From: Streptomyces sp. NBC_00190
GTDB lineage: Bacteria > Actinomycetota > Actinomycetes > Streptomycetales > Streptomycetaceae
Direction: 5' to 3'
Length of the DNA: 64,000 bases
Assembly: GCF_036203305.1 (NCBI RefSeq)
Contig: NZ_CP108131.1
Location: 992,001 to 1,056,000 of the forward strand
This document shows, in pieces, positions 1 through 64,000 of the stretch (position 1 is the first letter of the stretch; each line of letters starts with the position of its first letter). The translations under genes were made by a program, and so were the position numbers. The notes under the pieces were generated by a model that was given only the letters and a program-made list of their open reading frames with translations, did not search any database and was not told the origin of the DNA.

Positions 1-756
1 AACGACCAGCTCGTCAGCGGGATGGCGGCGCAGCTTCCGGCCGGCGCCGTCCGGCAGGGCTACGAGCTCATCGCCCTGCGGCAGAACGGCGACGGCTCGT
101 ACACCTGCACCTTCGACCACGACGGCAGCACGGTCTCGGTGCCCGCCGACCACGTCGTGCTGGCCCTGCCCTTCAGCACCCTGCGCGACGTCGATCTCTC
201 CCAGGCCAACCTGTCCGCCCGCAAGCTGACCGCCATCCGGCAGCAGGGCATGGGCCAGAACGCGAAGCTCGTCGCCCAGCTGTCGGCCAAGACCTGGCCG
301 GGGCTCGGCTACAACGGCATCAGCAACACCGGCCCGCTCGGCTACCAGACGGCCTGGGACGGCTCGGTCGCGTCGGGAGCCAACGGGGCACCGGCGCTGC
401 TGGTCAACTTCCCCGGCGGGAACACCGCCCGCGACATGCTCACCGGAGCCGCGCACGGCCCGGCGCCCGAGGCGGACGTGCACTGGTTCCTCTCCCAGAT
501 CGAGCACATGTACCCGGGCACCACGGCCGCGTTCACCGGCAAGGCGTACGAGGACCACTGGTCGCGCGCCCCGTGGCAGCGGGGCGCCTACCACTACTAC
601 AAGATCGGCCAGTACACCTCGATCGCCGGCTGCGAAGGGATCCAGGAAGGCCGGATCCACTTCGCGGGCGAGCACACCGACGTGGACAACTCCACGCTGA
701 ACGCGGCGGTTTCCTCCGGTGAACGCGTCGCGGCCGAGATCGTCTGCCAGATCTGA
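1..756 (+). CDS. Flavin-containing amine oxidase, C-terminal part (5' end outside window)
   Basis: The frame is open from the first base, so only the last 251 residues are visible; the FAD-binding N-terminus lies upstream of the window. The visible part looks like the C-terminal half of MAO/L-amino-acid oxidase type flavoenzymes (PF01593). A segment near visible residue 50 (VVLALPFSTL) is the conserved strand after the substrate domain. The end carries the FAD-contact motif IHFAGEHTD followed by NSTLNAAVSSGERVA. Such enzymes oxidatively deaminate amines or amino acids, giving an imine and hydrogen peroxide; the substrate cannot be read from this part. It converges on the prolyl oligopeptidase gene 40 bp downstream. 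Confidence 0.8.
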   Translation, partial: NDQLVSGMAAQLPAGAVRQGYELIALRQNGDGSYTCTFDHDGSTVSVPADHVVLALPFSTLRDVDLSQANLSARKLTAIRQQGMGQNAKLVAQLSAKTWPGLGYNGISNTGPLGYQTAWDGSVASGANGAPALLVNFPGGNTARDMLTGAAHGPAPEADVHWFLSQIEHMYPGTTAAFTGKAYEDHWSRAPWQRGAYHYYKIGQYTSIAGCEGIQEGRIHFAGEHTDVDNSTLNAAVSSGERVAAEIVCQI

Positions 757-795
757 GCCCTCGCCCGCGAGGACCGGCCGGCCACCTCGGCGGGG

Positions 796-2826
796 TCAGC
801 CCGACGGGGTGAGCCGGTCCCACAGGAAGGTGTGCACCAGGGCCTCGTTGAAGGCGGTCTGCCCGTGGTCGGTGGCGCCCGCGTGGCCGCCGCCGAGGTG
901 CTCGTGGAACAGGACGGGATGCCCGAACTCGCGCAGCCGGGCGGCCATCTTGCGGGCATGGCCGGGGTGGACGCGGTCGTCGCGGGTCGAGGTGAGCAGC
1001 AGCAGGGGCGGGTACGGGGCCCCCTCGGCCCGGACCTGGTGGTACGGGGAGATCCGCTCCAGGTGGGGCCGGTCGGCCGGGCTGTCCGGGTCCCCGTACT
1101 CGGCGATCCAGCTGGCGCCGGCCAGCAGCTTGTGGAAGCGGAGCATGTCCAGCAGCGGCACGTGGGCGACGACCGCGCCGAACAGCTCGGGGTCGCGGGT
1201 GAGCATCGCGCCCATGAGGAGGCCGCCGTTGCTGCCGCCCTCGATGCCCAGCTGGGCAGGGGTGGTGATGTCGCGGGCGACGAGGTCCCGGGCGACGGCG
1301 GCGAAGTCCTCGTACGCGCGGACCCGGTTCGCGCCCAGGGCCGCCTTGTGCCAGCTCGGCCCGTACTCGTGCCCGCCGCGGATGCCCGCGACGACGTAGG
1401 TGCCGCCGCGCGCGAGCCAGGCCCGGCCGGTGACCGCTCTGTACTGGGGGACCATGGAGATCTCGAAGCCGCCGTACCCGTACAGCAGGGTGGGCCCGGG
1501 GCCCGGGCGGTCCTCGGGACCGACGACGAAGTACGGCACCCGCGTGCCGTCCGCGGAGGTCGCGAAATACTGGCGTACGGCCAGACCCGCGGTGTCGAAC
1601 AGCGCAGGGCCCTGCTTGAGGCTCTCGCTGTCGCCGCCCGCGGTGCCACGGTAGAGGGTGGACGGCTGGAGGAAGCCGGAGACGTTCAGGAAGTACTCGT
1701 CGCTCACGTCCGGATCGGTGCAGGTGACGGAGGCCGTCGACAGCGGCGGTACGCCCGGCAGCGGTGCGCGGCTCCAGCCGTCGGGGCCGGGGGTGAGGAG
1801 CTCCATCCGGGAGGAGACGTCGGCGCGGGTGGTGAGGACGAGGTGGTGGCGGGTCCAGCTGTAGCTGCCGAGCGCGGTGCGCTCGTCCGGGGTGAACAGC
1901 ACCTCGGCCTCCCGCTCCCCCGCCAGGAAGGAGTCGAAGCCGAAGGCGAGCAGGGAGCCGGCGGGGTGGCCGAGCCACGGCGACTTCGTGGTGACGGTCA
2001 GCCAGTTCCGGTACACGGAGGCGCTCGCGTCGTCCGGTACATCGATCTTCAGCGGCGGGCCGTCGCTGCCGTCGGTCCGCGGCGGGAGGAGGAACAGCTC
2101 CTGGTTCCAGAAGTCGATCTGCCGGTGGACGAAGTCCCGCTCGAAGCCGGGCGTGTCGTCGCGCCAGGCAGTGGCGGAGAGGTCCGAGGGGCGGCCCTCG
2201 TAGACCGGTTCCGCCTCGGTGAGCGGGGTGCCGCGCCGCCAGCGGCGTACCTGGAGGGGATAACCGGACCCGGACATCGAACCGGGACCGAAGTCCGTCC
2301 CGATCCACACCCGGTCGCGGTCGATCCACCCGATCCGGGTCTTGGCCTCCGCGACCTCGAACCCGCCCTCGACGAACTCCAGGGCGGCAAGGTCGAACTC
2401 GCGCACGACGCAGGCGTCCGCGCCGTCCCGCGACAGCATGACCAGGGCGTGGCGGTGCTCGGGGGCCAGGACGCTGCTGCCCGCCCAGGCCCACTTCTCC
2501 CCCTCCGCCTCGGCCAGGGCGTCCAGGTCCAGGACGGGCTCCCAGGCGGGCCGGTCCTTGCGGTACTCCTCCAGCGTGGTGCGCCGCCAGAGTCCGCGGA
2601 CGTGCTCGGCGTCCTGCCAGAAGTTGTAGAGGTGGCCGCCACGACGGGTGACGTAGGGGATCCGGCCGTCGTCGTCGAGGACCTCGCGGATCCCGCGCTC
2701 CAGCTCCTTGAACCCGGGCACCTCGGCCAGCGCGGCCACGGTTTCACCGTTGCGCTCGCGCACCCAGTCGAGGGCCGTCTCGCCCGAGATGTCTTCCAGC
2801 CAGAGGTACGGGTCTTCATCGCTCAT
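796..2826 (-). CDS. Prolyl oligopeptidase family serine peptidase (S9A)
   Basis: A 676-residue protein of the usual length for S9A prolyl endopeptidases, which cleave short peptides after proline. It opens with the family signature DPYLWLEDISGETALDWV. The first ~400 residues are the seven-bladed propeller, followed by an alpha/beta-hydrolase domain. The nucleophile is Ser532 in GGSNGG, with Asp616/617 in STRDDRVHP and His648 in GGGHAG, so the triad looks intact. No signal peptide is seen, so it is probably cytoplasmic. It starts at an ATG 40 bp from the end of the AI-2E-type gene, which has the same orientation, and may be co-transcribed with it. Confidence 0.92.
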   Translation of the reverse strand: MSDEDPYLWLEDISGETALDWVRERNGETVAALAEVPGFKELERGIREVLDDDGRIPYVTRRGGHLYNFWQDAEHVRGLWRRTTLEEYRKDRPAWEPVLDLDALAEAEGEKWAWAGSSVLAPEHRHALVMLSRDGADACVVREFDLAALEFVEGGFEVAEAKTRIGWIDRDRVWIGTDFGPGSMSGSGYPLQVRRWRRGTPLTEAEPVYEGRPSDLSATAWRDDTPGFERDFVHRQIDFWNQELFLLPPRTDGSDGPPLKIDVPDDASASVYRNWLTVTTKSPWLGHPAGSLLAFGFDSFLAGEREAEVLFTPDERTALGSYSWTRHHLVLTTRADVSSRMELLTPGPDGWSRAPLPGVPPLSTASVTCTDPDVSDEYFLNVSGFLQPSTLYRGTAGGDSESLKQGPALFDTAGLAVRQYFATSADGTRVPYFVVGPEDRPGPGPTLLYGYGGFEISMVPQYRAVTGRAWLARGGTYVVAGIRGGHEYGPSWHKAALGANRVRAYEDFAAVARDLVARDITTPAQLGIEGGSNGGLLMGAMLTRDPELFGAVVAHVPLLDMLRFHKLLAGASWIAEYGDPDSPADRPHLERISPYHQVRAEGAPYPPLLLLTSTRDDRVHPGHARKMAARLREFGHPVLFHEHLGGGHAGATDHGQTAFNEALVHTFLWDRLTPSG

Positions 2827-2866
2827 CCGCCGATTGTGCAGGACGCGGACCCCTGGTCAGGAAACG

Positions 2867-3922
2867 TCAGGAAACGTCGACCGCCCCGAGGCGGGCGGCG
2901 CGCAGGGCGGTGCGCACCGACCAGATCACCGAGACCAGCGGTACGGCGACGACCGCGCCCACCACTCCGGCCGCGATGGCGCCCGCGCTGACCGAGATCG
3001 CCACCACCAAGGGGTGCAGCCGGACCGCCCAGCTCATCACCAGCGGATGCAGCAGGTGCCCCTCGATCTGGCCGATGACCACGATCAGAGCGATCACCAC
3101 ACCCGCGATGAGCGGTCCCTTCGAGGCCAGGGCGACCACCGCGGCGACCGCGAGCGCCACCGGCGAGCCGACCAGGGGGACGAACGCCGCGAGGAACTCC
3201 AGCAGTGCCAGCGGAACGGCCAGCGGGACCCCCAGGAGGTACAGGGCCACCCCGACGAGGACGGCGTTCGTCGCCGCGATCAGCACGATCCCGTGGGTGT
3301 AGCCGGTGAACGTGGCCCATGCCGCGCGGCCTGCGACCATCACGGGCTCGCGCGCCGCGGCGGGCAGCTGCGCGCAGAACCACGACCACTGGCGGGCTCC
3401 GCCGTACAGGAAGAGGACGGCGGAGAAGACGGCGAGGGCCAGGACGGCGAGGACCCGCACCAGCTGTCCGGCTCCGCTGAGCGCCGTACTGAGCAGGGTC
3501 GAGCGGTGGCTCGACAGGTACGCGCCGATGCGGGACTCGATGTTCGTCAGCGCTCCGGGATTCAGCCGGAAGGGGGGCCGCTCCAGCCACTCCTCGATGC
3601 TGCCGAGGCCCTCGCGGAACTCCCGGACCAGGGTGGTGCTCTCCCCGGCCACCGCCTCGCCCACCAGCGCCAGCCCGCCCAGCAGCAGCACCGCGCCCCC
3701 GAGCAGACAGACGGCGACCGCGAGGGACCGGGGCAGTGAGCGCCCCAGCCATCGGGTGGGGGCGCCGAGCAGCGCCGTGATGACGAGGCCCAGGAAGAGC
3801 GCCACCGTGATCTCGTGGAACCGCCCCAGCACGACGAAGACCGCGTAGACGGCGGCGCCGACGACCAGCAGGCGCCAGGCGTACGACGCGGCCGTACGCA
3901 GGAACGAGGACACCGGCGGCAT
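2867..3922 (-). CDS. AI-2E family transporter (PerM/TqsA-like permease)
   Basis: A 351-residue polytopic membrane protein starting MPPVSSFLRTAASYAWRLLV. Pairs of hydrophobic helices lie at the N-terminus (VVGAAVYAVFVVLG, ITVALFLGLVITALLG), then a soluble loop around residues 110-170, then five or more helices. The conserved region near the C-terminus (FVPLVGSPVALAVAAVVAL, QIEGHLLHPLVMSWAVRLHPLVV) is typical of PF01594. These permeases export signal molecules or ions; the substrate is unknown here. The frame stays open further upstream to 4180, but that extension has no family similarity, so I start at the ATG at 3922. It is divergent from the MFS gene at 4038. Confidence 0.88.
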   Translation of the reverse strand: MPPVSSFLRTAASYAWRLLVVGAAVYAVFVVLGRFHEITVALFLGLVITALLGAPTRWLGRSLPRSLAVAVCLLGGAVLLLGGLALVGEAVAGESTTLVREFREGLGSIEEWLERPPFRLNPGALTNIESRIGAYLSSHRSTLLSTALSGAGQLVRVLAVLALAVFSAVLFLYGGARQWSWFCAQLPAAAREPVMVAGRAAWATFTGYTHGIVLIAATNAVLVGVALYLLGVPLAVPLALLEFLAAFVPLVGSPVALAVAAVVALASKGPLIAGVVIALIVVIGQIEGHLLHPLVMSWAVRLHPLVVAISVSAGAIAAGVVGAVVAVPLVSVIWSVRTALRAARLGAVDVS

Positions 3923-4037
3923 GACCTCATGGGTGCCACGGCGGAGCCCCGATGGCACGCGCGCTGTCCCGGATTCGCCCGTCCGGGGCGGATAAATCCG
4001 TTGCCGAGGCCTGCGCGATCGCCGACGATGACACCTC

Positions 4038-5336
4038 GTGAGTACATCCCGATGGGCCTCGGTCCTGCCCGATCTCGCCCCCTGGCGGTCCAGCCGGGAC
4101 TTCCGGCTGCTGTTCGTCCAGGGGACGGTCACGTTCTTCGGCTCGTTCATGGCGATGATCGCGCTGCCGCTGCAGATCAAGCACCTGACGGACTCGCCGC
4201 TGGCGGTCGGCGCGATGGGCGCGGTGGAACTGGTTCCGCTGGTGGTCTGCGGGCTGTACGGGGGCGCCCTCGCCGACGCCGTCGACCGGCGCCGGCTGAT
4301 CCTGCTGACCGAGGCCGGGCTCGGGGTGCTCGCGCTGGTGCTGCTGGTGAACTCGGTTCTGCCGAGCCCGCTGCTGTGGCCGCTGTACGTGGTGGCGGCC
4401 GGTGTGTCGGCGCTGACCGGGCTGCAGCGGCCCGCCCTGGACTCGCTGATGGCCCGGATCGTGCCGCACGACCAGCTGACCGCCGCTGCCGCGCTGGGCG
4501 GGCTGCGCTACCAGTTCGGCGCGATCGCCGGTCCGGCGCTGGCCGGCCTGGTCGTCGCCTACGCCGGCTACGCCCCGGCCTACTGCGTCACCGTCGCGGG
4601 CTTCCTCGTCTCCGTGCTGCTGTGCCTGCGGCTCGCACCGGCTCCGCCCGTGCGGGGCGCCGACCGTCCTTCGCTGCGTGCGATCGCCGAGGGCGCGCGG
4701 TACGCGTGGAGCCGTCCGGTGCTGCTCGGCACCTACGCCGTCGACCTGGCGGCGATGTTCTTCGCCTTCCCGAACGCGATCTTCCCGTTCCTCGCGGACG
4801 AGCTCGACGCGGTGTGGGCGCTCGGGTTCATGTACGCGGCGGGCGCGGTCGGCTCGCTGGTGCTGGGGCTGACCAGCGGCTGGGTGTCGCGGGTACGCCG
4901 GCACGGGCTGCTGGTGGTGTGCGGCGCCGCGGTCTGGGGCCTGGCGATCGCGGCCGCGGGCTGGTCCACCGGCATCTGGCCGGTGCTGGTGTGCCTCGCG
5001 GTGGCGGGCGCGGGCGACATGCTGAGCGGGCTGGGCCGGGCCACGATCTGGAACCAGACGATCCCCGAGGAGCTGCGGGGCCGACTCGCCGGCATCGAGG
5101 TGCTCTCGTACAGCGTCGGCCCGCAGCTCGGTCAGGTACGGGCCGGCACGATGGCCGGGTGGACCGGCACCCGGGCGGCCTTCTGGAGCGGCGGTCTGGC
5201 CTGCGTGGCGTCGGTGGCCGCACTGGCCGCACTGCTGCCGAAGCTGATCTCCTACGACGCGGACACCGACGAGGACGCCCTGCGCCGCCGCAGTGCACAG
5301 GAGGCACGGTCCCGGGAGACGGCGTCCGCGGCGTGA
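4038..5336 (+). CDS. MFS transporter, EntS-like drug/siderophore exporter
   Basis: A 432-residue protein with about 12 hydrophobic segments and the MFS signature GGALADAVDRRRLIL after the second helix. The layout (short N-terminus, DFRLLFVQGTVTFFGSFMAM, and the motif ALTGLQRPALDSLMARIV) matches the MFS_3/EntS group that exports siderophores or antibiotics. It uses a GTG start divergent from the AI-2E-type gene, with 115 bp between them. No ligand can be inferred from context, since no siderophore gene is adjacent. Confidence 0.85.
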   Translation: MSTSRWASVLPDLAPWRSSRDFRLLFVQGTVTFFGSFMAMIALPLQIKHLTDSPLAVGAMGAVELVPLVVCGLYGGALADAVDRRRLILLTEAGLGVLALVLLVNSVLPSPLLWPLYVVAAGVSALTGLQRPALDSLMARIVPHDQLTAAAALGGLRYQFGAIAGPALAGLVVAYAGYAPAYCVTVAGFLVSVLLCLRLAPAPPVRGADRPSLRAIAEGARYAWSRPVLLGTYAVDLAAMFFAFPNAIFPFLADELDAVWALGFMYAAGAVGSLVLGLTSGWVSRVRRHGLLVVCGAAVWGLAIAAAGWSTGIWPVLVCLAVAGAGDMLSGLGRATIWNQTIPEELRGRLAGIEVLSYSVGPQLGQVRAGTMAGWTGTRAAFWSGGLACVASVAALAALLPKLISYDADTDEDALRRRSAQEARSRETASAA

Positions 5337-5362
5337 GTCCTGATCGTGCGCGAGGCTCTCCG

Positions 5363-6469
5363 CTACGGCCAGGGCACCTCCGGCGTGCGGGAGTACCGCA
5401 CGCCCATGGCGTCCAGCCGCGGGCCCTGCGCCGCCAGCCGCTCCCGGTAGGCGTCCCAGTCCAGGGCGGCGGCCGGTGACCAGCCGAGTTCGGCGACGCC
5501 GAGGACCCGCTGGAACTGCTCGTACTCCGGTGGCGCCGCCACGCCCAGGACCGCCTGGCGCGGCACGCCGGGCAGGCAGTCGCCCGGGTCCCACTCGTAC
5601 GCGCGCCGCACGGACAGCGCCCGGTCGGCGGGCGACAGGATCACCCGGGCGCCGGCGCGCACCGCTTGCGCGAGCTTCGCGCGCTCCGCCGGGCTCGCCC
5701 CCTCGTGCCTCGCGTACATCACCACGGCGCTCCCCTCGGCCCGGCGCGGCTCCGGGACGACCTCCATGTAGCGGCCGCGCGCGTGGCGGACCAGTTCCCG
5801 GTACGCGTCCGCGGTCCAGGCGCCTCGCGTACGCAGCACGTTGATCTTGTAGAGGGCGAGCTGGTCCACGTACGCCTTCAGCCGCGCGACACCGCCGCCC
5901 TCGGGACGGACGGCCTCGACCGTCGCGGCCCGGTGGGCGAAGCGGGGTGTGTCGGTGACCGCGCCGCCCGCCACCGTCCACGGCGCGCCGCCCACGGGCA
6001 GGAGCTGACGGAGGGTCTGGGTGCCGCGGAACAGTCCTGCCGGCCGGAAGGCGGTGACGATGACCCCGTCCTCGTCGGACTGGAGCCGGTAGCCCTCCTC
6101 GCCGAAGCTTCCCGCGTACGGGTCCAGGCGCAGGCGGATGCCGTCCGTGACGGCTTCGGCGGCGGTCTCCTGGACCGGCAGCGGCAGGCGGGCGGTGCGG
6201 CGCCAGGCGGCGGCGAGCTGTTCGCCGATGGCACGGACCTCGCCGGAGCCGGCGGTCGTACGGATCACCGTGCGCGGGCCGAGCGTGTAGCCGGGGCCTC
6301 CGGGTGCGACGGCGGCCGGCGCCGGGACGATCCGCTGGTACGGAGCCGGTGCGGTCCGCCGAACGGGGGCGGCGGAGCCCAGGAGGTGCCCGGCGGGGGC
6401 GGAAGAGGCCGCGACGGCCGCGCAGAGCAGCAGGCCACCGAGAGCGCCGAAGGCGACGGGGAGCTTCAT
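5363..6469 (-). CDS. GH20-type hexosaminidase lacking the catalytic core (degenerate)
   Basis: A 368-residue protein with a signal peptide (MKLPVAFGALGGLLLCAAVAA), an intact GH20b N-domain (about residues 55-165, LPLPVQETAAEAVTDGIRL) and the first barrel strand (DTPRFAHRAATVEAV, LALYKINVLRTRGAWTADAY). It then passes from VVPEPRR at about residue 235 almost directly to the terminal barrel segments (AVRAGARVILSPADRA, AYEWDPGDCLPG, VLGVAELGWSPAAALDWDAYRERLAAQG). The middle of the barrel, which in beta-N-acetylhexosaminidases holds the H-x-G-G-D-E catalytic Asp-Glu pair, is missing. Family members are typically 500 residues or more. The frame is open, so this is an in-frame deletion or a non-catalytic derivative rather than a frameshift. 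It may bind chitin or peptidoglycan sugars without cutting them. Confidence 0.8.
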   Translation of the reverse strand: MKLPVAFGALGGLLLCAAVAASSAPAGHLLGSAAPVRRTAPAPYQRIVPAPAAVAPGGPGYTLGPRTVIRTTAGSGEVRAIGEQLAAAWRRTARLPLPVQETAAEAVTDGIRLRLDPYAGSFGEEGYRLQSDEDGVIVTAFRPAGLFRGTQTLRQLLPVGGAPWTVAGGAVTDTPRFAHRAATVEAVRPEGGGVARLKAYVDQLALYKINVLRTRGAWTADAYRELVRHARGRYMEVVPEPRRAEGSAVVMYARHEGASPAERAKLAQAVRAGARVILSPADRALSVRRAYEWDPGDCLPGVPRQAVLGVAAPPEYEQFQRVLGVAELGWSPAAALDWDAYRERLAAQGPRLDAMGVRYSRTPEVPWP

Positions 6470-6622
6470 CAGACAAGGAATAGGCCAGTTCGACCCGTTT
6501 CGGCGGTATGAGCGCCCGGGACGGGTGGAGCCCATCCGAAAGGACGCCGTCGGCGCCGGGCGCAGGAGTACGCGCGGCCGGTCGCCGGGCGCGGACCCGC
6601 CCGCGGCCGCTACCGTCGCCTG

Positions 6623-7459
6623 ATGATGCCGACCCGTCGTGGCGCCCTGGCGCTGCTGGCCGCCGGACTGCCCGCGCTCGCGCCGGCTCCCCCGGTCCCG
6701 CTGCGCGTCGTCTCGTACAACATCCACGCGGGCGCCGGTGCCGACGGCGTCTTCGACCTGGACCGGCAGGCAGCAGCCCTGCGCTCCCTGCGGGCCGATG
6801 TCATCGGGCTGCAGGAGGTCGACGTCCGGTGGGGCGCCCGCAGCCGGTGGCTCGACGTGGCCCGCGAACTCGGCGGGCGGCTGGGCATGCGAGCCTCTTT
6901 CGCCCCGATCTACCGCATCGGCGACCGGGAGTTCGGGGTGGCCGTGCTCTCCGCGTTCCGCGTTCTGGCCGCCGCGAACCACCGCATCACCAGGCTGTCC
7001 ACGCAGGACCCCGGGCCGGGGCGGCCCACGCCGGCGCCCGCACCGGGCTTCGGGGAGGTCGTCCTGCGGGTACGGGGCGTACCGCTGCGCGTGTTCGTCA
7101 CCCACCTCGACCACCGCGCCGATCCCTCCGTACGGGCGGTGCAGGTGGCCGAGATGCGGCGGATCATGCGGCGCGGGCCGGAGCCGAAGATCCTCCTGGG
7201 AGACTTCAACGCGCCGCCGTCGGCGCCCGAACTGGCCCCGCTGTGGCGCGAGCTGACGGACGCGGACCCGGGCGGGTCCACGTATCCCGCCCACGAGCCG
7301 GTCGAGCGGATCGACTACGTGGCCGTGTCGGCGGCCGTGCGGGTGCGCGCCGCGGCGGTCGCCGACACCCTCGCCTCCGACCACCGCCCGGTCGTCGCCG
7401 ACCTGCTCCTGGGGCTAAGCGGCCTCGGGGAAGTAGGGCACGTCCCCGAGGCCGCTTAG
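6623..7459 (+). CDS. Endonuclease/exonuclease/phosphatase (EEP) family protein, secreted
   Basis: A 278-residue EEP-fold protein (PF03372) with a short N-terminal hydrophobic segment (RRGALALLAAGLPALAPAPP) suggesting export. Active-site motifs are present in order: VVSYNIHAG (Asn), GLQEVD (metal-binding Glu), FVTHLDHR (His), LLGDFNAPP (Asp-Asn) and ASDHRPVVADL (Asp-His). It should be a metal-dependent phosphodiesterase or phosphatase of unknown substrate. The last 15 codons and the TAG stop are supplied by the inverted repeat at 7415-7459, so the natural C-terminus may have been replaced. A second EEP gene lies at 8527. Confidence 0.88.
   Translation: MMPTRRGALALLAAGLPALAPAPPVPLRVVSYNIHAGAGADGVFDLDRQAAALRSLRADVIGLQEVDVRWGARSRWLDVARELGGRLGMRASFAPIYRIGDREFGVAVLSAFRVLAAANHRITRLSTQDPGPGRPTPAPAPGFGEVVLRVRGVPLRVFVTHLDHRADPSVRAVQVAEMRRIMRRGPEPKILLGDFNAPPSAPELAPLWRELTDADPGGSTYPAHEPVERIDYVAVSAAVRVRAAAVADTLASDHRPVVADLLLGLSGLGEVGHVPEAA
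7415..7459. terminator. Perfect 17-bp inverted repeat forming the 3' end of the EEP gene
   Basis: The arms CTAAGCGGCCTCGGGGA (7415-7431) and TCCCCGAGGCCGCTTAG (7443-7459) are perfect complements around an 11-nt loop. The hairpin should work as a bidirectional terminator between this gene and the converging aldo/keto reductase (3' end 7464). It carries an in-frame TAG for the plus strand. Its first 34 nt match, with two differences, the right end of the element at 16866-17057, so it is probably a solo copy of a dispersed repeat. Confidence 0.8.
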
Positions 7460-7463
7460 GGCC

Positions 7464-8426
7464 TCAGGGCAGCGGGACTCCCCTGGCGGTGGTCCAGAGT
7501 TCGTACCACTCCTCGTGCGTGAGGTCGGGCTCGCGCACCGCCGCGTCCCGGCAGGCGCGGATCCGGTCGGGCCTGACGGTGCCGATGACCGGCGCGATGC
7601 CGGCGGGGTGCCGGCCCAGCCACCACAGCAGGACCGACTCGGGCGTCGTGTCCTTGCGCCGGGCGAGGTCGTCCAGCAGCCCCGCGGTAGCCCGTTCGGC
7701 CGGCGTCTGCTGGCGGCCGGTGAAACGTCCCTGCGCCAGCGCTCCCCAGGCCTGGAGGCGGATGCCGTGGTCCCGGCAGTGCTCCAGCGTCCCGAACGGG
7801 AACCCGTTGGCCGCGTACTCGGGGGTGTTGAGCACGACCCCGGCTTCGACCCAGTCCCGGTGGTGCAGGCTCATCTCCAGCTGGTTCGCCACCAGCGGCA
7901 GGTCGAGCCGGGACTGGAGGTGGGCGATCTGCGCGGCTCCCATGTTGGACACGCCGAAGTGCCGTACGAGGCCCTGCCGGTGCAGGGACATCAGCGCCGA
8001 CGCGACCGAGTCGACGTCGGCGAGCGGGTCGGGGCGGTGCAGGAGGAGAACGTCGATCACATCGGTCCGCAGCCGGACCAGACTCTCCTCCACGCGCCGC
8101 GTGATGCTCTGCCCGCGCAGGTCGTACATGCCCGGACGGTCCTCGCCGGCCAGGCGGATCCCGCATTTGGTCTGGATCGTGACGCGTTCGCGCAGCCCCG
8201 GCGTCCGTGCGAGCACCTCGCCGAAGACGGCTTCGGCCTTCCCGTGCCGGTAGATGTCGGCATGGTCGAAGGCGGTGATCCCGCTGTCGAGGGCCGCCTC
8301 GATCGCCGCCTCGGCGGCGTCGATGTCCCCGGGCCCGTACGGACCGGGCTCCCAGCTCCCGCCCAGCCCCATGCACCCGTACAGCACCCGGTCACCGCTC
8401 ACGGCCTCAGCCTCCTTCGTCACCAC
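7464..8426 (-). CDS. Aldo/keto reductase (YdhF-like)
   Basis: A 320-residue NADPH-dependent oxidoreductase of the AKR superfamily. It has the catalytic tetrad context FDHADIYRHGKAE (Asp and Tyr), IQTKCGIR (Lys) and LLLHRPDP (His), plus the conserved FGVSNM strand and the C-terminal cofactor region PVIGTVRPDRIRA. Length and motifs resemble E. coli YdhF. The substrate is probably a small carbonyl compound. It starts with ATG 100 bp from the divergent EEP lipoprotein gene and ends 4 bp past the shared hairpin. Confidence 0.9.
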   Translation of the reverse strand: MVTKEAEAVSGDRVLYGCMGLGGSWEPGPYGPGDIDAAEAAIEAALDSGITAFDHADIYRHGKAEAVFGEVLARTPGLRERVTIQTKCGIRLAGEDRPGMYDLRGQSITRRVEESLVRLRTDVIDVLLLHRPDPLADVDSVASALMSLHRQGLVRHFGVSNMGAAQIAHLQSRLDLPLVANQLEMSLHHRDWVEAGVVLNTPEYAANGFPFGTLEHCRDHGIRLQAWGALAQGRFTGRQQTPAERATAGLLDDLARRKDTTPESVLLWWLGRHPAGIAPVIGTVRPDRIRACRDAAVREPDLTHEEWYELWTTARGVPLP

Positions 8427-8526
8427 GCCCCCACCCTATGCATGTGCCGTCGGCGACGAGCCGTTCAGGAGCCCTGCCGGCAACCCCGATGCACCATCTG
8501 ACCGGCGCATACTCGATGATGTCCGG

Positions 8527-9465
8527 ATGCACAGACACACGGAGGCCGGGACGCGGCCGAGGCGCCGCCGGGCCGGCCGCACGGCGGCGGCCTTGAGTCT
8601 GCTGGCCTCCGTGGCGTGTTCGTCCGCCCAGCACTCGCCGGCTTCGGTCACCGCCGCCGGGAAGTCGGCCGAGATCTCCGTCGCGACCTGGAACATGTGC
8701 GGCGTGGAGCAGTGGAACTGCGAGGACACCGGGAGCCCGAAGAACAAGTTCCAGCAGATCCGTGACCTGGTGGGGGACTCGGACGTGCGCGTCCTGCTCC
8801 TGCAGGAGGTCTGCTCGGAGGAGCTGGTGGCCGCCGCCCTGCGGCTCGGACCGGAGTGGCACAGCGTCTTCCAGCCGTACGCCGAGGTGGACGCGGCGGG
8901 CACCAGCAGGCGCGTCGAATGCACCGGGCAGGGCCACGGCCAGGCCGGATACGGGCTGCTGGCCGCGTCCCCGATCACCGATGTGGAGGCGGTCCCGACC
9001 GAACAGCCGACGGTGGGTCTGCACCGCGGGATCGTGTGCGCCCGGGTACCTGCTCTGCGCCTGCGGGTGTGCAACGCGCACATAGCGCTGCGCGAGAGCG
9101 ACGAGGCGCACCTCGACTGGGACTTCCGCGACGACCAGCTCAGCTCGCTGTTCGAGGCCGCGGCGACCGACCCCCGTACGGTCCTCGGTGGCGACTTCAA
9201 CTCCCCGCCGCCGGTGGGAGACCGGAACACGTCCGCGTGGATCTGGCCGACCGAGGCCTACACCACGTTCCGGGAGTGCGATCAGAAGGGCGGTGCCCGG
9301 ACGGGGCGCCCCACCCACACGGACGGAACGAAGCTCGACTACCTCTTCACGACGCTGCCCCGTACCGCGTGCAAGGTGGTGGACGCCAAGTCGTCCGACC
9401 ACCGGGCCCTGGTGATGCGGGTGAGCCGTCCCACCGACACCGACGGGGTCAGAACCTCGGAATGA
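8527..9465 (+). CDS. EEP family phosphohydrolase, predicted lipoprotein
   Basis: A 312-residue EEP-fold protein. I use the ATG at 8527 because it gives a clear export signal: an Arg-rich start (RPRRRRAGR), a hydrophobic stretch (TAAALSLLASVACSS) and a possible lipobox cysteine. EEP motifs are present: VATWNMCGVEQ (Asn), LLQEVCSE (Glu), NAHIALRE (His in place of T-H), LGGDFNSPP (Asp-Asn) and SSDHRALVM (Asp-His). Six or more cysteines suggest disulfides. The substrate is unknown. It is related in fold to the gene at 6623 but too divergent for a recent duplication. Its 3' end overlaps the converging gene at 9449 by 17 bp. Confidence 0.86.
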   Translation: MHRHTEAGTRPRRRRAGRTAAALSLLASVACSSAQHSPASVTAAGKSAEISVATWNMCGVEQWNCEDTGSPKNKFQQIRDLVGDSDVRVLLLQEVCSEELVAAALRLGPEWHSVFQPYAEVDAAGTSRRVECTGQGHGQAGYGLLAASPITDVEAVPTEQPTVGLHRGIVCARVPALRLRVCNAHIALRESDEAHLDWDFRDDQLSSLFEAAATDPRTVLGGDFNSPPPVGDRNTSAWIWPTEAYTTFRECDQKGGARTGRPTHTDGTKLDYLFTTLPRTACKVVDAKSSDHRALVMRVSRPTDTDGVRTSE

Positions 9466-10975
9466 AGTTGCCCCCCTGCACCGGCACGGTGTAGGCGTTC
9501 ACCGTGCTGAAGGGGACGGCCGTCCACGCCGACGCGTTGCCGACTCCGTCCACGGCGATGGCCTCGACGAAGTGTCCGCCCTCGTTCCAGGCCCAGCCCG
9601 CGTCCCACACCCAGCTGCCATCGGCGCCCACGTTGCAGGTCCCGAGGTTGGCCCCGCCCTCGTGGAAGTCCACGCGCACGGCGCCGGGGGCGAAGCCCAT
9701 GAAGGTCACGGCGGAGCCCGGCACCTGCTGGTGCGGGACCGGGGCCGTCACCGTCAGCACGAGGGGCTGAGTCCGCACAGGGGCTGGTACGGGGGCTTGC
9801 ACCGGCGCCTGTACCGGCGCCGCCGCAGGGTCGGGCACCGAGACGTGCTCCACGGCCGTGAAGACCACTTCACTGCGTTCTGACTGGTAGTTGTTCGCGT
9901 CCGCCGCGAAGACCTTGACGGCATGCCGTCCCTTGGCCCAGGGCTTCTCCCGCTGCCAGTTCCAGCTGCCGTCCGCCGCAACGGGTGCGGCGCCCTGGTA
10001 CCTGCCGTCCTCCCAGATGCTGACCCGCACCGCGCTGGGGGGCGCGGTACCCGCGAAGGAGACGGCGTTCCCGGGCACGCGCCCGCCCTCCGCCGGCATC
10101 AGGACCGTCGGCCGGGGGAACGAGTCGCCCCTCACCTGGGAGGTCTCCTTGAGGTACGCGTCGATCCCGGACGTGTCGCGGTCCGGCAGCTCGTACCCGT
10201 AGCGGACCGCGCCCATGCGGGGGGCGATTCCCTCGACCAGGATATTGAGCAACCCCATGACGGTGGGGAGATTCCGCGGCACCACCTCGTTGTGCGCGCC
10301 GACGAGGGAGGAGTCGTTGAAGAGGAAGTTGAAGTTCTCGTATCCCTGGAAGAGTCCGAGGAAGGGTTCGACCTGGCGCGTGTACTGCTCGTCCTGAGGC
10401 GAGGAGATCAGATAGATGTTGGCCTGGCGATTCGCGCCGCTGCGCACCAGATCCGGGAGGACCGAGTCGAGGACACGGACATTCTGCTCCGTCACCTCGC
10501 CCATCATCAGACGGGCTGCCCCCGGGATGCCCTCCCTCACGTAGGAACCGATCAGGAACTGGGGCACGCTCGTCACGATGTTCCTGCATCCGTACTTCAA
10601 GCCGAAGTACAGGGCCGCGCTTCCGCCCTTGGAGCTTCCGATCACGGTGCAGTCGTCGGGCGTCAGGGAAAGCGCGTGCATGACGCGCGAGATGAGCCCG
10701 GCGACGGACCGTTCGACGGAGAAGTCCATCCCCTTGCACAGGTAGTAACTGTTCGCGCCGTCGAACAGGTCGCGGATCCACAGGATGTTCGATCGGACCT
10801 TGTCAAGAACTCCGTTCGACATCCCGTACTCACCGGGCGCGGTGAAGTTGGCGAAGACCACGACCAGATGGCGGTTCCCGTTCCTCGCGTGAGAGAACCG
10901 GTACTCGACGGGCACCTCACCGGAGGAGTCCACGCCGTTGAAGATGCGCCGTCCGCCCTGGCCTGCCTTAGACAT
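9449..10975 (-). CDS. XcbB/CpsF-like polysaccharide biosynthesis protein with Ig-like repeats
   Basis: A 508-residue protein. Residues ~20-260 form an alpha/beta-hydrolase-like domain with the nucleophile-elbow motif TVIGSSKGGSAALYFGLKYG and SSPQDEQYT. This resembles XcbB/CpsF capsule proteins and the Asp2 glycoprotein accessory factor. Residues ~290-370 and ~405-490 are two bacterial Ig-like domains (each with VPGNAVSF/VPGSAVTF and GSWNW/GSWVW), joined by a PVQAPVQAPVPAPV linker. No signal peptide is visible. Its ATG overlaps the stop codon of the upstream glycerophosphotransferase gene by 8 nt, so translation is likely coupled. A role in making or modifying a glycerol-phosphate wall polymer is inferred from that pairing. 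Confidence 0.72.
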   Translation of the reverse strand: MSKAGQGGRRIFNGVDSSGEVPVEYRFSHARNGNRHLVVVFANFTAPGEYGMSNGVLDKVRSNILWIRDLFDGANSYYLCKGMDFSVERSVAGLISRVMHALSLTPDDCTVIGSSKGGSAALYFGLKYGCRNIVTSVPQFLIGSYVREGIPGAARLMMGEVTEQNVRVLDSVLPDLVRSGANRQANIYLISSPQDEQYTRQVEPFLGLFQGYENFNFLFNDSSLVGAHNEVVPRNLPTVMGLLNILVEGIAPRMGAVRYGYELPDRDTSGIDAYLKETSQVRGDSFPRPTVLMPAEGGRVPGNAVSFAGTAPPSAVRVSIWEDGRYQGAAPVAADGSWNWQREKPWAKGRHAVKVFAADANNYQSERSEVVFTAVEHVSVPDPAAAPVQAPVQAPVPAPVRTQPLVLTVTAPVPHQQVPGSAVTFMGFAPGAVRVDFHEGGANLGTCNVGADGSWVWDAGWAWNEGGHFVEAIAVDGVGNASAWTAVPFSTVNAYTVPVQGGNFIPRF

Positions 10976-13900
10976 GTTCGGAATCCATTCTTCTCACCGG
11001 TTGCCGCGGCATCTGGTCAAGGGTGTGTCCGTCCCAGGAGCCCTCCCGCCCGGTGGGGCGGCCGCCGGGCGCGCCTGCGGGCGCCTGCGCCTGCGCGGGG
11101 TCGAGGTCTCCCCCTGCGATCAGGATGCGGTCGGTCAGCCTGGCCGAGGCGTAGCCGTCGTCCAGATCGCAGAACTCCTGCTGGAACCAGCGGTAGCGGG
11201 CCGCGTAACCCTGCTGGATCCGGTCGATGTTGCGGATCGCCCCGACCAGTTCCGGCGAGGTGAACAGCAGCGGGCCGGGTGCGGACTGCTCGAAGTCGAA
11301 GTAGAACCCGCGCAGGGTGTCCCGGTAGTGGTCGAGGTCGTACGTGAAGAAGAGGATGGGCCGCCCGGTGTTGACGAAGTCGAACATCAGGGAGGAGTAG
11401 TCCGTGATCATCACGTCGGCGATGAGGGAGAGGTCCGCCATGTCCGGGTAGTCGGACACGTCGAAGACGAACCCGTCACCGGCGCCGGGCACCGGGTCCA
11501 CCACGTTGGGGTGGCGGCGCACCAGCAGGACGTGGTCGTGGCCCAGCTGCGCGCGGGCGTCCTCCAGGTCGATGCGGAAGTCGAGCTTGTACTTGCCCGG
11601 AGCGTAGAACTGGTCGTCGCGCCAGGTCGGTGCGTACATGACGACGCGCTTGCCCGGCGGGAGCCCGATGCGGCGGCGCACCTCCGCCGCCCGCCGTCCC
11701 GAGTCGGCGCGGCGCAGGATGTCGTTGCGCGGGTAGCCGCTCTCGACCATCTCGCCGGGGAACTGGAAGGCACGCTGGAGGATCGGGGTGCTGAAGCTGT
11801 TCGGGGACACCAGCATGTCCCAGTTCTGCACCTCCTTCTCCACCCGCTCCAGGTACCGCTTGTCCGCGAAGTGCACGGCTTCGATGTCGTGCCCGATCTT
11901 CTTGAGCGGCGTGCCGTGCCAGGTCTGCACGACGATCTGCCCGTCGCGCTTTTGGAACCAGTCGGGCAGGTGGTTGTTGGCGACGATGTACCGGGCCCTG
12001 CCCATGGCCTCGTACCACTCGGGGGACCACATGCGGACCGGGCGGGCGGTCGGGGGAACCGCGACCTGGTCGTCGCGCACGACCCAGAGGTGTTCGAGGG
12101 CGACGCCCCGGCGGACCATCTCCTCGTGCAGCGCGCGCGGGCTGTCGGAGTACTGGGTGCCCTTGAAGGCGTCGAACAGCACCGCCTGCTTCAGCGACTT
12201 GCGGCGGGCGTCCGGGTAGGTCTTGGTGCGCATCAGCTTCTGCCGGTACGGGCCGCGCGCCTCGTCCGGCATCGCCGAGTGGACCAGCAGCGAGAGCCGG
12301 TCGTACGCCTCCGCCTGCAGTTCGTAGCGCCGCTCGTCGGCGGTGATCTCACTGGGGAACGCGGGGATCAGTTCCTGGGTCATCTTGACCATGAGGTCGC
12401 CGGACCGGTTCTCCGGGGTGACCGCGGAGGGGTCCTGACGGCGCAGGAAGAAGTCCCAGCGGCCGGCGGCCAGCGGGATCTCCCCGGCCAGGGTGCGCAT
12501 CGCGGCGGGAGTGACGACGAAGCTGAAGTCCTGCCCGTACCAAGTGATGGGGACCACGCGCTCGGCACCGTGGGCCCGGGAGCGGACGACGATGTGCGCC
12601 GTGGCGTACTCGGCCGCGCTGAGCATGTCCTCCGCCGCGTAGCCGACGACGACTTCGAGGGAGCCGTCCTCGTGCCAGGTGACGGACTTGGCGAGCGGGA
12701 GGGTGTCACGCTCGAACAGCACCACGTAGCCGGAGCCGTTGCGGTGCACGAAGACCTCGCGGTCCGCGGCCTCGGTCTGCAGGTCCGCGGGCAGGCGGTA
12801 GTGGCCGTCGGTGGCGTCCTCCGCCATGACCGGATAGATGGCCGCCTTGCGGCCCTCGACGTGGAGGGTGGTCTTCCAGCCGTTGCTGCCGGTGTTCCAG
12901 GTCTGCGGAACGCCGTCGGTGGAGTTCGTGCGGTGACCGGGAACGAGCGCCTTGACCGGGATGCGCGTGACGAAGGTGTACCAGCCCTCGCCCCCGGGCT
13001 TGAAATGGACCCAGGAGTCGTTGCGGCCGGCGCCGCCCATGCTCGTCACCCGGAACTTGCCCCACTCGGGGAGCCGGGGGCCCAGGTAGACGCCGCCGAG
13101 CTCGAGCTGGTCGCCGATGATCCGGTGCCGGGTGATACGGCAACGGACCGTCTCCACACGGAGCTTGAGCTTCCCCTGCATGAAGAGCGGCACGACGCGG
13201 GTGTTCTTGTCCACGTACCTGTAGGGCGGGTTGGCGGCGCTGCCCGCGCCACCACGGGCAATGCCCTTGTAACGGAAGAGCCCGCGGCTCAGGACGCCGG
13301 CGGCGACGTCCCATGTCCCCTCGGTCCACTGGCCCTTGCGCCTCAGCCGGGAGACGTCGAAGCGGACCTGGAACCCGGACCAGTCGTAGCAGTAGCGGCT
13401 CTGCTGGGAGTGTTCGGTGGCCTGCGGGTAGTAGGTGGTCTTCGCCTTCGCGACGACGACCCGGCCCTGCTTCTTGTTCCGCAGCGCGATGGCCTTCATC
13501 GACATGTGCCGCTTGTGCACGTTGATGAAGCGGACGTACGCGGAGCCCTCCAGGGTCAGGTGTCCGGAGTCGTCCCAGCGTGCGCCGGTCAGCGAACCGT
13601 GCAGGGACAGTTCCTTGTCCAGCCGGTAGGCGCTCTTGTCGAGACCGATCGACCGGTCGCCGAGGTAGGGGTAGTTGAGGTACCGGTGCAGGCGCCGCTG
13701 GACGGGCAGGGGGCCGCCCTTGCGCTCGAACTCGACGACGTCGAGGAGCTCCTTGAGCCGGCCCTCGCGCACCAGGAGCCACTTGACGCGGGCATCGGCG
13801 GGAAGCTCGTCGATGATGTCCTCGTCGGCCTCGTCCAGGAATTCGTTCGCCCACCGCATGAAGGCGTCCCGGTATTCCGAGTCGGCGTCCGGCAGCACCT

Positions 13901-14723
13901 TCAGATGCAGCATCAGGTCGGACTTCAGGCAGGCGAGGTCGTACTTCCGCTTGTGGTCGCTGTAGGACCTGGCGCGGTGTCCCGCGAGGAACCGGCTGAC
14001 CGACTGCACGGCGGCGACCCGGTCCTGGAGATTGCTGAACTCGGTGTGCCGCTGCGTGATGGAGGGAGCGGCACCGCCCTCGCGCCGGCGCCAGAAGTAG
14101 ACGATGTCGGTGAGGATGTCCACCTTGGTCGCGCGGAAGTGCGCGAACATGTTGACCCAGGAATCCTCGTACATGACCCCTTCGGGGAACGCGATGTAGT
14201 GGTAATCCCAGAAGGATCGCCGGAACACCTTGTTCCACACGGTCCGGTCGTAGATGAGTTCCGGCAGCTTGGTGATGTGCGTGCCGCGCTTGCTGCGCTG
14301 CATGGGCGCCTTGTGCAGCGGAGACTGCCACCTCTTGGTGGAGTTCATCATCTGCACGTTGCCCGAGACGAAGTCGGAACCGGAGGCTTCGAGGGTCTGT
14401 ACGAGCAACTCGTAGGCGTATTCGGGTATGACGTCGTCGCCGTCGACGAACGCCAGGAATTCGGCCTGGGGATGGGCCGCGCGGATGCCGACGTTACGGG
14501 CGTGTCCCGGCCCCATCGACTCCTGGCGCAGGAGCCTGAACCGGGGGTCGCGGCGGGCGAATTCCGCGGCGATCGCGGTCGAGGAGTCGGTCGAGCCGTC
14601 GTCGACCATGATGACCTCAAGGCCGCGGAACGTCTGCCTGGCTATCGATTCCAGGCATTCCTCGAGGTAGATCTCGACATCCTGGAAGGGAACGACGACA
14701 CTCAGGCGGGGCATACCTGCCAC
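10968..14723 (-). CDS. Bifunctional GT2 glycosyltransferase / CDP-glycerol glycerophosphotransferase
   Basis: A 1251-residue fusion. Residues 1-~230 are a GT-A family 2 glycosyltransferase (PRLSVVVPFQDVEIYLEECL, MVDDGSTDSS, and the metal-binding FVDGDD). Residues ~330-820 hold a long middle region of beta-rich segments without a family I can name. Residues ~830-1200 are a TagF/TagB-type domain (PF04464) with VQTWHGTPLKKIG, YPRNDILRR, MYAPTWRDDQFY and TDYSSLMFDF. The enzyme should add sugar and glycerol-phosphate units to a teichoic-acid-like wall polymer at the cytoplasmic face of the membrane. It is the first gene of a two-gene operon with the XcbB/CpsF-like gene. Confidence 0.9.
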   Translation of the reverse strand: MAGMPRLSVVVPFQDVEIYLEECLESIARQTFRGLEVIMVDDGSTDSSTAIAAEFARRDPRFRLLRQESMGPGHARNVGIRAAHPQAEFLAFVDGDDVIPEYAYELLVQTLEASGSDFVSGNVQMMNSTKRWQSPLHKAPMQRSKRGTHITKLPELIYDRTVWNKVFRRSFWDYHYIAFPEGVMYEDSWVNMFAHFRATKVDILTDIVYFWRRREGGAAPSITQRHTEFSNLQDRVAAVQSVSRFLAGHRARSYSDHKRKYDLACLKSDLMLHLKVLPDADSEYRDAFMRWANEFLDEADEDIIDELPADARVKWLLVREGRLKELLDVVEFERKGGPLPVQRRLHRYLNYPYLGDRSIGLDKSAYRLDKELSLHGSLTGARWDDSGHLTLEGSAYVRFINVHKRHMSMKAIALRNKKQGRVVVAKAKTTYYPQATEHSQQSRYCYDWSGFQVRFDVSRLRRKGQWTEGTWDVAAGVLSRGLFRYKGIARGGAGSAANPPYRYVDKNTRVVPLFMQGKLKLRVETVRCRITRHRIIGDQLELGGVYLGPRLPEWGKFRVTSMGGAGRNDSWVHFKPGGEGWYTFVTRIPVKALVPGHRTNSTDGVPQTWNTGSNGWKTTLHVEGRKAAIYPVMAEDATDGHYRLPADLQTEAADREVFVHRNGSGYVVLFERDTLPLAKSVTWHEDGSLEVVVGYAAEDMLSAAEYATAHIVVRSRAHGAERVVPITWYGQDFSFVVTPAAMRTLAGEIPLAAGRWDFFLRRQDPSAVTPENRSGDLMVKMTQELIPAFPSEITADERRYELQAEAYDRLSLLVHSAMPDEARGPYRQKLMRTKTYPDARRKSLKQAVLFDAFKGTQYSDSPRALHEEMVRRGVALEHLWVVRDDQVAVPPTARPVRMWSPEWYEAMGRARYIVANNHLPDWFQKRDGQIVVQTWHGTPLKKIGHDIEAVHFADKRYLERVEKEVQNWDMLVSPNSFSTPILQRAFQFPGEMVESGYPRNDILRRADSGRRAAEVRRRIGLPPGKRVVMYAPTWRDDQFYAPGKYKLDFRIDLEDARAQLGHDHVLLVRRHPNVVDPVPGAGDGFVFDVSDYPDMADLSLIADVMITDYSSLMFDFVNTGRPILFFTYDLDHYRDTLRGFYFDFEQSAPGPLLFTSPELVGAIRNIDRIQQGYAARYRWFQQEFCDLDDGYASARLTDRILIAGGDLDPAQAQAPAGAPGGRPTGREGSWDGHTLDQMPRQPVRRMDSEHV

Positions 14724-15072
14724 TCAGAAAACTCCTCGATCGTCATACTCGTCCCGATGGGCGCCGAGCCTCCGCAAGACGTCACCGGACCCGCCCCTGC
14801 CGCCGGCCACACTCCGCTCCCCCGCGCACTCAACCCACCCTGCCCCCGCGCTCCGCACACTTATGCGACCTTCACCAGAGCCTGCGCAGCGTAAGCCAAT
14901 TGATGAAGGGCGGGCAAGTGTGCAGCAAAGCCACACCCCCTTGAAGCTTCGCTATCGCGAATGGGTGATGGCATTCCGAGTGCGGCGGACTCGTGAACTC
15001 CCCCGGTTCGGGATGAGGTGGGCGGAATCTGACGTTCCTCCAGCAGCAGGCCAGCACACCCGGTGAGGAAGG
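14724..15072. other. Intergenic region upstream of the teichoic-acid-type operon
   Basis: These 349 bp hold no credible gene. It is locally less GC-rich and should contain the minus-strand promoter of the glycerophosphotransferase operon; I could not fix -35/-10 boxes. A small inverted repeat, TTCGC-tatc-GCGAA (14948-14961), is a possible operator. Confidence 0.4.
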
Positions 15073-16224
15073 TCACCCCACGCTGCACCAGGCCCCGAAC
15101 GCGAGACCCGGGTCCCTGAGATCCCGCCGGGCGACACGCAGGCTCCCGTCAGCGTCGATCATCGCGATCGCTACTGCGCCGTGGGCATCGAGGGCCAACG
15201 CCGGGAGCCCCGCGCACCGGTCCCCCACGGGCGCCCACCAGGCCCCGTAGTGCTCACCCTCCGTGGGGTAGGCCGCGATCTCCGGGTACCCCTCGGCGCC
15301 ACGCTGCAACAGGACGGTGCAGTCATAGCCGTTGACCTGCGTACGCACCACGCCCACCGGTCCGACACCGCCGGCGCCACCCAGGGGCATGAGCCTGCTC
15401 GGCACCCCGGCGGGGGTCTGCGGGCGGTAGGCGATGACACCGCCGTCAGCCGGGTGACGCCAGAAGTAGGTACCGGAGCCGGGTCCCGTCTCGTGGCAGC
15501 TGTACGTCCCTTCGACGGCGTCGGCCTCCATGCGGCCCAGCCACCTGAAGGCGCTTCCCGGCGCGTCCTGGCGCCAGTACGTGGCCCCGCCGCGGAAGGG
15601 GGCGAGGAACTCGGCCCGCCCGTGCGAGGTCACCAGCGGGACGACGGGACCGCGCACCCACTTGCCCTGATAGTCCGTCCAGTCGCCCCATACGCCGTCG
15701 GCACGCCGGGTCCGCCCGTGGACGCCCGCTCCGAAGCTGGTGGCGACGACGTGGAGGGAGCCCGTCCCGTCGGGCAGGACCATCGGGTCCCCGGGGGGCG
15801 GAGCTCCACCCTCCTGCCGCGGGAACGGGCTGCCTATCGCACGCCATTCACTGAGCGGCCGGCCGGTCTGGTACTGGGCGGCTATGACGAACTCGCGGCC
15901 GTCCGGGGCGGAGTCGCGCCGACGGCTGCCGGCGAACCAGACGAAGCCGTTGAAGTCCTGGGCCAGCGTGAACCGGCCGGTCCAGCCCTCCACGGGGAAC
16001 AGGTCGGGGCCCCGCCAGACGTCCGAGCCGGGCGCCGACTCGGTCCAGCGCACCAAGCCCTCGGCGCAGCTCGCGTAGGCGGTCAGCCGGCCGTCCCGCC
16101 CCAGGCGGAGCCAACCCGAGGCCGCGTGGCCGCCGTCGGCCGCCGCGGCGATCTCGGAGCCCGGGACCGCGGGCGCGCCGGAGGTCGCACCCAGGCCCGT
16201 CTCCGCACGTCCGCGTCGCACCAT
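15073..16224 (-). CDS. Beta-propeller (PLL-like lectin) protein of unknown function
   Basis: A 383-residue protein built of repeated units with W-x-D/W-x-W signatures (SGWLRLGRDGRLTAYA, GFVWFAGS, SLHVVATSFGAGV, YWRQDAPG, ALALDAHGAVAIAMIDADGSL), the pattern of PLL-type seven-bladed beta-propeller lectins. No enzyme motif, signal peptide or membrane segment was found. I prefer the ATG at 16224, which has GGGAG about ten bases upstream; an in-frame GTG at 16245 is possible. It lies upstream of the wall-polymer operon on the same strand, separated by 349 bp, so sugar binding is a reasonable guess, not shown. Confidence 0.65.
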   Translation of the reverse strand: MVRRGRAETGLGATSGAPAVPGSEIAAAADGGHAASGWLRLGRDGRLTAYASCAEGLVRWTESAPGSDVWRGPDLFPVEGWTGRFTLAQDFNGFVWFAGSRRRDSAPDGREFVIAAQYQTGRPLSEWRAIGSPFPRQEGGAPPPGDPMVLPDGTGSLHVVATSFGAGVHGRTRRADGVWGDWTDYQGKWVRGPVVPLVTSHGRAEFLAPFRGGATYWRQDAPGSAFRWLGRMEADAVEGTYSCHETGPGSGTYFWRHPADGGVIAYRPQTPAGVPSRLMPLGGAGGVGPVGVVRTQVNGYDCTVLLQRGAEGYPEIAAYPTEGEHYGAWWAPVGDRCAGLPALALDAHGAVAIAMIDADGSLRVARRDLRDPGLAFGAWCSVG

Positions 16225-16245
16225 TTCCTGCCCACTCCCGTCCAC

Positions 16246-16699
16246 GCCTGTCGCTTTTGTCCGGTCTGGCCCGGCGGGCCGTGGGACAATGTACGGCAGC
16301 GCGGCGACCGGTCGATGCCTGGGTCAGATGTCCATGACCGCCTCGGCATCCGTGCAACCTAGCCTGATCGGCCGCCCTCCACCACCGGCGGGCCGGGCGG
16401 CTCGCAGTCCTGGTCAGGGCGGTCGGCTTCGGCGCCACCGCGAAGGGCTGCCGGCGCTCAAGGCGTTCAGGGCCTTGTCGGAGTTGATGGGCTGCAAGAA
16501 GGCCGACCCGGCCCACATCGACACCGGTCTGCCGGGGTGGACACCGGCTCACCAGCCGTCGCCCTCCGCAGGACTGACGGCTCGTGAGCCGCGTCGGTCC
16601 GCGTCGGCGTGCGACCGAGATCCTGTCCTTGAAGGTCGCTTACGGGCGCCATTCCCGGCGGTATGCGGGGTGCGTGGCGTACGACTGTGCGAGGACGCA
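16246..16699. other. Gene-poor stretch between the propeller gene and the transposase remnant
   Basis: About 450 bp with only short overlapping frames on both strands and no recognisable product. Codon bias is weaker than in neighbouring genes. It is most likely decayed DNA associated with the mobile-element remnant next to it, plus the promoter of the propeller gene at its left edge. Confidence 0.35.
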
Positions 16700-16866
16700 G
16701 CAGGTGTCCAGATGAGGATGGCGGCAAGGTGGAGTGGGGCCTGGTACGCGATCGCGAGTTTGCCGCATCGTGTGGCCAGGCCGCGCCAGCTCGAGGGGGT
16801 TGATGCACCGCTCGACGGCGTTCCGCTGCTTGTACGCCTCGGCACCGAAGCCGGGCGGACGGCCTC
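16700..16866 (-). pseudogene. IS5-family transposase, C-terminal remnant with frameshift
   Basis: Minus-strand translation gives GRPPGFGAEAYKQRNAVERCIN (read in two parts, GRPPGFGAEAY and KQRNAVERCIN), the conserved C-terminal DDE region of IS5-type transposases. In another frame it continues as SWRGLATRCGKLAIAYQAPLH and LAAILIW, the usual following segment. At least one frameshift therefore separates them, and the first ~200 residues are absent. The fragment stops exactly where the inverted-repeat element at 16866 begins. Confidence 0.7.
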
Positions 16867-17057
16867 TAATCGGTCTCGGGGAAGTGGGGTGCGTTTCCGC
16901 GTCGTCCGGTGCGGTGCATCGCAAGGCGGAGCAGTGCCCTTGTACTGGACGCACTCGGGTACTGCGACAACGCGGCGAGGCGCCGTGCCTGGGGGCACCT
17001 CCCAGCGGTAGCTGGGGGAGGCGCGGGGACGTGCCCCGCTTCCCCGAGGCCGCTTAG
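16866..17057. mobile_element. 192-bp MITE-like element with 34-bp imperfect terminal inverted repeats
   Basis: The left end starts CTAATCGGTCTCGGGGAAG and the right end, read on the other strand, CTAAGCGGCCTCGGGGAAG. The similarity continues for about 34 nt (GTGGGGTGCGTTTCCG against CGGGGCACGTCCCCG). The interior has no coding capacity and contains a smaller hairpin (CTGGGGGCACCTCCCAG region, near 16988-17020). It abuts the IS5 remnant on one side, and its right end supplies the TAA stop codon of the SDR gene on the other. It is probably a non-autonomous element or the ends of a deleted IS. Confidence 0.6.
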
Positions 17058-17788
17058 TTCTGTGCTGTGGGGCGGACGACGATGTCGCCCACGTCGACAC
17101 CGGCCGGCTGCTCGATGGCGAAGGCGATGGCGCGGGCGATGGCGTCCGGCGGAATCGCGATCTCGCCCATGCTGTCGAGGATATGGGCCTTCATCTCCGG
17201 AGCCATGGAATCCGTGAATTCCGTGCGCGTGGCACCTGGCGAGACGACCGTGACGCGCAGGCTGCCGCCGGCTTCCTGGCGCAGGCCCTCGGAGATGGTG
17301 CGGACCGCGTTCTTGGTCCCGGCGTACACCGCCTGGAGCGGCACGATGCGCAGCCCGGCCGTGGAGACCGTGTTCACGAAGTGCCCGAAGCCCTGCTCCC
17401 GGAAGACGGGCAGCGCTGCGGCGATTCCGTACAGGACTCCTTTGAGGTTGACGTCGATCATCTCCTCCCAGTCCTCGACGCGCAGGTCGTCCAGCGGGGA
17501 GATCAGACCGACCCCGGCATTGCTGACGAGGACATCGATCTTGCCGTACCGGTCGCAGGCCAGCCCGACCAAACCGGTCAGGTCCTCCCGGCGCTTCACG
17601 TCCGTGCGTGCATAGACGGCCTGGCCGCCGGCCTTCTCGATGCGGGCGGCGAGCGCCTCAAGACGCTCCGGCCGACGTGCACCGAGCACCACCTTCGCCC
17701 CCCGCTCGGCCAGCAGCAGCGCAGTCGCCTCGCCGATCCCGCTGCTGGCTCCCGTGATCACAACGACCTTGCCTTCGATTCCCGACAC
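17054..17788 (-). CDS. SDR family NAD(P)-dependent oxidoreductase
   Basis: A 244-residue classical short-chain dehydrogenase. The cofactor motif TGASSGIG lies at about residues 12-19, the structural motif NAG at ~90, catalytic Ser at ~140 (VNTVSTAG), and Tyr-x-x-x-Lys in YAGTK at ~153. I start at the GTG at 17788 because GGAGG lies 6 nt upstream; the longer frame to 18064 runs into the divergent tetR gene. The substrate is unknown. It is divergent from a TetR regulator with 127 bp of palindrome-rich DNA between them, so it is the likely target of that regulator. Its TAA stop lies inside the repeat element at 16866-17057. Confidence 0.92.
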   Translation of the reverse strand: MSGIEGKVVVITGASSGIGEATALLLAERGAKVVLGARRPERLEALAARIEKAGGQAVYARTDVKRREDLTGLVGLACDRYGKIDVLVSNAGVGLISPLDDLRVEDWEEMIDVNLKGVLYGIAAALPVFREQGFGHFVNTVSTAGLRIVPLQAVYAGTKNAVRTISEGLRQEAGGSLRVTVVSPGATRTEFTDSMAPEMKAHILDSMGEIAIPPDAIARAIAFAIEQPAGVDVGDIVVRPTAQN

Positions 17789-17834
17789 CAGATCCTCCGA
17801 AAGTGGAATGAGCGCAGCGCACCAACTAGAGTGA

Positions 17835-17885
17835 AAGTGGAGGCTCCGCCGGTTAGTTCCACCGTAAGTGGACGCGCCTCCACTT
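17835..17885. promoter_or_regulatory. Nested inverted repeats, candidate TetR operator
   Basis: An outer pair AAGTGGAGGC (17835-17844) and GCCTCCACTT (17876-17885) flanks an inner palindrome TCCAC-N5-GTGGA (17858-17872). All arms share the TCCAC/GTGGA core, and they fill the divergent promoter region between the SDR and TetR genes. Control of both genes by the adjacent TetR protein is inferred. Confidence 0.55.
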
Positions 17886-17915
17886 CGCAACTGGGGATGA
17901 GGGAGCGAGCCGTCG

Positions 17916-18506
17916 ATGGCACGGGATACGGAACGCCCGCTGAGGGCTGACGCACAGCGCAACCGGGACAAGATCCTGGCCGCCGCGGTGCGTGTGTTCG
18001 CCGAAGAGGGACTGGAGGCCCACTTCGAACGCATCGCCAGGGAGGCGGGGGTGGGAACCGGCACGCTCTACCGCAACTTCCCGACGCGGGAGATCCTGAT
18101 CGAGGCGGCCTACCGCAATGAGGTGGCGCGGCTGTGCGATGCCGTCCCCGACCTCTTGGCGACGATGCCGCCGCGTGAGGCCCTGCGCGCCTGGATGGGT
18201 CGTTTCATCGACTACGCCACCGCCAAACTCGGCATGGCCGACGCCCTGCGCGCCGTCGTCGCCTCGGGAGCCGACCCCTACGGCCACAGCCGCGACATGA
18301 TCCAGACCGCCATCTCCACCCTCATGGCAGCCGGTACCGCTGCCGGCGCCCTGCGCTCCGACATCCGCCCCACCGACGTGTTCGCCGCCCTCGCCGGCAT
18401 CGCCCTCACTTCGGCGAAGCCCGAGCAACGAGACCAGGCCGAACGGCTTCTCGACCTCACCCTGGACGGGCTGAAACCCGCACCGCCACAGCTCCCCGAA
18501 AGCTGA
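17916..18506 (+). CDS. TetR/AcrR family transcriptional regulator
   Basis: A 196-residue regulator with an N-terminal TetR helix-turn-helix (residues ~12-58, ILAAAVRVFAEEGLEAHFERIAREAGVGTGTLYRNFPTRE, read in overlapping parts: FAEEGLEAHF, AREAGVGTGTLYRNF) and a helical ligand-binding domain. GGGAG lies 15 nt upstream of the ATG. It is divergent from the SDR gene and most likely represses that gene and itself, with an unknown small molecule as inducer. Confidence 0.9.
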   Translation: MARDTERPLRADAQRNRDKILAAAVRVFAEEGLEAHFERIAREAGVGTGTLYRNFPTREILIEAAYRNEVARLCDAVPDLLATMPPREALRAWMGRFIDYATAKLGMADALRAVVASGADPYGHSRDMIQTAISTLMAAGTAAGALRSDIRPTDVFAALAGIALTSAKPEQRDQAERLLDLTLDGLKPAPPQLPES

Positions 18507-18635
18507 CGGTACGAAGTCCTCGCCGACCTGACCCCGGCGGCGGGCCTTGGCCCCGGCCCTACTACCTGGGGAGTACGCCGCGAACGCTACGCCAGGGTGA
18601 CGCGGGTGACGGCCGGTCCGCACTAGCGTGGCCGT

Positions 18636-19841
18636 ATGGAAGAGCAGCGCGAGCGCCCCGGGCCTCCCTGGCGGTGGTGGGTGGAGCGGACCGGCCGGGG
18701 GCCGGGCTGGCGCTCCGCGCTGCTCGTCGCCGTCTTCGCGCAGGCCGGCTCCAGCTGGGCCGCTCAGGCGCAGACCGGTCGGGTACCGCTGGACGCGTTC
18801 GCGCGGTTCCTGCTGCTGCTCGGGCCCGCGCTGCTGCTGGTGCGCCACCGCTATCCGGTGGCCGTCGTGTACGGGGTCAGCGCCGTCACCCTCGTGTACA
18901 TCGGCGCCGGGTATCCGTACGGCCCGGTCTTCGTCAGCCTCGTGCTGGCCTGCTTCAACGCGGTCTGCACCGGTCACCGAAGAGCCGCCTGGGGAGCCGT
19001 CGGGCTGCTCTGGGCCGGGCACCTGCTCATCGGCCACTGGCTGTACCGGTGGTTTCCGCCCGCCGGGGACGGGCCGGCGCCCTGGGGGCAGGAACTGGGC
19101 ATCACCGCGTGGGTGCTGGCGATGCTCGCGGTCTCCGAGCTGGTCCGCGTACGCCGGGAGCAGTGGGCCCGCGACCGGGCCGAGCGGGCGGCGGCCGAGC
19201 TCCGCCGGGTGGACGAGGAGCGGCTGCGCATCGCCCGCGAGCTCCACGACGTCCTCGCCCACAGCATCTCGGTGATCAACGTCCAGGCCGGCGTCGGGCT
19301 GGCCCTGCTCGACACGGACCCCGAACAGGCCCGTACGGCTCTGACCACCATCAAGGGCGCCAGCAAGGAGGCACTGGGCGAGGTCCGGCAGGTCCTCGAC
19401 ACGCTGCGTACCCCCGGTGACGCGCCGCGCACCCCCGCGCCCGGTCTCGACCGGCTCCCCGAACTCGTCGAGCAGGCCTCGGCGGCCGGGCTCGCCGTGG
19501 CCGTGGCCCCGGAAGGGAAGGCGCGGGCTCTGCCCCCGGGTGCCGACCTCGCCGCCTTCCGCATCGTGCAGGAGGCGCTGACCAACGTGGTGCGGCACTC
19601 CGGTTCACGCACCGCCCGTGTCCGCCTCGTCTGGCGGCCGGACGCGCTGGAGCTGCGCGTGGACGACGACGGCCCGGCCACCGCAGGCGGCGCGGGCGGC
19701 AGTGGAAACGGTCTCGTCGGAATGCGCGAGCGGGCCGCGGCGCTGGGTGGCACGATCGAGGCCGGCCCGCGCCCCGACGGGGGCTTCCGGGTGGTGGCGA
19801 GGCTGCCGCTGGGACCCGTCACGTCCAAGGAGGATCCGTGA
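18636..19841 (+). CDS. Sensor histidine kinase, HisKA_3 (NarL/DesK) type
   Basis: A 401-residue membrane kinase. Four to six hydrophobic helices fill residues ~25-165. The dimerisation and phosphoacceptor motif ERLRIARELHDVLAHSISV places the phosphorylated His at 204. The HATPase_c domain follows (FRIVQEALTNVVRHSG with the N-box, VDDDGP, and GNGLVGMRERAAALGG). No separate sensor domain is seen, so sensing is probably through the membrane part. The stop codon overlaps the GTG of the response regulator by 4 nt, so they form one unit. Confidence 0.93.
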   Translation: MEEQRERPGPPWRWWVERTGRGPGWRSALLVAVFAQAGSSWAAQAQTGRVPLDAFARFLLLLGPALLLVRHRYPVAVVYGVSAVTLVYIGAGYPYGPVFVSLVLACFNAVCTGHRRAAWGAVGLLWAGHLLIGHWLYRWFPPAGDGPAPWGQELGITAWVLAMLAVSELVRVRREQWARDRAERAAAELRRVDEERLRIARELHDVLAHSISVINVQAGVGLALLDTDPEQARTALTTIKGASKEALGEVRQVLDTLRTPGDAPRTPAPGLDRLPELVEQASAAGLAVAVAPEGKARALPPGADLAAFRIVQEALTNVVRHSGSRTARVRLVWRPDALELRVDDDGPATAGGAGGSGNGLVGMRERAAALGGTIEAGPRPDGGFRVVARLPLGPVTSKEDP

Positions 19842-20503
19842 TCCGCGTACTGCTCGCCGACGACCAGCTTCTCGTGCGGGCCGGGTTCCGGGCACTGCTC
19901 GACGCGCAGTCCGACATCGAGGTGGCGGGTGAGGCGGCCGACGGCGACGAGGCGGTGCGGCTGGTGCGGGAGCTGCGCCCCGACGTCGTGCTCATGGACA
20001 TCCGGATGCCGGTGCTCGACGGGCTGGCCGCCACCCGCCTGATCACCGGGGACGGGGAGTTCGCCGCGGTCAAGGTCGTCATGCTCACCACCTTCGAGCT
20101 CGACGAGTACGTCTTCGAGGCGATCCGGTCCGGTGCCTCGGGTTTCCTGGTCAAGGACACCGAGCCGGAGGAACTGCTGCGCGCGGTCCGGGCGGTGGTG
20201 GAGGGCGACGCGCTGCTGTCCCCGGGAGTGACCCGCCGTCTCATCGCGGAGTTCGCGGCCCGTTCGAAGCAGCCCGCCACCGCCGCGGAGCTGGGGCGGC
20301 TGACGGAGCGGGAGCGGGAGGTGATGGCGCTGGTCGGCATGGGCCTGTCCAACGAGGAGATCGCCCGCCGCCTGGTCGTCAGCCCGCTCACCGCGAAGAC
20401 CCACGTCAGCCGGGCGATGGTCAAGCTCGGCGCCCGGGACCGGGCCCAACTGGTGGTCCTGGCCTACGAGTCCGGGCTGGTCAGGCCCGGCTGGCTCGGC
20501 TGA
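19838..20503 (+). CDS. Response regulator, NarL/LuxR family
   Basis: A 221-residue regulator. The receiver domain occupies residues 1-~120 with acidic pocket DD (8-9), phospho-acceptor Asp54 in LMDIRMP, Thr in MLTTF and Lys in LVKDTEP. The LuxR helix-turn-helix (~150-210) reads LTEREREVMALVGMGLSNEEI. It uses a GTG start overlapping the kinase stop, and is partner of the kinase at 18636. A SHOCT-ABC-FtsX operon follows 228 bp downstream on the same strand and is a likely target, as in many actinobacterial loci of this layout. Confidence 0.94.
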   Translation: MIRVLLADDQLLVRAGFRALLDAQSDIEVAGEAADGDEAVRLVRELRPDVVLMDIRMPVLDGLAATRLITGDGEFAAVKVVMLTTFELDEYVFEAIRSGASGFLVKDTEPEELLRAVRAVVEGDALLSPGVTRRLIAEFAARSKQPATAAELGRLTEREREVMALVGMGLSNEEIARRLVVSPLTAKTHVSRAMVKLGARDRAQLVVLAYESGLVRPGWLG

Positions 20504-20530
20504 CCCGCCCTCCCGCACACTAACCTCCCC

Positions 20531-20585
20531 CACACCGCGCTCCCGCACACCGCGCTCCCCACACCGCGCTCCGCACACCGCGCCC
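20531..20585. repeat. Four tandem copies of a 13-bp unit (CACACCGCGCTCC)
   Basis: Copies begin at 20531, 20546, 20560 and 20574, spaced 14-15 bp, with the last copy ending CGCCC. They lie between the response regulator stop and the SHOCT operon, upstream of its likely promoter. They may be binding sites or a simple slippage repeat. Confidence 0.7.
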
Positions 20586-20731
20586 GCGCCGCCCCCGCGG
20601 CCGTGCGCCCGGCCCCGTACTCCCGGTGAAGTACGGACGGTGCAGCCGGCCGTACGACGACCCGCACCCCCTCCCGGAGCCAGTCTCGTCAGTGAGACGA
20701 AACGTCCACGCTTCCGAGGAGCTGAACCGAG

Positions 20732-21022
20732 ATGAACACCCTCACCACCCTCGCGTACGACGGGCCCGGCCCATGGATCCTGTTCTTCCCGCTGATCTGG
20801 GCGGCGGTCGTGTTCGGCGCCGTGACCGTACTGCGCCGCACCGTGTGGCGCGGGCGCCGCGGGCCGTGGCAGGCCCGCGGGGCGGCGTACGGCGAGCAGT
20901 CGCCGATCGCGGTCCTGGGCCGGCGCTTCGCGTCCGGGGAGATCGACGAGGACGAGTACTGGCGGCGGCTTTCCGTGCTGGACGAGCAGTTCGGCCCCGC
21001 CTCCAAGGGCGGTGCGGCATGA
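20732..21022 (+). CDS. Small SHOCT-domain membrane protein
   Basis: A 96-residue protein with one N-terminal membrane helix (WILFFPLIWAAVVFGAVTVL, residues ~15-34), a basic stretch (RRTVWRGRRG) and a C-terminal SHOCT motif (PIAVLGRRFASGEIDEDEYW). SHOCT modules are short oligomerisation or targeting elements often encoded next to transporters. Its stop codon overlaps the ATG of the ABC ATPase gene by 4 nt (ATGA), so the three genes form an operon. Confidence 0.85.
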   Translation: MNTLTTLAYDGPGPWILFFPLIWAAVVFGAVTVLRRTVWRGRRGPWQARGAAYGEQSPIAVLGRRFASGEIDEDEYWRRLSVLDEQFGPASKGGAA

Positions 21023-21828
21023 GCACCGTCAGCGCCCTGCCGGGCGGCGGCGCAGGAGTCGCCGCCGCCCGGGTCGTCAACGCCCGGAAGGTCTACGGCC
21101 GGGGCGACACCGAGGTCCGCGCCCTGGACGGGGTGAGCGTCGACTTCCCGGCCGGCCGCTTCACCGCGATCATGGGGCCGTCCGGTTCCGGCAAGTCCAC
21201 CCTCATGCACTGCGCCGCCGGCCTCGACACGCTCACCTCCGGATCCGCCTTCATCGGCGGCACGGAGCTGGGAGCACTCGACGACCGCGGGCTCACCCTG
21301 CTGCGCCGCGAGCGCGTCGGCTTCGTCTTCCAGGCCTTCAACCTGGTCTCCACCCTCACGGTCGCCGAGAACATCACCCTCCCGCAGGACCTCGCGGGAA
21401 CCCGCGCCGACGGCGCGTGGCTCGACAGCCTCATCGACATCGTCAGCCTGCGCGACCGGCTGCACCACCGGCCCTCCGAACTGTCCGGCGGCCAGCAGCA
21501 GCGGGTCGCCGTCGCGCGTGCCCTCGCCGGCAGCCCCGACGTCGTCTTCGCCGACGAGCCGACCGGGAACCTCGACTCCCGCTCGGGCGAAGAAATGCTG
21601 GGGCTGCTCGGCCGCGCGGTGCGCGAGATGGGCCGCACGGTCGTGATGGTCACCCACGACCCGGTGGCCGCCGCCCACGCGGACGAGGTCGTCTTCCTCG
21701 CCGACGGGCGGCTGGTCGACCGGATGGCGGCCCCGACCGCCGAGCGGGTCCTGGACCGGCTCAAGGCCTTCGATACCCGGTCCCCGAAAGCCGCTTCGGC
21801 CCTCGCTCCGTCGGGGGCGGAGTCATGA
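21019..21828 (+). CDS. ABC transporter ATP-binding protein (LolD/MacB type)
   Basis: A 269-residue ATPase with Walker A GPSGSGKS (~residue 54), Q-loop FVFQAFNL, signature LSGGQQQRVAVARAL, Walker B VVFADEPTGNLDSRSG and switch His in VTHD. The VFQAFNL and DEPTGNLD wording is typical of ATPases that partner FtsX-like permeases. It starts at the ATG at 21019 overlapping the SHOCT gene, and its own stop overlaps the permease start by 4 nt. It energises the permease encoded next. Confidence 0.95.
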   Translation: MSTVSALPGGGAGVAAARVVNARKVYGRGDTEVRALDGVSVDFPAGRFTAIMGPSGSGKSTLMHCAAGLDTLTSGSAFIGGTELGALDDRGLTLLRRERVGFVFQAFNLVSTLTVAENITLPQDLAGTRADGAWLDSLIDIVSLRDRLHHRPSELSGGQQQRVAVARALAGSPDVVFADEPTGNLDSRSGEEMLGLLGRAVREMGRTVVMVTHDPVAAAHADEVVFLADGRLVDRMAAPTAERVLDRLKAFDTRSPKAASALAPSGAES

Positions 21829-24395
21829 GCGCCGCCCGTACCACCCTGCGGCTCAGCACCGCTTCGCTGCACGCCCACAAACGGCGCTTCGCCGGGACGT
21901 TCACGGCCGTGCTGCTCGGCGTCGCCTTCTTCACCGGGACCCTCGTCATGGGCGACACCCTCCGCGCGAGCTTCGACAGCATGTTCGCGGGCGCGGCGAG
22001 CGGGACCGACGCGGTCGTCCGCAGCTCCCGCGTCGTCACCGTCCCGGGCCAGGCCCAGGGCAGCCGGCAGCCCGTGCCCGCGGACCTCGCCGAGCGGATC
22101 CGGCGTACGCCGGGGGTGGCCGCGGCGGAGCCGGAGATCAAGGGCGCGGGACAGCTCGTCGGCGCGAACGGCGAACCGATCGGCGGCCAGGGACCGCCCA
22201 CGCTCGCGGGCAACTGGATCACGGACCCGCGGCTCAACCCGTACCGGCTCGCGGAAGGCCGCCCCCCTCAGGCCTCCGGCGAGGTCGTCGTGAACCGGAG
22301 CACCGCCGCCAAGGGCGGGCTGAAGATCGGCGACACGACGGTGCTGCGCACGCCCGACCCGGTCCGGGTGACCGTCGTCGGGCTGGCCACCTTCGGCGGC
22401 GCCGACGGCATGGCACAGGTGACGTACACGGGGATGACCCGGGCGGACGCGGAGAAGTACCTGACCTCCGGGCCGGGCCAGGCGGCCTCCATCCAGGTGC
22501 GGGCCGGCCCGGGCACCAGCCAGCGGGAGCTCGTGGCCGCGCTGGCCCCGGTGCTGCCGCAGGGCGTCGAGGCGATCACCGGCCAGGAGTCGGCCCAGGA
22601 GAACACCGACATGATCTCGGGCCAGTTCCTGTCCCTGTTCACCACCCTCCTCCTCGTCTTCTCGGGCATCGCCCTGCTCGTCGCGACCTTCAGCATCCAC
22701 AACACCTTCGCGATCGTGGTCGCCCAACGCACCCGCGAAAACGCCCTGTTGCGTGCGCTCGGCGCCTCCCGCCGCCAGGTCGTCGGCGGGACCCTGGCCG
22801 AGGCCGCGGTCGTCGCCGTCCTCGCCTCGGCGGCCGGACTGCTCGGCGGCATCGGGATCGCCGCCGGGCTCCAGGCCCTGTTCCCGGCCATCGGATTCCG
22901 GTTCCCCGAAGGGGACTTGGTGATCAGCGGCCTGTCGATGCTGCTGCCCCTCACGGTGGGTGTCGCCGTCTGCCTCGGCTCCGCGCTGCTGCCGGCCGTA
23001 CGGGCAGGACGTACCGCTCCGCTGGCGGCGCTGCGCGAGAACTCCGTGGACGACTCGGGGGCGTCGCGGGCCAGGACGGCCGTCGGCGCCGGGCTGGGCG
23101 CGGCCGGCCTCGGGGTGATCCTGACCGGGGCGCTGGCCGTACCGTCGCTGTGGCTGTCCGGGGCGGGTGCGGTGCTGCTGACGGCCTCGTTCGTCGTCCT
23201 GGGTCCGGTCGCGTCCTCGTCCGCCGTACGGATCCTCGCGCGCCCGCTGGCCCGGCTGCGCGGGGTGACGGGCGCCCTGGCCGGGCGCAACGCGCGGCGC
23301 AGTCCCAAGCGGACGGCGTCGACCGCGACCGCGCTGATGATCGGCGTCGCCGTCGTCTCGCTGTTCACCGTCGTCGGGGCGTCCCTGAGGGAAACGATGG
23401 ACCGGACCGTGTCGCGGTCCTTCGCCGGTGACGTGGCCATCAGCGCACCCGCGTTCGGGGCCGGCGGCAGCGGCCTCAGCCCGGCGCTGGCACCGGCGGT
23501 CGCCGCGCTGCCCGAGGTGGCGAGCGCGGTCGGCCTCGGCAAGGGGGTCGCGGAGGTCGACGGCTTCGGCCGCGCGCTGACGGTCACCGATCCGGCCGCC
23601 CTCGCCGTAGGCCTCGACCTCGGGGCCGTCGAGGGCCGGCTCGACTCGCTCGGCGCGGACGGGATCGCCGTGGCCGGCAAGGAGGCCGACCGGCACGGCT
23701 GGCGGACGGGCAGCTCGCTGGAACTCGCCTTCGCCGACGGGCAGAAGCAGCGCTTCACGGTCCGCGCGGTGTACGGGCGCTCGGAGCTCGCCGGCGACTA
23801 CGTCATCACGCGGGCGGCCTGGGCCCCGCACCGGGCGCAAGACTCGGACACGCTGGTGGCCGTCACCTTCAAGGACGGGGTGCCGGTGGCGGACGGGACG
23901 GCGGCGGTCGAGCGGACCGCGGAGCGGTTCGGCAGCCCCGAGGTGCAGACGCGCGAGGCGTACGCGCAGTCCTCGGCGGGCGGCATCGACATGATGCTCA
24001 CCCTCGTCTACGCGCTGCTCGCCCTCGCCGTGCTGATCGCACTGCTGGGCATCGCCAACACGCTCACCCTCGCGGTGTACGAGCGCACCCGCGAGCTGGG
24101 CCTGCTGCGGGCGGTCGGCCAGAGCGGGGCGCAGCTGCGGGCCATGGTCCGCTGGGAGTCGGTCCTGGTCGCGGCGTTCGGCACGGCCGGGGGCCTGGCG
24201 CTGGGCGGCGTCCTCGGGTGGGTCCTGGTGAAGGCCTCGGACGGGACGAGCGACAGCGCGTTCGCCTTTGCCGTCCCACCGCTGCAACTCGGCGTCGTCG
24301 CGCTGGTCGGTGTCGCGGCGGGCGTCCTGGCGGGCTGGCGCCCGGCCCGGCGGGCGGCGCGCCTGGACATCCTGCGTGCCATCGCCGCCGAGTAG
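21825..24395 (+). CDS. FtsX-like ABC permease
   Basis: An 856-residue permease with an N-terminal helix (FAGTFTAVLLGVAFFTGTLVMG), a large periplasm-side domain (~45-250), three helices with the FtsX domain (~265-400, VFSGIALLVATFSIHNTFAIVV, given here in parts: VFSGIALLVATFS, IHNTFAIVVAQRTRE), a second extracytoplasmic domain and a second FtsX domain at the C-terminus (LLGIANTLTLAVYERTRELG, LLRAVGQSGAQLRAMVRWE). This is the two-FtsX-domain architecture of macrolide or lipid-type exporters. The substrate is unknown; with the upstream kinase-regulator pair a role in cell-envelope stress or peptide resistance is likely but not shown. Confidence 0.92.
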   Translation: MSAARTTLRLSTASLHAHKRRFAGTFTAVLLGVAFFTGTLVMGDTLRASFDSMFAGAASGTDAVVRSSRVVTVPGQAQGSRQPVPADLAERIRRTPGVAAAEPEIKGAGQLVGANGEPIGGQGPPTLAGNWITDPRLNPYRLAEGRPPQASGEVVVNRSTAAKGGLKIGDTTVLRTPDPVRVTVVGLATFGGADGMAQVTYTGMTRADAEKYLTSGPGQAASIQVRAGPGTSQRELVAALAPVLPQGVEAITGQESAQENTDMISGQFLSLFTTLLLVFSGIALLVATFSIHNTFAIVVAQRTRENALLRALGASRRQVVGGTLAEAAVVAVLASAAGLLGGIGIAAGLQALFPAIGFRFPEGDLVISGLSMLLPLTVGVAVCLGSALLPAVRAGRTAPLAALRENSVDDSGASRARTAVGAGLGAAGLGVILTGALAVPSLWLSGAGAVLLTASFVVLGPVASSSAVRILARPLARLRGVTGALAGRNARRSPKRTASTATALMIGVAVVSLFTVVGASLRETMDRTVSRSFAGDVAISAPAFGAGGSGLSPALAPAVAALPEVASAVGLGKGVAEVDGFGRALTVTDPAALAVGLDLGAVEGRLDSLGADGIAVAGKEADRHGWRTGSSLELAFADGQKQRFTVRAVYGRSELAGDYVITRAAWAPHRAQDSDTLVAVTFKDGVPVADGTAAVERTAERFGSPEVQTREAYAQSSAGGIDMMLTLVYALLALAVLIALLGIANTLTLAVYERTRELGLLRAVGQSGAQLRAMVRWESVLVAAFGTAGGLALGGVLGWVLVKASDGTSDSAFAFAVPPLQLGVVALVGVAAGVLAGWRPARRAARLDILRAIAAE

Positions 24396-24671
24396 CCCGG
24401 CCTGCGCCTTCGCGTCCGGTCATCGGCATTGACCGAAGGGGGGACCCTTGACCGTGCTCCCGCGCGGGAACGCCGCCGGATCGTTGCCCTCGTGGCGCGG
24501 CGGGCCCGTTTCCTGGACGGTCGGCGGCAGCCAGGGCGGCCGCGGATGCCCTGACCGCCGGGGGCGGAGGCGCGTCGATCCGGCCCGTCGCGGCGTCGGC
24601 CGAGCCGGCGGGTGGGTCACGGTCCCGCCCGCGCGGGCACGTGTCGGCGCCGGCCGGGCCGGCCGCGGCCG

Positions 24672-24920
24672 TCACGGCAGGTCGTCGGTCGGCGGGTCCG
24701 CCGTGTATACGTGGGGCGTGTCGGAGTCCCACTCCAGCAGCTCCGCTCCGCCGAGGACCACCTCGTCGGGGTCGGGCATGCCGGCCCGCCGCAGGAACTC
24801 GATGACGTCCTCGTCCGAGCGGGCCACGCCGAGGGACTCCTCGCGGCTCGCGGTCCGCAGCGTCACCTGCCGGCCTCCCGACGGGAAGATCCGGTGCACG
24901 ACGACCGGTGCATGATGCAT
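24672..24920 (-). CDS. Hypothetical protein, 82 residues
   Basis: An open frame with good codon bias encoding a small acidic soluble protein (VARSDEDVIEFLRRAGMPDP, DEVVLGGAELLEWDSDTPHV). No signal peptide, helix motif or known domain was found. It is on the same strand as the next unknown gene at 24969, 48 bp away, and could be its operon partner. I do not recognise a family. Confidence 0.6.
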   Translation of the reverse strand: MHHAPVVVHRIFPSGGRQVTLRTASREESLGVARSDEDVIEFLRRAGMPDPDEVVLGGAELLEWDSDTPHVYTADPPTDDLP

Positions 24921-24968
24921 ACCACCAGCGTCGCCCCGGCGGCGGAACCCGGCACCCCGGGGGACCCG

Positions 24969-25457
24969 CTAGGGCGTACCGGTCGTGGCCGGGCCCGGGA
25001 TGCGGAACGTCGACGGGTCCGGGTAGGTCGCGGCCTCGGCGCGGACGACCCCCTCGATCTCCTCCTTGAAGGCGGGCTCGAAGAGTTCGACGGCCAGCAG
25101 CAGCTCCAGCCCGCGCAGGGTCGGGTCGAGCAGCGGGCGGGCCATGCGGGAGCCGCCGCCGGAGAGGCCCGTGAAGCCCGTCCGGGTGGTCGCCGTCCGC
25201 CCGCCCAGCCGGTCCTCCAGGCCCGCGGTCGCGTATCCGGCGAGCAGGGCCAGTTCGGTGAGGAACCTGCGGGTCCCGAGGACCATCTCCTCGGCTCCCT
25301 GGAGCGTCTGGACGGCGCCGCCCGCGACCTTGGGGTCGTCGGTCCTCTTGACGCCGCGCGCCTCGTACACGGCGAGCGCCTCCTCGAAGAGCCGTCCCGC
25401 CTCGTCGACCGCCTTCATCGCCGCCACCAGCTGGTCGATGTCGATCTCGCGCTCCAC
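24969..25457 (-). CDS. Hypothetical protein, 162 residues
   Basis: I do not recognise this protein. It is mostly helical (VEREIDIDQLVAAMKAVDEA, GRLFEEALAVYEARGV) with a Gly-Arg rich middle (GLEDRLGGRTATTRTGFTGL) and a second helical part (LLDPTLRGLELLLAVELFEP). I place the start at the GTG at 25457 because AGGAGG lies 4 nt upstream; the frame extends a further 30 nt. It is soluble, with no export signal. Confidence 0.6.
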   Translation of the reverse strand: MEREIDIDQLVAAMKAVDEAGRLFEEALAVYEARGVKRTDDPKVAGGAVQTLQGAEEMVLGTRRFLTELALLAGYATAGLEDRLGGRTATTRTGFTGLSGGGSRMARPLLDPTLRGLELLLAVELFEPAFKEEIEGVVRAEAATYPDPSTFRIPGPATTGTP

Positions 25458-25673
25458 GCTGCCTCCTGGTCCGGAACTGTGCTGCACAGACCGTAGGAGG
25501 CAAAGCCTCGGCTACGGAACACCCGTGCCGAAGGGTGATCGCGCCGTCACCGGACCGTCACCACACCCGACACCGGGGCGCGTGCCGCCGAACCCCGGCT
25601 CCTCCCCCGGACCGGATCCCAACCCCCCACGCCCTCTTGCGGGTTGACCCTCGGATACCAACAATGCGCATGA

Positions 25674-25694
25674 CAACCGAAGGATCTTCGGTTG
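25674..25694 (+). promoter_or_regulatory. Short perfect hairpin in the leader of the secreted protease gene
   Basis: Arms CAACCGAAG (25674-25682) and CTTCGGTTG (25686-25694) enclose a 3-nt GAT loop, 27 bp before the ATG of the protease. The surrounding leader is noticeably AT-richer than its flanks. It could stabilise the mRNA or be an operator. Confidence 0.55.
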
Positions 25695-25720
25695 CATCGT
25701 CCTCTGAGGGGAACCCCCAC

Positions 25721-26536
25721 ATGAACAAGCCTCTCGCCGGCGCCTTATTCTCCCTGCTCCTCGTGGGAGCGGCGGGCGCCCCCGCCGTGGCCGCACCGGC
25801 CGTCGCGGTCACCTTCGCGGGAACGGTCGCGCTCAGCAACTGCTCCGGCTCCGTCGTCCGCGCACCCGGCTCCCAGCCGAACGACCCCGCCCTCGTCCTG
25901 TCCAACGGTCACTGTCTGGAGACCGGCTTCCCCGCGGCCGGCGAGGTCATCAAGGACCAGCCGTCCTCCCGCTCCTTCTCCCTCCTCAACGCGTCGGGCT
26001 CCAAGGCCGGGACGCTGCGCGCCAGCAAGGTCGCGTACGCGACCATGACCGACACCGACGTGTCCGTCTACCAGCTGACCAAGACGTACGCCCAGATCCA
26101 GAGCCAGTACGGCATCACGGCGCTGACCCTCAACGACGTCCGCCCCACGCAGGGCTCGGCCATCAAGGTCGTCTCCGGCTACTGGAAGCGGACCTACAGC
26201 TGCAACGTCGACGGCTTCGCCTACCGCCTCAAGGAGGGCGCCTGGACCTGGAAGGACTCCGTCCGCTACACCTCGTCCTGCAACACCATCGGCGGCACCT
26301 CCGGTTCACCGGTGATCGACACGACGACTGGCAAGGTCGTCGCCGTCAACAACACGGGCAACGAGGACGGCGGCCGCTGCACGGACAACAACCCGTGCGA
26401 GGTCGACGAGAACGGCAACGTGACGGTCCGCCAGGGCATCAACTACGCGCAGGAGACGTACACCATCGTCCCCTGCATAGCCCCGGGCAACAAGATCGAC
26501 CTGAACCGCCCCGGCTGCACGCTCCCCAAGCCGTAG
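25721..26536 (+). CDS. Secreted trypsin-like serine protease (V8/S1 type)
   Basis: A 271-residue precursor starting at the ATG at 25721 (GAGGGGAAC upstream); the longer frame from 25535 lacks sense. The signal peptide is MNKPLAGALFSLLLVGAAGA followed by an Ala-Pro cleavage region. Triad: His64 in LSNGHCLE, Asp113 in TDTDVSVY, Ser194 in GGTSGSPVID. Cysteines 41/65, 161/187 and a C-terminal group can form disulfides. Length and the GTSGSP motif are closer to V8-like/S1 peptidases than to streptogrisins, and no pro-domain is seen. It acts outside the cell; the substrate is unknown. Confidence 0.88.
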   Translation: MNKPLAGALFSLLLVGAAGAPAVAAPAVAVTFAGTVALSNCSGSVVRAPGSQPNDPALVLSNGHCLETGFPAAGEVIKDQPSSRSFSLLNASGSKAGTLRASKVAYATMTDTDVSVYQLTKTYAQIQSQYGITALTLNDVRPTQGSAIKVVSGYWKRTYSCNVDGFAYRLKEGAWTWKDSVRYTSSCNTIGGTSGSPVIDTTTGKVVAVNNTGNEDGGRCTDNNPCEVDENGNVTVRQGINYAQETYTIVPCIAPGNKIDLNRPGCTLPKP

Positions 26537-26712
26537 CCGCCGTGCCGTAACCTCCGTGCCGTAACCTCCGGGCCACAGCCGCCGGACCCGCACACCGGCC
26601 CGTGGATCGCGCGCCGCCCGGCTCCCCCGAGCCGGGCGGCGTCGGGGCACGTGCGACCTCGCGCTTCGCGAACAGCCCCCCGCCCGGAGCCCGGACGGGG
26701 ATACTCGGACGC

Positions 26713-27087
26713 GTGGAACTGCACATCGATCACCGCTGGCTGCTGGAGCGGCAGGAGTCACTGTTCAAGGACGTGGCGGTGGCCGACCACTCCGCGCTGG
26801 TCGCCGCCGTCGCCCGGCACCGGGTGAACACGCCCAGCCTGGACGCGGACGACCCCGACGCCTACTGGCGCGCGGCCGCCCTCCTCGACGCGATCGTCCT
26901 GCTCCGCCCGCTTCCCGACTCGAACGAGTACTTCGGCTACGGGGTCGCCGTCGCCTACATCGAGGCGTCCGGCAAGGCGGTGGACGCCTCGTACGAGCAG
27001 TGGCGCGACCTCATCACGGACATCCGCACGCTCCGCGTCACCGTCTTCGACGTGGCCGCCCGCCTGCGCTCCTGGCAGTCAGCGTAG
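26713..27087 (+). CDS. Doc/Fic-fold toxin-like protein without the Fic motif
   Basis: A 124-residue protein from a GTG start (MELHIDHRWLLERQESLFKD). It resembles the Streptomyces proteins annotated as Fic-family toxin components: VADHSALVAAVARHRVNTPS, YWRAAALLDAIVLLRPLPDS and NEYFGYGVAVAYIEASG follow the Doc pattern of helices. The position where Doc has H-x-F-x-(D/N)-(A/G)-N-K-R holds LPDSNEYFGYG, so the catalytic motif is absent. No antitoxin gene is adjacent on either side. It may be a remnant, or a protein with another role on the same fold. Confidence 0.6.
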   Translation: MELHIDHRWLLERQESLFKDVAVADHSALVAAVARHRVNTPSLDADDPDAYWRAAALLDAIVLLRPLPDSNEYFGYGVAVAYIEASGKAVDASYEQWRDLITDIRTLRVTVFDVAARLRSWQSA

Positions 27088-27121
27088 GACCGAGTGGAAC
27101 CGTGGGACGCGTTCCGGCCGG

Positions 27122-27508
27122 TCAGCGCCTGCGCTGGGCGGGGGTGCCCACGAGGAGGGCGTCGGAGACGAGTCGCGCGCCGCGGGAAAGGCGTCCGAGC
27201 TGCTCCAGCTCCACGGCGTACATCCTGATCGTGTTCTCGATGACCGACTCGGCTATGCCCAGCATGGGCAGTTCGGCGCGGCTGGTCTGCAGGGCCGCCC
27301 GCACCGCGCGCATCTCGTGCTGGAGCTGGAGCTGGACGTGCCGGCCCAGCAGCGCGTGGTGACGGGTCAGCGTGAGGTAGCCGCCGTAACGGGCCGGAAG
27401 CAGATCCCGCAGCCAGCGTGTGGCCGAGCGTTCCCAGTCATGGGTGCCGGGGGCCTTGACCTGCATGGGCCAGTCCGGACTGCGCGTGATGGTGGCCGTC
27501 TGGGGCAT
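27122..27508 (-). CDS. Hypothetical protein, 128 residues
   Basis: I do not recognise this protein. It is a basic, soluble, helical protein (WERSATRWLRDLLPARYGGY, LQLQHEMRAVRAALQTSRAE, ENTIRMYAVELEQLGRLSRG) with no signal or known motif. I take the ATG at 27508, with GGAAG 8 nt upstream, over a GTG three codons earlier. It converges on the Doc-like gene. Confidence 0.6.
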   Translation of the reverse strand: MPQTATITRSPDWPMQVKAPGTHDWERSATRWLRDLLPARYGGYLTLTRHHALLGRHVQLQLQHEMRAVRAALQTSRAELPMLGIAESVIENTIRMYAVELEQLGRLSRGARLVSDALLVGTPAQRRR

Positions 27509-27830
27509 TCTCGTCACTTCCGAGTGGTGTCGAACTCTGATCGAGATGGTGCGTGGGGGGCGGCCTCGGCCCAGGGGTTGACCGAGGCCGCCATGGGCGC
27601 TCAGCGGGATCCAAAGCCTTGACTCGACGGGCGGTCGCGACGTGAGGAGGTTCGTCGTGCCGCGCGTCCGTTCAGGAGGGGGTCCTCCTCCTTGGCATCT
27701 GGTGGATCCGGAGCGCCGCCGTCAGTAAACATATATACCGTCGAGTAAGCAAGCGCATGAAAAATTTCATGCACCTCGTTGGCTGAATATCCCCCTGGCC
27801 AGCAGCGCGAAAATCCGCCCCGATCGGCCC
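27509..27830. other. Intergenic region with an AT-rich patch
   Basis: A 322-bp stretch without a credible gene. Around 27724-27780 the base composition falls sharply (run ACATATATA at 27729-27737), very unlike its neighbours. This patch holds the palindrome listed separately and probably the promoter of the small gene at 27508. Confidence 0.5.
27755..27772. promoter_or_regulatory. Palindrome GCATGAAA-aa-TTTCATGC, candidate RpiR-type operator
   Basis: Perfect 8-bp arms separated by 2 bp. TGAAA/TTTCA half-sites are common in operators of the RpiR/MurR family, and an RpiR gene ends 58 bp away. The site lies in the only strongly AT-rich patch nearby. Binding by that regulator is an inference. 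Confidence 0.45.
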
Positions 27831-28748
27831 TTAGAGGAAGAATCCGTGCTGGTCGGCGACCTGCTCGTAATCCTCCAGGCGCGCCTGCGTGCGCTCGGGG
27901 TCCGCGTCGGCCATGGCCTGAAGCAGTGCGGCGGAGAGCATTCCGGGGGCCGCGTACGAGTCGAAGACGAGCCGCGATCCGGTCCCCGACGTCAGGGCCA
28001 CGTCCGCCTCGTCCACGAGCGGCCCCAGGGTGGGATCGGTGATCAGGACGACCCGCAGCCCCGTGCTGCGGGCGGCCCGGATCGCGGCCAGGGTCTCCTT
28101 GGCGTGCCGCGGCATGGCGAAGGCGAGGACCCAGGTTCCGCCGGCCGCCTTGGACTGGAGCAGCGCGTCGTAGGCGACGCTGCCACCGCGGGTCACCAGG
28201 CGTACGTCGGGGTGGATGCGCCGGGCCGCGTAGGCGAAGTACTCGGCCAGGGACACCGAGATGCGCAGTCCGAGGACGGTCAGGGGCACCGACTTCGCCA
28301 GTTCGCGGCCGATGTCGAGCACCTGGTTGGTGTCGGCGAGCAGCCTGCGCACGTTCTCCAGGTTCTCGATCTCCGCGTCCACGGCCGCCTGCAGTTCGTT
28401 GCGGCGGATCTGCTCACGGGTGTCCGGGGACCCGGCCACCGCACTCAGGGCGATCGGCTGGAGCACGTCGCGCAGGGCGGGGTAGCCGCTGAATCCGAGG
28501 GAGGCGGCGAAGCGAGTCACGGAGGGCTGGCTGACGCCGACCCGTTCGGCGAGTTCGGTGATCGACAGGAACGCGGCCTCGGTGAGGTGGTCGATAAGGT
28601 ACTGGGCGATCCGGCGCTGGCCGGGGGACAGTCGACGGCCGTCGAAGAGCGCGAGGAGCCGGTCGGCCGGGGGGCGGACCTCCTCCGGCGACTGGCCGCT
28701 CGGCTTGATCGCGGCCGCCTGCGCGCGTGCGTGCTGCCCCGATGACAC
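27831..28748 (-). CDS. MurR/RpiR family transcriptional regulator
   Basis: A 305-residue regulator: an N-terminal HTH_6 domain (residues ~28-105, SPGQRRIAQYLIDHLTEAAF, ITELAERVGVSQPSVTRFAA) and a C-terminal SIS sugar-phosphate binding domain (~140-275, VLGLRISVSLAEYFAYAARR, VLAFAMPRHAKETLAAIRAA). It uses a GTG start with AAGGAGG 8 nt upstream. The ligand is presumably a phosphosugar or a compound in its catabolism. No sugar gene is adjacent, so its target is unclear. Confidence 0.9.
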   Translation of the reverse strand: MSSGQHARAQAAAIKPSGQSPEEVRPPADRLLALFDGRRLSPGQRRIAQYLIDHLTEAAFLSITELAERVGVSQPSVTRFAASLGFSGYPALRDVLQPIALSAVAGSPDTREQIRRNELQAAVDAEIENLENVRRLLADTNQVLDIGRELAKSVPLTVLGLRISVSLAEYFAYAARRIHPDVRLVTRGGSVAYDALLQSKAAGGTWVLAFAMPRHAKETLAAIRAARSTGLRVVLITDPTLGPLVDEADVALTSGTGSRLVFDSYAAPGMLSAALLQAMADADPERTQARLEDYEQVADQHGFFL

Positions 28749-28812
28749 CGGAGGGCCTCCTTCTCATGTCACTCGCGTTCAAACATAGCTCACGCCCTGT
28801 GGTCGTCGATGA

Positions 28813-29523
28813 TCAGTCCTGGGCGCGGGCGGTCACCGGCGCGTCCGTGCGGTCGCCGAGGAACTCGTACCAGCGGCGCTGCAGGCACAGATAGCGGGTG
28901 TCCGCCTCGACCAGGTCGAGGAAGGAGCCGATCGTCGCGGTCAGCCGCTCGCCCAGGCCCGGGTCGGTGAGCGCGCCGTCCTCGCCGAAGGCCTGGTGGG
29001 CCATGGCGAGGCTGAACATGTCGGGGTAGACCCGCGCGCCGAGGTGCTCCAGCGGGACGCGCAGGGCCCACAGGCCCCGGTTGCCGCCGACCATCGACGG
29101 TGAGGCCGAGACCAGCAGGGACTGCTTGTCCTTGAAGGGCTGCGGGCGGACGCGGGAGACCCAGTCGACGGCGTTCTTCACCACGCCCGGAACGGAGGCG
29201 TTGTACTCGGGAGAGGCGATCACCAGCGCCTGCGCCGCCTCGATCCGCTCGCGCAGTGCCAGCGCGCCCTTCGGCGGTCCTTCGTCGGCCTCCACGTCGC
29301 CGTCGTACGGCGGCATGGGGAAGTCTCCGAGCGTCGCGAGGTCCGCCACGGCCCCTGCCCCGGTCACCAGACGGGCGACGAGGGAGGCCAGGCGGGTGTT
29401 GACCGAGCCGGTGCGGGAGGACCCGGACAGCACGAGCACGCGCAGGGAGGTACGGGCGGGCCCGGCGCCGTCGTGGGGGTGGGCCGGATCCACCGGGAAG
29501 TGGTCCTGGTCGGTCGGGTTCAT
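28813..29523 (-). CDS. NADPH-dependent FMN reductase
   Basis: A 236-residue flavodoxin-like protein. After a ~25-residue extension it has the flavin phosphate loop LVLSGSSRTGSVNTRLA and the second flavin motif IASPEYNASVPGVVKNAVDW (PF03358). It reduces FMN with NADPH and may pass reduced flavin to a monooxygenase. It lies directly downstream of the pigment cyclase gene but across a strong hairpin, so it could be a partial-readthrough member of the pigment operon or independent. Confidence 0.88.
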   Translation of the reverse strand: MNPTDQDHFPVDPAHPHDGAGPARTSLRVLVLSGSSRTGSVNTRLASLVARLVTGAGAVADLATLGDFPMPPYDGDVEADEGPPKGALALRERIEAAQALVIASPEYNASVPGVVKNAVDWVSRVRPQPFKDKQSLLVSASPSMVGGNRGLWALRVPLEHLGARVYPDMFSLAMAHQAFGEDGALTDPGLGERLTATIGSFLDLVEADTRYLCLQRRWYEFLGDRTDAPVTARAQD

Positions 29524-29588
29524 GGCCGTCTCCTGCTCTCGGGTCCCCGGACCCCGGACGGGCCCGGGACGGGTGGGCCGCGCGCGGC

Positions 29589-29618
29589 GGGACCCGCACA
29601 CACCGGTGTGCGGGTCCC
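29589..29618 (-). terminator. Hairpin at the end of the whiE-type operon
   Basis: Arms GGGACCCGCACA (29589-29600) and TGTGCGGGTCCC (29607-29618) with a 6-nt loop, 16 bp after the stop codon of the last pigment gene on the minus strand and 66 bp before the FMN reductase start. There is no U-run, as is common in Streptomyces. Confidence 0.65.
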
Positions 29619-29634
29619 GTCCGGGCCGCTCGGG

Positions 29635-29967
29635 TCACTTCGCGGCGGGGTTCTCCCAGCGGTAGAACTCGTGGGCCATCGCGTCCTTCGGACTGCGCCA
29701 CGTGTCCGGGTTGTGCGGGCTGATGTAGGCGGTGAGCCGCTCGCTGAGCTGCCGGAACTCCGGGTGTTCGGTGACCTGCGCGATCGCGGGGCCCGGCGGC
29801 CGGTCCGCCTCGATCAGGTGCATGTACACGTCGCCGAACTGGAACAGGCTGCGACGCGTGACGCCGACCAGGTGCGGCAGTTCACCCGCGTCCGAGCCGG
29901 CGAACAGCTCGGCGATGTCGGGGGCCGATCCCGGCGCCATGCGGGCGACGATGAGGGCGCGGTGCAT
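29635..29967 (-). CDS. whiE-ORFVII: TcmI-type polyketide cyclase (WhiE ORFVII-like)
   Basis: A 110-residue protein of the TcmI/PF04673 cyclase family: MHRALIVARMAPGSAPDIAE, FQFGDVYMHLIEADRPPG and a C-terminal AHEFYRWEN. It catalyses a late ring closure of the polyketide chain in pigment synthesis. Length and its place as the last gene after the aromatase match whiE ORFVII. It is translated from an ATG 32 bp after the aromatase stop. Confidence 0.9.
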   Translation of the reverse strand: MHRALIVARMAPGSAPDIAELFAGSDAGELPHLVGVTRRSLFQFGDVYMHLIEADRPPGPAIAQVTEHPEFRQLSERLTAYISPHNPDTWRSPKDAMAHEFYRWENPAAK

Positions 29968-29999
29968 CCGGTGGTGCTCCTTTCGTTTCGGGGACGGCG

Positions 30000-30735
<736 letters not shown>

Positions 30736-30777
30736 GTGGCTTCTCTCTTCTTCCTACGAGGGGACGGGGGTCCTGTT

Positions 30778-32019
30778 TCACGACCTGGGCACGGCCGGGC
30801 CCTTGCGCAGGACGAGCGCGGAGTTCGAGCCCATCCGGCCGCGGCTCAGCACGAGCGCGGTGCGCAGGTCCGCGGAGCGGGCGGTGCCCGTCACCACGTC
30901 GAGGTCGTGGCAGACGTCGAAGACGTTCGGGGTCGGCGGCACGATGCCGTGCTGCAGTGCCAGGGCCGCCGCGGCGGTGTCCAGGGCGGGCGCCGCGCAG
31001 TACGCCCTGCCCGTACCGGTCTTCGGCGCCGTGACCGGCACCTTGCGCCCGTGTCCGCCGAGGGCGGCGGCGATGGCCGCCGCCTCGGCGGCGTCGGCCG
31101 CCGGCGTCCCGAGGGCGTCGGCGAAGACCACGTCGATCTCCTCGGGGGCGCAGCCGGCCTCCCGGAGCGCGCCCCGGATCGCGTGGGCCAGTCCTTCGCC
31201 CGCCACGTCCGGCCGTCGGGTCCCGCTGAAGGTGGCGGCGTGGCCGGCCAGTTCGGCTCGTACGGTGGCGCCCCTGCGCAGGGCCGCGGTCTCGTCCTCG
31301 ACGAGGAACATCGCGCCGCCCTCGGCGGGGACGTACCCGCAGGCCCTGGCGGTGAACGGCCGGTAGGCCCGCTCGGGCTCGTCCTGGGTGCTGAGCCCCT
31401 CGTACTCCAGCTGGCAGACGATGGAGTACGGGGCGAGGGGCGCCTCCGTGGCCCCGACGAGCATCGCCCGGCTGCCCTGGCGGATCGCCCTGGCGGCGTG
31501 CGCGAAGGCGTCCAGACCGCCCGCCTCGTCGCTGGCGACGACCCCGCACGGGCCCTTGAGGCCGCGGCGGATGGAGATCTGGCCGGTGCTCGCGGCGTAG
31601 AACCAGGCGATGGACTGGTACGGGCCCACGTAGCGGGGACCCTGGTCCCAGAGCCGTTGCAGCTCGCGCTGGCCGAACTCGCCGCCGCCGGACCCGGCCG
31701 CCGTGACCACGCCCACCGAGTAGGGGTCCGCCTCGTAGTCGGCCCGGCCCAGGCGGGCGTCCTCCAGGGCCAGGTCGGCCGCGGCGAGGGCGTGGTGGGT
31801 GAAGCGGTCGGTCTGGACGAGGAAACGGTCCTCGACCATCGCGCCGGGGTCGAAGCCCCGTACCTCGCCGGCGACGCGCAGCGGGAGGTGCTCGCACCCC
31901 GCCCGGGTGACGCGGTCCAGCACGCTGAGCCCGGACTGGGTCGCCTTCCAGAAGGCGTCGGCGCCGACGCCGTTGGGCGCGACGACCCCGATGCCCGTGA
32001 TGACCGTACGGGTGGTCAC
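30778..32019 (-). CDS. whiE-ORFIV: Chain length factor, KSbeta (WhiE ORFIV-like)
   Basis: A 413-residue ketosynthase-like subunit. Where KSalpha has the active-site Cys (TGCTSGLDA), this has SDEAGGLDA, placing Glu165 at the position that is usually Gln in chain length factors. The two catalytic His are also lost, as expected for KSbeta. It pairs with KSalpha and sets chain length (a C24 dodecaketide in the S. coelicolor pigment). The GTG start at 32019 overlaps the KSalpha stop by 4 nt, which supports equimolar translation. Confidence 0.94.
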
Positions 32020-33287
32020 GAGACCTCCTCCTCCGACCGGGTCATGACGACGGCGGACTGGAATCCGCCGAAGCCGCTGCCGACCGAGAGCACGTTGCGC
32101 AGCTTGCGGCCGCGTGCCGTGCGGGGCACGTAGTCCAGGTCGCACTCGGGGTCCGGCGTCTCGTAGTTCGCCGTCGGCGGTACCACCTGGTGGGTCATGG
32201 CGAGCACGCAGGCCGCCAGTTCTATCGCCCCGATGGCGCCGAGGGAGTGACCGACCATCGACTTGATGGAGGTCATCGGCGTCTTGTAGGCGTGGTCGCC
32301 CAGGACCCGCTTGACGGCCGCCGTCTCGTGGCGGTCGTTCTGCTTGGTGCCGGATCCGTGCGCGTTGACGTAGTCGACGTCGGACGGGGATATCCGGGCC
32401 TGGTCCAGGGCGGTTTGGATGGCCCGGGCCATCTCCAGTCCTTCGGCGGTCAGCCCGGTCATGTGGTGGGCGTTGCCGAAGGTGGCGTAGCCACCGATCT
32501 CGCAGTAGACGGTCGCACCGCGGGCGCGGGCGTGTTCCAGCTCTTCGAGTACGAGGACGGCTCCGCCCTCGCCGAGGACGAATCCGTCCCGGTCGGCGTC
32601 GAACGGCCGGGACGCGTGGGCCGGGTCGTCGTTGTTCGGCGAGGTCGCCTTGATGGCGTCGAAGCAGGCCACGGTGATCGGCGATATGGGCGAGTCCGAG
32701 GCCCCGGCGATGCACACGTCCATCCGGCCCTCCGCGATGGAGTGGACGGCGTACCCGACGGCGTCCAGTCCCGAGGTGCAGCCGGTGGACACGGTCTGCA
32801 CCGGGCCGCGCGCGCCCGTCTGCTCCGCGACCGCGGAGGCGAGCGTGGCGGGCGTGAACGCCCGGTGCAGGTGGGGCCCGGCGAACTTCTCGTCCACGTC
32901 CCACCAGGCACCGTTCTGGCTCACGGCTACGTAGTCGTGCTCCAGGCGGGTGGTCCCGCCGACGGCGGTGCCGAGTGAGACGCCGGTGCGCCAGGCGTCG
33001 TCGGAGGTGAGGTCGAGTCCGGCGTCGAGCAGGGCTTCTCGGGCGGCGACGAGGGCGAACTGGATGTACCGGTCCGCCCGCGCCGCCTCGCTGTCGTCGA
33101 GGCCGTGCGCGGCGGGGTCGAAGTCGACCTCCGCGGCTATCCGGGAGCGGAAGCCGTCCGGGTCGAAAAGGGTGATGCCGCGGGTCGCCGTACGGCCCTT
33201 GGACAGCAGGTCCCAGAAGGCGGAGACGCCGATCCCACCGGGCGCGACGACGCCGACTCCGGTGACCGCCACCCGGCGGCGGGTCAC
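32016..33287 (-). CDS. whiE-ORFIII: Ketosynthase alpha of type II PKS (WhiE ORFIII-like)
   Basis: A 423-residue beta-ketoacyl synthase with an intact triad: Cys170 in [11 protein letters not shown], His310 in NAHGSGT and His347 in [10 protein letters not shown]. It performs the decarboxylative condensations of malonyl-ACP in pigment synthesis, as a heterodimer with the chain length factor. The GTG start overlaps the cupin stop codon by 4 nt. Confidence 0.96.
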
Positions 33288-33727
33288 GAGACCGCTCCCG
33301 TGCGGTCCGGGGGCTGCTCCCAGGCGGTGCCCTCCGGGTGCGGGGCTTCCTCGGTGTCGACGTGGCCCAGTTCGGGGCGCGGGGCGAGCGGGCCGAGGTG
33401 GAAGACCATGCGGGCCTCTGTGTCGCCGACGTTGCGGAACCGGTGGCGCATGTTGAGCGGGACCAGCAGTCCCTGGTCGGTGCGCAGCGGGTGGGCCTCG
33501 CCGTCGAGGTCGACCTCCAGCCGGCCGGCGACCACGTACACGAACTCCTCGGAGTACGGGTGGTAGTGCTCGGCGATGGACTCCCCGGGGGCCATGATCG
33601 CCATGCCCATGAAGCCGCTGGTGGAACCCACCGAGGTCGGGGTGAGCACGGCCCTCAGGTCGCCACCGCGCCGGCGGTTGGGCGGCGTCTCGCTGAGGTC
33701 GACGATGCGTGGACGCTGTCTGGTCAT
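33284..33727 (-). CDS. whiE-ORFII: Cupin protein of the spore-pigment cluster (WhiE ORFII-like)
   Basis: A 147-residue single-cupin protein. Metal-ligand motifs are visible in [19 protein letters not shown] (H-x-H and Glu) and NMRHRFRNV (His). Its position before KSalpha and its start ([20 protein letters not shown]) match whiE ORFII, whose exact reaction is not established; a cyclase or tailoring role has been proposed for this group. It is translationally coupled to KSalpha. Confidence 0.9.
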
Positions 33728-33810
33728 GGCGGGGTCCTCCTGGCGTATGGGGAGCCTGAACGGGCTGGGGTGGGGGCGGGGATGGGCGGGATGGGTGGGC
33801 GGGGCGAGGG

Positions 33811-34908
33811 TCAGGACTGCGCGGGCGCCCGGCGGTCGGTGATCAGGTTCATGGTGTGGCGAGCGGCGCGGGTCCGCTTGCCGGCGGGGACCGTCAGGCG
33901 GTCCAGTACGGCGGCCTTGCGCGCGCCGCGCACCCCGAGGACGGCCTCGGGATCGGCGTCGAGCGGGCCGCGCACGTCGATGAGGCGGACCACGATGTCG
34001 TCGCGCTGGAAGATGCTGCTGCTCCGTACGGGGCTGTCCGCCAGGTTCGCGGCGGCCTCGTCCTGGAGGGCGAGGAAGCGGGCAAGTACTTGTCCGCAGC
34101 CGGGCTTGGCCGGGTAGAACAGCGCGTGGCGCGTGACGTCGGCGGCGTCCGGTTCCCCGGCCTCGATGTGGTGGACGGCGGGGAGCGCGGCCCGCATGAA
34201 GAACATCCGGGCGGACTCGGGGTCGTTCAGGTTCCGGTCCTGCTCCAGGTAGGGGTTGATGGCCTCTTCGACGGCGCGCACCTCGGGCTGCTCGGAGACG
34301 TGCCGCAGGGCCGCCATCAGGTCGCCCTTGACCTCGACCGTACGGACGACGCGGTTGCCGTGCATGAAGAGGGACGTGCGGCAGAGCCGCGTGTGGTCGT
34401 CGACGCGGGCGGCCGGGGAGGCGTAGCTGGACAGGATGGAGGCGACCTCCTTCACACTGCCCGGCTTGACGGTGAAGGTGAGGGCGTGGCGGACGATGCC
34501 GGCGCCGAGGCGGGGCACCGGCTGCAGCCGGGCGGTCGCCGGGCGGGAGGCCTGGTCGTAGCCGCGGCCGGTCTCGCGCAGGACGGTGAACTTGAGCGGT
34601 CGCATGGCGCGGGCGCAGGCACCGAGCGGCTTGACCTGCTCGGCGTGGTGCTCGCTGTTGACCCATGCGAGGTACTGCGTCGCGCTCTCCCACTCGCTGG
34701 TGATGAGCCACTGCGAGGGGTTCTCGAAGGACTGGCACAGCTGGTCGCTGATGTGGCCCGGGACCGACGCGATGTCGCTGCGGAGCTTTTCGTACGCCTC
34801 GAAGAACCGCTGCTGGGTCCCCTCGTGGAGGTCCATCAAAAGGACGACCCGGATCATGGAGCCGTCGAAGGCTGACTGCGACACCCGATCGGACTGGGTG
34901 GTTGTCAT
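33811..34908 (-). CDS. whiE-ORFI: WhiE ORFI-like protein (SchA/CurD-like domain)
   Basis: A 365-residue protein, first gene of the minus-strand pigment operon. It contains repeated ABM/dimeric alpha-beta barrel-like segments ([19 protein letters not shown] region and [20 protein letters not shown]) and the conserved [40 protein letters not shown] and [16 protein letters not shown] blocks of the SchA/CurD family. Its biochemical role is unknown; it is found only in pigment-type clusters. AAGGAG lies 7 nt before the ATG. Confidence 0.88.
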
Positions 34909-35183
34909 CTACTCACTCCTTCATGAGGGGGTGGAGATCCATCGCGTACGGACCCCTCGTCCGTCACCGGTGGCGTCCGCCCGGGCCGGCGGCCGTCTCG
35001 GTCGGGAACGGCAGGCCGGCGCATCTCAGGGGGAGCCGCTGTCGCTCATCGTCATCCGGGTGGGGACGTACCGCTACATGTCCGGATCAAGCGGGTGACA
35101 AGGGGCGAATCAACCGGGCCTGATCGAGGATCGGGGGCATAAAGAGTGCACTCCCCCACACAGAAAACAGGAGCCCGCAGCTG
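34909..35183. promoter_or_regulatory. Divergent promoter region of the pigment cluster
   Basis: A 275-bp gap between ORFI (minus) and ORFVIII (plus). In S. coelicolor the corresponding region has two promoters, one of them dependent on the sporulation sigma factor SigF. The region becomes less GC-rich close to ORFVIII (GGCATAAAGAGTGCA at 35137-35151). I could not identify -35/-10 boxes with confidence. Confidence 0.6.
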
Positions 35184-36815
35184 ATGGAAGACAACGCCGA
35201 TGTTCGCGTACCGGTTCTCGTCGTGGGCGGCTCCCTCGTGGGCCTGTCCGCCTCGCTTTTCCTGAGCCGCCACGGAGTGAGGCACCTTCTGGTCGAGAAG
35301 CACTCCGACACCTCCGCGCACCCGCGCGGCCGCGGGATCAACGCCCGGACCATGGAGCTCTTCCGTACGGCGGGGGCGGAACCGGCGATCCGCCGGGCGG
35401 CGTCCGCGCTGGAGGGCGTTCAGGGCATTCTGCAGGCCCGGTCGCTGATCGGCGGCGACCACACGTGGCTGGTCAAGTCCGTCGACCCGTCGGGGGCACT
35501 GCGCAAGTTCAGCCCGACCGGCTGGTGCCTGTGCAGCCAGAACAACATCGAGCCGGTGCTGGCGGCGCAGAGCCGCGCGCAGGGCGCCGAGATCCGGTTC
35601 TCCTCGGAGCTGATGACCTTCGACCAGGACGCGACGGGGGTGAGCGCGGTGGTGAAGGACCACCGGACGGGCGAGCACCACACCGTGCGCGCCGACTTCG
35701 TGATCGCCGCGGACGGACCGCGCAGCCCCGTGCGGGAGCAGCTGCGGATTCCGCAGACGGGCAACGGCGAGCTGTTCCACAACGTGAGCGTCACCTTCCG
35801 CTCGGAGCGGCTCGCCGAGGTGCTGGGCGATCTGCGCTTCATCGTCTGCTACCTGATGCGCGAAGGCGCGGACGGGGCGCTGCTGCCGGTGGACAACGCG
35901 ACGCAGTGGGTCTTCCACGCGCCCTGGCACCCCGATCGGGGCGAGACGCTGGAGGACTTCACCGACGAGCGGTGCGTGGAGCAGATCCGCAACGCGATCG
36001 GTGTCCCCGACCTGGATGTGGAGATCGGCGGCAAGGCTCCCTGGCACGCGGCCGAACGGGTGGCGACGCGGTATTCGTCCGGCCGGGTGTTCCTGGCCGG
36101 GGACGCGGCCCACGAGATGTCCCCGACCGGAGCCTTCGGCTCGAACACCGGCATCCAGGACGCGCACAACCTGGCGTGGAAGATCGCCGCGGTGCTGGAC
36201 GGGTCGGCGGGCATCGGGCTCCTCGACACCTACGAGGCGGAGCGGCTGCCGGTGGCCAAGGCCACGAGCGAACGGGCCTCGGCCCGTTCGGCGGAGCACA
36301 GCCACCCGGGGTACGCGCCGCCGCCCACCATGGGCGGCGGACCGGGCAGCGGGGTCCTGACCACGGCGATGGGCTACTGCTACCCGCGCGGCGCGCTCAT
36401 CGGCGGCGATCCGCAGCGCCCGGTCATCCCCGAGGCGCTGCGCCTGATGGGTGACACCGGCACCCGGGCACCGCACATGTGGCTGGCCAGGGGCCGGGAG
36501 CGGATCTCGACGCTGGACCTGTACGAGCGCTCGTTCGTGCTGCTCAGCGGCGTGGGGACGCCGTGGCAGAAGGCAGCGGAGAAGGTGGCCGAGCAGCTGC
36601 CCGCGCGGCTGGACGCCTACACCATCGGCTCGGGACCGGACGCCGACCTGATCCAGGAGACGGGCGCCGACTGGGCCGAGGTCCACGGGATGGAGGCCGG
36701 GGGCGCGGTTCTCGTGCGCCCGGACGGATTCGTGGCCTGGCGCTCGGAGGGCGCCGTGGCCGATCCCCGGGCGACCCTGCTCGAGGTCCTCTCCACGGTG
36801 CTGCGGCGGAGGTGA
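35184..36815 (+). CDS. whiE-ORFVIII: FAD-dependent polyketide hydroxylase (WhiE ORFVIII-like)
   Basis: A 543-residue class A flavoprotein monooxygenase (PF01494). FAD motif VLVVGGSLVGLSASLFLSRH lies at residues ~10-29, the DG motif in FVIAADGPRSPVREQL at ~175, and GDAAHEMSPTGAFGSNTGIQ at ~305. A C-terminal thioredoxin-like domain (~400-540) is typical of PgaE/WhiE-VIII enzymes. It hydroxylates the polyketide aromatic core using NAD(P)H and O2. AGGAG lies 11 nt before the ATG. It is transcribed divergently from ORFI-VII, exactly as in S. coelicolor. Confidence 0.95.
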   Translation: MEDNADVRVPVLVVGGSLVGLSASLFLSRHGVRHLLVEKHSDTSAHPRGRGINARTMELFRTAGAEPAIRRAASALEGVQGILQARSLIGGDHTWLVKSVDPSGALRKFSPTGWCLCSQNNIEPVLAAQSRAQGAEIRFSSELMTFDQDATGVSAVVKDHRTGEHHTVRADFVIAADGPRSPVREQLRIPQTGNGELFHNVSVTFRSERLAEVLGDLRFIVCYLMREGADGALLPVDNATQWVFHAPWHPDRGETLEDFTDERCVEQIRNAIGVPDLDVEIGGKAPWHAAERVATRYSSGRVFLAGDAAHEMSPTGAFGSNTGIQDAHNLAWKIAAVLDGSAGIGLLDTYEAERLPVAKATSERASARSAEHSHPGYAPPPTMGGGPGSGVLTTAMGYCYPRGALIGGDPQRPVIPEALRLMGDTGTRAPHMWLARGRERISTLDLYERSFVLLSGVGTPWQKAAEKVAEQLPARLDAYTIGSGPDADLIQETGADWAEVHGMEAGGAVLVRPDGFVAWRSEGAVADPRATLLEVLSTVLRRR

Positions 36816-36827
36816 CCACTTCACCCT

Positions 36828-36863
36828 CCCGTCCGCCGACCGTGCGCGCGGCCGGCGGACGGG
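36828..36863. terminator. Hairpin between the pigment hydroxylase and the AccE-like gene
   Basis: Arms CCCGTCCGCCG (36828-36838) and CGGCGGACGGG (36853-36863) around a 14-nt loop, 13 bp past the hydroxylase stop and next to the end of the converging small gene. It probably terminates both. Confidence 0.6.
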
Positions 36864-36865
36864 GA

Positions 36866-37081
36866 TCAGCGGCAGGCCCAGCAGCCCGCCCAGCAGCCGA
36901 CGGGCAGCCGGGCTGGGCGCCGGCGGCCGGTTTCCCTCCGGGCGCGCTTCACCGCGTCGCGGGCGCGGGCGGTACGGCTCGCGCAGCAGGCGACCACGAC
37001 CGTGATCGCGGCCAGTTCCTCGGGTGCGGCCAGGCCCTTCTCGACACGGAGCAGACTCGATATCGGGGCATCGTTCGGCAT
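36866..37081 (-). CDS. Acyl-CoA carboxylase epsilon subunit-like protein
   Basis: A 71-residue protein with the AccE/PccE pattern: ISSLLRVEKGLAAPEELAAI near the start, then a helical Ala/Arg segment and an Arg/Pro/Trp tail. Epsilon subunits stabilise the alpha-beta complex of actinobacterial acyl-CoA carboxylases that supply malonyl- or methylmalonyl-CoA. No carboxyltransferase gene is adjacent, so it is an orphan copy. Its location beside a malonyl-CoA-consuming PKS is suggestive. I use the ATG at 37081 (AGAGG 8 nt upstream). The Cys-rich tail (GCWAGCWACR) is unusual. Confidence 0.6.
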   Translation of the reverse strand: MPNDAPISSLLRVEKGLAAPEELAAITVVVACCASRTARARDAVKRARRETGRRRPARLPVGCWAGCWACR

Positions 37082-37344
37082 CTGCACGGCCTCTCGTACG
37101 GGGGCTGCGCGTGTACCCTGCCGCGGCGCGAGGGGCGGGCCGTCTCGGCGCCGGCGCGGGCTGCGCTCGGATGGTCCGGCGCGCCCATGAGGCGTGTTCC
37201 GCGTACTCAGCGGTCGCGCACCGGCCGGCGGAGTCCTGTCGGGTCACCAGGACTCCTGACGCGAACGACGCTACAAGCGCGCGGCGGACCCGGCACGTTG
37301 GGCCGGCCCGGCCGGCGCCGCTCCCCCGCGGCCGCGGCGCCGCC

Positions 37345-37602
37345 GTGCGGGTCGTGGCCGTCACCGGCGGTCCGGCCGTGACCGGCCGCGAGGCCCTGCT
37401 CTGCCGGGGTTGCGCCGGCCGCCTGTACGCCGTGTGCACCACCGACGGCCGCAAGGGCCGCGGGAGTGCCGTCGGCGAGTGGGAGGTCGACCACGAGATG
37501 CCCGGGCTCTGCCCGCTCTCCGGGCTGCTGCCGCTCACCGGGAAGGCCGCCTCCGTCCACGACCTGCCCGGCGCGGCGGAGGTCCTCGGTCCGCCGGACT
37601 GA
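37345..37602 (+). CDS. Possible small Cys-containing protein
   Basis: A frame of about 85 codons (VRVVAVTGGPAVTGREALLC, RGCAGRLYAVCTTDGRKGRG, PGLCPLSGLLPLTGKAASVH) with a C-x-x-C pair and two further cysteines, suggesting a small metal-binding protein. There is no clear ribosome binding site at the GTG at 37345 or the one at 37354, and the frame stays open upstream without sense. The opposite strand has no better candidate. It may not be a gene. Confidence 0.3.
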   Translation: MRVVAVTGGPAVTGREALLCRGCAGRLYAVCTTDGRKGRGSAVGEWEVDHEMPGLCPLSGLLPLTGKAASVHDLPGAAEVLGPPD

Positions 37603-37783
37603 GTGCGGGGCGTTGGGCCTTACGGGTGACTGCCGTCATCACGGCCGGTTCTGCCGGGACTTCGCGGACGCGCCGCCCCCACCGCCCGCGCGTCCCGAGC
37701 GCCCGAGCGTCCCGAGCGCCCGGACCCCCAGCGTTCACTGGTTGAACTCCCCCAGCCCTGACGCCCTTTGCCGGTTCAATGTC

Positions 37784-37812
37784 TTGACGCCCGAACCGGC
37801 GGGGAGCACAGT
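37784..37812 (+). promoter_or_regulatory. Candidate sigma-70-type promoter of the glucanase operon
   Basis: TTGACG (37784-37789), 17-bp spacer, CACAGT (37807-37812). The -10 box is weak but the -35 box is near consensus, and the LacI-type palindrome follows 13 bp downstream, which would block transcription when occupied. About 95 nt separate it from the ATG. Confidence 0.5.
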
Positions 37813-37825
37813 GTCCAGCGCGCCG

Positions 37826-37843
37826 CTTGAGAGCGCTCTCAAG
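37826..37843. promoter_or_regulatory. 18-bp palindrome, LacI-family operator
   Basis: CTTGAGAGCGCTCTCAAG is a perfect palindrome with a central GAGCGCTC, the pattern of LacI/CebR-type operators in Streptomyces. It lies between the promoter and the GH16 gene. The LacI-family gene that ends this cassette (41001-42047) is the obvious binder. Confidence 0.75.
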
Positions 37844-37906
37844 CCGGTGAGCTCCGTCGGCTCTTCCCCCCGCACCGCGCCTCACGGCGCCTCAGAGAGG
37901 GCACCC

Positions 37907-39352
37907 ATGCGTCAGATATCCGCCAGGAAACGGCCTACGGCCCGGCGGGCCGTCCTGGCCGCGCTCAGCACGATCGCAGTGGTCGCGGCCGCCTCGGCGG
38001 CGGTCGTCCTGCCCGCCGGCGCCGCCGCTCCCCCCACCCCCGCAGGCTGGTCACAGGTGTTCCTGGACGACTTCGACGGGGCCGCGGGCTCCGGCGTGAA
38101 CACCGCCGACTGGCAGTACACGACCGGTACGAGCTACCCCGGCGGGCCCGGTGGCTTCGGCACCGGTGAGATCGAGACGATGACGGCCGACCCGGCGAAC
38201 GTCTCCCTCGACGGGGCGGGCAACCTGCGCATCACCCCGCGGCGGGACGCGGCCGGCAACTGGACCTCCGGCCGCGTCGAGACCAGGCGCTCGGACTTCC
38301 AGCCCCCGGCGGGCGGCACGCTGCGCACCGAGGCCCGCATCCAGATGCCGAACGTCACCGGCCCCGCGGCCAAGGGCTATTGGCCGGCCTTCTGGATGCT
38401 CGGCGCGCCCTACCGGGGCAACTGGTGGAACTGGCCCGGCGTCGGTGAGCTCGACATCCTGGAGAACGTCCAGGGCATCAACAACGTCTGGGCCACCATG
38501 CACTGCGGCACCAGCCCGGGCGGCCCCTGCAACGAGAAGTCCGGCATCGGCGGTCAGCGCGTCTGCCCCGGCACCAGCTGCCAGGGCGGCTTCCACACGT
38601 ACGCCGTGGAGTGGGACCGCGGGGCCGCGGTCGAGCAGATGCGCTTCTACGTCGACGGGATCAACTTCCATACGGTACGGGCCGATCAGGTGGACGCCAC
38701 CACCTGGACCAATGCCACGAACCACGGCTACTTCATCATCCTGAACGTCGCGATGGGCGGCGAGTTCCCCGCGGCCTTCGGCGGCGGACCCGACGCGGGT
38801 ACCGAGCCCGGCCATCCCATGGTCGTCGACTACGTGTCCGTCCTCAGTTCGGCCGGCACCACCACCCCGCCCACGACCCCGCCCACCACACCTCCCACGA
38901 CTCCTCCGACGACGCCTCCCACCACCCCGCCGGCCGGCGGCCGCGACGCGTACTCCGCGACCCAGGCCGAGTCGTACGACTCCCAGGCGGGGGTGGCGAA
39001 GGAGACCACCGCGGACACCGGCGGCGGCCAGGACCTCACCACCCTCGGCAACGGCGACTGGGCCCTCTACAAGGGCGTCAGCTTCGGCCCGACGGCCGCC
39101 CGGCAGTTCTACGGACGCGTCGCCTCGGGCGCGGCCGGCGGGGTCAGCGGTCTCGTGGAGGTACGGCTCGACAGCCGCAACAGCGCTCCGATCGGCAGCT
39201 TCTCCGTCGCGAACACCGGTGGCTGGCAGAGCTGGCGCACGGTGCCGGCGAACATCAGCGGCGTCACGGGCACGCACGACGTCTACCTGACCTTCACCAG
39301 CGGTCAGGGCGCCGACTTCGTGAACGTCAACTGGTTCGACTTCGGCCACTGA
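37907..39352 (+). CDS. Secreted GH16 endo-beta-1,3-glucanase with CBM6
   Basis: A 481-residue precursor from the ATG at 37907. It has a Tat-like or long signal peptide (RKRPTARRAVLAALSTIAVV, cleavage near GAAAPP) and a GH16 domain (~47-315) with the active site GVGELDILENV: Glu181 nucleophile, Asp183, Glu186 acid/base. A Thr-Pro linker of TTPP repeats spans ~322-345, and a C-terminal CBM6-type jelly roll (~352-481, YDSQAGVAKETTADTGGGQD, GTHDVYLTF). It cuts beta-1,3-glucans such as laminarin or fungal wall glucan outside the cell. It is followed 23 bp later by a GH64 gene. Confidence 0.93.
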   Translation: MRQISARKRPTARRAVLAALSTIAVVAAASAAVVLPAGAAAPPTPAGWSQVFLDDFDGAAGSGVNTADWQYTTGTSYPGGPGGFGTGEIETMTADPANVSLDGAGNLRITPRRDAAGNWTSGRVETRRSDFQPPAGGTLRTEARIQMPNVTGPAAKGYWPAFWMLGAPYRGNWWNWPGVGELDILENVQGINNVWATMHCGTSPGGPCNEKSGIGGQRVCPGTSCQGGFHTYAVEWDRGAAVEQMRFYVDGINFHTVRADQVDATTWTNATNHGYFIILNVAMGGEFPAAFGGGPDAGTEPGHPMVVDYVSVLSSAGTTTPPTTPPTTPPTTPPTTPPTTPPAGGRDAYSATQAESYDSQAGVAKETTADTGGGQDLTTLGNGDWALYKGVSFGPTAARQFYGRVASGAAGGVSGLVEVRLDSRNSAPIGSFSVANTGGWQSWRTVPANISGVTGTHDVYLTFTSGQGADFVNVNWFDFGH

Positions 39353-39375
39353 GGACCGGACCGAGGAGAGCACCC

Positions 39376-40902
39376 ATGAAGACCACCCACGCACCACCCC
39401 ACCGGGGCCGGATACGTCTGATCCCGCTGATCCTGCTGGCCGCCCTGCTCACCCTGTCGGGGTCCCTCCTGTTCGCGCCGACGACGACTCGGGCCGCCGC
39501 CGCCGACTACACGCAGGGCGTCACCGCTGAGGGCTCCGGGGCCGTACGGATCTGGTTCACGCCGGCCACCCCGGCCGCGCTGGTGGACGTCCACTACCTG
39601 CCGGGCGGGGGCCTGGGCCAGCAGAACGTCCGGATGGCCGCCGGCGCCGGCACCTGGCAGCAGAACATCAGCGGCCTGGCTCCCGGGTCCACCCTCGAGT
39701 ACTGGTTCACCTACGAGAAGGGCGGCCCGCTCCACGACACTCCCCACTTCACCCACACGGTCGGCGGAGGCGGAGATGGAGGTGGCGGCGGAGGCGGTAC
39801 CGGCAGCTTCCCGATCACCTTCGTGAACAACACCCGTGGCACGTACGCCGATTCACAGATCTTCGTCACCGTCCTCGGCCAGGTGACCCCGGGCCAGTGG
39901 TCGTACATGAAGCCCGACGGCACCATGGCCCACATCAGCCACCTCGATGCCACGACCCCCGGCCACCTGGTCAAACGAGGCGTGAACTACCCCGACATGT
40001 CCTTCACCCTCGCGCAGGTGGGTGGCACCGTCCCCTCCCCGCCCGCGATCCGCGGGGGCCGGATCTACCTCTCCCTCGGCTCCCCGGTGTACATCCCCGT
40101 CTCCCCCGACGACCAGGGCTGGGGCGGGCCGGACCTGCGCAACCCGAACGACCCCAACAGCGACGTGTACTACGACTGGTACGAGTACACCTACGTGCAC
40201 GGACAGGTCGCGTTCGGCGGGAACACCACCCAGGTCGACCAGTTCGGCTTCCCGATCACCTCGCGGCTGCGCCAGAGCTCCAGCGGCTACGACACCACCC
40301 AGGGCATCACCCGCACCCGCGCCGAGGTGATGCAGCAGTACGCGGCCTCCGTCGGCCCCGCCTTCACACCGCTGCGGACGCCCTACCGGATCGTGGCGCC
40401 CCGGTCCTCGGACCTCTTCCTCCCCGGCGGCGCCCAGCAGAACCACCTCACCGCCGCGATCGACCAGGCCTGGGCCTACTACACCACCCACCCCTTCACC
40501 CTGAACCGTCTCGGTGAGACGCTTTCCGGACGCGTCACGGGTTCCACCCTCACCTTCGGCAAGAACGGCGCGGGCTCCTTCACCCTGCACAAACCCACCT
40601 CGGCCGACGTCATGGCCTGCGCCGGCGCGATGGCCTCGGGCAACGACACCGAGAAGCAACTCGGCGCGGAGTTCTGCGCCGCGTTCAACCGGGGCGTCGC
40701 ACTCGACACCACCGCCTGGTACCGGCCGGCGGCGTACTACACGGGCCCGGCGAAGAACGACTACGCCGGCTTCTTCCACACCGTCGGCCTGGACCGGCGG
40801 GCCTACGGCTTCCCCTACGACGACGTCAACGACCAGTCCTCCGTGCAGATCCTCGGCAACTCCGAACCGCCGACCGGGCTGACCCTCGGCGTCGGCTGGT
40901 AA
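39376..40902 (+). CDS. Secreted GH64 beta-1,3-glucanase with N-terminal CBM56
   Basis: A 508-residue precursor. Signal peptide at residues ~12-40 (LIPLILLAALLTLSGSLLFA). A CBM56-like module at ~45-135 (YTQGVTAEGSGAVRIWFTPA, LEYWFTYEKGG) is joined by a Gly-rich linker to a GH64 domain (~150-508, FPITFVNNTRGTYADSQIFV, GGPDLRNPNDPNSDVYYDWY, NTTQVDQFGFPI). GH64 enzymes invert beta-1,3-glucan to laminaripentaose. GAGGAGAG lies just before the ATG. It complements the upstream GH16 endo-enzyme in the same operon. Confidence 0.93.
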   Translation: MKTTHAPPHRGRIRLIPLILLAALLTLSGSLLFAPTTTRAAAADYTQGVTAEGSGAVRIWFTPATPAALVDVHYLPGGGLGQQNVRMAAGAGTWQQNISGLAPGSTLEYWFTYEKGGPLHDTPHFTHTVGGGGDGGGGGGGTGSFPITFVNNTRGTYADSQIFVTVLGQVTPGQWSYMKPDGTMAHISHLDATTPGHLVKRGVNYPDMSFTLAQVGGTVPSPPAIRGGRIYLSLGSPVYIPVSPDDQGWGGPDLRNPNDPNSDVYYDWYEYTYVHGQVAFGGNTTQVDQFGFPITSRLRQSSSGYDTTQGITRTRAEVMQQYAASVGPAFTPLRTPYRIVAPRSSDLFLPGGAQQNHLTAAIDQAWAYYTTHPFTLNRLGETLSGRVTGSTLTFGKNGAGSFTLHKPTSADVMACAGAMASGNDTEKQLGAEFCAAFNRGVALDTTAWYRPAAYYTGPAKNDYAGFFHTVGLDRRAYGFPYDDVNDQSSVQILGNSEPPTGLTLGVGW

Positions 40903-40905
40903 TGG

Positions 40906-40947
40906 CCCGTGCCGCCGGGAGCCCGCCCTGGTTCCCGGCGGCACGGG
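40906..40947 (+). terminator. Terminator after the GH64 gene
   Basis: Perfect 15-bp arms CCCGTGCCGCCGGGA (40906-40920) and TCCCGGCGGCACGGG (40933-40947) start 3 bp past the stop codon. It should stop most glucanase transcripts before the lacI-type gene. Confidence 0.8.
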
Positions 40948-41000
40948 TTACCCTGCTGATCAGCGAGGCGACAGGCCCGCAAACACCAGGAGGAGCGCCC

Positions 41001-42047
41001 GTGCCAGAACAGCGTCCCGGGGACCGCCCGACCCTGGAGGCGGTGGCGGCACGCGCCGGGGTGTCCCGGGCCACCGCGTCCCGCGTGGTCAACGGCGGCG
41101 ACGGGGTCCGCACCCACCTGGCGGACCGGGTCCGCGCGGCCATCCAGGAACTGGGCTACGTGCCCAACCCCGCGGCGCGCACCCTGGTCACCCGGCGCAC
41201 CGGCGCCGTGGCGGTGATCATCCCCGAGCCGGAGATCCGGATCTTCTCCGATCCCTTCTTCTCCCGCCAGGTGCGCGGCATCAGCAGGGAACTGACCGCG
41301 CACGACACGCAGTTGGTACTGCTGTTGGTGGAGGACCGCGGCGACTACGACCGGATCGAGCGCTATCTGGCGGGCGGCCACGTCGACGGCGCGCTCGCCT
41401 TCTCACTGCACACCGACGATCCGCTGCCCGCCATCACCCGCCGGGTCGGCGTGCCCACGGTCTACGGCGGCAGGCCGGGCTGGATCTCCGGGCCCGGGGA
41501 GCCCGGTGGCGGCGTGACGTTCGTGGACGCGGACAACCGCGGGGGCGCCCGGGAGGCCGTACGGTACCTGCTGGCGCGGGGGCGCGAGCGGATCGCGCAC
41601 ATCGCCGGTCCGCTCGACCAGACATCGGCGGCCGACCGGCTGAGCGGCTACCGCGACGTGCTGCCGGACGCCGATCCGGCGCTGGTCGCCGAGGGAGACT
41701 TCACCGTGGCGGGCGGGGCCCGCGCGATGGCCGAACTGCTGGACCGCCAGGCCGGCATCGACGCCGTGTTCGCCGCGAACGACCTGATGGCGACGGGCGC
41801 ACTGCGGGTGCTGCGGGAGCGCGGCCACAGCGTTCCGGCGGATGTGGCGCTGGTCGGGTTCGACGACGCCGAGCTGGTCGCGGAGAGCGCCGATCCGCCG
41901 CTGACGACCGTGCGCCAGGACATCGAGGGCATGGGGCGGCTGATGGCGCGCCTGCTGCTGGAAACGCTGGACGCGGGCCGGGGCACGGGGATCGCGGTCG
42001 GCCCGGTGATCACCGACACGGTGCTGGTGCGGCGCGACTCGGCCTGA
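41001..42047 (+). CDS. LacI family transcriptional regulator
   Basis: A 348-residue regulator starting at the GTG at 41001 (AGGAGGAG 6 nt upstream). The HTH at residues ~11-32 reads TLEAVAARAGVSRATASRVV. A periplasmic-binding-protein-like sensor domain follows (VAVIIPEPEIRIFSDPFFSR, AVFAANDLMATGALRVLRER, VGFDDAELV). Sugar binding probably releases it from DNA. It is downstream of the two glucanase genes and almost certainly represses them through the palindrome at 37826; the inducer is probably a beta-1,3-gluco-oligosaccharide. Confidence 0.93.
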   Translation: MPEQRPGDRPTLEAVAARAGVSRATASRVVNGGDGVRTHLADRVRAAIQELGYVPNPAARTLVTRRTGAVAVIIPEPEIRIFSDPFFSRQVRGISRELTAHDTQLVLLLVEDRGDYDRIERYLAGGHVDGALAFSLHTDDPLPAITRRVGVPTVYGGRPGWISGPGEPGGGVTFVDADNRGGAREAVRYLLARGRERIAHIAGPLDQTSAADRLSGYRDVLPDADPALVAEGDFTVAGGARAMAELLDRQAGIDAVFAANDLMATGALRVLRERGHSVPADVALVGFDDAELVAESADPPLTTVRQDIEGMGRLMARLLLETLDAGRGTGIAVGPVITDTVLVRRDSA

Positions 42048-42049
42048 GA

Positions 42050-42079
42050 GGCCGGGGCCCGCGCCGACGGGCCCCGGCC
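42050..42079. terminator. Bidirectional terminator between lacI-type and DUF4360 genes
   Basis: Perfect 12-bp arms GGCCGGGGCCCG (42050-42061) and CGGGCCCCGGCC (42068-42079) with a 6-nt loop, lying between two converging genes. Confidence 0.75.
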
Positions 42080-42121
42080 GGTGCGGCCGAGGTGAGCGCG
42101 GCCGCGGCTGCCACTTCGGGG

Positions 42122-42787
42122 TCAGCGCACCGGGCACCGCTTCCACGAGAAGTGGTAGATGCTGTTGATGCTGCCGTCGGTCGAGTCGAGCGCCATGAAG
42201 CTGGTCTGCGACGGATCGGAGGTTCCGACCTCGGCGCGCAGCTCGGTGTTGATGTTGAAGTTGCGCTGCTCGCCGCAGGGCGCGAAGACCAGGGCCTGGA
42301 CGCCCGTGGTGTCGGTGGCCTGCCAGTTGTCGTCGAAGGCGCCGTTGAACTTGTGGGTGCGCTGGGCGGTCTGGCTCATGCCCTGGAAGTAGTAGCTGGC
42401 CTTCTGCGTTCCGATCGCGCCCTCCTGCAGGCTGCCGAAGCCCCGGTAGTCGACCTGGGCCACGGCGTAGGTGTAGCCCTGGGGGACGTGGACGACGAGG
42501 GAGAGGAGACAGTTCTTGCGGCCTTCGACGGCGGGGACGCCGCCGCCGGCCTGGGCCAGGTACTCGCTGTAGGTGACGGTGAAGGCCGTGTTGTCCGGCG
42601 AGACGGCGACGGCGGCGCTGCCTGGACGGCAGCCCGATCCGTTGACGGAGGCGACGTCCACGGTCACCTGGTCGGAGGGAGCCTTGACGGCGGGAGCCGA
42701 GGCGGAGGCCCCGGCCGAGGGGGAGAGCGTGACGAGAGATGCGGTCACGACGGCTGCGGTGAATCCGGTACGGAGCGACTTGATCAC
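42122..42787 (-). CDS. Secreted DUF4360 domain protein
   Basis: A 221-residue precursor with a signal peptide (LRTGFTAAVVTASLVTLSPS) and a DUF4360 domain: VNGSGCRPGSAAVAVSPDNT, FTVTYSEYLAQAG, NCLLSLVVHVPQGYTYAVAQ and a C-terminal SFMALDSTDGSINSIYHFSW with terminal Cys. Four cysteines (C53, C92, C191, C218, roughly) probably form two disulfides. The function of the family is unknown; members are secreted. It uses a GTG start, divergent from the copper-oxidase gene. Confidence 0.88.
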   Translation of the reverse strand: MIKSLRTGFTAAVVTASLVTLSPSAGASASAPAVKAPSDQVTVDVASVNGSGCRPGSAAVAVSPDNTAFTVTYSEYLAQAGGGVPAVEGRKNCLLSLVVHVPQGYTYAVAQVDYRGFGSLQEGAIGTQKASYYFQGMSQTAQRTHKFNGAFDDNWQATDTTGVQALVFAPCGEQRNFNINTELRAEVGTSDPSQTSFMALDSTDGSINSIYHFSWKRCPVR

Positions 42788-42963
42788 GTGGAAATGGATA
42801 GCGGTCCGCGGGGGCTCCGGGCGGACGGCGGGGACGGGGGCTCACCTCTATGGCCGCAGCAGTTCACCGAAGAAACGTTAATTCACGACAAATCGGACGG
42901 CCGATCAGCTCCACGCCGAGCCGCCTCGGTGCGATTCACCCTATTTCTCCTAATATCAGCGCA

Positions 42964-44781
42964 ATGAGGAGCCCCCTGTCCCGCGTCCACCGGTCCGCCC
43001 TCGTGTCCGCTTGGGTGATCGCCGCCGCCCTGACCGTCACAGCGGCGGCGCCCGCCCCGGCACCGAAGCCGGAACCCAGGCCGAAGCCGGACGAGGCCGC
43101 CGTGATCGGCGAGGACCACGCCCGGGCGCACGCGCGGCTGCGCGAGGCGGCCAAGGGCCCCCAGGGGTACCCGCAGTCGAAGCGCACGGCGAGCCTGGCC
43201 AGGCTCCAGGAGTCCCAGCGCGCGACCAACGCGGGCTTCGCGGCGGCGGAGTTCGGCCGGTTCACCGAGTTCTTCCCCTCGCCCGACTTCGGCGTCCACG
43301 TGGCCCTGCTGCCCACGGGCAAGGTGCTGCTCTTCTCCTTCGAGCGCGTGGAGTCCGATCCCACCAAGGAGACCGGGCCCACGAACACGGTCGGCCGGAC
43401 GAACGCGGGCCGCGCCTACCTCTGGGACCCGGCCAGGGGCACCGGGGCGCGGGCCTTCAAGAAGGTGGCACCGCCCGTGGTGCTGATGCCCGACGGCACC
43501 TACGCCCCGCGCCCGGCGCCCTTCTTCTGCGCCGGACACTCCTTCCTGCCCAACGGGATGGTCGGCGTCTTCGGCGGCAACGTCGGCGGAAAGGGCGGCA
43601 GCGGCGCCAAGCTGTCCTTCGTGTTCGACCCGTGGACCGAGACCTGGTTCCGCAACCAGGACATGTCCGTGGGCCGTTGGTACCCCTCGGTCGTCACCGG
43701 GGCGGACGGCCGCCAGATCATCATGTCCGGCCAGTCCGAGCGCGGGACGGGCACACCCACCCCGGTGGTGGAGCGCTTCCCGGCACTGCGCCATCCCGTG
43801 CCCTGGCGCCCGTACGACATCCCGGTGAACGTCGCCTCGCAGCGACTGCGGTCGGACGCCCCCTTCCGCAACGACTATCCGCACCTCTTCTCGCTGCGGG
43901 ACGGGATGATCTACGGACTGGGCCGCGACGCCGACCAGCAATGGCTGTTCGACCCGCTCAAGGAAGTCCGTACGGACCTGCCGCGGCGGCCCGCCGACTT
44001 CCGGGGGTACGGCTCGGCCGTGCCGCTGCCGGCAGGTTTCCGCGGTCCGGACTCCGTCCTGGTGCTCGGCGGCGACCCGCGCGACCCGCACACCTACCGG
44101 CTCTCCGGCGGCCGCTGGAGCACCGAGGAGCCGCGGGCCTTCGGCCGCACGCAGGACGACACCCTGATCCTGCCGGACGGCACGCTGCTCACCGTCAACG
44201 GCGCCCTCGACACCCGCGACTACGGCAACGGCCCGTTCAACCCGAAGGCGGACCTGAAGTACCGGCAGATCGAACTGCGCGACGCAGGCGGCCACTGGCG
44301 GCTCGGCCCGGCCCAGCGGCTGCCCCGCGGCTACCACTCCAACGCCCTGGTCATGCCGGACGGCCGCATGATGGTCACCGGGGACGAGCTCCAGCAGATC
44401 GCCAACGACCCCGACATCAGGGACGGGATGGACGGCAGCATCGAGCTCTACGAGCCCGCCTACCTGCACCGGGGTCCCGGGCCGGCCCTGGACCGGGCAC
44501 CGGCTGGCGAGCTCGGCCACGACAAGGACTTCGAGGTGGTGAGCTCGACGCCGAAGGAGGTCACGCGCGCCGTGCTGCTGGCACCGACGACCGTCACCCA
44601 CTCGGTGAACACCAGCCAGCGCCACCTGGAGCTCCGGCTCACCGGCGTCCGCGGCACCACGATCGGGCTCCGGACGCCGCCGACCGCGGCCGACGCGCCG
44701 CCCGGTTACTACATGCTGTTCCTGCTCAACGCGAAGGGCGTCCCCAGCACGGCGAAGTGGGTGAAGCTGGGCGTCCGCTGA
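42964..44781 (+). CDS. Galactose oxidase-like radical copper oxidase (DUF1929), exported
   Basis: A 605-residue protein with an N-terminal export signal (SALVSAWVIAAALTVTAAAP), a Pro-Lys rich linker, a helical segment (~50-95), a Kelch propeller and a C-terminal DUF1929 Ig-like domain. All copper and radical ligands of galactose oxidase can be placed: Cys189 (FFCAGHSF) and Tyr240 (GRWYPS) for the Cys-Tyr crosslink, Tyr457-His458 (RGYHSNAL) and His546 (TVTHSVNT). It should oxidise a primary alcohol or a glycan end to an aldehyde, releasing peroxide. Streptomyces GlxA is the known relative, but no cellulose-synthase-like gene is adjacent, so this is a different paralogue. Confidence 0.9.
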   Translation: MRSPLSRVHRSALVSAWVIAAALTVTAAAPAPAPKPEPRPKPDEAAVIGEDHARAHARLREAAKGPQGYPQSKRTASLARLQESQRATNAGFAAAEFGRFTEFFPSPDFGVHVALLPTGKVLLFSFERVESDPTKETGPTNTVGRTNAGRAYLWDPARGTGARAFKKVAPPVVLMPDGTYAPRPAPFFCAGHSFLPNGMVGVFGGNVGGKGGSGAKLSFVFDPWTETWFRNQDMSVGRWYPSVVTGADGRQIIMSGQSERGTGTPTPVVERFPALRHPVPWRPYDIPVNVASQRLRSDAPFRNDYPHLFSLRDGMIYGLGRDADQQWLFDPLKEVRTDLPRRPADFRGYGSAVPLPAGFRGPDSVLVLGGDPRDPHTYRLSGGRWSTEEPRAFGRTQDDTLILPDGTLLTVNGALDTRDYGNGPFNPKADLKYRQIELRDAGGHWRLGPAQRLPRGYHSNALVMPDGRMMVTGDELQQIANDPDIRDGMDGSIELYEPAYLHRGPGPALDRAPAGELGHDKDFEVVSSTPKEVTRAVLLAPTTVTHSVNTSQRHLELRLTGVRGTTIGLRTPPTAADAPPGYYMLFLLNAKGVPSTAKWVKLGVR

Positions 44782-44802
44782 GAGCTCGGCATGGGCAGCG
44801 GC

Positions 44803-45402
44803 CTACCGGAAACGCACCACGGCCGCGCGCCCGGAGGTCCGCACGACGCCCGCGAAGGGGCCCTGCGCGAGGACCGCGTCGTACGGGTCCAGCGCGACGG
44901 TGCGGCGGTCCGCGTCGAGCACCGCCGCCCCCTCCAGGGCCACCACCAGCAAGGTCTCGTCCGGCGGGGCGACGAGGGTGAGCCGGCCGCGCACGACGGC
45001 GGTCTCCACCGTCGCGGCGCCCCTGCGGTACATCACGTTGAAGTTCACGACGGGGCCGTCGAGGAGCCTGCAGTCGGTCGGCTCGTCCCCGGCGAAGTCC
45101 TGGGGCGCGTACCGCTCGTCCACGAGGCGGCGTACGCCCCCGACGGTGAGGTCCATGCCCGCGCCCTCGGCGAGGGTGAGGGTGCGGTCGATCCCGGGGA
45201 AGGCCGAGAAGGGGCCGTCGGAGCCGACCTCGGCGAGGCTCGCGCGCCACACGAAGTCGTCCATGCCCGCCCCCTCGGGCCGGACCGCGATCTCGCGGGT
45301 GACTCCCCCGCCGTTCTTCCACACGGTGGCGCCGCGGTCGGCCGCCCGCAGGATCCGGAGCTCGGCGCCGCCGCGCGTACGGTCGCTCGTACGGCCGCTC
45401 AT
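44803..45402 (-). CDS. HutD/Ves family protein
   Basis: A 199-residue protein of the HutD/Ves bicupin family: ILRAADRGATVWKNGGGVTR, IAVRPEGAGMDDFVWRASLA, GPFSAFPGIDRTLTLAEGAG and VNFNVMYRRG are the family blocks. Members are linked to histidine utilisation or its regulation in other bacteria; no hut gene is nearby here, so the role is uncertain. The ATG overlaps the stop codon of the upstream DUF4180 gene by 4 nt. Confidence 0.85.
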   Translation of the reverse strand: MSGRTSDRTRGGAELRILRAADRGATVWKNGGGVTREIAVRPEGAGMDDFVWRASLAEVGSDGPFSAFPGIDRTLTLAEGAGMDLTVGGVRRLVDERYAPQDFAGDEPTDCRLLDGPVVNFNVMYRRGAATVETAVVRGRLTLVAPPDETLLVVALEGAAVLDADRRTVALDPYDAVLAQGPFAGVVRTSGRAAVVRFR

Positions 45403-45770
45403 GCCGCGGGCCCGGTCAGCCGCTCCCGCAGTTCCCCGAGGTCGGCGAGGAACCAGGTCTGGCGTCCGCGATTGCACTCGCGGACGAAGTCCCGGAGCGC
45501 CGGGCTGGCCGCCGTGTGGGGGGTGATGTCACCGAGGACGACGATCCCCACCCGGTACTGGACGAACTTCTGGATGATCTCACCGGCGACGCGGGTGCTC
45601 AGCCGGAAGAACTTCTCATCGAACCGCTCGGAGGGGATCACGACCCACTGGGCACCCTGGTAGCCGGCATCGCCGATGCAGTCCAGGGCTTCGCGTTCAC
45701 TCGCGATGGTCTCGCCCTCGGCCTCGCACACCAGGACGGGCACGTCGTTGATCGTCTGCAGGGAACTCAT
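45399..45770 (-). CDS. DUF4180 domain protein
   Basis: A 123-residue protein matching DUF4180: VLVCEAEGETIASEREALDC, GAQWVVIPSERFDEKFFRLS, TRVAGEIIQKFVQYRVGIVV and SPALRDFVRECNRGRQTWFL. It probably has an STAS/SpoIIAA-like fold, judging from the pattern. Function unknown. The translation start at 45770 gives the family's usual length. It forms a two-gene operon with the HutD gene. Confidence 0.85.
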   Translation of the reverse strand: MSSLQTINDVPVLVCEAEGETIASEREALDCIGDAGYQGAQWVVIPSERFDEKFFRLSTRVAGEIIQKFVQYRVGIVVLGDITPHTAASPALRDFVRECNRGRQTWFLADLGELRERLTGPAA

Positions 45771-45830
45771 GAAGGTCGACCCTAGTTCCGGACGCACGCG
45801 ACGTCGACGCGATATGGACCCGAGCGCCGC

Positions 45831-46274
45831 TCAGGCGTTCTTCTCCATCCTGGGGCGCAGGCGTTCCAGGAGGGCGTAGAGCGTCGCGCTCTCGGATTCG
45901 TCGAGGGTGTCGAGCGCGCTGTGCGTCGCCTGCATCTCCTCCCGCACCCGGCGGATGATCTCCCGGCCGGCGTCGGTGGCCACCACGTTCTTGACGCGGC
46001 GGTCGGTGGGGGCGGGCTCGCGGCGCACCAGCTCACGGGCCTCCAGACGGTCGACGATGCCGGTCACGTTCGACGCGTCGCACACCAGCAGCGTGGCGAG
46101 GCCGCGCATCGGCACGGGGCCGTCGAGCTGGGCGAGCACCCGGGCCTGGGTGGAGGTGAGGCCGTAGCGGGAGGCGGCGGCGGCGAAATCGCGCCACTGG
46201 GCGGTGCCGATGGCGGCGAGCAGTTCCAGCAGCTGGAGCTTGGTGGGGGCGGCGTAGGCGGCGGTGTCGCTCAT
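45831..46274 (-). CDS. MarR family transcriptional regulator
   Basis: A 147-residue winged-helix regulator: YGLTSTQARVLAQLDGPVPM, RGLATLLVCDASNVTGIVDR (recognition helix) and the wing LVRREPAPTDRRVKNVVATD are standard MarR features. It is divergent from an MFS drug-exporter gene, the usual arrangement in which MarR represses the pump and itself until a ligand binds. Confidence 0.92.
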   Translation of the reverse strand: MSDTAAYAAPTKLQLLELLAAIGTAQWRDFAAAASRYGLTSTQARVLAQLDGPVPMRGLATLLVCDASNVTGIVDRLEARELVRREPAPTDRRVKNVVATDAGREIIRRVREEMQATHSALDTLDESESATLYALLERLRPRMEKNA

Positions 46275-46296
46275 ACCTGGAGCGTACTCAGGATGC

Positions 46297-46372
46297 TTGA
46301 CATTATCAATTGTTTACTTGACCACCTGAACTATTGAGGTCTAACGTCGACGGAGTTACTTGATGACATCAA
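46297..46372. promoter_or_regulatory. MarR-type operators and marR promoter
   Basis: The AT-rich divergent region has TTGA-N5-TCAA (46297-46309) and TTGAT-GAC-ATCAA (46360-46372), plus further TTGA/TCAA half-sites between them. On the minus strand a good promoter reads TTCAGG (plus 46325-46330), 17-bp spacer, GATAAT (plus 46302-46307), overlapping the first palindrome. This is where MarR should bind to repress itself and the exporter. Confidence 0.6.
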
Positions 46373-46419
46373 ACATCTGCACCCTGAAGCTCTGAAGCCC
46401 GAAGAAGGTCCTGACAGCC

Positions 46420-47940
46420 ATGAGCACCCCCTCCCCCGCCGCCGCCCCGGCCGCCGGACGACGGAACGAGACGGTCATCGTCTTCGCCCTGAGCCTCGCC
46501 GCCATGGTCGTGTCGATGATGCAGACCCTGCCGGTCCCGATCCTCGGCCTCATCCGCAACGACCTGGGCACGTCGACGGCCAACGTGAGCTGGGTCACCA
46601 CCGCCACCCTGCTGTCGGCGGCCGTCTTCACCCCGCTCCTCGGCCGCTTCGGCGACCAGCACGGCAAGAAGCCCACCCTGGTGGCCGTACTCGGCGTCAT
46701 GGTCGCCGGCTCCGTGATCGCCGCTCTGGCCACCTCGCTCCCGCTGCTCATCCTGGGCCGGGTGCTCCAGGGAGCCGCCACCGCGATCTTCCCGCTGGCC
46801 CTCTCCGTCCTGCGCGAGGAGGTCCGGCCGCAGAAGCTGCCCGGCGCCATGGCACTGGTCAGCGGCACGCTCGCGTTCGGCAGCGGCCTGGCGCTCGTCG
46901 CCACCGGGCTGCTCACCTCCGGGTCCGGCGCGGACTACCGCAACGCCTTCTGGATGGCGACCGGCTTCGCGGCCCTCGCCCTGCTCGCGGTCGTCTTCCT
47001 GGTCCCCGCGACCCGCCACAAGACCGGCGGGCGCACCGACTTCCTCGGCGCGCTGACCCTCGGCATCGCGCTGCTGCTGCTCCTGCTGCCGATCTCCCAG
47101 GGCCACGAGTGGGGCTGGGCCTCCGCCCGTACGCTGGGCAGCTTCGCCGGCGCCGCCGTCATGACGGCCGTCTGGGTGCTCGTCGAGCGCAAGGTCCGCG
47201 AGCCCCTCGTCGACATGCGGATGTTCGTCCACCGCCCGGTGCTGATGGCCAACCTGGCCGGCATCCTCGTCGGCTTCGGCATGTTCGCGAACTTCCTGGG
47301 CGTCTCGTACCTCGTCCAGATGCCGAAGGCGCTCACCGGCTACGGCTTCGACGCGTCGATCCTGCGCGCCTCCGTGCAGTTCCTGCTGCCCGGCGCGATC
47401 GTCTCGCTGCTCGCCTCGCCCGTCGGCGGCCAGCTGGTCCGCCACCGCGGCCCGCGCGTGGCCCTGGGCCTGGCCGCCGCGCTCGGCGCCGCCGGCTTCG
47501 GCTGGCTCGCCCTGGACCACCAGCACAGCGCCTCGGTGATCGGCGCGGGCCTCGTCGTCGGCGCGGCCGTCAGCTTCGGCTACGCGGCCATGCCCGCCGT
47601 GATCATGTCCAGCGTGCCGCACCACCAGAGCGGCATCGCCAACGGCATCAACTCGATCTCCCGCTCCACGGGCAGCGCGATCGGCAGCGCCATCGTGACC
47701 ACCATCCTGGCGTCCAAGACCATCGAGCACCTGCCCGCGGGCGTCCCCGCGCTGCCCGCCGAGTCCGGGTTCACCCTCACCTTCGGGATCGGCGCCGCGG
47801 CCTTCGCCCTGGTCGCCGTCATCAGCCGGTTCGGCCTTCGGGGCGGGCACGCGACCGTGGCCGCCGCAGCGACCCCGGCCGCAGCGCCGGCCGGTTCGAA
47901 GGAGCCGGTGGCGGCGGAGAAGGCCGACGCCGCCCGCTGA
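46420..47940 (+). CDS. MFS transporter, DHA2 drug:proton antiporter family
   Basis: A 506-residue protein with about 14 hydrophobic segments. It carries motif A (GRFGDQHGKKPTLVAVLG), motif C-like glycine-rich helix 5 (ALVSGTLAFGSGLALVATGL) and the MQTLPVPILGLIRNDLG start of the family. It is a likely multidrug exporter under control of the divergent MarR gene. It is followed by a strong hairpin. Confidence 0.92.
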   Translation: MSTPSPAAAPAAGRRNETVIVFALSLAAMVVSMMQTLPVPILGLIRNDLGTSTANVSWVTTATLLSAAVFTPLLGRFGDQHGKKPTLVAVLGVMVAGSVIAALATSLPLLILGRVLQGAATAIFPLALSVLREEVRPQKLPGAMALVSGTLAFGSGLALVATGLLTSGSGADYRNAFWMATGFAALALLAVVFLVPATRHKTGGRTDFLGALTLGIALLLLLLPISQGHEWGWASARTLGSFAGAAVMTAVWVLVERKVREPLVDMRMFVHRPVLMANLAGILVGFGMFANFLGVSYLVQMPKALTGYGFDASILRASVQFLLPGAIVSLLASPVGGQLVRHRGPRVALGLAAALGAAGFGWLALDHQHSASVIGAGLVVGAAVSFGYAAMPAVIMSSVPHHQSGIANGINSISRSTGSAIGSAIVTTILASKTIEHLPAGVPALPAESGFTLTFGIGAAAFALVAVISRFGLRGGHATVAAAATPAAAPAGSKEPVAAEKADAAR

Positions 47941-47950
47941 CCCGCGTGTC

Positions 47951-47991
47951 GCACTCACCATGCGGGCCGCGCCGCCCCGCATGGTGAGTGC
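47951..47991 (+). terminator. 16-bp hairpin ending at the next start codon
   Basis: Arms GCACTCACCATGCGGG (47951-47966) and CCCGCATGGTGAGTGC (47976-47991) are perfect complements. It follows the MFS stop by 10 bp and its right arm ends at the base before the ATG of the DinB-like gene. It may serve as terminator and also hide the start region of that gene when transcription reads through. Confidence 0.75.
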
Positions 47992-48516
47992 ATGAAGGCT
48001 ACGGACGTCATCGCCGACGGATTCGGACGCATCCGGGAGATCGTGCACGAGGCCGTCGAAGGGCTCCCCGCGGAGCGGCTCAACGCCCGCGTCGACCCTG
48101 CGGCCAATTCGATCACCTGGCTCGTCTGGCACCTCACCCGGATCCAGGACGACCACGTGGCGGACGCCGCGGATCTCGGACAGGTCTGGCGGACACAGGA
48201 CTGGGCGGCCCGGTTCGCCCTCCCCCTGCCCGCCGGGTCGACCGGCTACGGCCACACCGCCCGGCAGGCCGGCTCGGTCGAGGTCGACTCCGGCGAGCTG
48301 CTGCTGGGGTACTACGACGCGGTCCACGAGCAGACGCTGCGGTTCGTCCGGCAGCTCGCCGCCACGGACCTGGACCGGGTGGTGGACGAGCGCTGGGACC
48401 CGCCGGTCACCCTGGGGGTGCGCCTGGTCAGTGTGCTGAGCGACGATCTCCAGCACGCGGGCCAGGCCGCCTTCGTACGGGGCCTGCTGGAGCGGAGCCA
48501 GGGGAACAGCGGGTAG
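47992..48516 (+). CDS. DinB superfamily protein (DUF664-like)
   Basis: A 174-residue four-helix protein of the DinB/mycothiol-dependent superfamily. Metal-binding histidines are visible in NSITWLVWHLTRIQDDHVAD (His) and VSVLSDDLQHAGQAAFVRGL (His); Trp residues (WRTQDWAARF) are typical. Members may be mycothiol S-transferases or isomerases; the substrate here is unknown. No separate ribosome binding site is visible because the hairpin arm occupies the upstream bases. Confidence 0.82.
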   Translation: MKATDVIADGFGRIREIVHEAVEGLPAERLNARVDPAANSITWLVWHLTRIQDDHVADAADLGQVWRTQDWAARFALPLPAGSTGYGHTARQAGSVEVDSGELLLGYYDAVHEQTLRFVRQLAATDLDRVVDERWDPPVTLGVRLVSVLSDDLQHAGQAAFVRGLLERSQGNSG

Positions 48517-48523
48517 AGGGGGG

Positions 48524-48997
48524 TCAGGAGGTCCCGTCCGTGCCGCTGCGGTCGTCGGGCGGCGGCAACTGCCCTCCGGTGGCCTGGTGGTAGTGGAGGT
48601 TGCCGCCCTGCACGGCGAAGAGGGTGGAGTGCTCCCGGGCCGTGTTCGACTGCACCCATACCCGGTGCTCGGCCGGCAGTCCGCTCTGCACGTGCGCGAC
48701 CAGCTCGCGCAACTCGCTTTCGGAGTCGGGGTGTTCCTCCAGCAGCAGGAGCAGCCTGCGGCGCCACACGGGCTGCAGTTCCTCCCGGATCTCGTCCCCG
48801 CCGCCCGGTTCGGCGCGCAGGACGAGGACGGCGTCGTCGTCGAGCTGCGCCCCGATCGCGTGGCCGCGCGCCTCGCCGCCCCTCCCGAAGAGCCGGACGG
48901 CCCCGTCCCGGGCCCCCTGCCACATGTCGGTGGCCATGGCTCCGATCAGCGCGGTGGCCCCCGCCGTGGCGAGCGCCGTCACAGACTCGGCCAGCAT
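48524..48997 (-). CDS. Hypothetical protein with N-terminal hydrophobic helix, 157 residues
   Basis: I do not recognise a family. The start (MLAESVTALATAGATALIGA) is a hydrophobic helix, followed by MATDMWQGARDGAVRLFGRG, a charged helical middle (LQPVWRRRLLLLLEEHPDSE) and a polar tail (NLHYHQATGGQLPPPDD). AGGAGG lies 5 nt upstream of the ATG. It resembles N-terminal modules seen beside NTPase effector proteins in Streptomyces, but no such partner is nearby. Confidence 0.7.
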   Translation of the reverse strand: MLAESVTALATAGATALIGAMATDMWQGARDGAVRLFGRGGEARGHAIGAQLDDDAVLVLRAEPGGGDEIREELQPVWRRRLLLLLEEHPDSESELRELVAHVQSGLPAEHRVWVQSNTAREHSTLFAVQGGNLHYHQATGGQLPPPDDRSGTDGTS

Positions 48998-49159
48998 CCG
49001 TCCTCCTGGGTTCGGCTCCGGGGGCGCGGCGCTGCCCGCGGTGGTCACCGGAACTCCCCACGCCCACAGCCAGGTTAACCCCATGCGGGCCGCCGGGCGC
49101 CGGCCGTGCGGGCCGCGGGAGCGGCGCCGCCGGCCGGATCCGCGCCCGGCGTGCGGCCG

Positions 49160-49822
49160 TCAGCCGCGGAAGGCCGCCTTGCGTTCCGGGGAGGCTTCGG
49201 CGAGGGCCTTGGTGACGCCTTCGACACCCTCCCGGAGCCCGTAGACGGGGGTGTCGGGCTGCTGGCGCCAGGAGTCGTCGAGGCCGCCGGCGTCGACGGT
49301 GTCGAAGCCGAGTTCCTCGATGAGGGCGCGGACGGCCTTCTTCCCCGCCTCGTCGTCGCCCGCGACCGGCAGCGCGATCCGGTCCGGGTCGCCCGCCGGG
49401 CGGTGCCGGTCGAGGATGTCCTGGGCGTAGGTGCCGTTGAAGGCCTTGATCACCGGGTGGCCGAGCGCGCGCTCGGTCCAGCGGCTCTCGGTGAGGCCCT
49501 CGTCCTCGACGCCGGCGATCCGGCCGTCGCGCTGCTGGGGGTAGTAGTTGCCGGTGTCGATGACGGTGAAGCCGTCGGCGGCCTCGTCGAAGAGGCCGGA
49601 GGGCAGGTCCGGCACGTTCTTGAAGGGGATGGTGACCACGACGATCTCGGCGCCGCGGGCCGCTTCGGCGACGGTGACGGGGGTGGCGCCGGTCTCCTCG
49701 GCGAGGGCGGTCAGGGTCTCGGGTCCGCGCGAGTTCGCCACGGACACGTCGTGTCCGAGGGCCGTGAGGCGGCGGGTGAGGTTGCCGCCGATGTTGCCCG
49801 CGCCGATGATGCCGATCTTCAT
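49160..49822 (-). CDS. NADPH-dependent F420 reductase-like / NAD(P)-binding oxidoreductase
   Basis: A 220-residue Rossmann protein: MKIGIIGAGNIGGNLTRRLT (NADP site), VVVTIPFKNVPDL, FTVIDTGNYYPQQRDGR, LGHPVIKAFNGTYAQDI and RIALPVAGDDEAGKKAVRAL follow the F420-dependent NADP reductase (Fno)/PF03807 pattern. It may move hydride between NADPH and F420 or reduce a small substrate. There is a 311-bp gap upstream. Confidence 0.85.
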   Translation of the reverse strand: MKIGIIGAGNIGGNLTRRLTALGHDVSVANSRGPETLTALAEETGATPVTVAEAARGAEIVVVTIPFKNVPDLPSGLFDEAADGFTVIDTGNYYPQQRDGRIAGVEDEGLTESRWTERALGHPVIKAFNGTYAQDILDRHRPAGDPDRIALPVAGDDEAGKKAVRALIEELGFDTVDAGGLDDSWRQQPDTPVYGLREGVEGVTKALAEASPERKAAFRG

Positions 49823-50079
49823 GAGCTCTCCAGTGCATACGGGATCAGGTCTCGCGTCGGTGCGAACTCCCCCGATCGGCGCGGCATTCCACCGGGTGGC
49901 CCTTGTCCTCCGGACGAGCGACGTGATCTGGCCGTCGTACGGGGACGGGACGGAGCGCGGCGGCCCGTGCGGCATACCCGTCGCGCCCACCGGCATGACT
50001 TTTCGGCCATTTCCCGCATTCCGAGAACCGCACGCTTTCGTCGCCGGCACCTCCGCGTCCGGGACCGACCCGCGTACGC
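49823..50079. other. Gap upstream of the Fno-like gene
   Basis: About 257 bp with no convincing coding frame on either strand. It should contain the promoter of the Fno-like gene on the minus strand. No palindrome or repeat stands out. Confidence 0.35.
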
Positions 50080-50116
50080 GAGGGGGCCGGGACCCCGTCC
50101 GGGTCCCGGCCCCCTC
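50080..50116 (-). terminator. Terminator of the ferredoxin-NADP reductase gene
   Basis: Perfect 16-bp arms GAGGGGGCCGGGACCC (50080-50095) and GGGTCCCGGCCCCCTC (50101-50116) with a 5-nt loop, 17 bp after the stop codon of the gene at 50134 on the minus strand. Confidence 0.85.
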
Positions 50117-50133
50117 GTCCGCGCTATTGCCGC

Positions 50134-51495
50134 TTAGGCTCCGCTGGCCTTCAGCATGTCCTCGCGCTCGACGATCTTCACGCGCTCGCGGCCCTGGGGC
50201 TCTCCGAGCGCCTTCTCGGCGGCGTCCAGCCGGTGCCAGCCTTCCCACGTCGTCCAGCGGACGCCGCGCTCGGCGAGGAAGGCCTCGACGGCCTCCGGCG
50301 CGGGCGCGGCGGGGGTGAGCAGACGGCCGTCCGCGTGGTCGGCCAGCAGGTTCGCGACGGTCTCGTTCGCGTCGCCCTTGGTGTGGCCGATCAGGCCGAT
50401 CGGACCGCGCCGGATCCACCCGGTCACGTACGTCGAGGACAGGTGGCCGCCGGCCTCGATCACGCGGCCGCCCTCGTCCGGGACCGTGCCCGACTCGACG
50501 TCCCAGGGGAGCTTGGGCAGCTCGTCGGAGAGGTAGCCGACGGCCCGGTACACGGACTGGACGTCCCAGTCGGTGAACTGTCCCGTGCCCTTGACGTTGC
50601 CGGTGCCGTCGAGCTCGGTGCGCTCGGTGCGCAGCCCGACCACCTTGCCGTCCTCGCCGAGCACCTCGGTGGGCGACTCGAAGAAGTGCAGGAACAGCTT
50701 GTGCGGCCGGTCACCGATGTCCCGGATCGCCCAGTTCTCCAGGGTCTTGGCGACCATGTCGGCCTGCTTGTTGGAGCGGCGGGTCGTGATCGAGCCCTCG
50801 TCGTAGTCGATGTCCTCGGGGTTGACGATGACCTCGATGTTGGGCGAGTGGTCCAGCTCCCGCAGCTCCATGGGGCTGAACTTGGCCTGGGCCGGGCCGC
50901 GGCGCCCGAAGACGTGCACTTCGAGGGCCTTGTTGGCCTTGAGGCCGTCGTAGACGTTCGGCGGGATCTCCGTCGGCAGCAGTTCGTCGGCCGTCTTGGC
51001 GAGGATGCGCGCGACGTCGAGGGCTACGTTGCCGACGCCGAGCACGGCGACCTTCTCCGCCTCCAGCGGCCAGGTGCGCGGGACGTCCGGGTGGCCGTCG
51101 TACCAGGAGACGAAGTCGGCGGCGCCGTAGGAGCCGTCGAGCTCGACGCCCGGGATGGTGAGGGCGCGGTCCGCCGTGGCGCCGGTGGAGAAGATCACGG
51201 CGTCGTAGAAGGAGTGCAGCTCGTCGAGGCCGATGTCGTTCGGGTAGTCGACGTTCCCGAAGAGGCGGACCTGCGGCTTGTCGAGCACCTGGTGAAGGGC
51301 CGTGATGATGCCCTTGATCCGCGGGTGGTCCGGGGCCACGCCGTAGCGGATCAGGCCGAAGGGCGCGGGCATCCTCTCGAAGAGGTCTATGGACACACCG
51401 GGCTCGGCGGCGGCCTCGGACTTCAGCAGCGCGTCGGCGGCGTAGATTCCGGCGGGGCCGGCGCCGACGATCGCTATTCGCAGAGGTCGAGGCAT
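50134..51495 (-). CDS. fprA: Ferredoxin--NADP+ reductase, FprA type (adrenodoxin-reductase-like)
   Basis: A 453-residue flavoprotein. The FAD motif is RIAIVGAGPAGIYAADALLK (residues ~6-25). The NADP motif VAVLGVGNVALDVARIL lies at ~155-171. ERMPAPFGLIRYGVAPDHPR and GWIRRGPIGLIGHTKGDANE are hallmarks of the FprA/adrenodoxin reductase family. It passes electrons from NADPH to ferredoxins, for example for P450s or Fe-S assembly. There is no fused ferredoxin. A candidate iron box lies 63 bp upstream. Confidence 0.95.
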   Translation of the reverse strand: MPRPLRIAIVGAGPAGIYAADALLKSEAAAEPGVSIDLFERMPAPFGLIRYGVAPDHPRIKGIITALHQVLDKPQVRLFGNVDYPNDIGLDELHSFYDAVIFSTGATADRALTIPGVELDGSYGAADFVSWYDGHPDVPRTWPLEAEKVAVLGVGNVALDVARILAKTADELLPTEIPPNVYDGLKANKALEVHVFGRRGPAQAKFSPMELRELDHSPNIEVIVNPEDIDYDEGSITTRRSNKQADMVAKTLENWAIRDIGDRPHKLFLHFFESPTEVLGEDGKVVGLRTERTELDGTGNVKGTGQFTDWDVQSVYRAVGYLSDELPKLPWDVESGTVPDEGGRVIEAGGHLSSTYVTGWIRRGPIGLIGHTKGDANETVANLLADHADGRLLTPAAPAPEAVEAFLAERGVRWTTWEGWHRLDAAEKALGEPQGRERVKIVEREDMLKASGA

Positions 51496-51553
51496 GGCAA
51501 TGGTTCCCTTCGAGCGACAGCACGGTGGATCACAGGGGGATCAAAGGGAACCT

Positions 51554-51572
51554 TAAACTAAGGCAATCCTTA
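51554..51572. promoter_or_regulatory. Candidate DtxR/DmdR iron box upstream of fprA
   Basis: The stretch around TAAGG-CAAT-CCTTA (51559-51572) is an imperfect palindrome that matches the 19-bp iron-box consensus (TWAGGTTAGSCTAACCTWA) at about 13 of 19 positions by eye. It lies in an AT-rich stretch just upstream of fprA. Iron control of fprA is an inference. Confidence 0.45.
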
Positions 51573-51604
51573 CCCAGCACCCGGCATCGGCTTATGACCC
51601 CATA

Positions 51605-51868
51605 ATCACAACTTATGGCCTCTCCAAGAGATCCTTGGACCCGGGAAGGCTGCCACCGCGTGCGCCGCTCCGGCACTGGTCCGCTGCTTCGGCGCCTGAT
51701 GTCGGCCGGACCGGGGAGCGGGAGCTGCTCGCCGCCTGCGTCCTGACCGACCCGGAGATCTCCGGCGGGCACGACGAGGTCGGCGACCTCGGCAACGCTG
51801 GTCTCCCCGCACCTGCCCGAGGAGCTCGTCAAACGGAACTCGCTGGTCAGCGGTCACGCCAGCTGACA
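51605..51868 (+). pseudogene. Possible decayed gene fragment
   Basis: Coding-like sequence switches frame: ERELLAACVLTDPEISGGHD in one frame, then TLVSPHLPEELVKRNSLVSG in the next, ending in a stop. Both have high third-position GC. I do not recognise the parent family. It may be a frameshifted remnant or chance. Confidence 0.25.
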
Positions 51869-51901
51869 GACTGAAACCGCTTGATCACCCCAGGAGGACA
51901 C

Positions 51902-52093
51902 ATGGCAGACGAGACAGACACCCCGCAGGACGAATCCCCGGCCGAGGCGGCCAAGCGCAAGTTCCGGGAGGCGCTGGAGCGCAACGCCGCGAATGCCCAG
52001 TCCCAGCAGGCGCATCAGAGTCGCGCGAAGGTCCAGGGTGCGAGCAGCGGTCCCGGCGGCAAGAACAAGAAGGTCCGCCGCAAGACCGGCTGA
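51902..52093 (+). CDS. DUF5302 domain protein, 63 residues
   Basis: A small very polar protein: acidic start (MADETDTPQDESPAEAAKRK), central helix (FREALERNAANAQSQQAHQS) and Lys/Arg-rich end (GGKNKKVRRKTG). This is the DUF5302 pattern common in actinobacteria, with unknown function; the tail suggests nucleic-acid or polyanion contact. AGGAGG lies 7 nt before the ATG. Confidence 0.85.
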   Translation: MADETDTPQDESPAEAAKRKFREALERNAANAQSQQAHQSRAKVQGASSGPGGKNKKVRRKTG

Positions 52094-52265
52094 CCCTCGG
52101 ACACGAGGAGCTCAGTCTCGCCGTCACGGGCGGCGGGACCGGGCCGCTCCGTGACATTGGGCCACTCGGGTGAGTGGGGATAACCAGGAGCGCCTACAGC
52201 AGTTGATCAGCTCGCCCGCCGAGGGCGGCTATCTCATGCGACAGTGCGACAGAAGGATCCCCCAC

Positions 52266-52679
52266 ATGTTCAAGAAGTTCATGGCCACCGCCGCGGTCAC
52301 CGCCTCCGTGCTGGGAGCGGGCGCCGCAGTAGCCACCCCGGCGATGGCCATCGGCAACGACAACGGCGTCAACACCGTCAACGGCAACGGCTCCGCGCAG
52401 ATCTACGGCAACCAGGAGACCGAGGGCAAGATGAGCCCGCAGCTCAGCGCTGTCCAGGGCTCCCTGAACAAGCTCTGCATCGGCCTGCCGGCCAAGGTCA
52501 ACGCCCAGTCCCTGTTCGCGGTGCTCGCCAACGTCGGCGTCCAGGACATCAACGTGCTGTCCAACCCGCAGAACCAGCAGTGCGCCGAGAACTCCACCCA
52601 GGCCAAGGGCGACGAGTCTGCCTCGCACATCCTCAGCAACATCCCGGTGCTCTCCGGCAACCTCTCCGCGGGCAGCTGA
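52266..52679 (+). CDS. rdl: Rodlin, spore-surface rodlet protein
   Basis: A 137-residue precursor with a signal peptide (MFKKFMATAAVTASVLGAGA, cleavage after PAMA). The mature part has the rodlin pattern NGVNTVNGNGSAQIYGNQET, MSPQLSAVQGSLNKLCIGLP, AKVNAQSLFAVLANVGVQDI and NVLSNPQNQQCAENSTQ, with two cysteines. Rodlins organise chaplin amyloid into the rodlet layer on aerial hyphae and spores. Only one copy is present here, whereas S. coelicolor has two divergent genes. It has its own terminator. Confidence 0.92.
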   Translation: MFKKFMATAAVTASVLGAGAAVATPAMAIGNDNGVNTVNGNGSAQIYGNQETEGKMSPQLSAVQGSLNKLCIGLPAKVNAQSLFAVLANVGVQDINVLSNPQNQQCAENSTQAKGDESASHILSNIPVLSGNLSAGS

Positions 52680-52690
52680 TCCGCTGACCG

Positions 52691-52720
52691 AGCGCCGGCG
52701 TGGCAGACCACGCCGGCGCT
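52691..52720 (+). terminator. Rodlin terminator
   Basis: Perfect 13-bp arms AGCGCCGGCGTGG (52691-52703) and CCACGCCGGCGCT (52708-52720) with a CAGA loop, followed by GCGTCGTTTT. It also serves the converging LAL gene, whose stop is at 52730. Confidence 0.88.
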
Positions 52721-52729
52721 GCGTCGTTT

Positions 52730-55513
52730 TCAGCGGGAGGAGCGCAGTGCGGTGGCCAGCGCGGTGGCGAGCTGGGCCCGGGAGCGTACGTCGAGCTTCT
52801 GGTAGATACGGGTCAGCCGTGCCTCCACGGTCTTCACGCTGAGGAACAGCTTCGCCGCGGCCTCCTGGTTGCTGGCCCCCTGGCTGACGAGCAGCGCGAG
52901 GCGGGTCTCGGCCTCCGTCAGGGCAGCGACCGCCGCCGTCTTGGCACCGCCCCCCTCGCCCGGAGCCGGCTCCCTGGAGAGTTCAGTCCACGGGGCCGCC
53001 CCGGCCTGCTGGAACACCTGGGCCGCGGCCTGGAGTGCGGCGCGCGCGGGTGCGCGGCGCCGGCGGCGGCGTTCCACGCGGGCGAGCGCGAGCAGCGTAC
53101 GGCCCCGCTCCAACGGCAGCCGCAGGGTCGCGAACCGCTGCGCCGTCGCCTCCAGCAACTGCACGGCGCCGTCGGCCTCGCCCTGTGCGGACAGGCACAG
53201 GCCCCGGGCCCGGTCCATCGCGGCGACGACCCCGGTGCGGCCGAGGCCGCGGGCGACGGGACGGACGGAGTCGATCAGCCGGGTGGCCTCCTCGGTCGCG
53301 TCGGCGGCGACCAGGGCCTCGGCGAGCTCCCCGTGCCAGCGCAGGATCGAGGGGTCCACCACCTTCTGCGCGGCTTCGAGTTCGGCGACCCGGCGCAGGG
53401 TGGCGACGGCCTTCGCCGCCTCTCCCGTGGCCAGTTCGACGAGGCCGAGCGCGTGCAGGTTCCGGGAGAGGAAGACCTGGTCGTGCTCCTCCTGCGAGGC
53501 CTGGATGCCGCGCCGGGCGTAGCTGGCGGCGCGTGCGAAGCTCCCGCCGGTGGCCTCGGCCATCGCGGAGACGTACCAGGCGGGGCCGGGCGAAAGGCCC
53601 GCCTCGATCGTCAGCTCCAGCGCCTGGCGGGCGCGGGCGGAGGCGGCCGCGCACCGGCCGCTGCGCAGTTCGACCTCGGTGAGGCTGCGCAGGACCTCGA
53701 AGACGTCCTCGGCGGATCCGGTGCGCTGGACGGCGGGCAGCAGGGCCATCAGCTGGCGGCGGGCGTCGTCGAGGCGGTCGTCGAACAGGGCGTGCCGTAC
53801 GGCGAGGTACTGGGGCGCGTTGCGCATGCCGAGCGGCACTTCGGGGGCGGGCAGGGCGAGCGCCTCGGCGAGGATCGCCTCGGCGCCCGGGTCCCCGAGG
53901 ATGCGGCCCATGCGGGCCCGTACGGTCAGTGCCATGGCCTCGGCCACCTGGTCGCCGCCGAGCGCGGCGAGGGCCCCGGCCCGGGCCGCGGCGTCGCGCG
54001 AGCGGACGGGGTCGCCGTCGCTGAGGTTGTGCTTCGTGGCGATCCGCAGCTGGACGGCGGCCTGGAGCGAGGGGTCCCCGGCGGCGTCGTCCATGGCGCA
54101 CGCGAAGGTCTCGTCGAGGGCTCCGAGTGCCTGGCCGGCGGCGTCGATGACGGCGAGCCGGGCACGGACCCGGTCGGCGGGTGAGGCGTCGCGGGCCAGG
54201 ACGGCGCGGGTGGCGCGGCGCGCGAGGTCGGCGCGGCCGGCCCAGCCGGCGTCCTCGGCGGCGGTGACGAGGCGGACGAGCTGTTCCCCGGCCAGGTGGG
54301 AGGGCGTACGTTCGGCGGCGAGCAGGCCGAGTTCGGCGGCGAGGGCCCGCTGGCCGCGGCGCCTGCAGACCGCGGCGGCCCCGGTGATCTCCGAGGCGAG
54401 CCACTGGTCGGGGGTGTCCACGGCCAACGCGCGGTGGCGTACGGCCTGGACGGGGTCGTCGACGGCGGCGGCCAGCGCGGCGTGCCCGGCGGCGCGCTCG
54501 GGCCAGCCCGCGTCCGCGGCGAGCGCGGTGGGCAGGGCGCCGGCGGTGAACTCGACGGTCCCGTCCTCCCCGACCCTGACCAGCGCGGCCCGTTCCGCCT
54601 CGGCCAGCTCGGCCTCCGCGTCGGGGCGCCCGGCCCGGCGCAGCAGGGCGGTGGTCGGGCGGGCGGCGAGGGCGGCGAGCAGCAGGGTGCGGCGGGCCTG
54701 GGCGGGGGCCTCGGCGAGCAGGCGGCGGGCCACCTCGCGGGCCTGGCCGGAGACGGGCAGGGTGTCGGCGTGGTGGGCGCCGGTGTCGCGGGATCCGGCG
54801 GCCTCGGCGAGGGAGTGCCCGAGGGCCAGGGCGAGGCGGGGGTTGCCTCCGCTGGCCTGGTGGATGCGTCCGGCGAGGCGGGCGGGGAGGCCGTGGCGGA
54901 CGAGGAGTTCGGCGATCTCGTCGGCGCCGAGCGGTGGTACCCGGATCGCGGGTGTACCGGCGCCGCAGAGGGGTTCGCCGACGGACGTGCCGCCCTGGAC
55001 ACATTCGGCGACGAGGACCCGGACGCGCGGCGGGGTGAGGCGCAGGGCGAAGCGGAGCAGGTCGGTGCTCTCGGCGTCGAGCCACTGGGCGTTGTCGAGG
55101 ACGAGCAGGACGGGGTGGCGGGCGGCGAGCGTCCGGAGCACCTCGACGACGGCGAGGCGCAGGGCGACGTGGTCGCGGCCGTCGCGGGGGGCGTCCGCCT
55201 CGCGGCGCAGGAGGGCGATCGCGGTGCGCTGGGGGCCGGAGAGGCGTTCCAGGGCGGCGGCGGGGACGGTGGCCAGGAGGGCCGCGGCGGAGGCTTCGGG
55301 GATCCATTGGTCGGCGGCCTCGGGTGCGAGGCGCAGCACGGTCTCGCGGCGCGATTCGGCGGCCGCCGCGACGGCGCGTACGACCTCGGTCTTGCCCGCG
55401 CCGGCCGGACCGGTGAGCAGCGCCCGGCCGTGCGCGGTGAGCGCGCGGTCGACCGCTTTGACCAGTTCGCCCTGTCCGACACTTGTGTCAGCGTGCCCCG
55501 TCGCCGCCACCAC
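52730..55513 (-). CDS. LAL-type LuxR regulator with AAA ATPase domain
   Basis: A 927-residue regulator. An N-terminal ATPase (residues ~15-250) has Walker A GPAGAGKTEV and Walker B VLLVLDNAQWLDAES. A long TPR-like helical middle (~350-850) follows, with a LuxR HTH at the C-terminus (LTEAETRLALLVSQGASNQE, AAAKLFLSVKTVEARLTRIY). Such regulators control secondary metabolism or carbon use by ligand- and ATP-dependent activation. The start is taken as the GTG at 55513. A subtilase gene lies upstream on the same strand. Confidence 0.93.
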   Translation of the reverse strand: MVAATGHADTSVGQGELVKAVDRALTAHGRALLTGPAGAGKTEVVRAVAAAAESRRETVLRLAPEAADQWIPEASAAALLATVPAAALERLSGPQRTAIALLRREADAPRDGRDHVALRLAVVEVLRTLAARHPVLLVLDNAQWLDAESTDLLRFALRLTPPRVRVLVAECVQGGTSVGEPLCGAGTPAIRVPPLGADEIAELLVRHGLPARLAGRIHQASGGNPRLALALGHSLAEAAGSRDTGAHHADTLPVSGQAREVARRLLAEAPAQARRTLLLAALAARPTTALLRRAGRPDAEAELAEAERAALVRVGEDGTVEFTAGALPTALAADAGWPERAAGHAALAAAVDDPVQAVRHRALAVDTPDQWLASEITGAAAVCRRRGQRALAAELGLLAAERTPSHLAGEQLVRLVTAAEDAGWAGRADLARRATRAVLARDASPADRVRARLAVIDAAGQALGALDETFACAMDDAAGDPSLQAAVQLRIATKHNLSDGDPVRSRDAAARAGALAALGGDQVAEAMALTVRARMGRILGDPGAEAILAEALALPAPEVPLGMRNAPQYLAVRHALFDDRLDDARRQLMALLPAVQRTGSAEDVFEVLRSLTEVELRSGRCAAASARARQALELTIEAGLSPGPAWYVSAMAEATGGSFARAASYARRGIQASQEEHDQVFLSRNLHALGLVELATGEAAKAVATLRRVAELEAAQKVVDPSILRWHGELAEALVAADATEEATRLIDSVRPVARGLGRTGVVAAMDRARGLCLSAQGEADGAVQLLEATAQRFATLRLPLERGRTLLALARVERRRRRRAPARAALQAAAQVFQQAGAAPWTELSREPAPGEGGGAKTAAVAALTEAETRLALLVSQGASNQEAAAKLFLSVKTVEARLTRIYQKLDVRSRAQLATALATALRSSR

Positions 55514-55636
55514 GCACAGCCACCAGCCTCTCGGTCCCCAGCCCCTGTGCCTTCCCTGTGACGCGACAATACGAGGTCGGATGCCGGGTGAACACGGATT
55601 GTGACGCAGAAATCAGTCAGGCGGCTGGAAAAGCCG

Positions 55637-55673
55637 GCGGGCCTGCCGATACGAGGTGTATCGGCAGGCCCGC
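55637..55673 (-). terminator. Terminator of the subtilase gene
   Basis: Perfect 16-bp arms GCGGGCCTGCCGATAC (55637-55652) and GTATCGGCAGGCCCGC (55658-55673) with a GAGGT loop. On the minus strand a TTTT run follows at plus 55629-55632. It lies 51 bp past the protease stop. Confidence 0.88.
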
Positions 55674-55724
55674 TGGTTCACTTGGTCCGTACTTTCGGCC
55701 CGTCAGGCCGGGTGGAGAACCGGA

Positions 55725-57515
55725 TCAGAAGCCGAGGCCCCAGGAGTCGATGTAACCGGTGTCGGCGGAGTACACGTCCTGGACGCGCAGCTGCCAGGTG
55801 CCGTTGGCGGGCAGCGCCGAGGCGTTGACCGTGTAGGTGTCGGAGACGTTCGCGGCGCTGTCGCTCGACGAGGAGTTCTTCAGGCGCTGGACGACCGCAC
55901 CGCCGGGACCGACCAGGTCGATCACGACGTCACCGCGGTAGCTGTGCTTGACGTCGACGTACACCTTGAGCGCGGCCGGGGCGTTGCCGGCGCGGCCCGA
56001 GACGGTGATGGAGGAGGAGACGGCTCCGCCGTTGTCCGGGATCGCCACGTCGGTGGTGTTCTCGTACGTGGGGGCGGGCCCGGAGGTCACGGCGGCGACG
56101 GTCGCGGCCGCGTCGGCGAGGCCGGTGCCGCAGCCACCGGTGCAGATGCCGGCCAGCGGGCGGGCGTTGGCCTTGATGGCCGACTCGACCTGCGCCGGGG
56201 TCAGCGAGGGCTTGGCGGCGACGAGGAGCGCGGCGAGCCCCGCGATGTGCGGGGCGGCCATGCTGGTGCCCTGGTAGGGCTTGTAGATCTCGGCGCCGGG
56301 GGTGGTGGTGCCGGCGTTGAGGCTGGAGAGGATGCCGTTCTCGGGGGTGGTGACGGTGCCGGGGGTGTCCGTGGCGCGTCGGGTCTCACCGCCCGGGGCG
56401 GCGACGTCGATGATCGCGCCGTAGTTGGAGTAGAAGGAGCGGTCGCCGGTGCGGTTGGTGGCGGCCACGTTGATCACGTTGTTGCAGCTGGCGGGCGAGA
56501 AGCCTGCCGCGTCGGCGTTGCTGTTGCCGGCGGCCACGACGACGGTCGTGCCGCGGCCGACGGCGGCGTTGATGGCGTTCTGGTAGGTGGCGGTGCAGGC
56601 ACCCGAGCCACCGAGGCTCATGTTGATGACCTTGGCGGGGGTGGCGTTCGCCGGGACGCCCGCGACGGTGCCGCCGGACGCCCAGGTGATGGCGTCGACG
56701 ATGTCCGAGGTGGCGCCACCGCACTTGCCGAGCACGCGGACGGGCTGGATCTTCGCGTTGTACGCGATGCCCGCGACGCCCTTGGCGTTGTTGGTGGCCG
56801 CGGCGATGGTGCCCGCGACGTGGGTGCCGTGCCAGGAGGAGTTGCTGGCGGTGGAGCCGGTGCCGCACTCGCCGGCGGCGCTCCAGTCACCCTGGTCGGC
56901 GGGGTTGTTGTCGCGGCCGTTGCCGTCACGGGCGGCGGTGGCGTTGCTGATGAAGTCGTAGCCCGCGACGATGTTCGGGGCGACGTCCGAGTGGGCGACG
57001 TAGCCGGTGTCGATCACGGCGACGGTGACGCCGGAGCCGGTGGTCTTGTCCCAGGCGGCCGGGACGTTCATGCCGGCGGTGGGCTCGAAGAGGTCCCACT
57101 GCTTGGCGTACTCGGTGTCGTTCGGGGTGGCCAGCGCGTAGGCGCGGGAGTCCGGCTCGACGTAGGCGACGTCCGGGTCGGCTCGGAACTGGTCCATCAC
57201 CTTGGCGGCGTCGGCGGGAGAGCCGAGGCTGACCAGGGCGGCACCGGTGCCGAGGCGGCGGTCGAACTTGGCCTTCTTGCCGGCCTTCTTGCCCTTGGCG
57301 GCGGCGTCGTCCGCGGCCGCGGTGTTGGAACTGGCCTCGGAGGCGGAGGCCTTGTATCCGACGATGAGGTTCTCGACCGGAGCGGCGGACGCGGTGGCGG
57401 CCGGAGCGGCGGCGGGGTCCGAGGTGGCCAGCGCCATGGAGGTGGTGGCGGAGCCGGCGAGCAGCGTGACGGAGATCGCCACCACGGATATGAGCCTACG
57501 TCTGGATGCGTGCAC
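55725..57515 (-). CDS. Secreted S8 subtilisin-like serine protease with P-domain
   Basis: A 596-residue precursor. Signal peptide: RRRLISVVAISVTLLAGSAT. Inhibitor_I9 propeptide ~47-128 with an unusual KGKKAGKKAK insertion. Catalytic domain ~140-480: Asp169 (VAVIDTG), His229 (SWHGTHVAGT), oxyanion Asn331 (AAGNSN), Ser418 (GTSMAAPH). A C-terminal proprotein-convertase P-domain (~495-596) ends SADTGYIDSWGLGF. It digests extracellular protein, probably during development. It uses a GTG start. Confidence 0.95.
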   Translation of the reverse strand: MHASRRRLISVVAISVTLLAGSATTSMALATSDPAAAPAATASAAPVENLIVGYKASASEASSNTAAADDAAAKGKKAGKKAKFDRRLGTGAALVSLGSPADAAKVMDQFRADPDVAYVEPDSRAYALATPNDTEYAKQWDLFEPTAGMNVPAAWDKTTGSGVTVAVIDTGYVAHSDVAPNIVAGYDFISNATAARDGNGRDNNPADQGDWSAAGECGTGSTASNSSWHGTHVAGTIAAATNNAKGVAGIAYNAKIQPVRVLGKCGGATSDIVDAITWASGGTVAGVPANATPAKVINMSLGGSGACTATYQNAINAAVGRGTTVVVAAGNSNADAAGFSPASCNNVINVAATNRTGDRSFYSNYGAIIDVAAPGGETRRATDTPGTVTTPENGILSSLNAGTTTPGAEIYKPYQGTSMAAPHIAGLAALLVAAKPSLTPAQVESAIKANARPLAGICTGGCGTGLADAAATVAAVTSGPAPTYENTTDVAIPDNGGAVSSSITVSGRAGNAPAALKVYVDVKHSYRGDVVIDLVGPGGAVVQRLKNSSSSDSAANVSDTYTVNASALPANGTWQLRVQDVYSADTGYIDSWGLGF

Positions 57516-57879
57516 GGTGTTCCCTTCGCGGGCCGATTCCGGGCAGGCCGGAGCGGCCGGTCGGTGCAGTGTGGGAGGTGACTGGCGGCTGCGGGGCCGG
57601 GAGCGAGCTGGTCAAACTCGTCCCGGCCGCCGCGCGCCACGTTGCCCCGGCCTCGACGGCGGGGCAGGGCAACGGCGGTACCGGCGATTCCCCCTGGTTG
57701 AACGGCATCATGCCATGTGGGGTTGGCGTGTCGACCGCTGGGTCAGGAAGATCGCCGGTGGGCAGACAGTAGGCAACACGGGGATGAACTGGATACGGGG
57801 AAAACCCTTGTCCGCGCCCTGCCCCTCCCCCGCGGGTCCCTCGGCGGGCGCCGGGCTCCCCCCGGCGGCCGGTCCCGCG
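57516..57879. other. Gap between the subtilase and DUF1838 genes
   Basis: These 364 bp have only overlapping shadow frames. They must hold the minus-strand promoter of the protease. The sequence CTGGATACGGGGAAAACC (57789-57806) marks a local AT increase. No convincing palindrome was found. Confidence 0.35.
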
Positions 57880-58647
57880 TCATTCCCCTGCCGCCTCCCG
57901 GCGGGGCGGGAAGAGCTTGCGGAAGTACGTCCAGCTCGTTTCGTTCGGCTCGGTCCACTTGTCCGGGGCGTGGGCGAACTCGGGATGCCGGGCGGCGATG
58001 TAGTCGCGGGTCCGCTCGGGGACCTCCGCGTAGGAGCCGAGCTTGCGGCCGCGGCAGTGGAAGGTGAGGCCGCCGGGGCGAGCGCCCTGTTCCATCCAGG
58101 GCAGCCACGGGGACATCCGGGTCCAGGACATCGTCGAGGGGACGCTCGGCTCCTCGGTGGTGAGGACGGTGGCGGGCGCGAAGAACTGGAAGAGCTCCAG
58201 CGCCCGATAGGTGTCGTCGGCCGAATTGTCCGGGTATTCCTCGACCGGCAGCGGCGAGGGATAGGCCAGCGGGATCTCCAGGCTGAAGCAGATCTGGTCG
58301 CCCAGCTCCGTCATGGGGACCGGGAAGGGCCGCCACTTCTGGTTCGCCGGATCGTTCCAGACGTGCACCACCGGCTTGCCGCCCCAGCTCTCCAGGATCT
58401 CCCGGGTCCGGGGGTCGAGGTAGAAGGCGGCTTCCCTGGACAGCAGCTGGTAGCCGCCGCTCTCCTCGTCCGGGACGAGCCGGGCGACATTGAGCCCTTC
58501 GAAGCCGAAGAGGCGCTGGTAGGGCTCGCCGGGGGCCCAGGAGTGGACGTCGCCGGACCACCAGAAGGTCACCTCCTCGCCGTCGAGCGAGGCGCGGGTG
58601 CGGGCGAGGGCGTGCAGCAGCTCGACGGGTGTCATGGCGGATGTCAT
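57880..58647 (-). CDS. DUF1838 family protein
   Basis: A 255-residue protein with DUF1838 blocks: EEVTFWWSGDVHSWAPGEPY, FGFEGLNVARLVPDEESGGY, REILESWGGKPVVHVWNDPA and a C-terminal HPEFAHAPDKWTEPNETSWT-YFRKLFPP. No signal peptide is visible. The function is unknown. Two close ATGs (58647, 58635) have no strong ribosome binding site. It is divergent from the DUF1996 gene with 230 bp between, including the AT-richer stretch GTGCACATAAATCGCC near 58780. Confidence 0.82.
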   Translation of the reverse strand: MTSAMTPVELLHALARTRASLDGEEVTFWWSGDVHSWAPGEPYQRLFGFEGLNVARLVPDEESGGYQLLSREAAFYLDPRTREILESWGGKPVVHVWNDPANQKWRPFPVPMTELGDQICFSLEIPLAYPSPLPVEEYPDNSADDTYRALELFQFFAPATVLTTEEPSVPSTMSWTRMSPWLPWMEQGARPGGLTFHCRGRKLGSYAEVPERTRDYIAARHPEFAHAPDKWTEPNETSWTYFRKLFPPRREAAGE

Positions 58648-58877
58648 ACGCCGTACTGTGCGCGGCCGCCGCGCGGACCGGCAAGCGGCCGCACGGACAA
58701 ATCCCCCGCCGGTTCGGCCGGTTCGCCCGGGACGGCCCTCCGGCCGGGGCCGCCCGGTCTCCCGGGAAGGCGGATCTTGTGCACATAAATCGCCATCCAG
58801 GGCGAATCATTGCGCTTGGTGCCCGCCCTGCGGATGCAAGGTTGACGACGCTCTCGCCACGGGCGACGGTGACCGCC

Positions 58878-59876
58878 ATGGGGAACGAACGCCGACTTCT
58901 CGCTCTCGTCATCTGCCTGGTCCTGGGCAGCGGGCTCACCGCCGCCGTGCTCGGGGCCTCGCGAGCGGCCGGACCCCACGCGGGGATGACGACGGCCGGT
59001 CCGGCCCCTTCCGACTACGTGGACATATCGGAGGTTCCGCGCACCCCCGGCCCGGCGGCCGCCGCGGGCCCCGACGCCTCGGCCGGCTCGGTGGTCGTGC
59101 AATGCGGCCGAAACGAGCAGGGCCACTACAACGAGGACAACCTGGTGGTCTCGCCCGGGCTGCGGGCGGGCGCCCACCACACGCACGCGTACGTGGGGAA
59201 CCTCTCCACGGACGCGATGTCGACCGACGCCTCCCTGGACGCGGCCGCCACCAGTTGCCCGGGCGGCGACCGGTCGACGTACTACTGGCCGGTCCTGCGC
59301 CGTCCGGACCGGCCGGGCACGCGTCCGCACGAGAGCTCGGCCAGCCACGGCAACACCGGCGAGATCCTGCCGGAGGCCTCGGTACGGGTGGAATTCCGCG
59401 GCAGTCCCGTGAGCAAAGTGGTGGCGATGCCCCGGTTCCTGCGGGCGATCACCGGCGACGCCGTCGCGTACACGGCGGACAGCGACGCCGACGTCCGGGC
59501 CCGCTGGGGCTGTTCCGGCTCCCCCGACCGGCCCACCACCCGCTATCCGCGCTGCCCCGCGGGAGAGCGCGTCACCCGCACCCTCACCTTCCCGAGCTGC
59601 TGGAACGGCCTCGACACCATCAGCGCCGGACACCGCTCGCACCTGCGGTTCCCCTCGGCGAAGGGCGTATGCCCGCAGGACACCTTCCCCGTGCCCGAGC
59701 TCCGGATCTCCCTGGCCTACGAGGTCCCCGCGGGGGTGCCCGTCGCGCTCGACTCCTTCCCCGAGCAGCGGCACAGCCCGAAGACGGACCACGCGATGTT
59801 CGTGAACGCGATGACCGACCCGCAGATGGGCGCCGTCGTCGACTGCCTCAACTCGGGCCGTACCTGCCGGATGTGA
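58878..59876 (+). CDS. Secreted DUF1996 domain protein
   Basis: A 332-residue protein with an N-terminal membrane or signal segment (RRLLALVICLVLGSGLTAAV). The DUF1996 domain contains the characteristic CGRNEQGHYNEDNLVVSPGL, AGAHHTHAYVGN, TLTFPSCWNGLDTISAGHRS and a C-terminal Cys pair. The His-His-x-His suggests metal binding. The family occurs in fungi and actinobacteria without known function. The start is the ATG at 58878; the longer frame from 58629 lacks sense. Confidence 0.87.
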   Translation: MGNERRLLALVICLVLGSGLTAAVLGASRAAGPHAGMTTAGPAPSDYVDISEVPRTPGPAAAAGPDASAGSVVVQCGRNEQGHYNEDNLVVSPGLRAGAHHTHAYVGNLSTDAMSTDASLDAAATSCPGGDRSTYYWPVLRRPDRPGTRPHESSASHGNTGEILPEASVRVEFRGSPVSKVVAMPRFLRAITGDAVAYTADSDADVRARWGCSGSPDRPTTRYPRCPAGERVTRTLTFPSCWNGLDTISAGHRSHLRFPSAKGVCPQDTFPVPELRISLAYEVPAGVPVALDSFPEQRHSPKTDHAMFVNAMTDPQMGAVVDCLNSGRTCRM

Positions 59877-60012
59877 CCGGCCCACGGGAGCGGCGCCACA
59901 GGAGCGTCGCACCCGAGTGACGCACCCGAGTGACGCACGCCACATGAACCGCAGGGGCCCGGGCAGCGTGTTCCGACCGCATCACGTAAGCGAGGAAGAC
60001 GGAGAGGGTGAG

Positions 60013-60618
60013 ATGGCCGGACCACTGTGGCCCCGCACTCGGCGGGGCTCGACCGATGAGGCACTGATCAAGTCGGTGTACGAGGAGCACGGCCACGCCC
60101 TGCTCGCGTACGCCACCCGGCTGACCGGGGACCGGGCCGCCGCCGAGGATGTCGTCCAGGAGACGCTCATCCGGGCCTGGCGGCACTCCGAGGTCCTGGT
60201 CAATGGAAAGGGCTCGGTGCGCGGCTGGCTGCTGACGGTGGCCCGCAACATCATCACGGACCGGTACCGGGCCAAGGCGGCCCGGCCGCCGGAGGTCTCC
60301 GGGGCTTCGGCCGCTCCCCCGGTGGAGGCGGACCACGCCGACTCCGTGGTGGACACGATGACGGTCCTCGGGGCTCTCGACCAGCTCTCTCCGGAACACC
60401 GGGACGTCCTGAAGGAGTTGTACTACCGGCAACTCAGCGTCGCGGAGGCCGCGGACAGCCTCGGTATCCCGGCGGGGACGGTCAAGTCTCGTTCGCACTA
60501 CGCGCTCAAGGCGCTGCGCGACGTCTTCCGGGACAGCGGCATCAAGGACAACGGCGATGGCAGACGAGCGGGCAGGCCGCCCCAGCAGCCCGCCGGACTG
60601 CGTGAGGTGGTGGCATGA
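60013..60618 (+). CDS. ECF RNA polymerase sigma factor (SigL/SigK-like group)
   Basis: A 201-residue ECF sigma factor: region 2 (LIKSVYEEHGHALLAYATRL, AEDVVQETLIRAWRH, VRGWLLTVARNIITDRYR) and region 4 (LSPEHRDVLKELYYRQLSVA, EAADSLGIPAGTVKSRSHYA). It has GAGAGGG just before the ATG at 60013. Its stop overlaps the start of a zinc anti-sigma gene by 4 nt, so its activity should be controlled by that membrane protein, perhaps in response to redox change. Confidence 0.93.
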   Translation: MAGPLWPRTRRGSTDEALIKSVYEEHGHALLAYATRLTGDRAAAEDVVQETLIRAWRHSEVLVNGKGSVRGWLLTVARNIITDRYRAKAARPPEVSGASAAPPVEADHADSVVDTMTVLGALDQLSPEHRDVLKELYYRQLSVAEAADSLGIPAGTVKSRSHYALKALRDVFRDSGIKDNGDGRRAGRPPQQPAGLREVVA

Positions 60619-61337
60619 ACCGGCAGCGGCACAAGGAGGAACTGCTCGGTCCGTACGTGCTCGGCGTCCTGGACGCGGAGGAGCTCCGCCGGGTCGAGGA
60701 ACACATGAGCGGATGCGTGCAGTGCCGGGAGGAGGTGGCCGCGTTGCGCGAGATGGAAGCGGCACTGGGTGAGGTGCCCGACGAGGCGTTCTTCGACGGA
60801 CCGCCGCAGGGCGGGGACCTGTTGCTCCAGCGCACGCTGCGGGAGATGCGCGGCGAGCGCGACCGCGCGCGCCGGCGCGGCCTGGGAATCGCCGGGCTGG
60901 CCGCGGCGGCCTCACTGGCCGCCGTGTTCTGGGCCGGTACGCAGATGGGGGCGGGAGATCCGGATGTGGTGGCCCTGCCTCCGCAGCCTTCCGTGACGGC
61001 GTCGGCGGACCCCTCGCAAGGCCCCGGGACCAAGAACCTCTCGGCGACCGATCCGGCCACGGGCACGCGGATGACCGTACGGATGACTCCCGCCATGAAG
61101 TGGGTACGGGTGCACGCCGCGGTCACCGGGCTGCCACCGGGCGAGCGGTGCCGGCTGGTCGTCGTCGCCAAGGACGGTACGCGCTCCACCGCCGGCAGCT
61201 GGGTCGTGGGCAGCGCGGAGAACGGCGAGGGCAAGGGCGCGTCCCTGGACGGCTCGGCGGCCGTCGCCCCGGCGGACGTCAAGGCGATCATGGTCGAGAA
61301 CGAGGCGGGCAGGGCGTTCGTGTCCGTACCGGTCTGA
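60615..61337 (+). CDS. Zinc-binding (ZAS) transmembrane anti-sigma factor
   Basis: A 240-residue anti-sigma factor. The N-terminal ZAS domain has H-x3-C-x2-C in EEHMSGCVQCREE (His30, Cys34, Cys37 approximately) after LLGPYVLGVLDAEELRRVEE. One membrane helix spans ~95-113 (LGIAGLAAAASLAAVFWAG). The extracellular C-terminal part (RskA-like, ~130-240) has MTVRMTPAMKWVRVHAAVTG and GSWVVGS. It sequesters the sigma factor encoded just upstream. Confidence 0.92.
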   Translation: MNRQRHKEELLGPYVLGVLDAEELRRVEEHMSGCVQCREEVAALREMEAALGEVPDEAFFDGPPQGGDLLLQRTLREMRGERDRARRRGLGIAGLAAAASLAAVFWAGTQMGAGDPDVVALPPQPSVTASADPSQGPGTKNLSATDPATGTRMTVRMTPAMKWVRVHAAVTGLPPGERCRLVVVAKDGTRSTAGSWVVGSAENGEGKGASLDGSAAVAPADVKAIMVENEAGRAFVSVPV

Positions 61338-61388
61338 CCGGAGCGCGGCGCGGACCGCAGCGGACCGCGGCGCGCCTGACGGCGTGAC

Positions 61389-61421
61389 GGAGCCCGGGAG
61401 CATATCCAGCTCCCGGGCTCC
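61389..61421. terminator. Terminator between the anti-sigma gene and the tRNA-like locus
   Basis: Perfect 13-bp arms GGAGCCCGGGAGC (61389-61401) and GCTCCCGGGCTCC (61409-61421), followed by TGTTT. It lies 51 bp past the anti-sigma stop and probably also ends transcripts coming from the tRNA-like genes on the other strand. Confidence 0.85.
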
Positions 61422-61462
61422 TGTTTGCCACCCAATTGCGCACACCGGCGGCGTTTAAGAGT

Positions 61463-61564
61463 CGCGGATCATTCTTAGATCGACGTGTTCTGCCTTTGAA
61501 CTACCGCGCCACGAGGAGAGGCGCAGAGGGGACTTGAACCCCCATCCATCGATGATCGTCCGCG
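61463..61564 (-). tRNA. Circularly permuted tRNA-like gene 2 (apparent anticodon CUA)
   Basis: On the minus strand the 3' half comes first: anticodon-stem strand CGATG (61551-61547), short variable region GAT, T arm GGGGG-TTCAAGT-CCCCT, acceptor strand CTGCGCC, discriminator T (61519). Eight bases later the 5' half begins: acceptor GGCGCGG (61510-61504), TA, D arm GTTC-AAAGGCA-GAAC, A26, anticodon-stem strand CGTCG. Acceptor (7 bp, one G-U), D (4 bp), anticodon (5 bp, one G-U) and T stems all form. The 5' half continues ATCTAAGA; with U33 fixed the loop is ATCTAAG, anticodon CUA. The outer flanks pair further (ATGATC with GATCAT, CGCG with CGCG past a 3-nt bulge), as expected for a permuted precursor. 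No CCA is encoded. The short variable region is atypical. Confidence 0.62.
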
Positions 61565-61613
61565 CTCGGTCGATCCGGTGTTCGGCGGCGAATACTGAGA
61601 CTGGAGCAAGAAT

Positions 61614-61706
61614 CTGAGATTAAGGGGCCGCCTCTACCAGCTTGGGCCACCCCGGCTCGCAATGCCGGGGGAGGGATTCGAACCCCCAACTGACACCCCT
61701 GTTCAG
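61614..61706 (-). tRNA. Circularly permuted tRNA-like gene 1
   Basis: On the minus strand the 3' half comes first: GGGGT (61699-61695), variable GTCAGTT, T arm GGGGG-TTCGAAT-CCCTC, acceptor strand CCCCGGC (61670-61664), discriminator A. Six bases (TTGCGA) later the 5' half starts: acceptor GCCGGGG (61656-61650), TG, D arm GCC-N12-GGC with GG in the loop, G26, anticodon-stem strand GCCCC, then TTAATC. The acceptor stem is a perfect 7 bp; the anticodon stem pairs GCCCC with GGGGT (one G-U). Flanks TCAG (61617-61614) and CTGA (61706-61703) pair beyond the loop. No matching 5' acceptor strand lies upstream, so a normal linear tRNA is not possible. The anticodon is ambiguous because the loop junction is unknown (loop begins TTAAT). 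Confidence 0.62.
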
Positions 61707-61726
61707 CTTCAACATCAGTTTCAGCT

Positions 61727-61789
61727 TGCGCTCTCGCGCACCCCCCGCGCTCGCGGGGGGCGATCTCGGGGCTACCTGAACAGGTAGCC
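61727..61789 (-). other. Three consecutive hairpins between the conserved gene and the tRNA-like array
   Basis: From the minus-strand 5' side: GGCTACCTG-tt-CAGGTAGCC (61770-61789), which contains the TAG stop of the gene; CCCCCCGC-GAGC-GCGGGGGG (61741-61760); and TGCGC-GAGA-GCGCA (61727-61740), with a GNRA-type loop. There is no U-run. They could be processing signals separating mRNA from the tRNA precursor, or a terminator. Confidence 0.6.
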
Positions 61790-62503
61790 GAACACCGCGT
61801 CCCCGACCCGCTGGTCGGTGACCTCGGCGCTGTTGGCCTCCTCGCGGGCGAACTTGACGGCCTGCTGGAGCTTCTCCACGCGGTCGAGCAGCTCGTTCAC
61901 CCGCCGGGCCGGGAGCGCGCCGGAGAACTTCACCGTCGTCCAGTAACCGACCGGGACGTCCTCGTAGTAGACCTCGACCTGCGCCGGGTGCTTCTCGGTC
62001 GCCTCGGCCTTGACGTGGTTGCGCGGCACCTTCTTGGTGCGGATCGTGCGCACCGGGTCCGTCTTCCAGGAGTCCGTGGAGGGGTCCAGGTTCCAGGACT
62101 CGGACGCGTCCAGTACCGGCAGCTTCCGGACGAAGGTGTGCATGTCCGTGAGCTGCTTCTCCAGGAAGAGCAGGTAGGGCACGGGCACCTGCGCCAGCAG
62201 GACGGTGCCGTCCACGACGACGTCGGCTGCCGCGGTGCGGTTCGCCCAGTCCTTGGTCGCCGTCACGTCGAACAGCCGCGTCAGGGTGCCGGCCGTGGCC
62301 CGCAGCACGTCCTCCGCCTTGACCTGGACCCGCGTGGACTCGGGCGGCAGCTGCTCGCCCTCCTCGTCCTTGGGCTGGTAGGTCCGCGAGATGCCGGCCA
62401 GCAGGGCGGGCTTCTGGACGTCGTGGTGAGCCTGCGAAAGCTCCTGGAGGGACTTGGACTTGACGCCCTTTTCCACTGCGATGATCTGATTCAGCTTCGG
62501 CAC
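61772..62503 (-). CDS. Conserved actinobacterial protein of unknown function next to the tRNA-like array
   Basis: A 243-residue soluble protein starting MPKLNQIIAVEKGVKSKSLQ. I recognise it as a conserved actinobacterial family without known function. Visible features: helical N-terminus with AHHDVQKPALLAGISRTYQP, VTATKDWANRTAAADVVVDG, LLFLEKQLTDMHTFVRKLPV, RTIRTKKVPRNHVKAEATEK and a C-terminal helix RRVNELLDRVEKLQQAVKFA. It has many charged residues, no signal and no membrane helix. A GTG start 6 nt after a TAGGTT -10-like box suggests a leaderless mRNA. Its end is 66 bp before the tRNA-like array on the same strand, so co-transcription is likely; a role in processing or charging those RNAs is a guess. 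Confidence 0.8.
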   Translation of the reverse strand: MPKLNQIIAVEKGVKSKSLQELSQAHHDVQKPALLAGISRTYQPKDEEGEQLPPESTRVQVKAEDVLRATAGTLTRLFDVTATKDWANRTAAADVVVDGTVLLAQVPVPYLLFLEKQLTDMHTFVRKLPVLDASESWNLDPSTDSWKTDPVRTIRTKKVPRNHVKAEATEKHPAQVEVYYEDVPVGYWTTVKFSGALPARRVNELLDRVEKLQQAVKFAREEANSAEVTDQRVGDAVFGYLFR

Positions 62504-62509
62504 GCGCTG

Positions 62510-62548
62510 AACCTAACAGGCGGCGGTGCCGCCCGTATATTCGAATAT
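62510..62548 (-). promoter_or_regulatory. Leaderless promoter with overlapping palindrome for the conserved gene
   Basis: The -10-like box TAGGTT occupies plus 62510-62515 (reverse strand), 6 nt from the GTG start. The 12-bp palindrome ATATTCGAATAT (62537-62548) covers the expected -35 region and stands out as AT-rich in a GC-rich context. It may be an operator. Confidence 0.5.
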
Positions 62549-62624
62549 CGCCCGTGCGTCCCGGCGGACCGGGGCGACCGGCTTCCGACGCAGGACGATC
62601 ATCACATTGCGGTCCATGACATCC

Positions 62625-62636
62625 TGTGACGTCACA
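62625..62636. promoter_or_regulatory. Palindrome TGTGACGTCACA upstream of the ATP-grasp genes
   Basis: A perfect 12-bp palindrome 49 bp before the ATG of the first ATP-grasp gene. It has Crp-like TGTGA/TCACA arms but only a 2-bp spacer, so it is not a normal Crp site. It is a candidate operator for the ATP-grasp pair. Confidence 0.5.
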
Positions 62637-62684
62637 ACTCGCCGGACGGGATCGGCGGACGTCCGGGGAATATGGGGAAGGTCC

Positions 62685-63590
62685 ATGAGGCTCTGCTTCC
62701 TGGTGGAGGAGCACTACCGCCACGACGGCATGCCGAACGAGGTGATCGGGCAGCTCAGCGCGTGGGGGCACCAGGTCGACGTGGTGCGGCCGGGGGGCTC
62801 GCTGCTGCGCATGACGGAGGCGGTGCGGGCGGGCGCGCACGACGCCTGGGTGCTCAAGACGGTCTCCGGCGGCCCGGGGCTGACCCTGCTCGAAGCCGCG
62901 GCGGCGACCGGGATGACCACCGTCAACGACGCCCGGTCGATCCGGGGCGTACGGGACAAGGCGCTGGCCGCCGCCATCGGCCGCGCCCTGGGCCTTCCGC
63001 TGCCCCCGACGTACGCGGCGGCATGCCCCGAGCTGCTGAGGGAGATACCGGAGGCGGAGTACCCCCTCGTCGTCAAGCCGGCCGACGGGAGTTCCGGGCG
63101 GGCCGTGCACCTGGTGTCCTCACCGGAGCGGCTGGAGTCGCTGCTCCCCGTCCTCGCGGGCGAGGGCCTGCTCATCGCCCAGCCGTACGTGCCCAACTCG
63201 GGCACCGACATCAAGGTGTACGGGGTCGGCGGGGAACTGTTCGCCACCGAGCGATGCTCCCCGCTGAACCCGGACCCGTCGGTGCGCGAGCGCCGCGTGC
63301 CGCTGTCGGCGGAGGTCGCGGCGATCGCCGAACAGGTGGGAGCGGTGTACGGGCTCGACCTGTACGGGGTGGACGTACTGCTGGGTCCCGACGGGCCCGT
63401 GGTCGTCGACGTGAACGACTTCCCGAGCTTCCGTCAGGTGCCCGACGCGGCGGCGCGGGTGGCCCGGGCGGTGCTGGAGCTGGCGCGCACGGGCGGCTCC
63501 GCGCCTCCGCCCGCGGCGCCGGCGCCCCCCTACGCGCTGCCCGTCTCGATACCGGCGCAGATGTCCGCCCGGGCGGGGGACGGCGCGTGA
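62685..63590 (+). CDS. ATP-grasp domain protein (RimK-like)
   Basis: A 301-residue ATP-grasp enzyme: an N-terminal alpha/beta domain (MRLCFLVEEHYRHDGMPNEV), substrate part VNDARSIRGVRDKALAAAIG, ATP-binding VVKPADGSSGRAVHLV, and metal ligands in YGVDVLLGPDGPVVVDVNDF (Asp, Asn). Such ligases join a carboxylate to an amine or thiol through an acyl phosphate. A Pro-rich tail follows. GGGAAGG is close to the ATG at 62685. It overlaps the next ATP-grasp gene by 4 nt and is divergent from the conserved gene at 61772. Confidence 0.9.
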   Translation: MRLCFLVEEHYRHDGMPNEVIGQLSAWGHQVDVVRPGGSLLRMTEAVRAGAHDAWVLKTVSGGPGLTLLEAAAATGMTTVNDARSIRGVRDKALAAAIGRALGLPLPPTYAAACPELLREIPEAEYPLVVKPADGSSGRAVHLVSSPERLESLLPVLAGEGLLIAQPYVPNSGTDIKVYGVGGELFATERCSPLNPDPSVRERRVPLSAEVAAIAEQVGAVYGLDLYGVDVLLGPDGPVVVDVNDFPSFRQVPDAAARVARAVLELARTGGSAPPPAAPAPPYALPVSIPAQMSARAGDGA

Positions 63591-64000
63591 GGATCGGACT
63601 GATCACGCCGGAACCGGAGCATCCGCTGCTTGCGGCGACGTCCGCGCTGCTGGCGAAGGAGCACGTCGTCGATGCGCTCGACCCGGCCGGGACGGACCCC
63701 GCCGCGGCCTTGGCCGGCACGCCGCCTGCCGACGTGTACCTGCTGAAGTCGCGTACCGGGCGGGCACTGGACCTGGCGCGGGACCTGGAGCGGCGGGGCG
63801 TCCCCGTCGTCAACACCGCGGCGGCGACCGCACTGTGCCAGGACCGTACGGCGATGGCGGAACTCGCCCTGCGGGCCGGACTGCCGTTCGCCGCCACCCG
63901 CACCGTCGGCGCCCTCTCCGCATGGGCCGCCTCGGACACCGCGCTCTCCTCCCCCGTGGTGGTCAAGAGCCGGTACAGCCGCCGGGGTGACCTGGTGGCC
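63587..64000 (+). CDS. Second ATP-grasp domain protein, N-terminal part (3' end outside window)
   Basis: A GTG start at 63587 overlaps the previous stop by 4 nt. The visible 138 residues (MRIGLITPEPEHPLLAATSA, PPADVYLLKSRTGRALDLAR, VVNTAAATALCQDRTAMAEL, PVVVKSRYSRRGDLVA) repeat the layout of the upstream ATP-grasp protein, with a matching N-terminal domain and the start of the ATP-binding loop. The window ends before the catalytic part. The tandem pair may act as a complex or in successive ligations. Confidence 0.85.
   Translation, partial: MRIGLITPEPEHPLLAATSALLAKEHVVDALDPAGTDPAAALAGTPPADVYLLKSRTGRALDLARDLERRGVPVVNTAAATALCQDRTAMAELALRAGLPFAATRTVGALSAWAASDTALSSPVVVKSRYSRRGDLVA

Follow-up and report, generated by a model that had tools for sequence, protein, structure and literature searches.

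The two tRNA-like units that lie side by side on the minus strand at one locus of Streptomyces sp. NBC_00190 are probably neighboring domains of a single conserved noncoding RNA, which is tipped with circularly permuted tRNA-like modules and which, bound by a DUF7873 protein, would act as a decoy or scaffold for tRNA-handling enzymes. The units occupy positions 61608-61709 (unit A) and 61458-61566 (unit B) of the window, i.e., the whole 64,000-nucleotide stretch of DNA that was analyzed (contig NZ_CP108131.1, positions 992,001 to 1,056,000). In each of them the T arm comes first, followed by the acceptor 3′ strand, a loop, the acceptor 5′ strand, and the D arm. Unit A combines the T arm GGGGG-TTCGAAT-CCCTC, an acceptor made of CCCCGGC and GCCGGGG around a 7-nt loop, and a D arm with GG; the corresponding parts of unit B are GGGGG-TTCAAGT-CCCCT, CTGCGCC and GGCGCGG around a 9-nt loop, and again a D arm with GG. 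A sequence-only reading of the window had described two back-to-back circularly permuted tRNA folds at 61463..61706, with acceptor loops of 6 and 8 nt. Both folds were found there and are complete, with the loops recounted as above; strand and full extent had to be corrected, the full element being on the minus strand, covering approximately 61390-61764, and adjoined by an upstream gene at 61772-62503 (Table 1).

Table 1. Features of the locus (window coordinates) and the support for each
Feature	Position	Strand	Support
DUF7873 gene (PF25283, 243 aa, GTG start), predicted protein partner of the RNA	61772..62503	-	Pfam, 403.8 bits (cutoff 27)
G+C-rich hairpin following the stop codon of DUF7873, either terminator-like or a hairpin at the 5′ end of the RNA	61739..61764	-	Sequence; relatives keep a hairpin there (alignment, by eye)
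Small hairpin UGCGC-GAGA-GCGCA ahead of domain A	61727..61740	-	RNAalifold, 38 loci
Domain A, long hairpin whose outer stem bears tRNA-like module A	61594..61725	-	RNAalifold; own-versus-swapped duplex test
tRNA-like module A, circularly permuted, 7-nt acceptor loop	61631..61687	-	Sequence; Rfam YrlA, 31.2 bits, E 0.00068
Domain B, long hairpin bearing module B, its conserved strands being AUCGACYG and YUUAAAYG	61427..61589	-	Covariation; match of model R1
tRNA-like module B, circularly permuted, 9-nt acceptor loop	61485..61543	-	Sequence, covariation; Rfam YrlA, 30.9 bits, E 0.0008
Hairpin that may terminate the RNA and the convergent zf-HC2 gene	61390..61420	.	Inverted repeat; kept in 47-locus alignment (by eye)

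Conservation and gene order make it likely that both units sit on one transcript. The window also carries, at 59917-61334, a sigma-70-type (ECF-like) gene and then a zf-HC2 (anti-sigma-like) gene, in convergent orientation to the RNA. Each of the two genes has relatives in the fetched stretch of 15 of 80 bacterial DUF7873 loci, so the gene neighborhood is not fixed. CUGAARR repeats located 5′ of module A were considered as protein coding, a reading that was abandoned because single-base insertions distinguish the relatives in this part of the alignment.

Covariation was analyzed in a sequence alignment of 30 domain B sequences, with members coming from loci that showed two modules in the module scan; for alignment A5, 30 nonredundant bacterial loci were picked, with the window put in place of L133, which was left out. 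In the 30 sequences, 96.6% of cells paired, compared to 83.1% in shuffles, and pairing fell to 38-46% when the partners were slid by 1 to 3 columns. Covariation between the halves, which the sequence-only reading proposed to look for in homologous loci, was evident as double-sided, compensatory changes at 22 of the 35 pairs, a number reached by none of 500 shuffles; helix 2, the outer stem past the anticodon-stem position, had such changes at 7 of 9 pairs. The same reading had argued that the two fits could hardly arise by chance. As the descriptor found a module in only 4 of 400 dinucleotide shuffles for each of two region sets, and homologues keep the units with compensatory changes, chance is excluded. 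Folding of the single sequences gave a weak signal for unit A (z = −0.53, 58 of 200 shuffles folding as well or better), and a z score of −2.53 for unit B (2 of 200 shuffles).

The strands outside the modules were examined in the two-module viral loci, thinned to 38 unlike ones, with L172 and L180 excluded for misplaced modules. Paired with their own partners, the outer strands of module A gave −27.5 kcal/mol, versus −21.4 kcal/mol when swapped between loci, and those of module B −31.0 versus −22.5 kcal/mol, differences reached in none of 20,000 permutations in either case; the three cross-combinations of outer strands were barely better than swapped (849 to 1,462 of 20,000 permutations). The domain B strand motifs were also recognizable in these viral loci, TTAAAYG in 33 of 38 and TCRA, a short form of the other strand, in 32 of 38. 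Furthermore, the modules retain a tertiary contact of tRNA. At the Levitt pair 15-48, which played no part in module selection, 147 modules had A-U in 122 cases, G-C in 21, A-C in 2, and G-U and C-C in 1 each (Fisher P = 4.5e-22 for the 146 modules with A or G at position 15, a value that ignores sequence kinship). Together with the stem covariation, this contact makes it very likely that the modules fold as tRNA-like L shapes. The pair table that accompanies the CCA counts below gives no independent evidence of covariation, since its modules were preselected for pairing.

A permuted module is of a known kind, and what appears to be new here is the dual-module, DUF7873-linked RNA. The sequence-only reading knew of nothing comparable in bacteria. 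Yet YrlA, the tRNA-like module of bacterial Y RNAs (Rfam RF02553, PDB 6CU1), is described in the available part of PMC11472068 as a circular permutation of tRNA, so permuted tRNA folds were already known in bacteria. As far as the excerpts of PMC8394870 and PMC11472068 go, the likeness includes the permutation, a closed acceptor loop, the D, T, and acceptor arms, and outer strands that form a stem; the pair in the window has both the permuted tRNA-like module and a basal stem made from strands outside it. According to the excerpts, DusA and TruB use YrlA as a substrate, and PNPase is bound by its module (PMC8394870); it has also been suggested that YrlA might inhibit an anticodon nuclease competitively (PMC7790460, in part). 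Both window modules matched the Rfam YrlA model with E values below 0.001 (Table 1) and missed its gathering cutoff of 69 bits, which is a weak test because the genome's own Rsr-linked copy, at 57.7 bits, does not reach it either. The DUF7873-linked RNA nevertheless differs from YrlA in having two tandem modules and conserved motifs of its own, and in not lying beside Rsr. One further YrlA match in the genome, at 2817220-2817332 (L002, 1501-1613), was rejected as false, as it consists of two tandem tRNA-Asn genes.

Of 101 Streptomyces genomes searched at the DNA level, 47 contained the region, and DUF7873 lies upstream of the RNA at all 47 loci. For domain B we also built a covariance model, R1, from the window sequence plus 29 bacterial loci, including one plasmid locus; it matches the window, itself part of the training set, at 61447-61589. 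R1 matched 50 of the 101 genomes, over the whole model in 49 and nearly so in G010 (model positions 18-129), and exactly these 50 genomes bear DUF7873. Because half of the sample lacks the pair, it is not essential in Streptomyces. By the module descriptor, 36 of the 47 loci have both modules and 11 have one; according to the alignment, it is module A that is missing from the 11, mostly replaced by a short hairpin between the conserved stem strands (as judged from the loci other than L045). One Streptomyces locus, L039 in genome G069, has a longer insert in place of module A. DUF7873 and the RNA pair were also encountered on plasmid SNP1 of Streptomyces nigrescens HEK616 (L107).

Partial R1 matches alone placed eight further Streptomyces genomes above the threshold. 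Those over model positions 27-125, at eight loci (L255 to L262), all proved to be tandem tRNA-Asn genes, and two of the shorter ones (L263 and L264) contained one tRNA each by ARAGORN; model positions 43-104 also match the Rsr-linked modules. False matches of R1 and YrlA arise because the 3′ half of one tRNA-Asn gene, taken with the 5′ half of the gene after it, resembles a permuted unit, and these identical genes in tandem, at L002 as at L255 to L262, are what speaks for reading the window units as decayed tandem tRNA genes whose adjacent halves merely appear rearranged. We give this reading next to no credence: the window locus has no outer halves, and bacterial genomes and phages alike preserve the fold, with compensatory changes.

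That the units are true permuted tRNA genes, as the sequence-only reading proposed, maturing by joining at the anticodon loop, is very unlikely. The permuted tRNA genes of red algae and archaea do resemble them in placing the 3′ half first, with an intervening stretch between the halves; in the part of PMC3978253 available, these genes contain a bulge-helix-bulge motif and give rise to mature tRNA, which in algae is reached via a circular intermediate. ARAGORN called no tRNA in the window as written. When the halves were rejoined, as had been suggested, it did call a tRNA, for 169 of 324 joins with unit A and 240 of 324 with unit B (raw counts without a shuffled control), but the accepted joins carry many different anticodons, of which none stands out, and no single join was favored. 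Unlike in the algal and archaeal genes, the would-be anticodon-loop strands belong to long covarying stems, in which the ends that a permuted tRNA must join are predicted to be locked, and module A was not found in the 11 relatives mentioned above. There are already 76 ordinary tRNA matches in the genome, all of them away from the pair.

A different fate for the modules would be cleavage of the acceptor loop, for example by RNase P, into two-piece tRNA-like RNAs with a free, chargeable CCA, like the permuted two-piece tmRNA, in which the acceptor halves are likewise swapped with a piece between them. We regard this as quite improbable. In its favor, many two-module loci encode CCA after the discriminator, at the start of the acceptor loop: for module A this holds in 45 of the 72 bacterial loci and 20 of the 44 viral ones. 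In module B, CCA follows the discriminator in 18 of the 44 viral loci. However, module A of the window has ATT where ACCA is expected, and its module B also lacks CCA; the acceptor loops of the scanned modules are mostly 6 to 8 nt. Unlike two-piece tmRNA, the RNA has two tRNA-like modules, and no tmRNA family of Rfam matched window positions 59000-64000 up to an E value of 1.

The likeness to YrlA raises the question of whether the units are strict Y RNAs that bind a Ro/Rsr protein encoded elsewhere and link it to an exonuclease, for example PNPase. The shared permuted module and the YrlA matches are consistent with this, as is the presence in the genome of two TROVE (Ro/Rsr) genes, one near 5.674 Mb with its own Y RNAs beside it and the second at 683 kb. 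A TROVE match was also detected in 32 of the 47 pair-bearing genomes. In the remaining 15, none was detected with a model that matched only about positions 278-354, a short stretch, so remote Ro proteins could be missed; in 10 of these 15, those among the 61 genomes searched, no Rsr-linked Y RNA match was found either. Moreover, there is no TROVE gene beside the DUF7873-linked pair, and around the second TROVE gene (L006; 683090 in the genome), the descriptor detected no permuted module within 1.5 kb on either side. The cluster beside the Rsr gene (L001, approximately 1490-1860; genome positions 5674723-5675093) contains three Y-RNA-like units, of which the middle one is apparently without the tRNA-like module.

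The two kinds of RNA can also be told apart by the strands of their basal stems. From the L001 stretch we defined two Rsr motifs, which come from this analysis and not from a paper. The 5′ motif, GGTGCGCAGG, was present in 22 of 25 Rsr-linked loci and in 1 of 160 DUF7873-linked regions, and the 3′ basal-stem motif, which is less sharp, in 15 of 25 and 7 of 160, respectively; this comparison was not blind, as the Rsr-linked loci had been found by likeness to the same L001 stretch, and it covered both strands of about 3 kb at the Rsr-linked loci versus one strand of 800 nt in the DUF7873 regions. Neither motif occurred in the 47 pair regions of the genus. With the motif missing from the DUF7873-linked RNA, with both window matches below the Rfam cutoff, and with pair-bearing genomes in which TROVE was not detected, we consider the strict Y RNA assignment unlikely.

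Beyond Streptomyces, we looked for DUF7873 in bacterial genomes, viral contigs, and phage records. In an even sample of the phylum, 6 of 296 genomes had the gene, all of them Streptomyces, and in a sample of the class it was found in 37 of 394 genomes and 9 of 137 genera. Thirty of these 37 loci went into one module scan and six into another, the match in G561 being fragmentary; the further class loci, several of them in the same genus, had at least one permuted module downstream in 30 of 30 checked. Within 800 nt downstream of DUF7873, all of the best 80 of 544 bacterial contigs had a module (two in 72, one in 8), as did 70 of the best 80 of 319 viral contigs (two in 44, one in 26, none in 10). 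Control searches upstream found modules in 0 of 80 bacterial and 6 of 80 viral contigs, and antisense searches in 1 of each. Among 50,697 phage records, 73 had DUF7873, in phages named after Vibrio, Gordonia, Rhizobium, Klebsiella, Serratia, Arthrobacter, Rhodococcus, and cyanobacteria; nine of these records were fetched, and a module lay downstream of the gene in eight. The ninth is the cyanophage record L146 (Microcoleus phage), where no permuted module was found after the DUF7873 relative; the stretch after it contains, at 4950-5159, a HEARO RNA (129 bits). A full-length R1 match with an E value below 1e-7 was obtained in 69 of the best 80 viral contigs and 4 of the 9 phage records and was not found in the other 11 and 5. 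Several of the phage DUF7873 genes lie within tRNA gene clusters, and a tRNA gene was present in the fetched stretch at 46 of the best 80 viral loci versus 11 of the best 80 bacterial loci.

The gene that accompanies the RNA encodes a protein with PF25283 as its sole Pfam match, belonging to a family with at least 7,062 relatives among 7,999 scored candidates. The literature searched makes no mention of DUF7873, and four DUF7873 proteins had no match in PHROGs or NCBIfam. The best of five predicted structures had a pLDDT of 92.4 and a pTM of 0.76; three of the five exceeded a pLDDT of 91, and the other two reached 72.4 and 58.6. Against solved chains and known folds the model gave no match at an E value of 0.001 or better. 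Among viral structures it resembled a protein of the uncultured phage cr118_1 (A0A7M1RW91; probability 1.00, TM score 0.44, E 9e-3), which, judging from the model, is possibly a remote DUF7873 relative. Gene order, co-occurrence, and the conserved RNA motifs suggest that DUF7873 likely binds the RNA.

Such binding could also be a matter of the gene's own control, with DUF7873 recognizing the tRNA-like region at the 3′ end of its mRNA as a cis element for autoregulation. Operators that mimic tRNA and are bound by their own gene product are a known mode of control. The RNA follows the gene at 47 of 47 genus loci, and by eye the alignment shows no conserved promoter between them, as would be expected of such an element. 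We find this rather unlikely, however. Two of the 69 viral contigs with a full-length R1 match depart from the usual order. In L217 the RNA (4451-4592 and 4599-4752) and DUF7873 are on different strands, the RNA about 1.2 kb downstream, and in L225 the RNA lies upstream of the gene (RNA at 2171-2228 and 2278-2419, gene match at 2501-3226). The length of the RNA, its two domains, and its closing hairpins suggest a stable product, and a 3′ position would be unusual for this form of control.

We return to the reading as a noncoding RNA with DUF7873 as its partner. Each domain would be a long hairpin that carries a circularly permuted tRNA-like module at its tip, and DUF7873 is predicted to hold the stems of the RNA, with the AUCGACYG and YUUAAAYG strands of domain B as the predicted site of contact. 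The modules may attract readers of the tRNA elbow and acceptor, such as nucleases, modification enzymes, and exonucleases of the PNPase type, so that the RNA would act as a decoy, scaffold, or tether and not as a source of tRNA, a role for which YrlA offers a precedent by analogy. In phages, where the pair is often near tRNA genes, the likely benefit would be protection or management of the tRNA pool during infection, and the Streptomyces pair would be the chromosomal form of the same device. We hold it fairly probable that DUF7873 and its RNA constitute a new, Ro-independent class of RNP with two tRNA mimics, by which phages would probably protect tRNAs against anticodon nucleases or decay enzymes of the host, and that streptomycetes and other actinobacteria took the pair into their chromosomes.

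Direct support comes from the fold and its covariation, including the 15-48 contact, from the lasting linkage to DUF7873 in bacteria and phages, and from the presence of the pair in genomes with no detectable Ro gene. Several findings count against it. The CCA in the loop of module A, at the frequencies given above, would be superfluous for a pure decoy. Gene order is not absolute, as L217 and L225 demonstrate. There are the gaps in R1 matches among viral contigs and phage records, together with L146, which lacks a module. The DUF7873 model matches no known fold, two of its five versions having low pLDDT, and half of the Streptomyces sample is without the pair.

Phages are already known to carry Ro-type systems. 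Excerpts of PMC12282133, PMC7824862, and PMC7765460 describe an Rsr with putative Y RNAs in Listeria phage CKA15 and TROVE or Ro60-related proteins in jumbo phages. The pair resembles these systems in including a phage-borne gene for a putative RNA-binding protein, which in CKA15 is located near abundant small RNAs, and differs from them in its protein, which is of the Ro type there and DUF7873 here. For Y RNAs in mycobacteriophages, PMC12282133, in the part available, cites an earlier bacterial Y RNA paper, so single members of the present group may have been listed before; the literature searched contained no report of a dual-module, Ro-independent RNA tied to DUF7873. If our reading is true, permuted tRNA mimicry is not tied to Ro/Rsr, and a second, uncharacterized protein family is accompanied by a dual tRNA-mimic RNA of its own in actinobacterial genomes and in phages of very different hosts. 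This would provide a lead to the function of DUF7873, a family of thousands, and a candidate way by which phages protect or manage tRNAs.

Two additional observations were made in the viral sequences. The viral contig L210 has three extra R1 matches at 4597-5101, beyond the usual pair at 3324-3577. In the tRNA cluster of Gordonia phage Phendrix (L142, 2072-2600), we detected a tmRNA match of 89 bits (cutoff 47) that is absent from the feature table of the record.
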